The translations under genes and the position numbers were made by a program. The notes under the pieces were generated by a model, which made no database searches, was not told the DNA's origin, and saw nothing but the letters and a program-made list of their open reading frames with translations. DNA of 60,000 nucleotides from Tubulanus polymorphus (lineage: Eukaryota; Nemertea; Palaeonemertea; Tubulaniformes; Tubulanidae), in the NCBI RefSeq assembly GCF_964204645.1, contig NC_134026.1:10119450-10179449 (forward strand). Reading direction: 5' to 3'. Below are positions 1-60,000 of the stretch, piece by piece; position 1 is the stretch's first letter, and the number at the start of each line of letters is the position of its first letter.

Positions 1-941
1 TTATATAGGTATAATGTTCGCGGTCTATATGTTCGTTGTATAAGTATGAAGCGTAACAGCATGTGTCAATCGCATTATCTTTTCCCTTTGTAAGTATGTA
101 AGCATTTGTGGAGTATGAACCTGTCTTGTATTTGAGCATGACGTATGTCAGTTTCTGATAGACGAATAAAAGCTGCTGTCGCAGCACGTAATGGTATTAA
201 CGATTTAGTAATAGATGTTGGGTAGTAAAACCGTGGAGTTGGTCGGAGCGTCCATGGTCTGTATAGAGGCTTACTCTCGGAAATGGTACAGTCCAGCGGA
301 ACGTAGTGCAATCCCGTTCGGGTGACGGGCGGTTTCTGTTTATTCCGCTATCCAATTTAGGCTCAAGCGAGGAAATTCCACGTCGGGGGTGGGTGACGTG
401 GTGTGTGATACGGTCGATTCGGGTTCATGTATAACTACGAGGCCGTATGTTATTGGGTGAACAGAAGGGTGCGCATCGCTATCTGTAGGTTCTAACATAG
501 GGTTGGGCCCGATCCTTAGTTCCCGGAGGATAGTTTTCAAATCGACCCAGTCGTTACGTTCCTGGATCTATCAGCAATCTACACCCGGGGTTGCGGGAAT
601 TGCTTACTCGTGTGTTAGGTCGAGTTAAGCCTGAGAGTCATTTATTATTCTACACACAAACATAACTTCCTGTGGTGGTCGTAGACCCCTTCATAAACAT
701 CTTTCCCGTTGTTTACGTGACACAGGCGGACCCTTTGTAGCGGCGCCATTTTACATACATCTATTACATAAGTACACATTTACATATATACACTCTGAGG
801 ACATATAAGAGGATCACGCTACCGCTATGATCGACTCTGGTGCGAGTGAGTGCACACACTCGCCCGGTGAGTATTTTCAGGTACTATGTGGATGAAGAAA
901 CATGCTAAATTCTTAATGTATTCTAACTACGAAACGCTACA
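1..941 (+). repeat. 5' LTR (last 941 bases only)
   Basis: Bases 1-941 match 7961-8901 with three substitutions. Comparison with the 3' copy puts the start about 1,369 bases before the window. The end is placed at 941 because the copies diverge there: the 5' copy runs into the primer-binding region and the 3' copy into flanking DNA. TATA-like sequences occur at about 785-790 and 802-808. A good 5' splice site (CCCG then GTGAGT) has its GT at 867-868 near the LTR end. It could be the leader donor for spliced transcripts. Confidence 0.93.
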
Positions 942-942
942 A

Positions 943-962
943 AATTGGTGGCAGCGGTGGGA
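943..962 (+). promoter_or_regulatory. probable primer-binding site
   Basis: Directly after the 5' LTR comes a TGGTGGCAGCGGTGG-type sequence starting with the TGG that pairs with a tRNA 3' CCA end. Location and first bases fit a minus-strand primer site. I do not assign the tRNA. Confidence 0.55.
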
Positions 963-1147
963 TAATAAATGTGCCATCTACATCAGAACTACCAGTGTTG
1001 TAAATGGTCATGCTCAGTACGTTTAGGTTACTCATGCTTACATACTCCTTTTATCGTTTACAGTCCCTTCCCTAAGGTAGTGAGTCTGTCATTCCTTTGC
1101 ATTATCTAATGGTTTGATTTTTCTTGTATCAGAATTCCTTTGCTGTG

Positions 1148-2230
1148 ATGGCTAGTGAAGCGTCTAAACGTCCTAATACGCGAGGTCTGAAGAGGACACC
1201 GGCAGTGTCCCGAAGTAGAAGTCACGATGCTGCAATGCGTGACGGCGAACTTTCTCTACCCGGCGATAGCCTTGGGGTCGGCAGTACCGACCGTGGTCGG
1301 AGCAATAATAGTCCCCTGTCCGTGCATTTTGATACCGGGGATAATACGAATATCCCGGTATCATTCCCTTTGCAGTCCCCCTTGCATTCTTTCCCTTCTA
1401 ATAGCGACGGTGGAGATAATGCCTCTACGTCGTTTAGTCGGCAGGATCGTGATTCTTTCTCTCTTGGTCGGCCTCAGTTCCGTGCGGTAGAGCCCGAGTC
1501 ATATTCTGGTGAAGGTGTATGGGAGGACTACCTCCAGGTTTTCATTACCGCATCCGAGGTGAATCAATGGAACGATTCTATGAAGGCGGCTATGCTTTTC
1601 ACTCATCTTAAGGGCGCGGCTCGTCAGTTGGCTTGTTCCTTACCTTTCTCCGACCAGAGGGATTTTTCGCGTCTTGTACAGGCTTTGCATAACAGATTCG
1701 GAGCTAGCAATCAATCGGAGCTCTATCTGGCTGAAATACGTAATCGTAAACGTCGTAGGAACGAGTCCCTTCGTGAGCTCGGCCAGGCACTTATAACCCT
1801 TTCTAACCGTGCATATCCAGGTATGGATATGTTGCAACATGACCGACTTTTGCGGACACACTTTCTTGATGCATTGGATGATAGTGATCTTAGAATGAAG
1901 CTCTTCATGAGCAAATGTCAGTCCTTAGATGAGCTCATTATTCTTGCAGTGGAGCTTGAGGGATATGCTAAGTTGGAGCAAGAACGATTAACTGGGGGAA
2001 GGATATTTGTTAAGAACGTAACCGGCAGAGAAAATGAGTCTACGGAGTTAGACCAGCTACGGGGGCAAGTAGCTGATTTGACCAAGGCTGTATCCAAGCT
2101 TTCCATACCCAATGCTGGACCTCGTGATCTTTCTACCGTTCGTTGTTTTAATTGCGATCGGATGGGCCATTTCAGACGTAATTGTCCTGATAGGTCGGGA
2201 AACTTCCGTCAGCGGGTCAAGCGGGAGTAA
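1148..2230 (+). CDS. gag: Gag polyprotein of the gypsy element
   Basis: The frame is open from 1124, but the first ATG is at 1148, giving 360 residues. The N-terminal 110 residues are Ser/Arg-rich and polar. The middle (about nt 1500-1990) has the retrotransposon-gag capsid pattern of tryptophan and leucine-rich helices. Near the C-terminus there is one CCHC zinc knuckle (CFNCDRMGHFRRNC), which binds RNA in this family. Gag assembles the cytoplasmic particle that packages the RNA. The stop at 2228-2230 is preceded by a -1 frameshift signal at 2197, so a fraction of ribosomes should enter the protease frame. Confidence 0.9.
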   Translation: MASEASKRPNTRGLKRTPAVSRSRSHDAAMRDGELSLPGDSLGVGSTDRGRSNNSPLSVHFDTGDNTNIPVSFPLQSPLHSFPSNSDGGDNASTSFSRQDRDSFSLGRPQFRAVEPESYSGEGVWEDYLQVFITASEVNQWNDSMKAAMLFTHLKGAARQLACSLPFSDQRDFSRLVQALHNRFGASNQSELYLAEIRNRKRRRNESLRELGQALITLSNRAYPGMDMLQHDRLLRTHFLDALDDSDLRMKLFMSKCQSLDELIILAVELEGYAKLEQERLTGGRIFVKNVTGRENESTELDQLRGQVADLTKAVSKLSIPNAGPRDLSTVRCFNCDRMGHFRRNCPDRSGNFRQRVKRE

Positions 2231-2553
2231 GCCCTGCTGCTGACTTATCTCCCACTACACAAATGCACGAGACAGAGAAACCCATAGTAAAAGATTCTTT
2301 GAGACTTCCTATAATAGTCGAAGGTGTTAAACTCAATTGCCTTGTGGACACTGGAGCATCAGTGTCTATCCTAAATCATAACTGCTATTACCGGCTGGGT
2401 GAACATACGTCTTCGCCCCCCTTGTTGGATACTTCATTAAACCTCCTAACAGCTAATAAAACTCCCATTCGCTCGTTAGGCCACACGAATGTTGAAGTAA
2501 AGCTGTTCCAAAAACCTGTACATTGGGAAATTCGTGGTCGCAGATATCAGTGA
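2194..2553 (+). pseudogene. aspartic protease region, frame broken before RT
   Basis: This -1-frame segment carries the retroviral-type aspartic protease motif LVDTGASVSIL (about 2341-2373), with the catalytic Asp in DTGA. It processes the polyprotein. An ATG at 2263 exists, but expression by frameshift from gag is more likely. Near 2515-2522 the conserved C-terminal part (ILGMDFL, about 2561-2581) continues in the next frame, and this frame ends at 2551-2553. A run of five A at about 2510 is a likely site of a one-base length change. This could be real damage or an assembly error. Confidence 0.8.
2197..2244 (+). promoter_or_regulatory. -1 programmed frameshift signal (slippery heptamer plus stem)
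   Basis: GGGAAAC at 2197-2203 is read in the gag frame as G GGA AAC, the X XXY YYZ arrangement needed for -1 slippage. The -1 frame is closed by TAG at 2191 and then open through the protease, so the overlap is confined to 2194-2230. Four bases after the heptamer, GTCAGC (2208-2213) can pair with GCTGAC (2239-2244), with GGG/CCC as a possible inner extension. Heptamer, frame, spacer and stem all match known retroelement sites. Confidence 0.85.
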
Positions 2554-5500
2554 AGATGTCATTTTAGGCATGGATTTCCTATCCTTCTTTGACTGTCAGA
2601 TCTTTCCTAAACGCCGGACCCTCATATGTGGCAATGAGCAACTTCATGCAAAATCTCCCAGTAACGGAGCTTGTCTCAATATTGTTTCCTCTTGTCAGAG
2701 AGTAGTTATAGGCCCCCGTTCGGAAGCGTTAATCGCGGGCATGGCTATGGATATCGAAGCCTATAGCAAGTGGGCATTAGTCGAACCTCGCATTTCTAGT
2801 AATATCACTGACGGTCTGATGGTTGCCCGCTGCCTTGTGGATACCGAAACTCATGCAATTCCCGTTCGAGTGTTCAACTCAACGGACCATCCAGTCACCG
2901 TCCCCCAGGGTTGTTCTATTGCTTCCATGGTCTCAATTGCGAGCCTCGATGACGCTCCGTCAGGCGAAGACGTACCTGACTCTTCAGATTCGCATTCAGT
3001 TAATCATATCAATTGCAACACCCCTGATCACCTTACAGATCTAATTGAACGCAGTTCTGAAGGATTTAATGATAAAGACGCTGCGAAGATTCGCGAGGTG
3101 ATTTCAAATTATTCGGACATATTCGTCCAATACGATATGGATCTTGGTACCGCTAAGGGTATAAAGCATACTATCGACGTTGGTAATGCTCGTCCCGTTA
3201 GACAGCGACCCCGTCGTCTGCCCCAGGTAAAACAAGACGAGGCTGATCGTCAAGTTAAAGAAATGCTCGAAAAAGGGGTCATAGAGCCATCCACCAGTCC
3301 TTGGGCAAGTCCCGTCGTCTTAGTTACCAAGAAAGACGGCAGTACCCGTTTCTGTATAGATTACCGAAGATTAAATGAAGTCACGTTAAAAGACGCGTAT
3401 CCCCTTCCTCGCATTGACGATTCTCTGAGATCCCTCCACGGTGCCAAGTATTTCTGTGTAATGGATTTAGCTAGTGGTTATTGGCAGGTCGAGCTCGACG
3501 AAGATGCAAAGGAAAAATCGGCGTTCGTGATGAGAAATGGCTTGTATCAGTTTAAGAAAATGCCTTTCGGCCTATGTAACGCAAGCGCCACGTTCGAACG
3601 CCTTATGGAGAACGTCCTATCCTCGTTGCAATACGAAATCTGTCTGGTTTATCTAGACGACGTGATAGTTTTTGGCTCGTCCCTTGATGCCACGTTAGAG
3701 AACCTTGGACGGGTATTTGAGCGCTTCCGCTTGTCTGGGTTAAAGTTAAAGCCTAAGAAGTGTCATTTCTTTCGAGCGTCGGTCCAATACTTAGGCCATA
3801 TCGTCTCCGAAGCTGGCGTTTCTTGCGATCCCGAAAAATTGAGAGCAGTGAGCGAGTGGCCTATTCCACGTACAGTCACAGGAGTCCGCTCTTTCATGGG
3901 TCTCGCATCGTATTACAGGTCTTTCTGTCCGAACTTTGCGGCCGTAGCTAAACCCCTCCATCGTCTAACCGAGAAGGGTAGAGAGTTCCTTTGGACTGCT
4001 GAGTGTCAACGAGCGTTTGAAACTTTGAAGTCGCTGCTCACTACATCCCCTGTACTAGCCTATCCTGATCTGAGAATTCCTTTTATCCTTGACACTGATG
4101 CAAGTGATACGGGCATCGGTGGTGTTCTTTCTCAGGTACACGCTGGTAGTGAAAGAGCCATAGCTTATGCCAGTCGTTCGTTGTCTAAAGAACAACGCAA
4201 TTATTGCGTAACCAGGAGAGAATTATTAGCCGTTGTCACGTTTGTCAAATATTTTCGACATTATCTATGGGGTACTCGCTTTACTTTGCGAACTGACCAC
4301 GGATCCCTTAGGTGGCTTACCTCCTTTAAAGAACCCGAAGGCCAAGTAGCTCGGTGGATAGCCGTCCTTAGCACGTACGATTATGAACTCCTTCACCGCC
4401 CCGGGCGAAACCACGGAAATGCCGACGCGTTATCACGTCAGAACTGTTCGCAGTGTCGTAGGATTGAGCATAAGAGTAGATCGCCCGCACCCTCTGACGA
4501 TGTAGGCGTTAATACTATCGGCAGTGTCACTACCACGATAGGTTTCTCTCTACTTCCGCATTGGTCAAAAAAAGAGTTAGCGTCCGCTCAGCGCTGTGAC
4601 CCGGAGTTCCGATGGATACTTCGCAAGTTGAAAGATAAGGTCCGCCCTACTCACGAAGAGTCTGCTTCTAAGGGCCCGTCTGACCGTTTCTATTCTACCC
4701 GTTGGGAGAACCTCCGTTTCGTGGATGGTTTGCTTCACATCATTAAGCACAGGGAAGGTCTCTCCGATTCGACTATCCTACTTTTACCGAAGCAGTTTCG
4801 ACAGGAGGTGCTCGAACATTTTCACGGCCACCTTGTTCGTGGGCACTTTGGCGTCAAGCGCACATTGACCGCAATACACGGCAGGTACTTTTGGTACGAT
4901 ATAAAGAGCGATGTCGCCGTTTGGTGCAGAAATTGTGAGTTGTGTCTCTCCCGGAAAAATCCTACTCGGCCAAATCACGGTCCTCTACAGTCCTCGGTAG
5001 TTGGGTTCCCTATGCAAAAAGTTGCCATGGACATCGTTGGTAATTTCCCTAGAACTAGCCGTGGTAATATCGCCATACTTGTCGTAGCCGACTACTTCAC
5101 TAAGTGGGTGGAGGCATATCCTATCGCCAACAAAGAAGCTGTCACGATAGCCGAAATTCTTACCCGTGAATTCTTCCCCCGTTTTGGAATACCTGATCAA
5201 TTACATTCCGATCAGGGTAGCAACTTCTTGTCTAAAATCATGAAGGAGGTATGCGAACTCCTCCGCATAAGGCAAACCCGTACTAGTCCTTATCACCCGC
5301 AATCCGACGGTCTCGTCGAGCGATTCCATCGCACATTAGTATCGGAGCTTTCTCTAGTAATTGAAGAAAGTCAAGATGATTGGGATCTGCAGCTTCCGTT
5401 CGTAACTATGGCTTATCGAGCCTCCAGGCACGATGCTACTGGTTTCACTCCTAACTTTCTTATGTTGGGTCGTGAGCTCCCTGCGCCTTTGGATCTTTTA

Positions 5501-5965
5501 TCCGGAAGATCGTTGTCTCTTGCACAAGAACAAACTTCTTATGCCCGTGAACTCCGCGAGCGTATTTCCACCGCTTACGACCGCACTCGGAACTCCTTAG
5601 GTCGACGTATAGTCTTCATGAAAAACCAGTATGACAAAAAGGCTCGAGGACACCCTTTTCGTGTCGATCAGTTAGTTTGGTTACATCAACCCGCCGTGCC
5701 TCTCGGTAAATCTCCGAAACTTTGGAAGCATTGGGTTGGTCCTTGTACTATCGTCCAAGTCCTGAATGACGTAACTTATCGTATCCGGTTGCCTAATGCC
5801 TCTGAGAAAGTGGTTCACTTCGATCGTCTCAAAATCCATCCTCGTCCGGATGAGGTCATTTCCCCTTCAGTCCCTCGTGCGATTGACACTGCTAATCCTC
5901 ATGTAGCAACGAAAACTCGTAGTGGAAGGGTCGTACACCGTCCCGTTCGATATTCGTGTACTTAA
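2534..5965 (+). CDS. pol: Pol: reverse transcriptase, RNase H, integrase
   Basis: About 1,143 residues. RT lies at about 3200-3770 with the catalytic YLDD at 3650-3661. RNase H at about 4080-4430 begins with DTDASD. Integrase has an N-terminal HHCC zinc segment at about 4815-4950, then a core with D (5030-5032), D (5210-5212) and E (5318-5320). Exactly 35 residues separate the last two, the DD35E hallmark. A GPY/F-like segment follows at about 5690-5840. These domains make cDNA and insert it in the nucleus. The apparent start is not a true start: the protein should be made by frameshifting from gag, but the break near 2520 would stop this copy. Downstream of it the frame is uninterrupted. Confidence 0.93.
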   Translation: MVADISEDVILGMDFLSFFDCQIFPKRRTLICGNEQLHAKSPSNGACLNIVSSCQRVVIGPRSEALIAGMAMDIEAYSKWALVEPRISSNITDGLMVARCLVDTETHAIPVRVFNSTDHPVTVPQGCSIASMVSIASLDDAPSGEDVPDSSDSHSVNHINCNTPDHLTDLIERSSEGFNDKDAAKIREVISNYSDIFVQYDMDLGTAKGIKHTIDVGNARPVRQRPRRLPQVKQDEADRQVKEMLEKGVIEPSTSPWASPVVLVTKKDGSTRFCIDYRRLNEVTLKDAYPLPRIDDSLRSLHGAKYFCVMDLASGYWQVELDEDAKEKSAFVMRNGLYQFKKMPFGLCNASATFERLMENVLSSLQYEICLVYLDDVIVFGSSLDATLENLGRVFERFRLSGLKLKPKKCHFFRASVQYLGHIVSEAGVSCDPEKLRAVSEWPIPRTVTGVRSFMGLASYYRSFCPNFAAVAKPLHRLTEKGREFLWTAECQRAFETLKSLLTTSPVLAYPDLRIPFILDTDASDTGIGGVLSQVHAGSERAIAYASRSLSKEQRNYCVTRRELLAVVTFVKYFRHYLWGTRFTLRTDHGSLRWLTSFKEPEGQVARWIAVLSTYDYELLHRPGRNHGNADALSRQNCSQCRRIEHKSRSPAPSDDVGVNTIGSVTTTIGFSLLPHWSKKELASAQRCDPEFRWILRKLKDKVRPTHEESASKGPSDRFYSTRWENLRFVDGLLHIIKHREGLSDSTILLLPKQFRQEVLEHFHGHLVRGHFGVKRTLTAIHGRYFWYDIKSDVAVWCRNCELCLSRKNPTRPNHGPLQSSVVGFPMQKVAMDIVGNFPRTSRGNIAILVVADYFTKWVEAYPIANKEAVTIAEILTREFFPRFGIPDQLHSDQGSNFLSKIMKEVCELLRIRQTRTSPYHPQSDGLVERFHRTLVSELSLVIEESQDDWDLQLPFVTMAYRASRHDATGFTPNFLMLGRELPAPLDLLSGRSLSLAQEQTSYARELRERISTAYDRTRNSLGRRIVFMKNQYDKKARGHPFRVDQLVWLHQPAVPLGKSPKLWKHWVGPCTIVQVLNDVTYRIRLPNASEKVVHFDRLKIHPRPDEVISPSVPRAIDTANPHVATKTRSGRVVHRPVRYSCT

Positions 5966-5993
5966 CTCTTAACCCTTTCTTTTGTCTTCGCAG

Positions 5994-6345
5994 GCCTACG
6001 TGTAAAGTATGTGAAGGGGTTTTCCCCGCCTCTGCTATCGAGTCACACATGATGAAGTACCATAATAGCTCGGCGATCGAGGCACCCGTTAGTGCCACTC
6101 CCTCTACCAGTAAATTGGATCTCATCTTGTCACAGGTCACCGAGGCTGGAGCGGGAGGCGAACCAGCGCCGAAACTTATCACAGTAAAAAAACGGAAGCG
6201 GGTCCCCGTTTTACCTCCTCGTTTCCCGCCTAAAGAGCCAATCGTCCTTTCACCAAACGCAACGAGACGGGATGCTTCAACACAGACGGACGCCCCCGCC
6301 AATAGAGAGTATGTGCTATTGCACGAACACCTGGGTGTGAAGTGA
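5994..6345 (+). CDS. extra ORF in the env position: C2H2 finger plus basic tail
   Basis: A separate frame downstream of integrase encodes about 117 residues after a good splice acceptor (pyrimidine-rich tract, CAG at 5991-5993). It opens with a classical C2H2 unit (CKVC...H....H) at about 6001-6063, then a Ser/Thr/Pro-rich linker, a basic KKRKR cluster (about 6187-6201, possibly a nuclear signal) and a DASTQTD stretch, ending at 6343-6345. There is no signal peptide or membrane segment, so it is not an envelope. The frame is open upstream to 5956 with no ATG near the finger, so splicing from a leader donor such as 867 is the simplest expression route. Function unknown. Confidence 0.6.
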
Positions 6346-6580
6346 AGTATCTCGGCTACGCCGGGGATGCGGTTGACTGTGCGCAATGCCGCGTATACCT
6401 CGCACAGAACAAACATTTGTTGTAACCAATAAATAAACGCTGAATTTGACAAAATAATAGTAATTCCGTATTCTTCTTCTGAGGTATTATCCGTCTTCAA
6501 CGTTCGACTCAATTTGGAAATCTGTTGATCACCTCCCCTTGAGAAAATTTTGTTGCTATATTGTTCGACCTTGTTCGGTC

Positions 6581-6591
6581 TGGCAGGGGGG
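6581..6591 (+). promoter_or_regulatory. polypurine tract
   Basis: TGGCAGGGGGG immediately precedes TGTGTAACA, the first bases of the 3' LTR. Position and a G-rich run ending at the LTR edge are standard for the plus-strand primer. It lies in the loop of an imperfect inverted repeat (about 6538-6556 with 6594-6617). Confidence 0.75.
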
Positions 6592-8901
6592 TGTGTAACA
6601 AAATTTCATTTCTCAAGACAGATACCTCTATCCCCTTGGTTATCAGCGACCGTGCAGAAGATACATTTCCCCTTGCTTCAACTCCGGCGATAACCCGCGG
6701 CTCCTTAGTCCCGAAATTGTTCCCGGTGGTAAATAGTACCGCCGCTGTATTTATCTCGCCTTTTACACACTAAATAATTATCGAAAGTCATCATGTACGA
6801 TACCGTTTGAAAGAGGATTATAAAGTCTTGACTCGGTGAAAGCATCTACTAATGTCATCGTTTTTTAGGCGACACGAGTTGTAGTTTGGTAGATGAACCA
6901 ATTTCGCCGGTTTGTTTACTTCCGGTCCGGCCTCATGATCCGCTCGATAAGCGGGAGAGTTAAAGTTTCTACGATGACGTCTTGTTACTGTCACCATAAC
7001 ATATCACCTTAGTATTTAGTCACATAAATTAAGTTCTTAGATAATTATCATTATTACAAACCTAGAAGATGATTTCGGCACCTTCGTGCCTTAAAGCTAA
7101 TGAGTATTCGACGGTTAAACCTGCGATCTCGAACGCGGTCACGCATGACGACAGCCTTTCGGGACCTCACTTGTCTTTACGACCGAACTATCTAACACGA
7201 ATTTCATATCATCGGAAAGTACAAGTTCCAACCTTTTTAATGGTATATTACTTCGATAAGAAGACAACGTAGTTCAGCAGCAAAGCGGCTCGGAAGAATC
7301 CTAGGAAGCACATCCGACGGGGCGGCCATTGTTGAGCGACCAGTGAAGCGACGCGGAGTGAAGATGCAACACATCGGAGTCGGCAATATCAGAATATAAG
7401 GCGCGCAGTTTTTCTCTTTCAGTTAGTTACTCGGAGAACGTCTTTAAGATGTAAGTCGGTCCGGGACAGCGCCGCCTGGCGGCGTTTCGGGTCTTGTACC
7501 CGTTCGTCTCTGTTCCTTCTTTCTGAGTTAGAAATTAAGGGCCTTAGGCCCACAGAATCCCCCTTACTGTAAATACGTTACTAGTCTTGAGTATTACTCT
7601 TTGTTAAGCATTAAGCTACGGCAAAATCATAGTACGATTTCCTCACCTATGGCCATAAGCCATTGGGCATTACGTTTACCGTCCATACTTATGTATTATT
7701 GACGGGCCCTGTGTTTCTCGTTTGTCCTTAGGATCGTTGAACTATATATAATCCGTCAATACTTATGTATTAGGTATGGATTCTTGATACCAGGCCTTGG
7801 GTTCTTGTGTTACTCCCCGTTTATACTTAAGTATATAGAGACGGGTTTGACCATTACTTGTGCTTATAGCTTTATCAAACTATTATTCTGCCTTCATGTA
7901 TGTGTGATATAGGTCCTTAAGACCAGCTTTCAGGCGCGTATCTTTAAGTTTCAATAAATTTTATATAGGTATAATGTTCGCGGTCTATATGTTCGTTGTA
8001 TAAGTATGAAGCGTAACAGCATGTGTCAATCGCATTATCTTTTCCCTTTGTAAGTATGTAAGCATTTGTGGAGTATGAACCTGTCTTGTATTTGAGCATG
8101 ACATATGTCAGTTTCTGATAGACGAATAAAAGCTGCTGTCGCAGCACGTAATGGTATTAACGATTTAGTAATAGATGTTGGGTAGTAAAACCGTGGAGTT
8201 GGTCGGAGCGTCCATGGTCTGTATAGAGGCTTACTCTCGGAAATGGTAGAGTCCAGCGGAACGTAGTGCAATCCCGTTCGGGTGACGGGCGGTTTCTGTT
8301 TATTCCGCTATCCAATTTAGGCTCAAGCGAGGAAATTCCACGTCGGGGGTGGGTGACGTGGTGTGTGATACGGTCGATTCGGGTTCATGTATAACTACGA
8401 GGCCGTATGTTATTGGGTGAACAGAAGGGTGCGCATCGCTATCTGTAGGTTCTAACATAGGGTTGGGCCCGATCCTTAGTTCCCGGAGGATAGTTTTCGA
8501 ATCGACCCAGTCGTTACGTTCCTGGATCTATCAGCAATCTACACCCGGGGTTGCGGGAATTGCTTACTCGTGTGTTAGGTCGAGTTAAGCCTGAGAGTCA
8601 TTTATTATTCTACACACAAACATAACTTCCTGTGGTGGTCGTAGACCCCTTCATAAACATCTTTCCCGTTGTTTACGTGACACAGGCGGACCCTTTGTAG
8701 CGGCGCCATTTTACATACATCTATTACATAAGTACACATTTACATATATACACTCTGAGGACATATAAGAGGATCACGCTACCGCTATGATCGACTCTGG
8801 TGCGAGTGAGTGCACACACTCGCCCGGTGAGTATTTTCAGGTACTATGTGGATGAAGAAACATGCTAAATTCTTAATGTATTCTAACTACGAAACGCTAC
8901 A
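6592..8901 (+). repeat. 3' LTR, 2,310 bp, complete
   Basis: It starts TGTGTAACA after the polypurine tract and ends CTACA where similarity to the 5' LTR stops, giving TG...CA ends. At 2.3 kb it is unusually long for Ty3/gypsy. An AATAAA at 7953-7958 is a candidate polyadenylation signal. No convincing internal ORF is seen; short frames on both strands (for example 7069-7272 and 8035-8271) lack recognisable domains. Confidence 0.85.
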
Positions 8902-9930
8902 CAGGGAAGGATTTTTGAGGGGGATGAAAGACCTCGGAGATGCAGATATTAATCCCAGTTCTATTGTCAATGACAGGCATATCCAAATAGAAAGTGTGAT
9001 CAATAGTACTTTTTCTCATATAAGTCATCAATTCGATATGTGGCATTTTGCTAAATCGATACTTAACCATTTAACCGGCAATCGGTCGCTAGCGACCGAT
9101 TTGACTAGACTAGCTATAGTGAATAGAATAGTCAAGTATTGATTTCAGTGAAGCATTCTAACTCATTTTCCTATGAGCAGATGGCAACACCAGACGGCCT
9201 ACAATGTCTAACAAAGTAGGAAAGAGACATATCATACATTTGGCATGTAGTAGGGGGTATAGAATCCACATATCACGTGGGTCGAATTGGATTTCCAAAA
9301 TTGAGAATATCGATAATAGTAATGGCCAATGCGCTTAAGATGTTCTCTAGTGAGTTTGGCTGATAATTCATAATGAGATGAATCTTATGACAGTGCTTGA
9401 TTATGGATGGCCCAAAAATCTGGATGACCTTGGAGTCAGACCCTGAAGGTAACCCCCAAAGTTTGCAAACATGGTATCATTTGAAAGCTTGTGAAAAGAG
9501 CTTTCATAAATACAAACAGTATGGGGTTATCCCTCATATCTACTGAGTTATTAATTTTTCCCATTGTAAGGTCCAAAATCTGTCATAGCCTGAAAAATAC
9601 TTGCCAGTTAAAGGGTTAAAATGATTAATAGAGATTGAAGAAAAAGGGAAATGAGTTGTTGGGAAAATCGAAACAGTCAGTTATAAAATATATGTGGAGG
9701 TGCGCATCAAGCTGTGATGGAGATGGAGATTGAGGAAAATGGGTGTCTTTACTGCATAATATTGTTAGTAAGCATGGATACAAATATGGATCGTTGTACC
9801 ATGAGTGTGCCAATACATGCCTTACTTGTAAACAAGTAAAAGAAACGAAGTGGATGACTGAAAAAAGTCAGTCCTTTGAATCCTTGAAATCTATTGTATT
9901 ATACAAGAATTTTGAAGCATATTGCTAAAT
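8902..9930 (+). pseudogene. remnant of an invertebrate transposase-like gene, interrupted by the LTR element
   Basis: Immediately after the LTR, an open segment (to 9142) reads REGFLRGMKDLGD..., then NDRHIQI and HQFDMWHFAKS. The second part (about 9661-9928) has WRCASSCDGDGD, one in-frame stop, then KWVSLLHNIVSKHG and a Cys-containing segment. I recognise this order (DRHxQI, FDxWHxAK, Wx-CA-SCxGD, KWxSL) from uncharacterised transposase-like proteins common in fish, molluscs and corals. The first open frame ends at 9142, and 9143-9650 holds no readable continuation. A different fragment of the same family lies at 28980-29370. Confidence 0.6.
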
Positions 9931-10025
9931 CAAGTGAATTCTGTCATACAGGTGTACTTGAGGGCAACATTTCTTTAGAGTCCTCGTCAAAATTTCTGTA
10001 GGGTACAGGTAGACAGGAAAACTAT

Positions 10026-12777
10026 TATATCCCTTTGTTGCATATGGGTTACAATTGTTACCTTTTTTGGGGGGCCAAAAATAATTTTCAGTGAACAGAA
10101 TATTTTGTATGCATATACATCACAATTGTGACATTTGGTAGTTTATGTATCAATGGATAGATGGCGTAGGTAGTCTACTTTGGAAATCCAAGATGGCGGC
10201 GCCCATGTTAGGAAGGTGAGTTGAAAATTCTACAAATTTAAGGTCCCCTAAAATTTTGATAAGGCCAGGAATTGTGTCAATAACCAAATAAATGTGTTAT
10301 TAGGAACACAAAGACAATGCAGAATGCATTTTATGTATATTTAAAACTAAAAATTTGAAAAGGAGCTGTTTTATGGTTTGGTCACAATTGTGTCGTTCAT
10401 GCACACGAGCCGCATTAAGTAATGGTTACAATTGTGATAGCCATGCACTAGGACTTATTGTGTATTTTCTCACCTGTATATCATTAGATTACATTCTAAA
10501 ATTAGTACTGATATGTCTCCTTTGTCCTATATAGCACACCTAGATTGAGTTTACTCTATACTATGTTGTTTATGTTCCAGATTGAGTCGTCAAAGGCAGC
10601 GCCTTTCTACAAATGATGTAGTTCAGAACATTCTCAACAGTGATGATGACGATGACGGTGATATACCGTCTGGAAGTGAAGACGAACGGTTAGAAAGTGG
10701 CTCTTCAGCTGATGAAAGATATGATAGTGATGAAGACCCTGCATATAGTGAGGATGAAAATTCTGAAGGTTCTGTCGATGGCGATGAAAGCAAAGAGACA
10801 GACGATGATAACACTGATGATGTGCCGACTCAACCCGCTAAACATGCTAGGCATGCGGCAACTTCAAACAAGTAAGTTTGAGCTTTACATGGGGCCTAAT
10901 TACAGCTAAATTTATTTTATTCTAGCCAGGGGGTATAACCTAAACTTTGACTTGTGTCTTTCAGACCGAAGAGAAAAGTTTTGAAGTGGACGCATGCCGA
11001 TATAAAAGATTCAGGTGACCTACCAGAAAATGAATTATTGCCTAGGGGTGAGATAAAAAAAACTGCGAATCAGAAATTGACTATTTCTTATTGATGTTTG
11101 GCCAGGAGGCTATAGAACTGATAACACTGGAAACTAACCGATTTAGGTTACAACAAAAAAAGGACAAAACACCAGTAATTAGTGAACAGGAGATGCGTAT
11201 AGTTCTTGGAATCGTTATTTACACGTCAGTTGTTCATTTGCCTGGTCGAAGAGATTACTGGTCACAAGATATTCAACAAGAACTTGTAAAAAATGCCATG
11301 TCGGTTAATCGTTTTGAACAAATACTTGCAGTTTTCCATGTTAGCAACAATGATTTAGAGGTGAAACATGGTCAACCCGGTTATGACAGGCTCCATAAAG
11401 TCAGGCCACTGCTGAAAATAATCCAAACAAATTTTGATAAAAATGCTGAGCCTGAAAGGTTCATGTCTGTAGATGAGCAAATTGTTCCATTCAAGGGACA
11501 CCATAGTCTCAAAGTCTATATGGAAAAAAAGCCAAAAAAATGGGGCTATAAAATAAGGGGACTAGCCGGTCAATCCAGCTATATGCACAAATTTTACATA
11601 CAGGGTGATCCCTGATTTAGAACCAGGCATAGGTAAGAGTGATGAAGTTGTTTTGAATTTGGTACATCTCCTTCGTCAAGGCACTCACATTTTCTTTGAC
11701 AACTATTTTGCATCCCCAGAACTACTCCTAGAGCTAAAACGTCGAGGCTATCATGCGACCTGTACGATGCGTAAAAATAGGCGTGCTAAATGTCCCTTAA
11801 AGAGTGAAAAGGAATTAAAAAACAGGGCGGGGGTTCCTTTGACTACCAATCAGCCTAAGGAATCGTTATAACAGCCTGGTTTGACAATAAGGTTGTTACA
11901 GTTGGTTCAAACTTGTGTTCAGTCACGCCAACCCAGTATGTACGTCGGTATAATGCCAAAGAAAAAATAAACATGTAGAAATTGAGTGCCCAAGTATTAT
12001 AAAAACCTATAACCAAAACATGGGCGGTGTTGACCGTTGTGACATGTTATTGTCTTTTTATCGGATTAGAATGAACAGCAAGAAGTGGTACAAACGCATT
12101 ATCTTCCACTTATTAGATATGAGTTGTGTAAATGCCTGGACTATTGGCAGAAAAAATGGAAGTATTCAAACCAAGAGTAACAAGTTATACAGATTCAAAC
12201 TTGCCATTGCCCACTGCCTAATTTTGGGTGTTCCCAATCCTGAACCTGTGCTGAGAATCGAATCTGAAAAGGATGTACACAGGGCAAAGTTTGTGCCTGA
12301 CCACATACGCCTTGATGGTCATGGGCATTTGCCAAAATGGTTAGCTGAGGTCCCTAAACGCTGCAAAAACCCTACTTGTAATCGATGTACCAGATTCTTC
12401 TGTATGAAATGCAACGTATATTTGTGCATCGACAAACACAGCGATTGCTTTTATGACTTCCATGTAACTAACTAAAAATGACAGTGTAGATGTAATATCA
12501 AGTATATTTTGTATATAATTGATGAACCATTATGTAAAATCTAGTTCTTGAAGCATTTTATAATAAAAGAAATAGTGTTCTGTCAGAAGTCATTTTGTTA
12601 TATTTTAGTTCTTCGTTTTCATACTGGTCACAATTGTGAGTGGACCAAAAATGCCAAAATTTATTAAATTTGAAAATTTCAAAAAGATGATCACTCTTAT
12701 GGGTCCCTAAGTAGTTTATATTCCCAATTGCAAGTGAATATCTATAGATTAAGGCCTTCATGCAACAAAGGGATATA
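10026..12777 (+). mobile_element. piggyBac-family DNA transposon, decayed
   Basis: The ends form a perfect 18-bp inverted repeat (TATATCCCTTTGTTGCAT at 10026-10043 and its complement at 12760-12777), about 2.75 kb apart, enclosing a piggyBac transposase relic. Canonical piggyBac ends start with CCC next to a TTAA target. Here the CCC is preceded by ATAT/TATA on both sides, so the flank is not TTAA. Subterminal palindromes of the type CACAATTGTG recur near both ends. Confidence 0.85.
10582..12475 (+). pseudogene. piggyBac transposase, several frameshifts
   Basis: An acidic N-terminal exon (10581-10871, rich in Asp/Glu/Ser) follows an acceptor CAG at 10578-10580 and ends at a GTAAGT donor. The next exon starts at 10965 after TTTCAG in matching phase. 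The catalytic core is recognisable: MSVDEQIVPFKG (about 11463-11500, first Asp), FFDNYFAS (about 11692-11715, second Asp) and MGGVDRCD (12020-12043, third Asp). A C-terminal Cys-rich zinc segment (CKNPTCNRC, FFCMKC, LCIDKHSDCF) runs from about 12361 to the stop at 12475. The frame changes at about 11049-11062 (A run), 11605-11612, 11830-11860 and 11965, so no full protein can be made. The enzyme normally does TTAA-directed cut-and-paste. Confidence 0.85.
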
Positions 12778-15134
12778 TTTGGAAAAAAATATTTTTCACA
12801 AAATGAAAAATATTTGAATAGAATTCATATGATATCAATTTCATTATGAAAATCACCAATTAGAGGATGGCTAAATATTGAAAGTATGTAGATCGCTTTG
12901 AATCCTAGATTTTACCATTAAAATATTCTGACCTCGATTTATAATTTTCTGTTTAGTATTTTCAGGTCACAAGAAATTACAATGTATTACAAATTCTATC
13001 AAACAGAAAACCCAGCGCTCATCTTTAGTGTAATTTCATGTCAAACGTGCATGCGCCATCAAGCAGCGTTACAGTATCACTATATAGTAGCGTTTCGTGT
13101 GTGTTTGCGTAACAGTCTAATGAATAGCACTCGCGCACACATGGATGCCTTATGCGTAAGTGAATGTTTGCTTACACTTCAATGCCAATAAAACAATCAA
13201 CAGGAATTAAAATGAAACAATACCTATGGCGAATATGTGAAATAATTATATTCTCACCAGCAATGAGCATTTGGAATTCGCATGTGTACGGCACCTAGTC
13301 CAATGAGGCACCAAGTCCAAATCCGTGCTAGGTCATTTACATCCAGAGTACAAAGTTAACAAAGGTAACAAACTCATGCTTGAGACTAACCAAGGATGGC
13401 ATCTGATCATAGGATCGCCAACACAGGATATGCGAAGGCCTTGAAGATACGTATGTTCTAAGTAGGTCTCGGAGGAAGTGGTGGGAGGAGAATTGACGAG
13501 GCTTTACTAGCGTGACGGCGGTCCTGGTGTGTATCTCAATAAGGGCTAATGGAATGCACCTCCCTGACACCTAATGAGACCTCCATGGGAATCTGGACCC
13601 TAAGCCAGCACGCTCCAGTAGGGAGGAGCGTAGGGCGAGCAAAAGTGCTCCCACCTCCTAGCCAGTCGGGGAGACTGTTAAAAAGCGGCCGCAGGGCTAC
13701 GGATTATACGTAATTCATATTTTCTATGAATTATGTATAATTCATAGAAATGATTTATCTAATAATTCATATGACTACGATTAGTACCAGCCAAAAATTG
13801 TTTCCACTGGCATTGAAACAAACGCCGCTTGCCACAGCCATTCAATGTTTGGACTTAACTGGCGGGAAAATATGTAAAAAATATGACTGACGAGTAACAG
13901 CGCTGTGTTAGAGCTATGTCGCTACACTGCTGAAGTACACATCATATTGCTGCACTACTACTCAATCTTACGGACTATGTTGGAAAAACAGCCCGGCGTG
14001 TACTGAACTACCAAGACGGCGGAAAAGAAGAGACGGAAAAACGACCATCATGTATAAATGAAGCAGTTTGAAGTTGACGAGATCTACTCGCAAAAATGCA
14101 GTCAGTCGATCCACGCCCTCTAAATCAACTGATAACGGATTAACAGATATCTGTGAAATGTCAAATGTATGTGGGAAACTGTACTTATTTTTTAGTACAA
14201 TGATTACTTTTTGATGGATTAAAGACATACTTCACCAGTTATTGTGTCAATTACAAGTACAACTTGTCCCCCTGAGTTGAATTAGAAAATTTATATTCCA
14301 CAATGATAGACAATACAGAGGACCAGTCAGTTACCAAAACATGGATTTCCCATAGACACATGAGAATGACAGCTTCAATGGCCAAAGTGGCTGGTCTTCT
14401 GCTGTCTTGAAAAATAAATTTAAAAATCGTGAAAAATAAACGTGCAGACAGTTGAGAAATGTCAGTGTGACGACCTCTTGCATTGCTGCTCAAAACCCGT
14501 TGCGGTAAGGTCAGAAGACACTGTCCGTTGGCTACCACGTAAAATAGTGACTTACGTCGGCAATATCTGATGTCTTCTGAAGATGACCCGGTGGAAAATA
14601 ATAAACAGCAAGAGCAGATTCAAAGTGACGATGAAGGTATTTATTCAGCCTAGTCACGCAACAACCACGCGTATTGTACGATACAACTTTGGAACTTTAT
14701 TGAATTTGGAAATCTTATATGTTATGTTTAACATAAGGATCAATAAAGAATTGAATCGAATTGAAATTGGTATGTCAATCAAACATTTCCATTGGCTACA
14801 GGGGGAAATACGATATTAAACAGCATTTTGTCTTAGTCAAAAGCATAAAAACTGCCACTACTAAAACTACCAGTAACAAGACAATGACAAGTTTCTTAAT
14901 TTCTGGCTTTCGTGGGGCATTTACTTATTATCCTTGAAAAATAAAGGTTCTTATTTTTAGACATTTAAGTTCTTGAAAATACAGGAAAATCATCAGAATT
15001 TTGGGGGGTTGGCACCTCTGAATATACATGGTAGTTGGTTCTCCACAATGACTCAATTAGACACTCTCCAGGTGTGTGGTGTGAACCTGGATGCTAAACA
15101 ATTCCATTTATTACATACACTGTGTATGAAGTTT
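12778..15134. other. no gene recognised
   Basis: About 2.4 kb without a supported coding exon. Open frames here are short and lack domains. A perfect hairpin lies at 13721-13750. At about 14690-14770 a sequence ending in ATCAATAAAGAATTGAAT followed by GAATTGAAATTG resembles the 3' tail of a LINE. Confidence 0.5.
13721..13750. repeat. perfect 14-bp hairpin
   Basis: Arms TTTCTATGAATTAT (13721-13734) and ATAATTCATAGAAA (13737-13750) are exact complements around a GT loop. No adjacent gene explains it. Confidence 0.6.
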
Positions 15135-15345
15135 CAGGGGCGGATCTAGGATTTTCCATGGGGGAGTGTCCAATGAGAAAAAGGGGCATTTTCTACGAAA
15201 CACCACGTACTCCGGAGACTTCTACACCATTTTAGCGTTGTTTTCATTTCCCTGAATACATAAAACTCGGAATGGAATCATAAAACCTGGAATCTTAAGT
15301 TAAAACCCGGAATCGTAAAATAAAACCCGGAATCGCACGCACCTG
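15135..15345 (+). repeat. left terminal inverted repeat with four 20-bp-spaced motifs
   Basis: TAAAACCCGGAAT-type motifs start at 15261, 15281, 15301 and 15321, exactly 20 bp apart, about two helical turns. The second and first have one change each (TAAAACCTGGAAT, TAAAACTCGGAAT). Such iterons near transposon ends usually bind transposase. Confidence 0.75.
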
Positions 15346-16200
15346 TGGATATAATTAATGCTCCCCTGAAATTCTCGAGATTGCGGACTCCAGCTCATGC
15401 GAAGTCCCGGCCCGGTGACAAAAAAAATTTAATACATCTGACACGATACAATTTTACGAAATAGTATAGCGCACGTTTTGTGGATCGTTTTTTATACTTT
15501 TTTACACGTTGATTCTCAAAAATTGCATAATTTCGTATATGTAAGTATGTCTTTACACCTGATAATATATAAATCATATGATCATGGTCTCAGGTCTACC
15601 CGCCCGTTAATAAAAAAATGGGCTAATCAATGGTTGATCAATAATGATTCATATTCAATCAATGTTGATTGATATTGATTGTTGATTTAACAAATAAGGA
15701 CGAAAGGTACCGGTACTTTATAAGACAAGTTTATGAATATAAATGAATGTTTGGTAGAATTTATGAAGAATTGAATGAGGCATGGTGATCATACGGTACC
15801 TGGTCTGGGATGACAGGTGGGGTACCGATTTAACTCGTTTCATGCTATGACTTATATATAGGCCTATGAGTAGTTACAACCAACCACCCGATGCAAAAAC
15901 AGCCCTACCATACCCTTTTTGAGTATCATAATGGGCTGTTAAGGACCATATCTGAATACAGAGATGGTAGAACCTAGATAGGCCTACAAGACGCGGTAGC
16001 GGGATGCTATATCACTGAAAATTTTCTAAGTCCTGTGAATCATCATTTTTTTCCTTAAATAGAAAAATAAATTCGACGCAAAAAGCTTTATTTTTATAGA
16101 TTCAAATTCAAACTACGTTTTCTTACTCCAAAGAACTTTTTTTCAGGCCTAGGCCTACCAGTATTTTTGCTATGTTGTGCTCTATGATACAATTAAATCA

Positions 16201-16229
16201 TAATATATTATTTCTTTCAGAAATTCAGG
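16201..16229 (+). other. acceptor and 5' leader of the fusion gene
   Basis: TTTCTTTCAG at 16211-16220 is a strong 3' splice site nine bases before the first ATG, so at least one untranslated exon should lie upstream, inside or near the left end. Two ATGs are in tandem (16230 and 16233). Confidence 0.55.
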
Positions 16230-19200
16230 ATGATGGAGTCTCCGATACCATTATTCAACTATAACAGCTCTAGCTGTTACCTAAATTCGATTGTGCAGTG
16301 CCTACGGGGCTTAACTGAATTTCGAAACAAGATTACCCAACATACTTTTGTGAATGAGTGTAAGTTATAAAACGTGAACCTAACCCTCCTTGGAGCTTGA
16401 TAACCAGTTTAGGCCCCATAAAAAGACATACTTAACTATAAACCATACAGATCTATTTCTTTGTTGCAGGTTTTAAAGATACGTGTTATAGGTGCATGCT
16501 TGGAAATGCCTTTGAGGGCAATAATGATGAGTTGTTTATTCATATAGAAGGTAATTTAAACTTAATATGCAACAAGTTTAGCTCTATCACAAATTAAAAT
16601 GGCCCCTGTTTGCAAAAATAAAAATCCAATGTGCCACATTTCATAAGCTTAAATTTTTGCCTGTATTAGTGTGTGAACACTTCCGGTCATATGTTTCAGA
16701 TATTATCCCAGATGGTGACCAATTCCATCAACAAGACGCTGAGGAGTTTTTTCAGGGACTAATGAAAAAACTGAAAGAAGAGGATCCGTAAGTTTGATGA
16801 GGTTTTATGGATTCAGTTTTTACATTGAAAAATCACTACACCTACATTATTTCTGGTCCAGATAAGGGAATGTGTATAAACGAGGCAAGCCCTTTCTTAC
16901 CTATGCTTTGCTATTACCACACTAACCTACCTGTTCCTAAAAATTAAATTTTCTGAAATAAACTGAATAAACTGTTTTTTCCCATTTTAGACTGAATATC
17001 TTGTGGCTCTATTAATTGATTCAGAAATGCATGTATAATCTTTAATGCCTATTGCAGGTCATTATTTGAAATGTTCCTAACCAACTGGCGACAAATCAGT
17101 AAGTTTTAAATGTAATATAACATGACTTCATCACAATACTGGAAGAATGTTTTAACAATTCATTTTTTGTAACTTAACATTGATCATGGATTATTTCTAG
17201 CATCCTGTGATCAGTGTGGGGAGAAGTCTGTAATACATGACGGCTCGAATATAGTTTCTCTGCCTTGCTTGGTGAGTTTTCATATTAAAATACAAGTATT
17301 TTGTTTTTCTTTTATATGTTTTTATTATACAGTTGGCCTACATAAATATGACCTAAGCATGACCCTATGAAATTCCTAACAGTCATAGGTCATATCTTTT
17401 ATCCATTGGTTTGGGTTTGATAAATGATAGTTGTTGGTCTTTTCGGCTAGCCCATGGAAGTAGAAAGAAATTACTGACTACCCTAACATAATATACACAA
17501 ACATGATTTTGCATTTTTTAAAGGATTATACAAATGGCACTTCTATTACTGATGTGCCTCAGGCACTGAAACTGTTTGGAGCGAAGGAGAGGTTGAATTT
17601 CAATTGTTGCCAGTAAGTTGAACAGAACCTCCATGTAGATTAAAGATCAATTGGAGTAAGTCCCCAAAAATCCCTCGCTTTTGATGAAGTTATTCCTATG
17701 TTCAATTAATTTCAGGTGTGATTCCAAGACAGCAGTTCAAAGCAGACAGTTTATTGGAGGCGAGAAATATTTAGTCCTACATTTAAAGAGGTAACTGAAG
17801 TTCTATATCTTTTCTATATCTTTAGGACAAAAAAAACTACATGAATGTTCAAATGAAAAGTACATATCATGCACTGACATCCTGGATTTTGATGTGCTTG
17901 CCTACACAAGTTAGGTGGAAAATCATACGAAATATTATATTTTTAGGAAACTGAGGAGATAGTATGTATTCTTATTCTTGCTTTCACTTTGTGTGTGGTC
18001 ACCAACTTAAATGTTGTATATAGTGGTTTATTATATACCGTATATATTATAGTACTCCTTTCTGGAAGAGTAATTGATCAATGAAATGAATTGTGTTACC
18101 TACACTGTGGCTAACTTTGCTTAATGGTTATGAACTGATTTACAGTAGTTTTCTGATGAGGAGTGAGTGCTGCTTATAGGCTAATATGATTGAAATAATT
18201 GTAACAGGGGAATATATTTTGTGTTTTATGTAATGTAATCATTATCATTTAATAATAATATTTTATATGTTTTGCACTTAGTGGCTTAATGTAATCCGCA
18301 CCTATCTACAAAATGATTTTGTAGCGCTTCCATAACTGGCTGGTGTTCATCATAATATGATAACTTTTACATGAAAATACAACTGAAAATCATATATACA
18401 TAAACATAATATATACATAAATATACATAAACATATACATAATAGATGTATATTAATTATATGGTATTCTATCGTATTATTTTCTGCTTGCTATGCTTTA
18501 TGATTATATTATTAATATGCCAAACAGCTCCCCGGTCCCGGAGTTCACCAATGAGAAATCATAATTTTGTGATGCTGCAAAATGTAACTAAACCACTAGT
18601 GTATACGTGCACAGATAATATGTGGACGATGTATCTAGATGAAGCTCTATTAATTTATGGGACTTACATTGGAACTAGCTTCATTTTAAATGTGCATCAA
18701 TTATTTTATCATATTACTATTTACTTTCAGGTACACATTTGATGTCTCTTCAAGATCGCCTATTAGGTTAGGACATAGTATCTACCCTCCAGTTGGCTTA
18801 GAAGCTAGAATCGGGGAAAGTTTAGTAAGTTTCTGTACACTCATACTCAATTTTCTAGAAACACATATGCCCGTTTAAACTAAATAACTGTGCTGTGCCC
18901 CCGGTCATGGAATTAGGGTTGAAAATGTCATGAAGACCATGAACCCAGAAAGCCGGATCATTCCCATTGCACATACAGCATTTTATAAATAAAGAAAAAA
19001 ATTTCAGAAGAGATATAAATTGAAGAGTGTCGCACTCCATGACGGTCAATCAACAAAGTCTGGCCATTATCGAACAGTGGTGGAATATAATGGCCGCTGG
19101 TTCACAGCTGATGATGAACAGGTATTTATCCATATCTTTCAACATTCATCTTTCCAACATTTACCACAGTTAATATTCTAGTATTCAACCACATTTTGAA

Positions 19201-22200
19201 TTGTAATGAAAGAAACTTAAAGTTGAGTAACTTTCAATCGGCTCAGCACCACTGATGACAATACTACTAGTGTATACACCCACAATGTAGATTCAAAAAA
19301 CAGTAACTATTGTTTTTATTCTGGCGTTTGAAGTAATAACTTAATTTTGTTCCCACTGTCTGGATATAGAAAATAACCAACAACATATACCTCGAGGATT
19401 CTAATCCAATTACTCGCTTGACAGGATCAGTATGGGTTAAACGTTCGGTCATTGTGCGCATCAATAATTTTGCGAGATTATACTATTTTAGGTGGATTTG
19501 GTTGATATGAGAAAAATGGACATCTCGAAAGAATCATTCCTTCTTTTTTATGTAGTGCATAATGTAAGTGTACCAAGTTTCGTAGTTAGTTAACTAATAA
19601 ACAGCGTTGATATTTAGTTCTGTCTGTTTATTACCGATGTTGTCTTGAAAGAAGCGTTTTCAGCCACGTAGAACCTGTTTCAATTCATTAGCTCACTTTT
19701 GTTGATTTAAAAAGTGTTAGCCAATCGCTTAATAAAGTCGTTTAATTTTAACAGGATAGTGATCCATCTGGTATAGAATATACCAAGGTTCGGGCTCAAG
19801 AGTCTACATATCTGGTCAGTAATAACTCCGACGATCAAGCTCCAGATGTCTCTGGTATCAACGTGGAGTCCGAAGATTTGGACATAAACATCAGAAAACG
19901 AAATGTGAGTTTCTATTAATGGTTCATTCTGTTAATAAACGGTTATAGATCAAATGAAAATTGTAGATATGTAGTAGGCCAGTCCTAAAGGACCCCCTAT
20001 GTCACCTTATGGTCTGATTTAGGTGCAGTCAACTATGGCTCCTCACCGAAATCTGATGATGATTAAAGCAAAGGAGTCACTAAATTAGCTGGCTGACTAC
20101 ACCTATGATAGAACGCTGTAGAAGACAATTTTTATCTGATTGTAGTAATATAATATGCTAAACTAAATTCATTTCAGTATTCATCATTACAAGATAAGAG
20201 AAAAATCTATAATAAAAAGCAGAAAACAGGAAAAGGGAACAAGTAAGTATTTGAATCAGGTACAGATCTAGCCTGAAGTAGTTACGGTAGTACATATGTT
20301 TATTTATCAATGTTACTAGATCAATTTGAAAGGCACCCATGAAAGCCAACAGCTTGTTGCAAGAGTCACTTTGAACACCCACACAATCAAAACATTCGCA
20401 CTCAACAATCTCATTACAATCAAATACAGTAGAGTCCAGCAAACTCAATTATTGTGCAAACTTGAATAGATTCGTAAAACATTTAAACATATAATTATTA
20501 TTCTACCATAAAATCAGCTAACTCGAATGAAAACCGTATGTACAAATTGATTCAAGTTAAGCTGAATCTTCTGTAGTTACATTGAAAAAGTAAAATTTTG
20601 CATTATGAAAAATTTAAATTATTTCAGTGGAGGTCGATTTAGATGCAAGATGTGCAGCTTTGTGTGTGCCACTCGCCAGGAAATGACAGATCATCAGGTG
20701 ACCCACTTAGACTATTACATGGAAGAACTGCCGGGGAAAGGTAAGATTTTGAAGTATGCGTCAATTCATCTGTCTTTCCGACAGTACGATATTTTCAGCA
20801 TGCCATCATTGGTATGTACATGTTTCTTCCAGAGACACTACAAATTTATATTTATATTTATTTATATTTGAGCTGTCAATATCTATAATACCAGTACCGT
20901 ACATCTCTTTTTGTTGTTTCGCAGTGATGTTCAAGCTTCAGAATTGTCTCGTGAACTCAGAGAAAATTCTGTCTCAACAAAATGCACTGATATGGTAAGA
21001 TTATCGGACTCATCCAAGCGTGACACCATAATTATATCTGACTCTGATGATGGCAACTCGATTTCAGGGTAGGTGTATGTGTATTAACGTGACTGTTTTC
21101 TGTTTATTGGTGAAACCATATATATTTCCCCAAAAAAATTGGCTGTGGTAACAGTGGCTGTAACCAGTGAACAATACAGTATAATTATGCATTATTTTAA
21201 CCAATAATCTTGCCGAAATCATGATAGTCATGCAGTATGTTGTATTATTTATTCCATCCAGGTTGAGTTCAGTCAATCTGTTACCCAATTATAACTCTTT
21301 GATTCCACACATTTTTATTGCCTTCCTCAAATCTTTGACACCTAGTACTTAATGTAACACTTTTTTTTCAAGATGTTCACCAGTTATTCATGTCATATCA
21401 GATGTTGAACAAGATTCAAATGAAGATGACAGTAGTGCAAACGACCAGGTATGTTTCGTTTCTGAATCGTTATGACTTATTTCTACTGAACTCAAATATT
21501 TTTCCTTCACTAGGCTGAATATATTCAATCAATTCCCTACTAGTCCTTCAATTCCAAATGCTATGAATTTTCTATGGAACCTCCAATTAGAGGGCTGTTT
21601 TTCTCATTTGCCCTGTCGTTGGGACTGTTATATCTTCAAATTGATATGAATTTGCTATGAATGTTCTCTAGGGGCAACCCCTGTGGGTGGGACTTATTTC
21701 TTCACATTGATATGGATCAAGGCCATCTAACAAGCAGCGGAGCTATATCACGCGATAGACTGCTTGTTGTTTTATAAATTTTTTTCTTTTCAGACATACC
21801 GGTATTACAAGGGTGATGAACAGTTACCAATATTTTTGGATGGTAAGAAAGACCACACAATCAATGAAATGTTCTTCGCCATAAGAAAAGCGAAAGAAAA
21901 GTGTAAAAAAGTGCCAGTCAATATTTGTCACAGTGTGTTCTTCCTTATTGATTTGGAGAATGTACCTTTGAAAGAATTAAAATGTGACAGCAATGGTGTT
22001 TACGAACATAAAGGCAAGTCTACAATGACAGTCAGAAAACAAGTTGATACTATCACTATAACGTCTAAAAGAAAATTACCTTTGGGTAGCTCTGGCGACA
22101 ATTACCATATTGTCCGTATTTATTATAGACATGCCGACTATCCTGATTTTTCTAGGAAAATTGTTTATTTTGTCAACAATCAGGGAAAGACTGTAAATGA

Positions 22201-24295
22201 CACTGCACTCATATCATATGCTTTTGATGGTGAGCCCCACCCAATCATCGTTCGACCACATGGCAACAGCAAAAAAAGTAAGAGGCCTTATACTAGAATC
22301 AAGCCATCTGTTATTAATAAAGTTAAAGATAAGTTAGTTGGTGTGTCTCCAAGAGAAGCTGTCATGACACCTCTCTCTGAAGCGGATGGCCTGGCAGACG
22401 TGCCAACCTTGGCATCAGCCTATAAAATAAAGCATAACGCGAGACAGGTTCATCACTGCAATGAAGAAGATGAACTTACAGCCATGATGGAATTGGCGAG
22501 TGGTGAACTAGCTGATTTTATACAGAGTATTGAGGTTTGTCCGAATTTAAATGTTGTACTCTTTACACCACAGCAGGCTGAGGATATAGGTTTCTTTTGC
22601 ACAGATCCTATAGACTTCCATCCAATCAGTATTGATCCAACATTTAAATTTGGAAAATTTAATGTAACGCCAATAACGTACAGGCATAAACATTTATTAT
22701 GCAAACGGACTGGAAAAAACCCTATATTTACTGGGCCTATGTTGGTACATTTTAAAAAAACCCAAGAAGCTTATAGGAAATTGTTTAGCTGCTTGAGTTG
22801 CAAGTACCCTGAACTGAGTAACATATTAGCATTTGGCACCGATGGTGAAACGGCGTTGAGTTCGGCTGTCCATAGTGCCTTGCCTGATGCCATACACTTG
22901 CGCTGCACAAGGCATTTAATGGCAAATTGTCAATTAAAATTGTCAAAGCTCAGGTGTGATAGTAATGAGATCATCAAAATTCTTGCTGAAATATTTGGCG
23001 ATAAAAATAATTCAGGGCTAATTGATAAATTGACACCGTCATCGGCAGAAAAAAAATTCTCCGAGCTGCGCTGTCGGTGGGATTGTGTTTGCCCTCAATT
23101 TAGCACATATTTTGCAGACTTGATGCCAGTCATTAAGGAAAATATGATAGCCGGTGTTCGATCACAAGCTGGCCTTGGATCTCCACCTGATACCTTTTAT
23201 ACTAACGATTCTGAAGCTTCAAATTCGCGAATGCGAAAATGGATGGGAGCTACAGAACATGGTCTGAGTTCATTTACTAAGTCCTGCCGCCATATGATAG
23301 AGTCTGAGCGAGAGGAGGTAGTAAAAGCTTATGCTGGAATCTCGGAATTATATGAGGTACGCAATGAATTTAAAGATGCATTGCGTATCAATTACTTCCA
23401 AATGACTCCTGAACAGCGTTCTTCACGTTTAAGTGACATCAGGTTATTAACTTTGCATCACATGCACAATCAGTTTAACTCAGTTCGCCCTAGCCAAACA
23501 TCTTTGTCCATATCATTGGACAAAGCTTACAGCTTTGTATCATCAATAACTAAATCGGTTTTTGAAGGCATGTGGAAAAAGGCTTGTGAGCTTACTAGCA
23601 ACCATTCACTCATAGCTCCTGCTCCTAGTAGGGACCCAACTATATTAAAGTTCAGCACCATTAGTTACTCGTCTACAAATAATAATGAAGTTCAGGTGTA
23701 TTTAAGCACTGCAAAATCAACTTGCACTTGTAAACGATATAAATATTACTATGTTTGTTCACATATACTTGCCGTGTGTGAGAAGTCTGGAAAATTAAGT
23801 CAGTTTTTAAATTGGTACAAATCTTCATGCAAAAAGCCAAATAGACTGGCCGTTGCCACTTGCGATGTAAATATGCTCTCTGTTGGTCGCAAGGGGAACA
23901 ATCCTCGCAGAAATCAAACACCCGCAGTAACAAATATTACAGAAGCGAATACCACCGGTACCTCAACAGACTTTCAGTTAACTTTTCTTCACGGTTATCA
24001 AATAAAAAAATGTTATGGCTGTGGTGTACCATTTGACGAAAGTGAGAGAAATCCCCCAAATGATCTGATCCTGAAAAAGATTGATTACCGATTCTATAAA
24101 CATCAAATAACTGGTGTACCTACTCAAAGCAATAAACCACAGAATACTTATTACCATCTCAATCGAAAGTGTGTTCAAAAAAGATATAAGAACTTTGTTC
24201 CCACACAGGTAAATTGTACCCCAGAAATGCGGAATAATTTACAGCAATCACACGCTACACGTTATGATCGTTTCTTAATGTATGGCTCTGGTTGA
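16230..24295 (+). CDS. USP-type protease / C2H2 / MULE-like transposase / SWIM fusion, 16 exons, 1,295 residues
   Basis: Exons: 16230-16359, 16470-16550, 16700-16787, 17058-17098, 17201-17271, 17524-17612, 17716-17790, 18731-18824, 19008-19121, 19492-19563, 19755-19904, 20178-20242, 20628-20740, 20942-21068, 21373-21448, 21794-24295. All junctions are GT-AG, phases agree and the total is 3,888 nt with no internal stop. Residues 1-285 form a short USP domain: Cys box SSSCYLNSIVQCL (Cys16), QQDAEEFF (81-88), a CxxC pair and CCQC, YLVLHLKR, then SGHY (His243) and ADDEQV (Asp258). A C2H2 finger is at 363-383. SUMO-interaction-like IIISDSDD (424-431) and VIHVISDVE (441-449) follow. The MULE-like catalytic core has Asp743 (IDPTF), Asp812 (FGTDGE) and Glu936. 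SWIM CxCx8CxH spans 1106-1119, then a CYGCG...HLNRKC module. USP enzymes cut ubiquitin or SUMO isopeptide bonds; MULE enzymes cut DNA. The physical fusion is seen; its substrate is inference. Confidence 0.85.
20922..20941 (+). promoter_or_regulatory. paired alternative 3' splice sites
   Basis: Two acceptors, GCAG ending at 20924 and TTCAG ending at 20941, follow one pyrimidine tract. Only the distal one keeps the transposase in frame. The proximal one, joined to the exon ending at 20740, ends at TAA 20996-20998 and would give a 418-residue protein with the protease and finger only. Confidence 0.55.
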
Positions 24296-26025
24296 TATCT
24301 GGTTATGAATATTGTTTAATTTCAATTATCTTTCTTGTAAATTTACAGTTTGCTGCTACTGTTTGGTATGTATTTTACGCATTACTATGTCAAACTTGTA
24401 TAAGCTTTTTCATGGAAAATTTCATTTGATTTAATTTTGTACTTGTCAAATTGTTTGTTTACTTGTGCTATATCAATGAGTGTAGTGGTGTGTCTATCAG
24501 ATTCTATGGTAATAATTAGCACTGCATATGTTACAGTGCACCATCTTCTCGCTATCCTTTATTCATGTTGGTGTTGGGTCTGTGGAGGGTTGGTTGGTAC
24601 CCCAGAAGTGTGGAAACTGGATAAGAAATGCTTGAACACTAATATATGAATACATTTATGGTTAAAAATAATTCTAGAAAATGTTCAATGAATACATTTT
24701 TTGGTTGAATCTAATGTGCACTGGTTTTTGAGTTGAATACTGCGTATTGTTTAGGGGTGCCAACATTTTCTATTGTGGTGGTCGGCTTCACTTTTAACAC
24801 TTGTGTTCTAACTCTATGCTTTCACAAACTATACAATGCGTGTAGACTAGGAGTATGGATAAGTCGAATCTGTTTAGTCAGTGACTAACTTCGGCTTCAA
24901 AAACTAAGATACATGTATCTATGAAATCTGAAATCAGGGTTCTCCAGCTTTTGCTATGTACATACTTGTCAATCCTCTTACTATATGGTCATTATCTCCA
25001 CAAGACTTTGAATATGATTACACGTGTCTTATTTAAACCTTACCCAATTCTAACCAAAAGTTTTTATGTTTTAATTAATTCTGGATTTTGTAACACAAAT
25101 CATATAGTGCTGATGCTTTACTGAACAGCTTGCTTAGTGCATTTTGCATAGTGTGTTTTTGCATAGTGTGTGCTTATTCAGGCAATTGTTAGTCTATATT
25201 TTAATCTTTGTCAACCATAATAATGTAAGACATAATTAAGATTTTTCAGGATGAGAAAAATATCGTACAAACATGGTTTCGTATTGAGAAGAATCCTACG
25301 TACTACCGGAGTTGGATTGTAATATTAATCACCCTTACCATTTTCGTGATCATTTCTGAATTTAAACTACTACAATCCACAGTCCATATATATTTGATTT
25401 AAATATTTACCAGTATCATATAAATTTTACTATGATTACAAATATTTAAAAAAACTAATACAATGGAAATGAACTTACTTTCTGACACACTTTGTAGATC
25501 GTATGTTAAAGTAAAGTAATATGGATAACTACGTAATACTTGTGGTAGGTATGATAATATGTAATAATAGTTCTGTTTATGTAATGTACCGGTTATGTAT
25601 GTGAAAACAGTTGTGAAGGCAGCTTCAAAATAAATAAAATATTTTAATGAAGATTCTTTGTCTTTGCAATAAGTTCTTTGAGGATATTGGCCTATTTCTG
25701 TTTTTGGAGGATTGGATTAAAAAATAATAAAATCATCGTCAAACCGGGAGTTTCGTATTTAAAAAATCGTTCTTCGACTGTACCTAAACTGGAGTAACTC
25801 CAGGCCGTGTAGCCCTACGTACAATACGCGCTCGTTAGGTTATTCCAAACGGCCCCATTACACACCGGCCGGTAGGTCCTATTTACAAAAAAAACAACGT
25901 CCGCGAACTCTGGGTTTGACAATGTTTAGATCGGATGTATAGTCCGATAATACATAATCTGCATAACAAATTCAATTCAAAATAACTTTCCACGTCGTTC
26001 CGTGTTTCAATTTTTTTTTTTTTTT
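24296..26025 (+). other. 3' untranslated and non-coding part of the 11-kb transposon
   Basis: No domain-bearing ORF. AATAAA occurs at 25629-25634 and 25633-25638. If used, they give a 3' UTR of about 1.3 kb. The rest up to the right terminal repeat is AT-rich and featureless to me. Confidence 0.5.
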
Positions 26026-26267
26026 GGGGAGCATTTATTTTACATTTCCGGGTTTTAACTTAAGATTCCAGGTTTTATGATTCCATTCCGGGTTTTATGT
26101 ATTCCGGGAAATGAAAACAACGCCATTTTAGGGGGTGCTTTCAGTCATTTCATGCGTTGAAAAAATATTATAGGTGGAAAACCTTGGTCAAAAAAATTTT
26201 GTGTGACATTTTTGAGAGCACTTCAATGTTGAGGGGGTTCCCGACATCCCCGCTAGATCCACCCCTG
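26026..26267 (-). repeat. right terminal inverted repeat with three 20-bp-spaced motifs
   Basis: The complementary motif (GGTTTTA core) starts at 26051, 26071 and 26091, again at exactly 20 bp. The block up to 26130 mirrors the left end. The segment 26131-26250 does not match the left end, and then the outer 15 bp match again. Confidence 0.75.
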
Positions 26268-26459
26268 AGTTTGTTAGGCAATTGATTTTTGTGAATTGAA
26301 CGATTTGCATGATTCACTGCCCCCTTTCCCAATTTCACTGCCTTTTTTTAAAATCATTTTTTCAATTCGCTCCTATTCACTGCTAACATTGCCCGCAACA
26401 AACCTTGGGTAGTGAAACAAATTAACCGACGACGAATTAAGTGAGGTCGACTGTATATA

Positions 26460-27847
26460 CAGGGTGTCCCAGATATTACTATACAATAAAGAATTGCTCT
26501 AAAATCTACTAACATTGATCAATCCTTTTGATACTTGGTCCGATCATATAGTGCATCAGTAAGCTTTTCTCTGATGCCATGGTTACCTGATTTATGGCTT
26601 CTTCACAAAATAATCTATTCTTACCCTTAACTGCCAAAATTTTGAAAAATCCCAAGAGTGAAAATATCATCAGTTAATACGTTTTCATGTTTGACCAAAA
26701 AGTAAAGGCAGTTATTTGGTGGTATGAGGTGGAATCACAGAAATGCAGAGAAGATACAGCATTAGCTTAAACACTAAAGCACTGACCAGGAAAGCCATTT
26801 ATGACCTCGTGGAGAAGTTTGAAGCAACTAGTTCAGTGAAAACGACATGAGAATACATAATGGCAGGTCAATTCGGTCAAGTTCAGATAAAGTCATTGAG
26901 ATGGTGAAGCCAGAAGTGGAGGATAATCCACATTATTGATTAGACGTATATCATCAGAAAACTGGTCTTAGCGAGTCAAATGTTCAAAGAATTCTTCGTC
27001 AGTCGCTGCACTTGTTGATCCGTCTGAAGTTCAGATAAAACTGAGAATACGCATTACAGATAAAGTGGCCAGACCTTGCCCTTGCCGCGTGGATGTCAGA
27101 CAGGATTCACTGGACCTTCTGGAGAAATTATGGTTTAGCGACCAGGCTCATTTTTATCTCAGTGACCATGTAAACAACCAGAATTTCAGATTTTGGGGAG
27201 CAGAGAATCCACACATGATTATTGAGAAACCACTGCATGTTGTGAAGTGTACTGTCTAGTGTGCTATTGGAATTTCCGGGATCATTGGACCCTACTTTTT
27301 GGAGGAGAATGGAGAAGCTGTTACTGTAAATGGAGCACGCTATAGAAGTACGCTAACTTAATTCTTCATTCCAAAGCTCAGGCGTCTTTTAGGGAACAAC
27401 ATGAAACAGGCATGGTTTCAGCAAGATCGGGCCACAGCCCATACTGCGAAACTGACATTAGATGTTCTAGGCCATAATTTTGGTAAGAGAATCATCTCAC
27501 TCAAGAGTGATCATGGCTGCCCCCTTTATTCACCTGATCTGAATCCCCTTGATCTATTTCTTTGGGGATATCTCAAATACAATCTCTATAAAGGCACACC
27601 AACAACTATTGAACATTTGAAAATAAACATTTGGCAGGAAATTGCAAATGAAGGGTACGATGTATTGAGGAATTTGGTGGACAATTTTGTTAAAATACTA
27701 ACAGAAGTGAAATATCTACAGGGATCACACATTGAACATATCTTGAAAATTACTTGTAATAAAATAATTGTTGATTGACTAAAAAACTTATCACTTTCAA
27801 AGTAGAGAGAGCAATTCTTTATTGTATAGTAATTTCTGGGACACCCG
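26460..27847 (+). mobile_element. mariner-type DNA transposon, 1.39 kb, inactive
   Basis: Inverted ends of about 40 bp begin CAGGGTGTCCCAGA (left) and end in the complement with one base missing. Both are flanked by TA, the universal mariner target. Right arm: about 27807-27847. The interior encodes a mariner transposase relic on the same strand. It lies about 190 bp outside the right end of the 11-kb transposon. Confidence 0.88.
26690..27778 (+). pseudogene. mariner transposase, multiple stops
   Basis: Recognisable blocks: LWFSDQAHFYLSDHVNNQN (about 27128-27186), IIGPYFLEENGEAVTVNGA (about 27280-27340), WFQQDRATAHTA (27413-27448, a catalytic Asp block) and YSPDLNPLDLFLWGYLK (about 27527-27577, third acidic block). 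It resembles the IS630/Tc1/mariner DDE_3 enzymes widespread in insects. Stops at 27257-27259 (where the family has a Trp codon) and 27358-27360, and many stops before 27000, remove function. Confidence 0.85.
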
Positions 27848-28979
27848 TATAATGTTACTGAGTTGAGAGACAAAGACGCATGATTCCAATAATATTCATA
27901 AATAGCAATGCCCTACAGCATGGAAAGAAGTTTGAACAATTGCTATTCAGAACTTCCAAACAACTGGACACAACATTGACCAATGCAGTTTGTTTGTATT
28001 GGAACAGTAAGTGATGCTTGTAGGAAATCCGGATGTCGTTATTGATAGGGACACTTTAATCAAGGTGAAATGTCTATATTTAGCTACAACCTTCACTTCA
28101 ATGAAACAACGGTGCTATATTTCACAAATCAAGAATTGTTTTTAACCTGAGGAAAACCCATCCGTATCAATATCCCGTACAAGAACAAATGTATTGCGCC
28201 CACAAAATACTGACGAAATTCGTTGTATATTCATTCCAAGACATGCAGTTCATAGATATCCCTTATGATGAGAATTTCACTTTTTCCATGTTATCATTGC
28301 TGGATTGATATACCTCAAATATTTCCGAAATTAAAAACATTTCTACAAGAACACATGATCGAACAATTTTTCTATAAACTTGAATTAACAGAGGATCCTG
28401 TAAGAAAGAGTGGATAGAGATGACACTACGAGGTCAACATTGTTGATGAACCAAACGAAGTTCAATGACACTCCAAATGGTGAGTCATAGAAGACAAGAG
28501 CAAACTGCTATTTTTGGCCATACATGCAATGAATGAAATGGCCTACTTTGGTTCATAGATAACTGCAAGATGTAGAGAAGAAACTGAGTAAAAAAGACCG
28601 TGAATGGTAGAAACAAGAATTGGCTTGAGCTGAGATCTTAATAATAAAACAAATTCAGCATTATACATTCGCTGAAGAACTTATGCTTTGTAGTTCATCA
28701 GCAAGTACACAAAAGTCTTGTTAAATGTAATAGCAGACTAACTTATGATGAAAAGGATAGTATGAAGAAAATGAGGTCAAGGAAAAACAAGAAACAAAAG
28801 ATATCCGTGTCTTTCACGTGCCTGCAAACAAGAGGTGTCCATTGAGATGACATCTGATCTGAGCAGTAAAAATAAAGTAGGATTTTTATTTTCTACTTTG
28901 TGCTTTTAATATACTTATATCATAATTATGAATTATATAATTTTTCTTCTAAGATAAAGCAGGCTTTACACTACACAAG
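27848..28979. other. no gene recognised
   Basis: About 1.1 kb of AT-rich sequence with no supported exon. It may hold the decayed N-terminal part of the transposase-like remnant that becomes readable at 28980. Confidence 0.4.
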
Positions 28980-29370
28980 AGGTCTAAATATTTAGTTAAC
29001 CAATCTGCATTGCTGAAACTGTCTGCATTTTGTATTTTGTGTTATGGGAAAAACGCTGTCCTTCATGGAGTTATTTAAAAGGTTTGCTTTATAATATGGA
29101 CAATTATCATGACGGATTATCTGCCCATTGGCAGATATCCAGTGCATGAGTACAAGAATTGCTTTTCGACACCAAGCACATTTTGTACATAACGCAGTGT
29201 ACTCTGTTTGAAGATCTAGTCATCAGTCTGTACTTGGCAGCCTCAAAGGATCAACGCTTCTCATTGGAGGGGATGCTACATAGGTGTGACAGCCCAGGAC
29301 ACAATGTAAAATATTGTACATATCAGAATTTGGACCAGAAAAGTGTTAAGATAATTTTGTCACAACTAAT
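28980..29370 (+). pseudogene. second remnant of the transposase family seen at 8902
   Basis: A readable block at 29219-29370 contains LAASKDQRFSLEG and CDSPGHNVKYCTY, the D-S-P-G-H...Y-C-T-Y motif preceding the DRHxQI block in the same uncharacterised family. Weaker matches with stops (CILCYGKNAVLHG) occur from about 29030. It is a different portion of the protein from the 8902-9930 remnant, so the two do not overlap. A GT follows at about 29373, possibly an old splice donor. Confidence 0.55.
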
Positions 29371-29740
29371 ACAGGTGTGGTTTATCATTAAAATTTTTGT
29401 CTTTTATTTACAATATTACTTCTTACTAATAAGAACATAATCGTATTATTCATCTAGTCAAAGTAGGTAACCTAGTCCTAGTGAGGAAACATCATCAAAC
29501 GCAATGGAAATTCAAGGTCTAAAATGAGCTGCAGAACGATTTATGACGTAAAATGATGGAAAATATATAAATAAATAAATAAATCCTTTACATAGAACTG
29601 TGAATATGTAGATAATTAAAAATGGAATACTAATGCAATATGTTTGAGGATCAATACAACCCTTTAAATCCCTATAACATACTTAATATACCCTATAACA
29701 AAGTCTTTAATATACCCTATAATGAAATTATGGGGTAAGG

Positions 29741-30030
29741 CTTATAACAATATAGAGCCGTTTTTTGGATTTGAACCTCAGGGGGTGCCCTAGGGCCTGC
29801 GGCCCATATTTCTATGAATCGCTACTAGTCCTACAGTTTTGATCAGATCTATATAAAACTTTGTACCAATGATCTATTGGCCAAGGCCTAAAACAATATA
29901 TAGCCATTTTTCGGATTCGACCCATACGGGTGCCTTAGGGCCTGGGACCCATATTTCTATGAATTGCTACTAGTCCTACAGTTTTAGTGGGATCGAGATA
30001 AAACTTGGTACCCATGATCTTTTGGTTCAA
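29741..30030. repeat. two-copy tandem repeat, period about 146 bp
   Basis: AACAATATAGAGCC starts at 29746 and AACAATATATAGCC at 29892. Both are followed by a G/C-rich stretch, CATATTTCTATGAAT and ACTAGTCCTACAGTTTT. Copies are about 80-85 percent alike by eye. Just upstream (29660-29722), ATATACCCTATAA recurs. Confidence 0.7.
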
Positions 30031-30294
30031 GCCAACTTGGAGGAAACAGCCACCATAATTGTAAATGGTGATTTCAAGATCCAATGGAACAAAGAGAATA
30101 TTGCAAGAACATACTCCGATATGTTTCTTCATAGCAACTTGCATCAAGTTCAAAATAACACAACAATTGACTTTAGTACAAATTTAGATCTAGTCTTGAC
30201 AAATGATGTGTTAGGAACAAGCTGCAGTACATTGGAAGCTTATTATTCAGACCATAAGCCTATTTGTATTTCTGTGAAGACACACCATGATTAG
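30031..30294 (+). pseudogene. C-terminal fragment of an AP-type endonuclease
   Basis: The frame reads VNGDF (GDFN-like catalytic block), then LDLVLTNDV and YYSDHKPICISV, the S-D-H terminus of the endonuclease/exonuclease/phosphatase fold found in LINE and Helentron proteins. Only the last third is present, and it begins inside the tandem repeat. It is directly upstream of an OB-fold gene. Confidence 0.6.
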
Positions 30295-30371
30295 TTTATA
30301 CATTACTCTCATTTCAGATGTTGAATATCAAACAGATCATTGATTAGAATCGACCAGGACCGCAATCAAAG

Positions 30372-31975
30372 ATGTTGAAAGCTCAGATTGTAGATTTATC
30401 TCCTACTAAAAACAAGATGGTTCTGGCTGACACTACAGCACGTATCAAATGTTTTGTTTACACAACAAAACACAACCAGAAACTACTTATCAACAATGGT
30501 CTACTTTTATCAAACTACAGATTTCGAAATGGCACCATTTCGATTAACCATGCCACTACTGTTGGTCTATCTATTAGCCCTACAATACCTGCAAATATAC
30601 TTGCCGAAGCACAAAACATCCTAAATCCAGCACCAGAGCCTGTCTCTCCCATTAAAGACGCTAAAGAGAGCCCAATGAAAACGAAGGTTTCAATTACAGG
30701 CACAGTTGTTTAAGTAAATATTGATATATCAAATACCACGATACACAACCTTTACTGCACCTTGAAATTAGCTAAATGTTTCTGGATTTTATACTTTCTT
30801 TTTGATCTGATGACAATGAGTCTCAATCAATACAGTGGATCCTCGATCTAACAATCCCTGCGGGACTGATTAGTAATATCTGCAAGTTCTTTGAAAGCTA
30901 TATAAGTACTTGTAATTACTTAGTTTTATTTCATCGTTCTCGCAATGTGTAACCCTCATCTAAAATGCCAAATCATCATCACAAGCAACCTTAAGAATTG
31001 ATTAAGTTCCTCAATGTGACTAAAAAATCAGGTCATCGCATCCAATTGTTCATTTTAAAATGGGATAGTTCTCATGAAATTTACTTCAAGAAAAAGTTCC
31101 CTGAACTTTATTTAGGTCATTACAAACAATAGTTAATTAGTTCTGAGAGCTTTTGTTTGAGAAACTACTATATATATTTTATTTTTTTAACATGACTTAC
31201 TTGTCTGATTTGTTGTTACAGGATGAAGTAGCCAGTGCAGTTACAGTAGGTGATACAACAGTGCAGTTAAAGAATATTGTGGTACAGGACAGCACTGCAC
31301 GAGTGAAAGTGGCCTTGTGGAGGAACTTTTCCAAACAACAAATCAAAACTGGGCAACATGTTACTGCTATGAATTTGTCAGTCGGCTCCTTCAATAATGA
31401 ACCTCCGTTGGCTACAACAGCTCTAACTACAATTCAGGTAGCATTTTTTCTGTAAAGTTTGCATCTTTTGTCAACCAGAAACAGCGCATGAAACTTCACA
31501 CAATTTGATTGTAATGATAGTCTCCTTTTCAAAACTGACTAAGGCCAAAAAAGTTACATTGTTTCTCTACAGTGGCCAGGTCTATAAAATGTGAGCTCGA
31601 ATAAAATTTGTAATCAGTTCATTTCCAGAAGAAAGTCTCACCTCTTCACATTTAATCATTTCTTTTATGTCTTACTAAACATGTTTTTAATGCAGATTGT
31701 TTTTATAATTGCAGACTACAGAAGCGCCAACGGTTAGTGCTACTCTTAACCTGGAAGGAATTGAAAGCTGCAATGACAGCGATATAAATTTCATTGCAAT
31801 GACTGACCAACAAGATTGCATAATCGTTCATTGTGCAAAGGAACTTTGTGAGGAATATTTTCAACTGAAACTCAGTGATGATAACACGAATAATGACTTC
31901 ATGGCCCTACTTCCTGCTAATGTCAACAAGATGCATGGAAAAAGAATTTTGCACATAACGTCTGATGAAAACTAA
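30372..31975 (+). CDS. tandem OB-fold, RPA-like single-strand DNA-binding protein (3 exons)
   Basis: Exon 1 starts at ATG 30372 and is open to 30713; exon 2 runs about 31222-31435 after GTTACAG; exon 3 runs 31715-31975 after TTGCAG. Exon 1 contains an OB-like unit (ADTTARIKCFVY) and the start of a second (VSITGTV). Exon 2 continues it with IVVQDSTARVKVALWRN, the strand pattern of RPA OB folds. The end of exon 1 is uncertain: a stop follows at 30711-30713, and a phase-0 donor GTTTAAG at 30708 would give a continuous protein of about 270 residues. Exon 2 to 3 is phase 0. Plant and some animal Helitrons carry RPA-like genes, and the adjacent endonuclease fits, but no Rep or helicase is seen. Confidence 0.55.
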
Positions 31976-32794
31976 GTCCTTAGTGGATTCTACAGTTTTT
32001 AGTGTTTACTATGTACCTGTACAACTGCATTCAAATTAAGATCGTTTAAACTAAACTGTATTTTTGATTATTTTGTTGTACATGTATCTTAACTTATTTT
32101 TTGAAATTTGTAATTAAAACCTTTCAACTTCATTTAATTGCCATGATAGTGCCATTCACAATCTTCTAACCCATTTGCATTGCGTCGCATCTAAAATCTA
32201 CTCATGTTTTGCAGTGATACAGAATATAGAGAATGTATGTATTCTTATTTTTAGAAGTAGCAGTCTCTTCAAACAGTATTATATAGCATATGTTAGAGTA
32301 GACATAGCAGATAGCTATTTTTTTTACATATTTTTATATATTATATATTGTTTTTATATTCCGTACTTCAAAACATTGAAACACAATAGGTCTACATGTT
32401 TTCAAAGGTGGTTTTGCACCAATTAAATAAGTGACACTATGATTATATATTCTTATACTAAAAAGTAGCAATTCCTTGATAAATGTTTGAAAAAATCAAA
32501 TCATAATGTTTTGCTTACTTGAACTGTCTTTCTAGGTGTTAATAATAACACTTCAAATGCATTTTACAAACCTGTTGTGAACATCTGTCTGACCTGTGCA
32601 TTTAATTCATCAAATTAACGATTTATGTTAATAGACAGATTTTTAACTGAATAATCAATAGTTTGTTTATCACTTTGATACTAAAGCTTTATACAATAAA
32701 AATTTTACTAACACTTATATAGATTGCATTTTCTTCTCTCTTTGTCTCCAAAGCTACAAAATCAACTTTTTGTACTCTGCCTAACTCTCCCCCA
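31976..32794. other. no gene recognised; probable 3' UTR
   Basis: AT-rich, no coding signal. AATAAA-like sequences near 32695 could end the OB-fold transcript. Confidence 0.4.
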
Positions 32795-34047
32795 GAAGAT
32801 ACAATATCTAGTGGACTGTATTTCTACAATGGGTTTAGTAAGTTTCCATCTTTCCACTAGCTGTTACAAAGCAGCATTTTTTCAGTATGTTTCACGCTTA
32901 AGTGCCTTGAACCTCTCTTAGTTTATAGTTCTATACTTTTGTACACAGATGGCAGCTCTTCCTCGTGTGTATGACGCAATCAAATTTTAAAGCATCTTGA
33001 ATTTTAACATTGTATTTTCTGGTCAAACATATTTTACGTTTTCAACGATGATCTGTGGGCTAGATCTCTTTTCATTTTTCTCTGGATGATCTGGGTGAAA
33101 GACTACAATGATATAGACCCCTTGTTTTGGGATTTCGATGGCTTGGGTTGTTCTTCTGGGAAAACCATATTTCTATGATTTGTTGGGGTACCTTTAGCAA
33201 TGGGGCAATTAGATAATGAAGAATGATGAAGTAATGATGGTGTCCTTGTATAGCTGCTTATCTAGACTTTTAACCTTTATTGTGATATTATTTACCTCGT
33301 TGGTATCAACTATATAAGATTTGTACCTTGGATTAACTTTTAATGTTTTACAGAAAGGGGTTAAGAAGTTTGGCGAAAGCATAGAACTTGTTAACAGTTC
33401 AAGGCCATCTGTCTCACATTGGAACAAACTAATTACCCGGAAGAAGAAGCAGAAGGCTAAGGACTATCACGACAAGCAGTTACAAGATAGTGGTAAGTTA
33501 TTGTGCCACTCACAGTAAGAAACAAACATTTTTCAACAAATAATCAATTGGCAAGTTATAGGTGAGAAACTAAATCGCAGAGCTCTTGAAAAGTTTGCTT
33601 CATTGTTCTCAACTCGTAAGAAATTCAGAACATTAAAAACATTTTTTTTTTGGAAGAAAGAATTAATCTGTGATTACATTGTCAAATTATGTTTTAAACC
33701 CTTTCTTGCAGAGATTATCAGATTGTCAAGCATTTCACCAAGTAGGCATTGTGTCCCGGGATCTCTTTCCCCATAAGGTATCATTAGTCCAGTATAAGGA
33801 TAGCACTAATGACAGATTATTTCATTCACCATGTTGTACATGAATGACTCTGATAGATACAGATTATTTCATTCACCATGTTGTACATGAATGACTCTGA
33901 TAGATATGACTGTTATGTTTCTCATTCCAGTCTGAGAAGAAAACCTGCCGGTTGATGAAAATGAAAACATGCCAGTTGACAAAGATGAAAGCACGCCAGT
34001 CAATGAAGATGAAAACTTACCAGTTAATAAAAGAGCCAAATCACAGG
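32795..34047 (+). CDS. putative exons of an unrecognised nuclear-type protein
   Basis: Three candidate exons join in phase: 32795-32838 (KIQYLVDCISTMGL), 33354-33492 (ending LQDSG, with a basic TRKKKQKAK stretch) and about 33935-34047. The third needs the acceptor at TGAG rather than the nearer CCAG, because the latter brings a stop. It encodes an acidic repeat with the unit ENLPVDENEN, seen about three times. I recognise no domain. The basic then acidic low-complexity sequence suggests a nuclear regulatory or coiled protein. Confidence 0.35.
33812..33905. repeat. perfect 47-bp tandem duplication
   Basis: 33812-33858 and 33859-33905 are identical (start ACAGATTATTTCATTCACC). It lies in an intron of the candidate gene, 30 bp before an exon. 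Confidence 0.9.
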
Positions 34048-36750
34048 TATTTACAGCAGCTAACCTAATCTTTTTAGGGACCTTAAGCTTGTGACATGTT
34101 CTATGATTGTGTTGAGTTTTAAGGTCATTGCTTTCTTAAAATGTTCACAAGGTGGCGTTGAATATTGATATTTTCTGAGCATTTCAAACCACTTCTCAAG
34201 TGGGCATGGTGTCCCTGTCCCCTAGCTGAAGTTTGAAGACGCATTGATATCTGTATGTATATGTATCCCCTAAGGTCCCGTCCACCAGTAGAAAATTTTG
34301 ATTGACCAAAGTAAGATGGCCATCTTGTTACCTTTTTGTGGCAAGTTTCAAAGTCCTTTTTAATACAAGTAGCTTGGTTAATGGGATTAACTATCTAAAC
34401 ATCACTTGGGAAGAGGGAATAAAGAATGAAAAAGGAACTGTCAATAGCGCAATATGTATAAGTTGAGACCTGAAAAACTACCCCTTCTAACATCCAGCAC
34501 GACCTTAATAGTGGCCCTAGGGCTCTGAAACTACTTAGGGTCCTAGGGGAGGGTCTAATCCAAGTGTGGATACCTTAAAAAAGGGCCCTAGGCTCTTGGT
34601 TGCGGAGCTAGAAACTTTGTTGCACAGCCATAGCAGGGGTCTCAGACGGCCGCGCCACCACTTTCTGGGGACCCACTCGACCCCTTATAGTGTCCCTAGG
34701 CCTCTGAAACTTGTCGGATATTTAGAAGGACATAGGGCCCCATAAAAGGTGGCAACCTCTACAGAATTGTGGTTACACGGCGGATTTCTTTCCTTTGATG
34801 CTACATATTTGGATATGGCGATATCTTCGAACTCTAAGCGTGTCTACGTACCCAAGTATACCTCTACGGGACTAAGTCTCGCAATTACCACATAGTCCTG
34901 CAATGACGTTTGAGGTCCCGTAATATCCCATGTCCTAGAATAACCATTTAGGTCCCTTGGTGTCCACAGAGGTCCTGCAATGACCATGTGGTCAATGTAG
35001 GATGCACACATGGGACATCCCAATGACCCAACAGTTTGGTCATTGGGAGACCTAAAAATGGTCATTGGAAGACTTTGGTTATTCTTATTATAAGAATCCC
35101 TCAGAACCAACAGCGTGTATAAAATAGAAAATAAAAAAAGAAATCGTATTGATTATCATTTATGTTGTATGTACGGTATACGAAAAATAAATATCTATCT
35201 ATCTATCTACCTATCTATCTATCTATCTATCTATCTAACCAACACTCATTAGTAAATATTAGTGCTGAAGGTCAATGATGACATAGGCCCTACACAGTAC
35301 CTAAGATGACTTTGTACCACAAACTGGCTACACACGATGTCGTCAATGAGTTTGAGGTGACTGACCTAATCATAACTCTTGGTGAACAAAATATCAGTTT
35401 TGAAGGTTAATTTCATCACTTGCACTTTGCTTTATCGCTGAAATGTTCATATTTCTTTTAGCTTAACTGGTCCTATCTTCAAATGATACTTAAGTATATA
35501 AATGATGACCTGGGATCAGCCTTATAGAAAAATGTGTCTTAAATCAGTAAAATTAAATAACTGGATCATTGACCTATATAGCGTATGCACATCGGCCGCA
35601 GCTGCGTGTCAGCGCCACATTCATGCGTCATCTTTGCCAAACAAACTTACACGTGTGTGAACTCAGTACACATAGCCTATATATAAAATCTATAAAACAA
35701 CATCATTCCTTCGCTTTATTCACAGCTCTACTGCTGGCTATCCATTGTATGTTTGTTGAGTTATGTATAACAGTATCAACAGTATCATCAGAAAGAATTT
35801 AGGAATCTTAAACAACTTCTATTTTCTAAGAATTGAATACGCTACGAATGGTGATTATGCGGTGCAGGATTAGAGACTGGAAACTAGTGGATTATTTCAG
35901 AAGTACACTACTTATTTCATCACAGATTGTTTTAAAATCTATCTAATAAAGCTAAGTTCATTGTTTTAAATCAAATCTAATAGTTTGCCATAGCTTTGGT
36001 ATTCATAAAGCGCATCGAAAGTTTGTTATTGTTCAGTGTTACAACGTGCATGGAAACGTGTGTTTGACTACAATGACGTCTGCAATCGTGGGTTTTTCAC
36101 ATCAAACGGGCACCTGCTGTGTACGGCAAACTGGTGAAAATAGCCGACTTTAAGTCTTATTTCTCAGTAATGGCTTTACTCAAATAAAAATTAGTAACAC
36201 ACTTATCATTTATACACATATCACACTTAGAAAAAGAGGTTTTACACAATATTCTATTTAGAGGGCACTTGACCTTTAACCTCTATTTATTTAACTTAAC
36301 AAGACAAAACTTTGTAGGTCTATCAACCCAACCAAAACAACAGCATGTAAAACCTTGCCCACCTTAACCACAGTTTCTATCAACTTCTGGTATGAAAGCA
36401 TTTGTACATATACACTTATCAACCCTGTTAATATCTCAAGCCAGCAAAGCTTGGTTTAAATCAACAGCCTATTATTGCATAGTGCACATTTCAGGATAGA
36501 ATCACAGCTTTTGCCAACTAAAATCATTGCTGTGTTTATACCAAGAGCTTCAAAATGCTGTTGATTATATCTATTTTAAGCCAATGGCATTGTCAAGCAC
36601 TGACAGCAGATTTTCGTATCAACATTCTACATAAATATCTGTAAGTTGGCCAGGAAACCAAATGTTCCACTGGCTAAACTTATAATGTTCCATACTGTGC
36701 AGCAACCATACAAAATTTATTTATTTCTTCATTATTCTCTTTCTTTCCAG
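34048..36750. other. long non-coding stretch with dispersed repeats
   Basis: No supported exon. Degenerate G/C-rich repeats (CCCTAGG..CTCTGAAAC, GTCCTGCAATGAC) occur at about 34490-34990. At 35186-35237 an (ATCT)n microsatellite follows AAAAATAAATATCTATC, which looks like a LINE 3' tail. Confidence 0.5.
35186..35237. repeat. (ATCT)n microsatellite
   Basis: About 12 units of ATCT with one interruption (CTACCT). Confidence 0.9.
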
Positions 36751-36855
36751 GTTCTCCCACCATTGATACCATCGATGATGACAGTGAGCTAGACATGGAC
36801 GTAGTCACTTCTTTGTTAAGCTTAGTTAGTAGGAGCCCTGCAACATTGGACTGAG
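36751..36855 (+). CDS. possible acidic terminal exon
   Basis: After a strong acceptor (TTTCTTTCCAG) one frame reads SPTIDTIDDDSELDMDVV and ends at TGA near 36853. Its phase does not match the exon ending at 34047, so either another exon intervenes or it is unrelated. Confidence 0.25.
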
Positions 36856-37077
36856 TCTATTGAAACGACAACAGTAGACGTATATGCTTTGTTAGATTAG
36901 TAGAAGTCCTAAAGCATTAGTAAGAGCCTACGCTTGACTTGCCACGTATTTCAATCGAGTTGCGTTCGACGTGCACATATATAAATATGCTGCTACTGCA
37001 CTCCGGGTTTTGAAAGGTTAATGGGAATTAGCTATGTATATATGATTACGATTTAGATTTATTGTATTCTCTTTTAG

Positions 37078-37383
37078 TTCGATGAAGGCGACGTCCTCCT
37101 TGTCGACTGGACAAGATATGGAATGTATTTGGCAGCAGTTGATTCCGCAAAAAATCTGATTTCCTGCCAAAAGCATCTAGGCAAAAGACCGTCGTATAAC
37201 TTCAGTGAGGCCCTAGAAACAAGGGTCCTCAACAAAGAGGACGTGCAAAGCATGAAGTCGGTCGACCTGAAGATGGTCATTTGCAAGGTGCCGAATGCCA
37301 GGCAAGAGGACGACGCAATAGTTGGTGTAGATTATATTTGGCTACATGCCATGGTTAAGAAATACACCTCCCAACATGCTTAA
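37078..37383 (+). CDS. terminal exon of an unrecognised gene
   Basis: The acceptor CTTTTAG at 37071-37077 is followed by 101 codons (FDEGDVLLVDWTRYGMYL... to KKYTSQHA) and a stop at 37381-37383. AATAAA lies at about 37492. The frame is compositionally protein-like (many charged residues, conserved in the downstream duplicate). Family unknown to me. It may continue the gene whose exons lie at 32795-36855. Confidence 0.45.
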   Translation, partial: FDEGDVLLVDWTRYGMYLAAVDSAKNLISCQKHLGKRPSYNFSEALETRVLNKEDVQSMKSVDLKMVICKVPNARQEDDAIVGVDYIWLHAMVKKYTSQHA

Positions 37384-38108
37384 AGATTATTTTTCTCACT
37401 TGAGGCTATAAGTGTCGTATGTTTAGTGTAAACCAAAGCACACAGTTTTTACAGTCATTGATTTACAGAAAGATCCGATTAGATACGCTGAAATAAATAG
37501 TTCTGGTGACTTGGTGACTCATATCTGGTTCATCGGTGATAAAACACCCTTAGTGTAGCTCAATTGTATGTCATACCCTATACACTCAAATGGTTAAACC
37601 CATAGTATACCTCTGGGTATGGCATACTCTATAAACTGCCAAAAGCAACTATACAAAAGACCGTTGCATAACTTCAGTGAGGCCCTAGAAACAAGGGTCC
37701 TCAACAAAGAGGACGTGCAAAGCATGAAGTCGGTCGACCTGAAGATGGTCATTTGCAAGGTGCCGAATGCCAGGCAAGAGGACGACACAATAGTTTGTGT
37801 AGATTATATTTGGCTACATGCCATGGTTAAGAAATACACCTCCCAACATGCTTAAAGATTATTTTTCTCACTTGAGGCTATAAGTGTCGTATGTTTAGTG
37901 TAAACCAAAGCACACATTTTTTACAGTCATTGATTTACAGAAAGATCCGATTAGATACGCTGAAATAAATAGTTCTGGTGACTTGGTGACTCATATCTGG
38001 TTGAACGGTGATAAAACACCCTTAGTGTAGCTCAATTGTATGTCATACCCTATACACTCAAATGGTTAAACCCATAGTATACCTCTGGGTATGGCAAACT
38101 CTATAAAG
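37165..38108 (+). repeat. 472-bp tandem duplication of a terminal exon
   Basis: 37165-37636 and 37637-38108 match at roughly 97-98 percent. Each copy has most of the coding exon, the stop, AATAAA and about 230 bp beyond. Differences include Ala to Thr and Gly to Cys codons near the C-terminus. The second copy lacks the exon's start and acceptor. Confidence 0.9.
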
Positions 38109-39328
38109 TGACTGCCCAGTATCCACAGTTTTCAATATTCGAGTTTAGTTATGTTATAGTTCATTTCAACAAAAAAGATTTCCCAAGCATAATGATATCA
38201 ATACAAATTTCAAAGCTGGCAAATTTGTACATAATAATAGCTATATAGCTATAACAGTTGTGTAGCAGTCGTAATGTATTTAGATATGCTGTAATACAAG
38301 TTTTCATCATCGAGCAATTGATGGAATTTAGAATGATTTGCACCATATCTCTATCTGTTAAGTGTATACAAAATTTTAATATCGTTGAAAAATTCACACC
38401 CCAGTATAAAATGGTATTTGTCCCCACCAATATTATTTTGGTTGCATGTATTACAAACTCGAAGTAACGCGTTCTTAGTTGGTACAGCTTTGAGTTTCAG
38501 AAACCTTTATGAAGTTTTAATAGCCATATAGATTAAATTAAATCATTAAGTGGCAGATCAACATTTGATATCAAGTTAATTATATTCGAGAAACAGCAAT
38601 TCAGTTCTAATCAATTTCATTCAGTTTCAAATTCGTATAGGAAAACAAACCGATCCGAAGTATTTGTTCCTGCCAACCACTGTAGGTGGTAGCAGATTGA
38701 GATATTGTATCTTCGTAATTGGTATAAATGTTTTGAAGACGATAGCTAGACTGGTCGTAGTGCGCAGGGGGGGGGGGGGCTATGTAAGAAGGACCTCGAG
38801 AGCACAGGACCTGAGCGATACGATATTTTGATACAGGTTCCGTGATTGCCAGGAAAATGGGTTTAGATTACTTAGTGCTTAATGATAATCATTTATTCGT
38901 TCTATTAAGCGCTATACGACATTTTGAAATGATTAGAATGATATAAAGTCTACATATATTTATAGGGAAAATTACAATTTTTGGAACTAAAATTTGTATT
39001 TCCGAGTAGTACTTACCCTTTCCTATGGTTTTTGCCAATATTTTCTAAATTTGGATTGATCGCCAATGGTTTTTCTACACGACCCGGCCCTGCGGTATTG
39101 CATTTAGCCACCGGCGAAATCTGCCATCTTTTTTCTTGGCGTTCTAGCATTCAGAACGTGTTGGATTTTTACGCCATAAAAATCTAGGAATTAGGAATAT
39201 AAGGGAGTTATCACTCTCGTTATGGTGAGTCCGTTCGGTTTGGGGGCTATCCCTTGTTTCTATTTACCGTTATAATTTTACAAATATAATTTAATTGAAT
39301 TGAATTTATTATTGTGACAGAAATAATT
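38109..39328. other. no gene recognised
   Basis: About 1.2 kb of AT-rich sequence, with a run of 13 G at about 38767-38779. Confidence 0.5.
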
Positions 39329-39985
39329 ATGCCGCCCCCTCCTAAGGGTCAACATCATGGCGGGGAGGGATGCGGGCATTTTTTCGGCGCCCGGGACAAT
39401 CACGTTTCGTGTGCGTCGTGCAGGCGTAAATCTGGACGAATCTGTGCAAGGAATAATCCTTGCAAGATTTGCGAGGTGTGATCGGAGGACCTTTGGCTTC
39501 GGGCCGATAAGGCTCTGAAGCTAAGACATCGTCGTCGAGTTAATAGTAGGGATTCGACGTGCCAACCGACGTCTCTCTGACGTGGTTCTGGTACGATCGG
39601 CTTCCCAACTCCGTTCACCGGGGAGGAACGCTGGTTCACCGGCACCGGTCTCCGGTCAATCACCGGTCGTTGGTCGTTCACCGGTTCAGCCGGTTCGGAC
39701 TATATGTTCTGAACCGAGCGCACGCTGCGGTAGTCGGGATCGACCGGCACCGGTTCGGTCGGTACCGGTCCGGTCCAGTTCGGGCACCGGTCCGGTCCAG
39801 ACGTCATCCGGTTAAAACTTCCGGTTCGTACATCGTCTGATTCTGATTGTCGCTCCAGGGATAGAGCTCGCTCTCCCACTAGATCCAGACGTTGTGAGCG
39901 TAATTAACGCGCAAGGTCTCCTTCTCGCAGATCAAGGTTTGATCGCGAGAGGGATTACGATCGTTATTGCAGGAAGCAAGCTATT
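39329..39985 (+). pseudogene. gag-like zinc and RS-rich remnant, possibly DIRS-type
   Basis: From ATG 39329 the frame reads PPPPKGQHHGG, then CGHFFGARDNHVSCASCRR and CARNNPCKICEV, a Cys/His pattern I associate with the N-terminal gag of DIRS-like elements. A stop (TGA, where a Trp codon is expected) follows at about 39479, and the reading then continues basic. The segment 39600-39830 is packed with CCGGT, and 39840-39980 encodes Ser/Arg runs (RARSPTRSRRC) with further stops. No tyrosine recombinase is seen. Confidence 0.4.
39600..39830. repeat. CCGGT-rich low-complexity cluster
   Basis: More than 15 CCGG units in about 230 bp, often as CACCGGTCCGGT. The composition is very different from the AT-rich surroundings. 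Confidence 0.7.
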
Positions 39986-41250
39986 TTAACCAGCATAAAT
40001 TGACTGAAATTCATTAACCAAAAGAATTGACGTTAAACAGGTAGTACTCTGTAGGTAGTCTACATTTATTTGATATATACGATCTATCACTACTAGTTTA
40101 TAGAAGCTTCATCGGGTCGCTTCTTTAGACTAGCAGAAAAAACTCGTACTTGCCAAATAGATAAAGAAAACCCTCAAAGTGCTGCCTGTTTCATGTCAAT
40201 TCAATAGATATTGAGTTAAGACTTAATTTTGAAATATGTTTAAGCGATTTCTATAGAAAAACAAATCCATTTGCTTGTCTCGAATTTGACAGATAAATTT
40301 GAGTGAAAAAATGTTTTCAACTTTGTACTAAGTTCGATTTGCAGATTATCAAATTTCGACATTAACCATTGCGTCTTAATATCCGACTTTAAGAGGACTT
40401 ATCTCGCGATATTGTCCAAAGATTTGACGTCTCCGGGGTCCTGGGATTAAATCCTTGCCTCAGCCGGAGTAAGTTTCATAGTCTATTATTCTAACTGGTG
40501 AGATAAGAAATTCTGATCCACAGTGACATTCAGGTTTCTGTTTCGCTGATAGGAAGTTTATTGGGCGCCAGAGCCTTACATTAGGTGTACTGATAATCTT
40601 GTCTCTGATTTTTTCAGATGAACAGTTATTTGTGTATTTAATTCGTAATCTGAATATTTCGTACTAGTACATTGTAACTCAGTCATTCGTTATCATATTC
40701 CGACAATGGGGCTGATTTGACATTTCATAGAATCACTGAAAATTTACTATAAATAGAATTGTCTGCGCGGAAATCTCAACAAATTTATACCGTGGTTGTC
40801 AGGAAAAATGATCTTGGTGGAAGCTTCATCTAAAAGTAAATCTTCAGAGAACTACCAGTTTTACCTCGATTCAAGTAAAATAAGTAGAAACTAACTCGAT
40901 TTTTTACTTAATAAGCTGCCTTCGAGTTTGATGGATACATGGTGAATCCGCTATTTTCAGTCTCCTAGCAAACAATGCGCTTCATCAATATAAAAGCAAA
41001 CTACTTAAACGTGCTAACTTCTTAAGCCATCGAACCATAATCATCCGCAATAAAATCATCATGTTTAACCGGTGTCATGTTTTATAACATTTCTCTCATT
41101 CCGCCGTCATTAGTAGAGGTTTACTTTGTTTAATTAGAAGAATTGCCACATATTTCATTTTTAGCCAACTTGGGTCCCAATAGGTCTTTGCACTAACTTT
41201 TCGGCTGTCGGACCCCTAGTTTATGGCATAGATGTTCTGTCAAAATGAAA
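39986..41250. other. no gene recognised
   Basis: About 1.3 kb without coding signal or clear repeat. Confidence 0.5.
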
Positions 41251-41665
41251 CATCAAATTTACTAATAAAACTTTCATATTTTACTCATCAAACTTTCATT
41301 TTTTACCCGACAAACTTTCATCTTTTACCCGTCAAAATTAAACATCAAATTTGCTCGTCAACTCAACATAAAATGCTCATCAAAATATGGTATTTGATGT
41401 ATCAAATATGATCTCACATATTCTGACAAAACCAAATCGCTATCTTACATACACTGACAAAACTCATTATCATTTGACACGTCAAAATTGCTACGTAGAT
41501 ATTCTGTCAAAACGAATTGTTCATTTGACGCATCAAAATCGCTATCATAGATATACTGTCGAAATTCAAACTTCATATTTGTCAATGGTCCGTCAAACAC
41601 AGTGTATTTATCCGTCAAAAACAACGTATTTACCCGTAAAAATATTGATTTTACCCGTCAAACAC
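41250..41665. repeat. irregular GTCAAA-rich repeat array
   Basis: Many imperfect units built on CATCAAA, GTCAAAA and TTTACCCGTCAAA over 400 bp. One open frame (41387-41680) arises from the repeat and is not a gene. Confidence 0.6.
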
Positions 41666-41669
41666 ATCA

Positions 41670-42065
41670 ACGCTATGTAACATCGTGTTACACGAGTGTA
41701 ACTGGTTGTAACGCCCTGTAACACTATGTGAAGCCCCTGTAGGTCAAAGTGAAATATCAGTAACGCTATGTAACACGAGTGTAACTGGCTGCAACGCCCT
41801 GTAACACTATGTGAAACCCATGTAAGTCAAAGTGAAATATCTGTAACGCTATGTTACACCCCGTAACACGGGTGTAACTGGCAGTTACGCCCTGTTACGC
41901 TATTTGAAATCCCTGTAAGTCAAAGTGAAATATCTGAAACGCTATGTAACACCCTGTAACAGGGGTTTAACTGGCTGTAACACCCTGCAACACTATATGA
42001 AACCCCTATAAGTCAAAGTGAAATGTCTGTAACGCTATGTTACACCCTGTAACAAGGGTGTAACA
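41670..42065. repeat. minisatellite, about 90-bp monomer, four to five copies
   Basis: Each unit has AACGCTATGTAAC, GTGTAACTGGC, then CCCTGTAACACTATGTGAA and AAGTCAAAGTGAAATATC. Units start near 41761, 41851 and 41938, with partial units at the edges. GTAAC/GTTAC sub-motifs recur within each monomer. Confidence 0.8.
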
Positions 42066-42239
42066 CACTAATATTATCGGGTGCAGCCTTCACTCACCGT
42101 GTATTCCGAAAAAAACTTGAACAGGTATGGAAAGTCAGATTTTATGCACTGGTTGTACAGACTACCTCATTTCATATCATGTTAGATTTATATGAACTTC
42201 TTTCTTAGAGGAAAAACAGTTGCATTGACAGCCGGCCTA

Positions 42240-43401
42240 TCGATGTGTGACATTTGCCATAATATTAACCATACATCAAGTCAGGCATTTGTCGTCCAAC
42301 AGGTTAGGCAAACCACTCTACCTGTATGAGGACTTGTCGTCTGTGAAGAGACAAGAGTCTATGAATGTTCAAGTGTTCAAAAGCAGGACAAAAGCCGACA
42401 GACGGACTGACGAAAATGCTGGCTTAATGTTTACAACAAACATTGAAATTGCTCAAACGCGCAGGTAGCCTATTTACTATATCAACCATTTGAAATAAAA
42501 ATATAAATAAAATAGTACAAATTCATTCCTTTTTATAGGAAATCGGATAGAACTGTGGTCATTCCATTTTTGGATTTGGCAGACACAGATCGAATAACAA
42601 CTACCAAACTGAACCGTATGATATACAACAGTGTGCAACCAATTGATATGATGGTATCACTGCATGATAAGATAAGGGTGGCATTGAACGGATAGAGGAA
42701 CTGGAAAAAAATTGTCTTAGCATCCCTAAAACTTAGATCAAGAATGTGTTTAGACTACACGCTCTTGCTTATTGTAGCAGAAATTGTGATTTTCTATTGT
42801 ATTTTCTATATTATTGAATGACTTGAGTGCGGTTGAGATGAGTCAAGTAGACATTTACAATTTTTCTTATAGTTCAGTAGCAAACTGAAGAACATTCAGT
42901 TTGATGAGGTTCTGAAATTCATGACATCAACCTGGATCGATAAATTATCCACCATCTATACGAGTGAATCAAATATTGATCACATTATTTTGAGAATAAT
43001 AGATGACAACGAAGCTCAGGTGAGAATATGATCAGTTAGATTGTATAAAACTAAATTAATAAGTGCTAGAATTACATCTAAGGCAATAGTTTCTCTTACA
43101 ATGTTCACTATATTTTGCTTTCAGTTGGAGAAGACTGTTAAAACAATAAATATTGGAGGTGTGCCTTCAGTGGCTATAAACTCGAATGATTGTGATCTGT
43201 GTGATGAATCAACATCATTAGAGAAGTTGGCAGAAAGTTTGGTGGTTTTCGCAACAGCATTGTGCAAATGGCAGGTACGCACATGTATTAATTGTGGAAT
43301 GCAAAAATAGTTTAAACAGTTGTCATAATAAAATGATATCAAGCCATGTATTTTACCAATCAATTATTATAATTATAGGAACAAATGGAAAGAGAGTAGC
43401 G
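42240..43401 (+). CDS. exons of an unrecognised gene (upstream part)
   Basis: Candidate exons: one ending at about 42465 (TTNIEIAQTR), about 42540-42692 (SDRTVVIPFLDLADTDRITT), 42874-43020 (FSSKLKNIQFDEVLKF...DDNEAQ) and 43126-43275 (LEKTVKTINIGGVPSVAIN...CKWQ). The last two join in phase 0. A following exon at 43380 would reach a TAG at 43398-43400 in this phase. Protein-like composition and good splice sites support a gene. I recognise no domain. Confidence 0.4.
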
Positions 43402-43556
43402 AAAAGGTGCCTAACGGTGCCACTAAATTCTCTAGCACCAGCTACGTTGCATAGAATAAAATTGAAAATTGGCAGTAATGGCAGGTATATTATCATTACA
43501 TCATTTGCATCATTCAATTTAATGACTTGATTCGGACTCAGCATTTCCATTCCAGA

Positions 43557-43822
43557 TATAAACTTTAATTCAGACCCTGACTATCTTCACATGAAAGTGG
43601 AACCGAAATGGAATCAGAATCTTCACACGAGAATGAAACTGTTCCCGCACCCGAACTGCAATCGGGATCTTCCAACGAAAGTGGATAAAAAAACTGATCC
43701 CGCTCAAAAAGCAATCAGAATCTTCACACGATACTGAATCGGATTCTGAGTCGGAACCTGAACTGGAATCTGAAACTAAGGAATCAGAAGCTGAATCTGG
43801 TTCCACAATTAGTGAAAATGGT
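43557..43822 (+). pseudogene. Ser/Glu-rich exon with a frame break
   Basis: After an acceptor, one frame encodes ESGTEMESESSHENETVPAP and reaches TAA in a run of seven A (about 43687). The Ser/Glu pattern resumes in another frame (SESSHDTESDSESEPE) to a GTAATA donor at about 43820. The intron after it contains the 4-kb transposon. Confidence 0.4.
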
Positions 43823-43859
43823 AATAATCATATGTTTACTATTCTGCCCTAGCATGATA

Positions 43860-44280
43860 AAAGGCAGTAACTCAATTTTTGGGGAAATTTATTTTTTCAA
43901 CTTTTCTGAAGTAAAAGAATGTGCGCAATCACCTGGTCAAGTCCGTTTTTTTATATATAGTTCGGTTTGTGAGATATAGAGGGCGCTATTTGAAAAAAAA
44001 CCCTGTTAAGCGAGATAAAAAGCAGCATCTCTGGACAAGTATACATCAATCTCGGAACAAACAACAGTAACTCAAAGATACTGCGTTTCAACATAGTGTA
44101 GTTACGAGTTGCTGCTGTTCATAATAATCAATAACAGAGATACTGTTATTTAAGTCACCAGCCTATAAAGTTACTGCTTTTTAAAATATCGCGCCGCGAA
44201 GTTACTTTCTTTTAAAATACCTGCAATCAAAGTTACTGCTTTTCTACATACCAGGAACCTCGAGTCACTTCTTTTTCTAC
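43860..44280. repeat. left subterminal AGTTACTGCTTTT motif cluster
   Basis: Copies or near-copies at about 43863 (inverted), 44064 (inverted), 44169-44181, 44199, 44230-44243 and a diverged one at 44265. Both orientations occur. Confidence 0.7.
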
Positions 44281-44596
44281 TACTCTAATTTTCTGCATGT
44301 GCTGCCATCTATTGAGTGATAGTAATACCACGCTTGACACTTTTCTTAAATGATCTTAAAATCAAACTTGTTCGCTACTGAGTTAGGAATATATTCAATG
44401 AAAATCAAGTTGCACAATTCAAATGATTAGTTAATGTCAATTTATGAGATAACTTTCAGTCATGTTGGACGTTGAAGCTGGTATAGATATTCACCAAATA
44501 TATAGGTTTCAGTAAGTCATATATTTAACTTTTTTAATGATGAAGATTATAATTGGTAATTACCATTTTTTGACGATCACTGTGACGTACTGCAAT

Positions 44597-47162
44597 ATGT
44601 CGTCCCGTGGAATGAAAATGCTACAATTGGCGCTAGGGAAAAGGTCTCCTGGTAAGTGTCATTTATTGTTTTGTAATCTGAAGTTGAGGGGTGTATATAT
44701 TCATAGATACTGTCTAAATGTCGATTAGGTTTCATTTATGGATCGATGAGCTTTAAAAAGATAAAGTTGGTTATTCTTTTATTGAAAAAAAAACGAATGT
44801 CCAAAGTGAAGAAAGTACCTCCTTAGTAATAATTTCTGTACACTCATTATTCTCGGCGGTGTAAATTAAAACGATTACTCGCGAATAGATAAGATTGCTT
44901 AAAAAAGCCACCTTCGTTGAAACATCTGATATTTTAAATATTTTCGATTTCTTTTTGCCACTACTAAAACACGATGGGTTCTGAGAAAATAACTGCTGAT
45001 GTTTAAAATATATTAACATTTTGTTTTTAGAGCGAAAACGGAGACGCTTAACGCCGACAATTCTAACGCTGCCGCCCATACCTGGACCTGTAGTCACCCA
45101 CGTTGATTTTGATGGAGATGTTCCTGTGGGTGAAGGGCTATTAGAATTAAGCACATTAAACACAACGATAGACATGAATTTTGTCAATCAGCTAAACGAC
45201 GATGACGTCAGTGATCCAAATATTGATTCAGAATTAGGTGACATAGCCCCCAATAGTTTTGAGAACCATATAGATGAAAATGTCACTGCTGATGGATATC
45301 AAATTGTGATGCGTGAACCAGCCGAAAATCATGCAGCTGATGAAATCATCACTGCTAGCGGACAGCATACTAAGATGGTTAATCTAACCGCTGAAAACAA
45401 CGTCGAACATCAAGATGAAGATAAAGAAAATCAACCAGAAAAATCGAAAAAAAAGTATAAGTACAAAAAAGAAATGCGGACCCATGAAGGCAGAAGAAAG
45501 CGAGATTCTGCGAAGCATATATTAAAAGCTGGTTGCAACGTACAATGTAGAAGGATGTGCTGTGAAGTCATATCGGAGCAAAGACGTGAGGCAATCTGGG
45601 AGGAATATTGGTCTTTGGATAGTTATAATGACCGAAGGAAATTTATTTACAATTACGTTGGTCGCACAACAGTAGTTCGGAAAACAAACGGTGGTGATTC
45701 TAGGCGGAATTTCAGTTTCAGATATTCATTTCTCGCACAAGATGGGAATGAAGTCCCCGTTTGTAAAACATTTTTTCTGACAACGTTAGGCTATCACCCA
45801 AAAAATGATTCGATTGTTTTCAACATTATGAAGAATACACCTGTCACAAATATGTCACCTGCAAATGATAGACGTGGAACAACTCATAACATGAAAACTA
45901 TCGACAAGAATATTATTAAAGACCATATTGAGGCATTCAATCCGTGTGTAAGCCACTATCGGCGGGAGCATGCGCCCAATCGGCGGTATCTACCGTCAGA
46001 CATTACAATAAAAACAATGCACCACGATTTCCTAGAAAAGCATCCTAATGGTTGTAGCTATACCACGTACCGACACCAAGTTTCAGAGATGGGTATTAGT
46101 TTTGCTAAGCTAGGAGAAGAGCAGTGCGAGCAGTGCCTCAAGCATGAAATCCACACTAAAGAGGACCACAACCTAGCAGAATGTTCAATTTGCAAAAATC
46201 AGGAAGCCCATGCAACCAGAGCAGAAACAGGAAGACGGCATTACAAACAAGACGCTGAATCTGGCCAGTTAAACGACACTATTATCCGTGCAGCAGATCT
46301 GCAAAAGGTGATCATGTTGCCCCGGATGCCAGGAATAAAGAGCGTACTCTTCACTAAACGATTGGTATGTTATCATGAAACGTTTGCGACAGTTGGCAAA
46401 AAGAGTAACACATGTAACAAACGGCCCAATATTTCCATCATCTGGCATGAAGGAGTTGCTGGACGTGCAGCAGAAGAGGTTTCCTCTGCATTTTACAATG
46501 CCATTTTGCAGGACAGCACGTACGAACACATCGTATTCTGGCTTGATAATTGTTCAAGCCAGAATAAGTGCTATTGCCTGTTTACAACAATGATAACATT
46601 AGTGAACTCAGAGCTCATCAAAGCAAAAGACATCACATTCAAATATTTCGAACCAGGCCACACTTTCATGGCTGCTGATAGTATACACGCTGGAGTAGAA
46701 GCCCAATATAAGAAGGTTCCAGGTGGAAACGTATTTAATTTTGATGATTTCCGTCATGTAATTTCTGATTCAAATGGTAGAACAATTGATGTGATTGAAA
46801 TAACAAATGACGACTTTCATGCCTGGACTGGGAACCAGTCGCTGGCAAAACTGGGTAAAGCTGGCCGCCCACTTCTTAAGGAAATAGTATCGTTGAAATT
46901 TTGCAGAGGTTCAGTCGAAATCCTCTTCAAAAGTAGCCATGATGAAAAAAGTTGGAAAACGTTTTCCTATCTGAAAAAGAATGTGTCCTTGGCAAATCTG
47001 CGAGTTCCAAATTTGATACGCGAACAACAACGTGGCTTGTTGACAGAGAAAAAGGCTGACATTGTGCGAAAATTGTGCCCCCTGATGCCAGAATCGAAAC
47101 GTGCATTCTGGGAGAATATGCCTAACAGTGACAATGTTATCGATCTTATTAATGCTGAATAG
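44597..47162 (+). CDS. DDE-like transposase (DUF7869-type), 728 residues, two exons
   Basis: Exon 1 is 44597-44651 (MSSRGMKMLQLALGKRSPG) and exon 2 is 45031-47162; the joint is phase 1 with GTAAGT and TTTTTAG, and the total is 2,187 nt. Residues 20-27 are basic (RKRRRL). An acidic region is followed by a Lys/Arg-rich segment and a Cys cluster (CNVQCRRMCC). The catalytic-looking part has AADLQKV (Asp441), FWLDNCSSQNK (Asp524), then GHTFMAADSIHAGVE (Asp568, Glu575). This order is that of uncharacterised arthropod and cnidarian proteins I recall as DUF7869, thought to have an RNase H-like fold. No stop or frameshift, so it may be functional. Confidence 0.8.
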
Positions 47163-47484
47163 ATGGAGCTGAAAGAGCTTGATTAACTGTGGCTGAATAT
47201 TTTCTTTAAATATACGGACAGTTGATTAATGAATTCGTTTATTCCTTTTCACTATATTGAAGATTGAGATTTTTGTTATTTGTTATAGTTCGAGTTCGGT
47301 TAAATTTTTCTGAATAAAAAGTTATCTTTTAAGTTTCAAGTAAAATTGTGAAACTTCTGTTTTCTGTAGTATTGAATGTTTATCATCAGTTTGTCCGCTA
47401 TGCAAGCCTATTTTAAGATACGAGCCCACAGTGTTCTCGGTCCCGTTTGAATATCGGGATCCAAACACCACCTGTGTGGACTGA

Positions 47485-47870
47485 GGTTACTTCTCTTTAA
47501 CTGAACACAAAGATGTTACTGCTTTTTATTATATTTCTCTTGAAGTTACTGGCATTTAACATTTTACAAATTGGAGTTGCTGCTTTTTATGCGGACACGT
47601 TTTTGGAATACTTCTTTTCTTATTATCAGGGACACGTAAAATATGACTCAATTTTCTGTCAAAAAGCAGTAACTGACAAAATATCAAATAATTCTGAAAA
47701 AAATGAATTTTTTGCCATGAAAATATGCGTAACCGTGTTTTGGAATGAATTGATTGTAATGGTATGAGATTTGAAGAATTTATACTAACTGGATCGATGG
47801 GGGAATGCCGTGAATCTTAAATCGCGTTTTTCTCAAAACTTTAAAAATTAAGTTACTGCCTTTTATCATG
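47485..47870. repeat. right subterminal AGTTACTGCTTTT motif cluster
   Basis: Near-copies at about 47486, 47515, 47544, 47575, 47661 (inverted) and 47850, matching the left cluster. Confidence 0.7.
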
Positions 47871-48049
47871 CTAGGGCAGTATTAATATTGAATACAAAAT
47901 GATGAATAATGATTAAATTGATAATTACAGTGAACCTCAGTTAATTTGTATTGCTTTGGAGTGTCTTAATTGTTGATTTTAGGTAGACAACTTATTAGGG
48001 TCAATGACTTTAATAACGGTTAGGCCAATAATTCTTTATCTTTTCTAGC

Positions 48050-48160
48050 TCATTTGGTCAAAGGAATCGAAGATCTGCAAATCCAGAAAAAAAGCGACGG
48101 ATACTTGTCCTCCAGAAGTATGCACTAGTTCAACAGGGAAGGGACAGTGGATTGCATTAG
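48050..48160 (+). CDS. terminal exon downstream of the 4-kb transposon
   Basis: The acceptor TTTTCTAG precedes a frame reading SFGQRNRRSANPEKKRRILVLQKYALVQQ and ending at TAG about 48160. The phase can join the Ser/Glu-rich exon across the intron that holds the transposon. Basic, no domain. Confidence 0.35.
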   Translation, partial: SFGQRNRRSANPEKKRRILVLQKYALVQQGRDSGLH

Positions 48161-48169
48161 ATTTCGGTG

Positions 48170-51100
48170 GTCACTGGTATCACAAAAAAAATTTGTGTGG
48201 TTATCAGTTACTCTATACAAACAATTGATCAGAATCAATGAGAAATGGAATTGATTGATTGATTGATTGATATTTTATTTACATAGAACATATACAATAA
48301 TACAGTATTACATATACTGTACATATAATATTGTCCAACATAATGAATCAGTGTAATGAAGATATTGTCAAAATGAATTCTACGTACTATTATTATTCAA
48401 TTATTTGCTATTTGCTTTTGAGAATTATTCCATGGATGTACATGATGTCCATAAGTTATGCAGCAGACTCACGGACAGAATAGAATTACAGCTAACGTTT
48501 CTGTCATCCTACATACTGTATTCTCCCGGGCAAGCGCCCCCTCTACTGTAAACGCCCCCACCTGTTCTTTGGAGATGAAGGAAACTCCATGGTAAATGCC
48601 CCCCACCAAACCGCCCGTGTGTAAAATGCATTATTGACTTCGTTGACTAAAGTCGACGAAGTCTTTATAATGGTCTGGAGACCTTTTCGGAAGTAACTCG
48701 CTCACAAAATGCAATGCACGTAAACTTGTCTTATGTACCGAACACTTTCGTTATGCGATTAGTGCCATTTAAAACTTTACCGAAAAATGATAAAACGGTG
48801 AAAAGATGAAACTGTGTAACGTTCCAGTTATGCAGTAATTAGCAGTCAAAGTTCGGTATTTTTACGCGAATATATGTTCCATCCGGAAAATGAATACCTC
48901 ATTCTGCGGAGATCACTTGGGCTCTTTCAGCTAGTCACTGCTCTTCAAGGGGGAGGCCGTGGCCTGCGTGATCATGCTTGCGACGTCATTGTGAGAAAGC
49001 TGCGCTCTGATTGGTTGTTGACGGAATACCAGGGAATACCCTCAGCAGCTGGGGTATTCCCCAAACAACCAGTTTAGCTGAACAAGAAATTGCACAAAGG
49101 ATACACGCCATTTTGACGTCTTGGGTAAGATTTTGCTGAATATGGTAGAACTATCTAATGTAGTGTAAGAATCCAGTTAAGTATGGCAATGTTGGGTCCA
49201 ATGTTCATGGAATTCTGACTTTGATTTATTCTGTCAATATATTAAGCACGAAAATTCTTACGACGAAAAGTAAATTAAACAGCCTGACAACTGTGGTGTT
49301 AGCTGGTGTTTTCTGTCGATTTCTAGCAAAAAACCGCCATTTACCTAGGCTAATGATCAACGGAGCTACATCGATATCAAAGTATGCAGCGTAATTTTTA
49401 ATTGCATGTGATTTATGTTAAACCGCATTTGTGTGCCCTTTTAATAATCGTTATGTAGCCACTACTATAGGGGGTCCCATTATTTTAGTTGGAACAGCCT
49501 GTAGTCGGTTTTTTAATATATTTCCTTAAAGTCATTATGTTATATCTAATTTTTCTATCATTAAATGTTTGATCTTAAAGTAAAATGTAAAATCTGTTGG
49601 TTCGTGTTGTCTAGTTTTCATAACAGGCAGTTGCTGGATTTAGTTCACTAGTTTAAACATATTCAAGTTTTATGAGGTCGCTGGCTCATGTAGCCTTGGT
49701 GGTAATTATTATGAGATGTGAATTTTGACACGTATTTGCTGATGCAATTTTTACCAGAAGCTATGGGGTTCACAAGAATTTCAATTATCTTAATCTCATA
49801 AAGAATTCATTTTTCTAAAATAAAGAGGAATATTAGGATTTCACATTTATGTGGCGGGAGTTTAATACATTAGTTTTATTTTTGGTAAGTTCTTTTTCAT
49901 CATTTTAGGGGATAAACTATCTAATTTTTGACTAGAATGGATTTTTGAGAGATTATTTTTAAGGGAGCCCATGCAGGAAGTTGGGCGTGGATAGTTTAGA
50001 GAGATGGAGACGTTTTTGGGATTTCGAGAAAGGAGGAAGCTCAACTCGAGCTCTCCTGCAATTTTGAGTTTTTACAATAAGTAAAACTTGATACATAATT
50101 AATATAAGAAATCTATTGTGGCAGTTGTCATAATCGCCACAAACTTTTTTACTGATTTTTTACTGATTTTTTAGAACTTCTAACGGGATTGAATTTTAAT
50201 CATTACGGAGTGGTGTTCGTGATTCGAAAATGATTCGGTAGGACACTTGTTATTAGTGGATATTAAAGTTTTACAGCCACTGAAGCTTAACCAGCTTGGC
50301 GACAAAAAAAGCATTGTAAAACTGTGTTTTTCTGCGTACCAAACTCTGCGTACCACCCGTGGACTTTCATCATCAGAGTGGTATTTGCGTGTTGTGCAAA
50401 TTATAAATTCGACAGTTAAAATTTATGAACCTTAGAAAAAAGAACTTTAATTGATCATTGACTTACATTTAAGCTAATTTGATTTGATTTTTATTTTTCT
50501 CATCTAATTTTCGTAAAAAGGGCCCCGTTTATTTTCATTTTTTCTTCTAAGTACTTAAGTTAATTTGTCTTTATTTTGTCTTTGAATTATTAATAAATTA
50601 CTTATCTTGCATTTATATATCTAATCTACGAATTACTGCTTTTTTATTGTTGTTCAGGACTCATGCCCGCATGGTGGCATAGTTTTTATTTAAGGCAAGT
50701 GCGGTTACAATTAATTATCAAATTCAAATTTCAACTTAATCTATTTCGCCTGGGAGACGATCTGCTCTCAGCCCTATATGGGCCTATGTAACCATAAAAT
50801 GAGTAAAATATTTCCATTTTTTTCAGATTCATTGTTCTCAATCTCTGCTTCAGGATTCCTGCTTAGGTGAGTTTTTTTTCAGTATTTCTCTCATTTCAAT
50901 ATGGGACGGGGGCAAGTTATTGTGACAGTTGTCGTAGACTTGCATGGGGTTGGGGGATGAATGAAAATGGCTTGGCCGGGTGGGAGCGTCTGCCCAAATT
51001 TTTCTAAGGTCTTAAGATTTTTTTTGTAACCAACGCCAACGGTAACTAGATCATGGGGTTTTCCATGGACGGCCTAATAGATATCCTAACTTGACAAGCC

Positions 51101-51599
51101 CTGACAGTGTATTGAAACTTTGGTACATTTCTATTGTTTCAGATTTGTCAAATGGATGTTGAATGATACGTACAATCCCTATCTACACGAGACAGTGCTT
51201 TCTATTCATCTATACTACAGCAAACACCACTTTCCTCGGAATAGCTTCAAAATCGATACTCCACTGGAGTAAAGGCATTTCCTATCTAAACAACCTAGTG
51301 GTACCAGCACGTGCAGTAGTGATAGATCGGACATTGAATTTCCCTCAGATTGCACATTTTACTCTCAATGGACTCACTGTTTGTCAACAACTAGTTGGCA
51401 ATCAAACTGTTGTGCATTTTGAAAAATATAGAGCAGCAGGACAATTTTGATCTAATCAAACATGTTTCATTCAGCTACCTATCTTCAATAAAAATAAAGA
51501 GCATTATTCAATGTTTATTTTGGTGTGACCATAGAATTTGTTGTACAAGTTAGTTAAAATGTCCAAGCTTATTCATAGGAATTACCAGTGAAAAGTTTC
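48170..51599. other. long non-coding stretch
   Basis: No supported gene. (TTGA)n at 48253-48274 followed by an AT-rich segment looks like a reversed LINE 3' tail. Hairpins lie at 48636-48663 and 49032-49061. 50140-50172 repeats TTTTTTACTGA three times. A 95-codon frame at 51163-51450 ends near an AATAAA (51489) but shows no domain. Confidence 0.5.
49032..49061. repeat. perfect 10-bp hairpin with 10-nt loop
   Basis: GGGAATACCC (49032-49041) and GGGTATTCCC (49052-49061). The loop centre contains CAGCTG. Confidence 0.75.
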
Positions 51600-52470
51600 A
51601 GCTCAAGTGGATCTTTGAGCAAATAAGCCCAGAAAACAAGCATATTTTAAGACAGTATTGAATTCTCCGATTTGACATACCACAAAGTACAAACAATGTC
51701 CAAGGAGAGAACTGTAATGACCATCCGTATAGCATCCACCGGAAACGAGAAACGTGGTTTCACAATATCCTAATGCACATGAGCTAGCCGTCACAAGGAG
51801 CCAGCTTACATCGTTTTTAAAGAGACTGGAGGCGAACTGGGATCGCGTGTGCGAGGTGGATTGCGTATTCCAGACAACGTTAAAGTCACTGCTACGCGAA
51901 ACGCCAAACGGCTGGATGACGAACGACTGCATGATTTCGTGGTATTGCCATGTCTGGGGTTGTAATGTCGATGTTGTCCGCCGCCCGCTAATTTTGGATC
52001 GTGTGACAATCCATACCTCTCCTGTCACACTAAAGTGCGCCGAACATGTCGACACTGACGTAGTTTTGATCCCGGGCGGCTGTACATCGTTCGTCCAGCC
52101 AGCCGTCAGGTCATGTGTAAAACCGTTCAAAGACCGGTTACGCGAGCAGTGCATTAGCTGGATGCAGCAGCGTCTGGAAAACGTGAAGTCGACAAGGCAA
52201 CATGTGATCGATTGGGTCTCAGCAGCATGAGATGGCGTCACTTGCACTGTTGTCCGACACTCATTCAAGATCACCGGTATATCCAATTCGCTGGATGGAT
52301 AATCTCATTGATGAGCGGATTCTGTACGACGATCGCGATGAAGTGGGTGAGGAAGAAGTCGGCATCCTGTTTGATAATGACGGTGATCACTCAGACGTCG
52401 AGTTTATGGGATTTGGTGACAGTGGCGAGCCTGCAATAGATTCTGTTCAACAAGACCATAGTACCTCCCC
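51600..52470 (+). pseudogene. pogo/jerky-like (DDE_1) transposase remnant
   Basis: The longest open part is 51754-52230. It contains NGWMTNDCMISWYCHVWG, RRPLILDRVTIH (second acidic block), VVLIPGGCTSFVQP and CVKPFKDRLREQ, the order of pogo-superfamily DDE_1 transposases and their jerky/Tigger derivatives. The position of the third Asp (usually QPLD) reads QPAV, so the catalytic residue is lost. TGA at 52228-52230 replaces a conserved Trp, and SFKITGISNSLDG continues after it. An acidic tail is in a shifted frame to about 52470. No ends were found. Confidence 0.65.
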
Positions 52471-52629
52471 GAAGTGAGTGAAACTCCTTCTGCATAACGT
52501 GTAATCGGAATTTCAAATATGGATCGACAAAATTAGCAATACCGAAGATATCAGCGAAAGCAGGATGACATTGATACCTACCGTAACTTTTGTTGCCATA
52601 GATGGAACTACGGACAAAAATTTGAACTG

Positions 52630-52935
52630 GTGAACGATAATTGGAGAAGGACTGATAAAATGGACAAAAGCGACCAAATGTGCACAAGATGTGGTAAGTG
52701 GGAATTAGCCTTACGACATAAGTGCCCCGCCAAAACTGCTCAGTGTAAAGCTGGCCACTTTTCGCGCTGTTGCTTAATTAGAATGAAGAAGGAACAATTA
52801 AAGATTCAAAAACAACTAGGACCAATTAAATTGCAAAAATCTGATAAACAAGAGACTAGGGATACAAATAGAGCAGTTGAGCATTTCAATCAAACCGTGC
52901 AGGCAGTGACCATCTTTCAAAATCGGCGAAAATGA
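52630..52935 (+). pseudogene. gag-type zinc-knuckle fragment
   Basis: The 101-codon frame has CTRCGKWELALRHKCPAKTAQC followed closely by KAGHFSRCC, like the double CCHC of LTR-element gags but with residues missing in the second knuckle. The sequence downstream (to about 53340) reads as broken coiled coil with stops. Confidence 0.4.
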
Positions 52936-53457
52936 GCTGTTAGCTTTAAAAAGTGTTGATGAACTGAAATCCAAAATCAAAGTACTCAATATCAAAATTG
53001 ATGAATTAAAAATCATATGAAGCCAATAGGTTGAACTCCAATGCTAAAACAAGAGATCTATGCGCAATATTACAAACAAATTTAGAAACTTCAGAGCAGA
53101 TCCAAACAGATTTGAACTGTAAATTAGCCCTACTAGAAAATGAATAAACAGTCAAAAACCAACAGGCATTCGGCCAAAGCAGCCTTACTCAAAACCTGCA
53201 ACAAATGCTTAGAATAACAGAATCCTCAGTTTCAGATCTAAAGGCTACAACATCAAAACTTCAATCTCAGTTAACTGAAAAGAAGAACCTTCTCACACAT
53301 ATTCCATATAGATTCCTAAAAACATTTACATGAAGTTGTTTTAACGAAAAAAAAAAAAACTTTTGTAAGATCTCCACTGTTTTGTTTACTCTGACCACGT
53401 GTAATGAGCAGGTCACGTGAGTAAACGTCAGCGCGAGAAGTTACTTTGTAAACAAAC

Positions 53458-54100
53458 ATGGCGGATACAATTAACAACGTTAGCAACAGCGATGAAAGTT
53501 CAGAAAGTTCAGAAGATTCTTTGTCAGGTAATAATTATATTGAAAGGGAAGACAGTGAGTCGGGCAGTGAATTATCTGTGGAGACTGTAAACGTGGCAGA
53601 ACCAATTCTAGATCCATATTTATATGAGCCAGATGCATCCGACTCGGAAGAGGGCGACCGACCTGATGACAGGCCGGATAGACTATATAGATTAGACGCG
53701 TATCGCCACGATGAATGGCAATGAATAACTATTGTTTAAAAAAACTATTCATAATAAGGCCAAATATTTCATTCATGGCACTCCTAAGAAAAAGTATTGT
53801 CTAACTAACAGTACACTATTATTACAACGTGGTGGGCCTATTACTCACTGCTCACAATATGTTATTGTCATCGAACTCAACAATAGTTGTTGTAGTATGT
53901 TACTCCAGCGAGGCGTAGCATACATCTTTGTGTTAGCTAGTTTCTAGGGATGTTTAACTTTCAATTTGCAGACTGAACATGGTAATTCAAAATCATTTTC
54001 TCTTTCCTAGGTGTCATTGCTCTCATTGCCAGATATTGGACACTGAGCCCAAATGTATCAGCTGCCATGAGGGTTACCGAGGTCAAAAATGAATTAGACC
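53458..54100 (+). pseudogene. P2RX7-type zinc-domain protein remnant
   Basis: ATG at 53458 opens an acidic Ser/Glu-rich frame to 53724, ending PYLYEPDASDSEEGD and RLYRLDAYRHDEW. About 300 bp later, after TTTCCTAG at 54011, CHCSHCQILDTEPKCISCHE appears. The combination (PYxFEP, then WCxCGxC...CCxE) is that of the P2RX7-like zinc domain abundant in corals and molluscs, usually of mobile-element origin. There is no clear donor at the end of the first part, and the second ends in a stop after 31 residues, so I call it broken. Confidence 0.45.
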
Positions 54101-54159
54101 AGCTTAATGCAAGACCAGGAGACGAGTGATATTGCCTGCATGTATCGTGTCATGTATCA

Positions 54160-54860
54160 GGGCACATTTCCCAAAAGAAGATGTTCTCGTAGTATTTCAT
54201 GTACTTTGAGGCTCTGGTTCAGCTACACTTGGCTGAGTCGCATCATAGACCATCACTAGCCTCTTTCTTTTTTCAAAAGCTGAACGTCCTTTCTGCATTT
54301 TCGGACTCAAAAATTCTGCTTTCTGAGGCGATTCAACAGACTTCGACACAACGGAATCATTGAGATGCAAAGTTGGTACAGAATCTTTCTTTAATCGAAG
54401 ACTGAAGTAAAAAATGCATCATAATAGTCAGTTGTTTCCAAACTAATTAAAAGTCGCCTGATTATACATGACACACTTAGGCCCAGGTCACTCGAAAGTG
54501 AATTGAATATGATTTGTTTCAAAAGCTGTAGAATCAAGGCATTCAGTTTATTTTATGGGATTGATGCTTTTAATATACAAACCTTTTAGCAAAACCAGCA
54601 TTGTACTCAATGTTATTGTCGAAGGCCTCTGTTGTGAAATATTTTCTACAGAGCACACTTGATGACGAAGGCTTCCATTGTGCTTGCTTTGTACTCACAA
54701 AAGCAGTCCATACTCTAGCAATATGGAACACGGGGCCATTTGAATAACAAGGAATCTTGTGTACTATAATTGTAGTACACACAACCCCGTGGCATAGTTT
54801 AAAATTGTTTTAAAATCTTTTTATAATCACTGTATCTCCTGTTGTTATCGCTATCTGAAC
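54160..54860. other. no gene recognised
   Basis: About 700 bp of AT-rich sequence ending where the LINE ORF1 becomes readable. Confidence 0.4.
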
Positions 54861-54869
54861 GAGGCTGAT

Positions 54870-56511
54870 AATACTTCCGGGGTGCACTTAAGCTGCACTG
54901 GTCTACCTGGTTTTCAATTGTTTAACCTTGTCACGACTCATAGGAAGTACCAATGTATGAACTGTACCGATATTCCATCGGATCTCAAATTTCTCCAGCA
55001 GCCATTCCCGGTAAACGTTGCTGTACAGCCATGTGCTGATTTCGCTGTACAGACTGAAGAACTGTCGTCAACATGTGTTGCCATTCAAAGTGATGAGATA
55101 TCGCTACCTCCGTGTAGGGCTATCACTGGATTAAAAACCTCAAACTGTGGAACCCAAACTGATATCATCACTGATGGCCTAACTGAGACCCTGATGATGT
55201 CGAACGCTATCCTACAGTCGACTGTCAGAGAGTTTGAGGCAAAGCTGCTTCAAAGACTGATGAATGCCAGTCTTGAGAATGAAAGATAGAAGCTGGAGCT
55301 TGCAAATAAATAGATTAGCGAACTTAATAACCGTATTGCGAAATTAAAATCCGAGAGAGCAACCAGCTCATGCTCTAATTGTAATGTGCTGAAAAACACT
55401 CTCACTGAGAAATCTGATGAATTGAACCGCATAGTCGAGAAATACACTTCCGAGATTTGTCAGCTCAGAGAAGAAATTCTCCTGAAAGGGGAGGTTGTGT
55501 TAGAGCACAAACAAACTTCAGATGAACTGTTCTTGGATCTTGCGACAGCAAACAGGTCGTTAAAAGAACATGTTAAAGAGATTGATGATCTTCGTCGTCA
55601 AATAAAAGCATCCAACGAGAACAAGAACTTAAAAAAGCGAGAAAGACTATCTCTGACCTGATGAGTGTCACAACATAAAAATGCAACTATCTGCTGAGTC
55701 AAGCTCTGAGCCATTCAAGCCAGTTCTGAATAATAAACGACGTCAACAATGGAATACGAATACCGAACCAGGAGTCTGTCCCTCGGTATCACCGGTTCGG
55801 AAAACCACCGAAGTCACTGATGTTCTTATCGTTGGAAATTCCCATACCCGACGTCGTGTGGCATCAAAAATGTTCAGACACAAAAAATGCGACGTCTCGA
55901 CACCATCTGATAAAACTATTAGGGGTGCAATGAACTACGTAACGTCGAGTCGTCAACGAGTGATCATAATTGTTTTACACGTCGCGGATAACGATCTAGC
56001 CAATCTCTGTTTTACAGAAATGGAGAAACTAGTTAATGCCTGCAGGGAAACCTTCCCAGATGCGAAAATCTGTATCTCGTTGCCTCTGTCGAGAAACTGT
56101 GCAAGCTACAATAAGACCTGTGCTGATTATTCTACCTCTGTAAAGAAATTGGACAGGATTCATACCATTGAACACCATTTGGATCGTAAGTTATTTGCTG
56201 AGGATGGAATTCACCTCTCTGGACCTGGCGTCGCTGCTTTTGTGAGAGGCCTCAAAACTGTTTTGAACCCTCTTCTTGGACTTAATCCGACCAATTATAC
56301 CAGACCTACCGAACATAGGCCTACCAACAATCGCACTCAGTTCCGTGGAAATATTCGATATAATTACAACTCTCGTTCATCCAACTCTCGTTCCGTCCCG
56401 AATGACAGATTCAACAAACCTGGCAGATTTTCCGGTAACCACTCGTCCAATAACCGAGGTCGCGTGCAGTTGATGGATCTCCTCAATGCATTTATGGACA
56501 ATCGTTATTAA
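54870..56511 (+). pseudogene. LINE ORF1: PHD, coiled coil, SGNH esterase
   Basis: 54882-55289 starts with the end of a PHD finger (HLSCTGL, YQCMNC). Two in-frame stops (55287-55289 and about 55311) interrupt a coiled coil that continues to 55661. After one frame change, 55681-56511 (276 codons) carries the esterase: VLIVGNSHTRR (Ser nucleophile block), VLHVADNDL (GxND-like block) and DGIHLSGPG (Asp-x-x-His block), then a basic Arg/Asn-rich tail. In this family ORF1 binds RNA as a chaperone, and the esterase may act on lipids or acetyl groups. Broken here. Confidence 0.75.
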
Positions 56512-56689
56512 CTGCTCTACTGTAGACCCGTTCAACACAACCGACATAACTGTGTGTAAACTCTACTAAGACACATCGTTGTCTTCTTAAGTCTCGCATG
56601 TGTACCCTCGAAGTGTATTCTTATTTTGTTATATTTTCTCATCGCTTCATTTTATCAAATGTTATTTTTCCTTCCTTTTACTTTAATTG

Positions 56690-56751
56690 CCAATTTTATG
56701 CATAATAATGTTGTAATATCGTGTTGGAACATAGATGGTTTATTTAAAACA
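56690..56751 (+). pseudogene. LINE ORF2, first endonuclease residues
   Basis: HNNVVISCWNIDGLFKT matches the N-terminal strand of AP endonuclease domains (xSWNIxGL). It stops exactly where the inserted repeat begins. Confidence 0.65.
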
Positions 56752-58724
56752 AGAGCCCCAAGGGGCACAATGGCCAGCCTGTCAGATTTGCTTTTTATAA
56801 ATGATGTAATCTGTGGGTTATATTTATCAATATACACTCCCTGCTCAATATCATTTACATAGTAAAATCGTGTGTTAACACAGACAGCAGGAACGAATGT
56901 AATATAGAAATACTAAATTATTGTATTGTTCAACGCCCCCTGGTGGCCATAAAAAAAACCAATGAGCTTGAAACTCACCTCGATCATAGAACATGTCATG
57001 AGCTACAACTTTCCAATTGATTATAGTAGCAAAATATGCTTAAGTATCAATTATGATGTGGAAAAACTTTTTTTCCACCTAGGAATGAGTACTGATGACC
57101 CCAAGATGGCTGCCAAGTGCGTCATAATTGCCTGGTCAAAAATACCCTCTCGGATATAAAAGATCCCTTTCCAAAGAATACCCATTACAAATTGCAATGA
57201 AACATGGCGCACCATTAGAAAGCTACAGTACTCAGAATTCAGGCCAGGCCAAAATTGACATTTTTGGGAACAAAAAAGGTCACAGTACGGCCATCTTGGG
57301 TACGATCGACTCAATTTTTCTCATGCCGATGGGCCCTCGGGGGATACAAATATATACGAATGATCAAGGTATTAAACATTTTTTGGCAGAATAAAATTTG
57401 ATTGAATTTGCAATTCGGGGACATGGCTAATTAGCATATCAAGGTCATACACCCGATTTGGTAAAACCTTTTTTTCGCGAAACTTGCGCAATTGTCAAGG
57501 ATGAATTTTCTGTAGAGCAAATAAAAATTCCTCCCAAACACCAAATCAACTAAAGATTTCATAGAAATCGATCTTGAAATACAATTTTAAATCTTAAAAT
57601 AAAACCCGGAAGTAAAACAGTAGACGATACCGCGGATTCACGTGAACACCTGATTTCTGTAAACGAAATGTTGGTTGTGACAAAATTGTTCAGACGGTTT
57701 TAGGTGGTAATAAGTACGGAAACGTAACGACCATGGTCGACTTATTCGATGAAATCAGGACTATGTGATATCCAAATTTTGACTTTTTTATTCTCCAGAC
57801 CTCCCTGATATAGAAATAAAAAATTTTGGTGGTACGAAAGTGCAATCACAGCGCCGTCGGGGACAGAGCCGTGTCAGAGATCGGCGGAGTGAAAATTGAG
57901 GTGGACGAACACGAAGAAGTAGGCTATTGCGCTACTTGAATCACGAAAACTCCTGGCGCGGCCCCGACGCTTTTCGTTGATTAAGTAATACAAATATCAT
58001 GCAATGGGTTTTCACAATCTACCGCTGGTATTTACCGGATTTCAATATCACTCCAAAATTCAAAGAAACCTCGAAATATCGAACCGGAACACTTCCGGTA
58101 GATATCCGCGGCTGCCCAACCGGGAAACTTATTTGTTTCAATAGATATTGATAGGATCCATCATCTTCACCCGTCAAGGGATTCGAACCCACTAAGCTAA
58201 AGCCATGCCAGAATCGGGTCGGGCCAATCACAGCGCTTGTAACAAACCACATTAGGCTTCTGTGGAATTTCCCAGTAAATGGGCCAATCAGCGAACACGT
58301 AGCGAACGTGGAAGTATTGTCGCGTGTTGATACATGACGTCATGCGCAAAAGCGCCAGTAATGAAATCGCGATAATTCACGTGAACAGCTGCTGATATTT
58401 TCAGATAAACCAATCACAGGGAAGACAGAAACTTCCTGATTGGCTGATACAAATTGAAATTTTCCCAATTTAACTTTCGTGAAAAATGCAGAAAACATTT
58501 TTATGAGACCCTATTTCAAAATTCTGCTCGCTACGATTCCGAGAATGGATTACGCTTAAATACGTGATTTGTTCGAATATGCCCTCACTTGGCAAGCAAA
58601 AGAGCCTTTAGTGTGGAAACCATGTCATTTAAATTCGCTCCATTTGTATAGTAATAGGCTCAGCCTACGGCTGGCCTAATAATAGGGAGTCAACGTACCT
58701 GTAAATTTGATGACCCTCTATTTC
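56752..58724. mobile_element. 1,973-bp insertion splitting the LINE
   Basis: Flanked by AAAACA on both sides (56746-56751 and 58725-58730), a 6-bp duplication. It starts with AGAGCCCCAAGGGGCACAAT, and the first 300 bp reappear at 59631. No transposase. Inside are a run resembling the 11-kb transposon's end motif (AAAATAAAACCCGGAA, about 57597) and a tRNA-like promoter fragment at 58178-58200. Non-autonomous, family unknown. Confidence 0.7.
58178..58200 (-). other. tRNA-like A/B-box fragment
   Basis: On the minus strand GGGTTCGAATCCC (B box) directly follows TTAGCTTAGT (A-box-like). In a real tRNA about 35 bases separate them, so this is a collapsed tRNA-derived SINE relic, not a gene. Confidence 0.4.
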
Positions 58725-58730
58725 AAAACA

Positions 58731-59362
58731 CAATTAACATTTTGATATCCTTGGCTTAGTTGAAACGCATTGTGGCCCTAATGATACACCCTCGTTACCA
58801 AATTATGATGTCGTCTGGACACACCACAAAAAATCTATGAATGCTAACCGATTTTATGGTGGTATAGCTGTATGTATCAAAAAATATCCGTAAAGGTGTT
58901 AAAATACTAGATAGTTCTTCCTCAGAAATCCTTTGGATTCGCCTTCTTAAAGAATTTTTTCATCTAAATGAGGACCTTTATATATCTTTTAGATATGTTA
59001 GTAATACGGCATTCGCTAAGACAAATGACAACATTTTTGACCTCTTAGAAGATGATATTTGTAAATTTTCCAAGTCAGGTCAATTGATTATTTATGGTGA
59101 TTTTAATGCACCTGATTATTGCCTTGATGATGCTCCTTCGGTTAATCAACTATTGCATAATTAGGGTTTTCTGTTACATCATCCGGTCGATGAACGTGGT
59201 ACCCAACTGCTATCCCTCTGTAAATCTTCAGGGTTGTGTATTTTGAATGGACGCACCCTTGGTGATTACCAAGGACGCTTTACCTGTTACAGCCACTCAG
59301 GATCCCCAAGTGTTATCGACTATGTTTTATGTCCCATTGGACAAATCGATAATATAGATCTA
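58731..59362 (+). pseudogene. LINE ORF2 endonuclease, rest of the domain
   Basis: DILGLVETHCGPND (about 58752-58793), RFYGGIAVCIKK, IIYGDFNAPDYC (about 59088-59123) and LCILNGRTLGDYQGRFTC with SPSVIDYVL (about 59233-59330) are successive AP-endonuclease motifs. Stops at about 58892 and 59162 and one frame change disable it. The final SDH block and all of RT are missing. Confidence 0.75.
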
Positions 59363-59630
59363 TTACCGTAAAAACCGGCGTATAAGTCTACCCGCCATAT
59401 AAGTCGAGGTCGAATTTTTAAGCCTAAAATTCACGATTTCAACAAATATCCGCCCTATAAGTCAAGTCCCTTCCTCGGAATAAATCTTTCGTCAAGAATT
59501 GTTCAGATACATGATATTTGACGGCAGAACATCGACGATGAAGAACCAATCCTGGGGAAATCCCAGTACCCGGTGAATGGAAAATGAAGATTAAGAACTG
59601 AAACTCCAAAATGAATGATATATGAACAAG
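59363..59630. other. unidentified repeat-like segment
   Basis: It begins TACCGTAAAAACCGGCGTATA and contains CGTATAAGTC, CATATAAGTCGAGG and CCTATAAGTCAAG spaced about 25-60 bp apart, like a DNA-transposon terminus. The opposite end was not found. Confidence 0.4.
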
Positions 59631-60000
59631 AGCCCCAAGGGGCACAATGGCCAGCCTGTCAGATTTGCTTTTTATAAATGATGTAATCTGTGGGTTATAT
59701 TTATCAATATACACTCCCTGCTCAATATCATTTACATAGTAAAATCGTGTGTTAACACAGACAGCAGGAACGAATGTAATATAGAAATACGAAGTTATTG
59801 TATTGTTCAACGCCCCCTGGTGGCCATATACAAAAACCAATGAGCTTGAAACTCACCAAGATCATAGACCATGTCATGAGCTACAACTTTCCAATTGATT
59901 GTGGTAGCAAAATATGCATAGGTACGAATGTAATATAGAAATACTAAGTTATTGTATTGTTCAACGCCCCCTGGTGGCCATAAACAAAAACCAATGAGCT
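59631..60000. repeat. second copy of the AGAGCCCCAAGG repeat, cut by the window end
   Basis: About 97 percent like 56752-57040 for its first 280 bp. It then repeats a segment (CGAATGTAATATAGAAATAC...CCAATGAGCT) a second time at 59924 with a period of about 154 bp, absent from the first copy. Confidence 0.8.

Follow-up and report, generated by a model that had tools for sequence, protein, structure and literature searches.

The window, a stretch of 60,000 nucleotides from the ribbon worm (nemertean) Tubulanus polymorphus, contains a Mutator-type transposon with a single long gene, which encodes in order a protease domain of the USP type (peptidase family C19), a C2H2 finger, an acidic linker, a Mutator/IS256-type DDE core and a SWIM finger (Table 1).

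Table 1. Features of the transposon and its insertion site, in window positions (TIR, terminal inverted repeat; TSD, target site duplication)
Feature	Position	Strand	Remarks
Left part of the CAGGGG-ended short repeat of about 240 bp	15135..15235	+	Includes the left TSD; outside the transposon
Left TSD, CCATTTTAG	15227..15235	+	9 bp
Mutator-type transposon	15236..26122	+	10,887 bp; ends fixed by flank joining and terminal comparison
Left TIR	15236..15324	+	About 89 bp; begins CGTTGTTTTCATTTCCC
16-exon gene	16230..24295	+	1,295 codons; open reading frame; GT/AG introns
Exons 1-5	16230-16359, 16470-16550, 16700-16787, 17058-17098, 17201-17271	+
Exons 6-10	17524-17612, 17716-17790, 18731-18824, 19008-19121, 19492-19563	+
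Exons 11-16	19755-19904, 20178-20242, 20628-20740, 20942-21068, 21373-21448, 21794-24295	+
USP (peptidase C19) domain, exons 1-10	16269..19563	+	Cys16, QQDAEEF 81-87, CxxC pairs, His243, Asp258/259
C2H2 finger, exon 13	20628..20740	+	Recognised by eye
Acidic linker, exons 14-15	20942..21448	+	SUMO-interacting-like motifs TIIISDSDD and VIHVISDVEQD
Exon 16 (transposase DDE core, SWIM finger, conserved Cys/His region at the C-terminus)	21794..24295	+
Catalytic DDE span	22634..23215	+	D743, D812, E936; C833/H836 in between
SWIM zinc finger	23693..23785	+	Pfam E 3.6e-6
Right TIR	26034..26122	-	About 89 bp; inverted match to the left end
Right TSD, CCATTTTAG	26123..26131	+	9 bp
Right part of the short repeat with CAGGGG ends	26132..26267	+

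The right and left TIRs are 96% identical over 90 bp. The preliminary description had placed the ends elsewhere, at inverted CAGGGG motifs with AGTTT as the flanking duplication. Both motifs do exist at both sides of the gene, but CAGGGG...CCCCTG forms the termini of a separate repeat of about 240 bp with dozens of copies, and the window holds 22 instances of CAGGGG where chance alone predicts 12. The left 100 bp or so of this short repeat was matched on its own at 34 of the 40 scored places in the genome, and 39 of the 40 scored matches of its right 135 bp fall outside the window. When the flanks were joined with one copy of CCATTTTAG, they gave a 237-bp unit that aligned end to end with all three copies tried (L005, L006 and L007). 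Because the parts of the short repeat recur without the gene and the joined flanks restore a normal short repeat, the CAGGGG ends are refuted, and a single element with these ends and a 5-bp duplication is practically untenable. The transposon is nested inside the older short repeat, its empty site is clean and the actual duplication is 9 bp long. The independent occurrence of the short repeat overturns only the boundaries proposed earlier and not the gene; the element, once called giant, is large (10.9 kb) but does not deserve that word.

The gene had been described as having 16 exons, no stop and consistent phases. The open reading frame and its GT/AG introns stand, but the consistency of the phases is doubtful at exon 13, where a one-base indel separates the window copy from its sister copy (C10) and where the frame stays open only via a weaker acceptor before 20942, not via the stronger one before 20925. 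In the paralogues of families B and C, which have a closely similar exon layout with matching exon phases, the phase of this junction fits the stronger acceptor. Judged from these sequences, the window copy may be frameshifted.

The protease part carries the hallmarks of peptidase family C19, including the Cys box, QQDAEEF, the zinc CxxC pairs and the His box. Pfam matched the UCH family to residues 14-281 of the window protein (E 1.3e-24), and the match is about equally strong (E about 1e-24) in each of the families A, B and C, among which C16, H243 and QQDAEEF are invariant and the last CxxC pair is partly altered in C. This bears out the earlier reading of a USP-type cysteine protease, and we predict that the domain is likely a ubiquitin-removing enzyme. 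A rather unlikely alternative is that the USP is itself a SUMO isopeptidase, like Ulp1, and that the linker binds SUMO, so that the protein desumoylates the transposase or piRNA-dependent silencing factors. The SUMO-interacting-like linker would suit this idea, as would the fact that Ulp1 fills the slot of the accessory protease in other Mutator elements, according to the available part of PMC2836005. However, the domain matches ubiquitin-specific proteases, its nearest solved sequences being USP2, USP21, USP36 and USP46, and Pfam listed no SUMO-protease family for it; Ulp1 was absent among the matches of the window protein up to E 1.

The transposase part is related to MULE/IS256; the preliminary description had already listed a MULE-like DDE core and a SWIM finger. 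The Pfam MULE match (E 3.2e-4) is weaker than Pfam's own cut-off; across 50 aligned sequences, D, D, E and C833 are invariant and H836 is present in at least 90%, and a structure model of the core has an IS256-type fold. No relative was found in the viral contigs searched with the DDE part. Among 107 public relatives of this part, there was not one with a listed USP domain; many of them are probably single-ORF predictions that are unable to show upstream exons.

Other copies in the genome show how this unit behaves. The sister copy C10 (C10:7349471-7359830) is about 99% identical to the window element and is missing its left end. The two differ by 19 nonsynonymous and 7 synonymous substitutions, the neutral ratio being about 3.1-3.2; purifying selection is not apparent from this comparison. 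Family B is a second lineage with two full-length copies, C8 and C9, and the sub-families are 41-44% identical in the DDE exon. C8 and C9, each on its own contig and in different surroundings, differ by one substitution and gaps; each has its own 9-bp TSD and the same gene from USP to SWIM, open across all domains, and the TIRs of C9 are identical over 64 bp. The USP-bearing unit has thus spread recently. All three copies in which both ends were read (window, C8 and C9) have a 9-bp TSD, and the genes of the USP-bearing elements have 16-18 exons. The end of family B had 40 further scored matches, including three inverted pairs with a spacing of 0.3-1.5 kb.

A multi-exon gene of this kind might suggest a domesticated transposase that serves the host and is no longer mobile, and NCBI's annotation does treat C9 as a protein-coding gene. 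In that model, the USP runs into the beginning of the transposase exon, which is left again before the catalytic residues for other sequence. The inverted ends, the TSDs, the clean empty site, the nearly identical copies in different flanks and the many further family B ends all speak against a host gene, which is highly improbable in general and is refuted for these copies by their nested and duplicated insertions. We also rejected a separate host USP gene lying beside the transposon, because diverged copies share this arrangement.

The linkage of the two parts was counted among ten near-complete DDE copies, more fragmentary DDE loci being left out, and a USP match lay upstream in eight of them (one match was weak). 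The USP is inherited together with the transposase across sub-families. Since the USP and DDE parts have diverged equally between lineages, the fusion looks old. This recurrence in diverged sub-families, together with the separate TSDs of C8 and C9, upholds the earlier proposal of an animal DNA transposon that joins a USP protease to a Mutator-like transposase. DDE copies lacking the USP, which the preliminary description had regarded as evidence against the fusion if their ends differed, do exist to a limited extent: C4, with an open DDE frame, is a deletion derivative of family C, and two further relatives have no USP within about 5.8 kb upstream. These relatives suggest that the USP may be dispensable for movement in trans. 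Of the USP motifs, just the His box could be made out in family D (C6).

The USP-less copies might also be taken to mean that the USP exons travel as a passenger, having been captured once from a host gene in the Pack-MULE fashion, and play no role in transposition; Mutator elements are prone to acquire pieces of host genes, as the available part of PMC6446971 reports. We consider this quite unlikely, because three lineages with 40-44% identity retain the active-site residues and have matching exon phases, family B has one open frame into the transposase, and protease and transposase show the same divergence.

SUMO-interacting-like stretches were seen in the linkers of A, B and C, and one linker exon is duplicated in family B. 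A strict motif pattern matched once in A, once in C and twice in B (once per copy of the duplicated exon), with p values of 0.17 (A), 0.13 (B, with the duplicated exon counted once) and 0.28 (C); counting the duplicated exon twice gave 0.01 for B. A looser pattern, which was chosen after inspection and leaves out the EYIDIS stretches of B, lent modest support, with 0.003 (A), 0.034 (B) and 0.14 (C), or 0.001 combined. The motif scan obtained no clean reading of the linker of family D (C6).

Taken as a whole, the element is probably an autonomous transposon of the Mutator superfamily (MULE), in which a single USP-C2H2-linker-DDE-SWIM protein is predicted to use its USP to shield the transposition complex. 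The C2H2 and SWIM fingers would help to bind the element ends and the DDE core would cut and join DNA in the IS256/Mutator manner, with the USP tethered to the complex as an active ubiquitin protease. The linker might bring the USP to SUMO-modified chromatin or to a SUMO-modified transposase, where its likely job would be to strip ubiquitin chains, for example those made by SUMO-targeted ubiquitin ligases. By this means, the transposase or its repair partners could escape extraction by the proteasome until the element has integrated. More tentatively, the protein may be a SUMO-guided deubiquitinase transposase, whose exon-modular array of SUMO-interacting motifs would tether the USP to silencing or repair complexes that carry SUMO, undo SUMO-targeted ubiquitylation there and so protect its own transposition complex.

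The element agrees with Mutator/MULE transposons, and with their bacterial counterpart IS256, in its DDE core with C..H between the second D and E, its SWIM finger, its TIRs and its TSD, which is within the 8-10 bp given for MULEs in the available text of PMC5225508. It differs from them in the N-terminal USP, the SUMO-interacting-like linker and the gene of 16-18 exons. Protease-bearing transposons have precedents, and a USP on a Mutator core is a variant among them. The earlier contrast between plant ULP1 and an animal USP was too narrow. According to the accessible parts of PMC2836005 (Bao et al. 2010) and PMC9741609, ubiquitin/SUMO-pathway proteases recur in the unrelated Mutator, Ginger and Helitron transposons. 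Mutator elements of plants, hydra and lancelet likewise carry a cysteine isopeptidase of this pathway, which is Ulp1 there and C19 here (PMC2836005). Ginger1 is also an animal cut-and-paste transposon whose transposase carries a fused protease of the OTU or Ulp1 type, but it has a Gypsy-type integrase, a C-terminal protease and a CCGG/CCGT TSD (PMC2836005), in contrast to the Mutator core, N-terminal protease and 9-bp TSDs of our elements; Pfam listed no integrase for the window protein. Helitrons and Helentrons with VTD or OTU also encode deubiquitinases in animals, and the VTD enzymes were shown to be active on ubiquitin, but these transposons have a rolling-circle Rep-helicase and protease families other than C19 (PMC9741609), whereas the present element has TIRs and a TSD and no Rep or helicase domain was listed for it. 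In Trichomonas, XP_001314237.1 joins peptidase C19 to transposase_11 (PMC2836005); compared by description only, it shares C19 and a DNA transposase with our element and differs in its transposase superfamily and its protist host. No USP-Mutator fusion was among the matches listed from titles and abstract beginnings of open-licence PMC papers, a scope that did not extend to Repbase.

The available parts of PMC2836005 and PMC9741609 do not show a function of the accessory proteases in transposition. The USP element of T. polymorphus makes the role of transposon-borne proteases testable, with a protease that belongs to the large USP class. Because the USP lies in one frame with the transposase and two recent copies have mapped ends, a single active-site change could separate the protease from the transposase.

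The preliminary description had taken the interval from 15135 to 26267, with its inverted CAGGGG ends and AGTTT flanks, as the transposon. These features are indeed present in the sequence. However, they belong to a short repeat and not to the transposon, because both of its parts recur genome-wide and the joined flanks align with other copies. In a search of the 268-Mb genome, which placed the window on contig C2, 34 of 40 scored matches to the first 501 bp covered just the first 82-116 bp or so, and 39 of 40 scored matches to the right 135 bp were at other places. Joining the two flanks gave 237 bp, which aligned end to end with all three genomic loci tried (L005, L006 and L007) at 83-89% identity. 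The inserted unit is thus 10,887 bp long, with CCATTTTAG on both flanks and inverted ends of about 89 bp that are 96% identical. The window is transposon-rich; by eye we noted Gypsy-like LTR retroelement frames (one ORF gag-like, bearing a CCHC knuckle, the other pol-like), two ORFs resembling piggyBac-type transposases and, directly right of the element, a broken mariner-type-like sequence.

Coordinates of the element, its relatives and neighbouring repeats
Feature	Lineage	Location
Mutator-type element (near-complete DDE locus)	A	window 15236-26122
Short repeat, left and right parts		window 15135-15235; 26132-26267
Gypsy-like frames		window 1118-5965
piggyBac-type-like ORFs		window 11052-12475
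mariner-type-like sequence		window 26740-27500
Second copy	A	C10:7349471-7359830
Short relative with window-element ends		C1:16212816-16213740
Copy, 8,641 bp	B	C8:9167775-9176415
Copy, 8,590 bp	B	C9:4385846-4394435
Duplicated linker exon	B	L043 1110-1600
Near-complete DDE locus	A	C10:7351272
Near-complete DDE loci	B	C8:9169186; C9:4390526
Near-complete DDE loci	C	C10:9170794; C4:17036278
Near-complete DDE loci		C6:14605022; C6:14633038; C6:12245060; C3:17707288
USP exons		C2:12538817-12563534
Matching USP and TIR set		C20:90822-115521

The 16-exon gene first read from the sequence held up as a frame of 1,295 codons with Pfam matches to the ubiquitin protease (UCH, E 1.3e-24), SWIM (3.6e-6) and MULE (3.2e-4, below the cut-off); the C2H2 finger was assigned by eye, and an acidic linker lies between it and the DDE exon. 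The copy in the window may nevertheless be dead as a fusion, because a one-base indel in exon 13 separates it from the C10 copy, and its frame is open solely via the acceptor before 20942 (9/17 pyrimidines), whereas the acceptor before 20925 (14/17) leads to a stop. The exon 13 junction is in phase 2 in paralogues B and C. The C10 copy differs from the window element by 92 substitutions in 10,365 aligned bases and lacks the left end; its exon 11 contains a gap of 2 bases, and its DDE exon four indels of one base each. At least one short relative bears the window-element ends.

In family B, the gene has 18 exons and a frame open through all of them; one donor, in exon 5, is weak, and the NCBI model resolves the end of exon 11 otherwise. 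That predicted protein (LOC141911244 of the nemertean Tubulanus polymorphus, very probably the host; 98% identical over 54% of the family B protein) comprises the USP, C2H2 finger, linker and first part of the DDE exon, but departs from that exon short of the catalytic residues and continues in other sequence. The two copies show 0 mismatches in 5,410 aligned bases and 1 in 4,706 (the pieces overlap). Gap positions number 43 and 51, a stretch containing a TA microsatellite accounting for 43 of these, and the 9-bp duplications of the two copies differ. The 121-bp 5' end gave 42 matches, 40 of them elsewhere in the genome (the best 40 of 119 candidates scored), including three inverted pairs 0.3-1.5 kb apart, arranged as short non-autonomous relatives would be.

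Among 57 genomic matches to the DDE exon, we counted 10 near-complete loci (matches jointly covering at least 600 residues at 38% identity or more), leaving fragmentary loci out of the linkage count. Linkage of the two parts was found at most loci: 8 of the 10 had upstream USP matches. It was weakest in the C6 pair, where the His box alone was recognised (E 0.067 each; 1.6e-4 by tblastn in one fetched locus), and the best C3 match (E 3.9e-4) came from a single genome search. The C4 copy without USP is a deletion derivative of family C, since it is 99.3% identical to the family C copy on C10, starting just past exon 10. No USP match was found in about 5.8 kb upstream at either C6:12245060 or a C2 relative (29% identical). 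At the USP exons on C2, DDE fragments alone were found downstream. USP matches with identical scores, plus TIR matches, recur on C20 at near-identical spacing, so C20 may duplicate this part of C2 or represent an alternative haplotype of it. Several weak His-box matches on C11, C5, C7, C1 and C4 (E 0.008-0.06; open frames of 48 residues) are perhaps a further repeat family with a USP exon.

USP and DDE identities are similar between lineages (44/41% for A-B, 42/44% for A-C and 40/42% for B-C, taking the family C USP from C10 and the DDE from C4), and Cys16, His243, Asp259 and QQDAEEF are the same in all three, the neighbours of the last residue excepted. One ancient USP-DDE fusion therefore fits better than repeated capture.

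The linkers carry stretches that we take to resemble known SUMO-interacting motifs: TIIISDSDD and VIHVISDVEQD in A; EYIDISTSDEED (its exon duplicated), RIIVSAENSESDE and PIMISSDDE in B; EVIEISSDD and CIVISDDSE in C. Under a strict pattern, p was 0.17 in A, 0.28 in C and 0.0096 in B, the last rising to 0.13 if B's duplicated exon is taken a single time. A loose pattern, chosen after inspection, gave 0.003 (A), 0.034 (B) and 0.14 (C), combined 0.001, and none of its matches fell within A's USP or DDE part. In L043, a fetched locus, the family B linker exon and flanking intron are duplicated around a TA microsatellite, which would represent exon-level growth of the SUMO-interacting-like array.

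Among the open-licence PMC papers listed, titles and opening lines of abstracts did not name a USP-Mutator fusion. The words ubiquitin, protease, peptidase, ULP1, OTU and SUMO are all absent from the main text of a 2019 Mutator survey (PMC6446971), and a 2026 arthropod MULE survey (PMC13359780) contains neither protease nor ubiquitin. A public protein, P0106 (1,512 aa, from a 5.1-kb contig), is a related transposase that has, besides a SWIM match (E 4e-4), a protein kinase domain at its N-terminus (Pkinase, E 1.1e-35), perhaps another accessory-domain fusion within the same Mutator group.

Judged from its family, the DDE core would perform cut-and-paste transposition, and the USP would act as a ubiquitin protease. 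A role in transposition or repair is proposed for such transposon proteases in a section of Bao et al. 2010 (PMC2836005), and passages of a Helitron study describe VTD deubiquitinases active on ubiquitin and suggest that the Helitron DUB shields transposition proteins from degradation (PMC9741609). That SUMO may guide the action of the USP is our own proposal.
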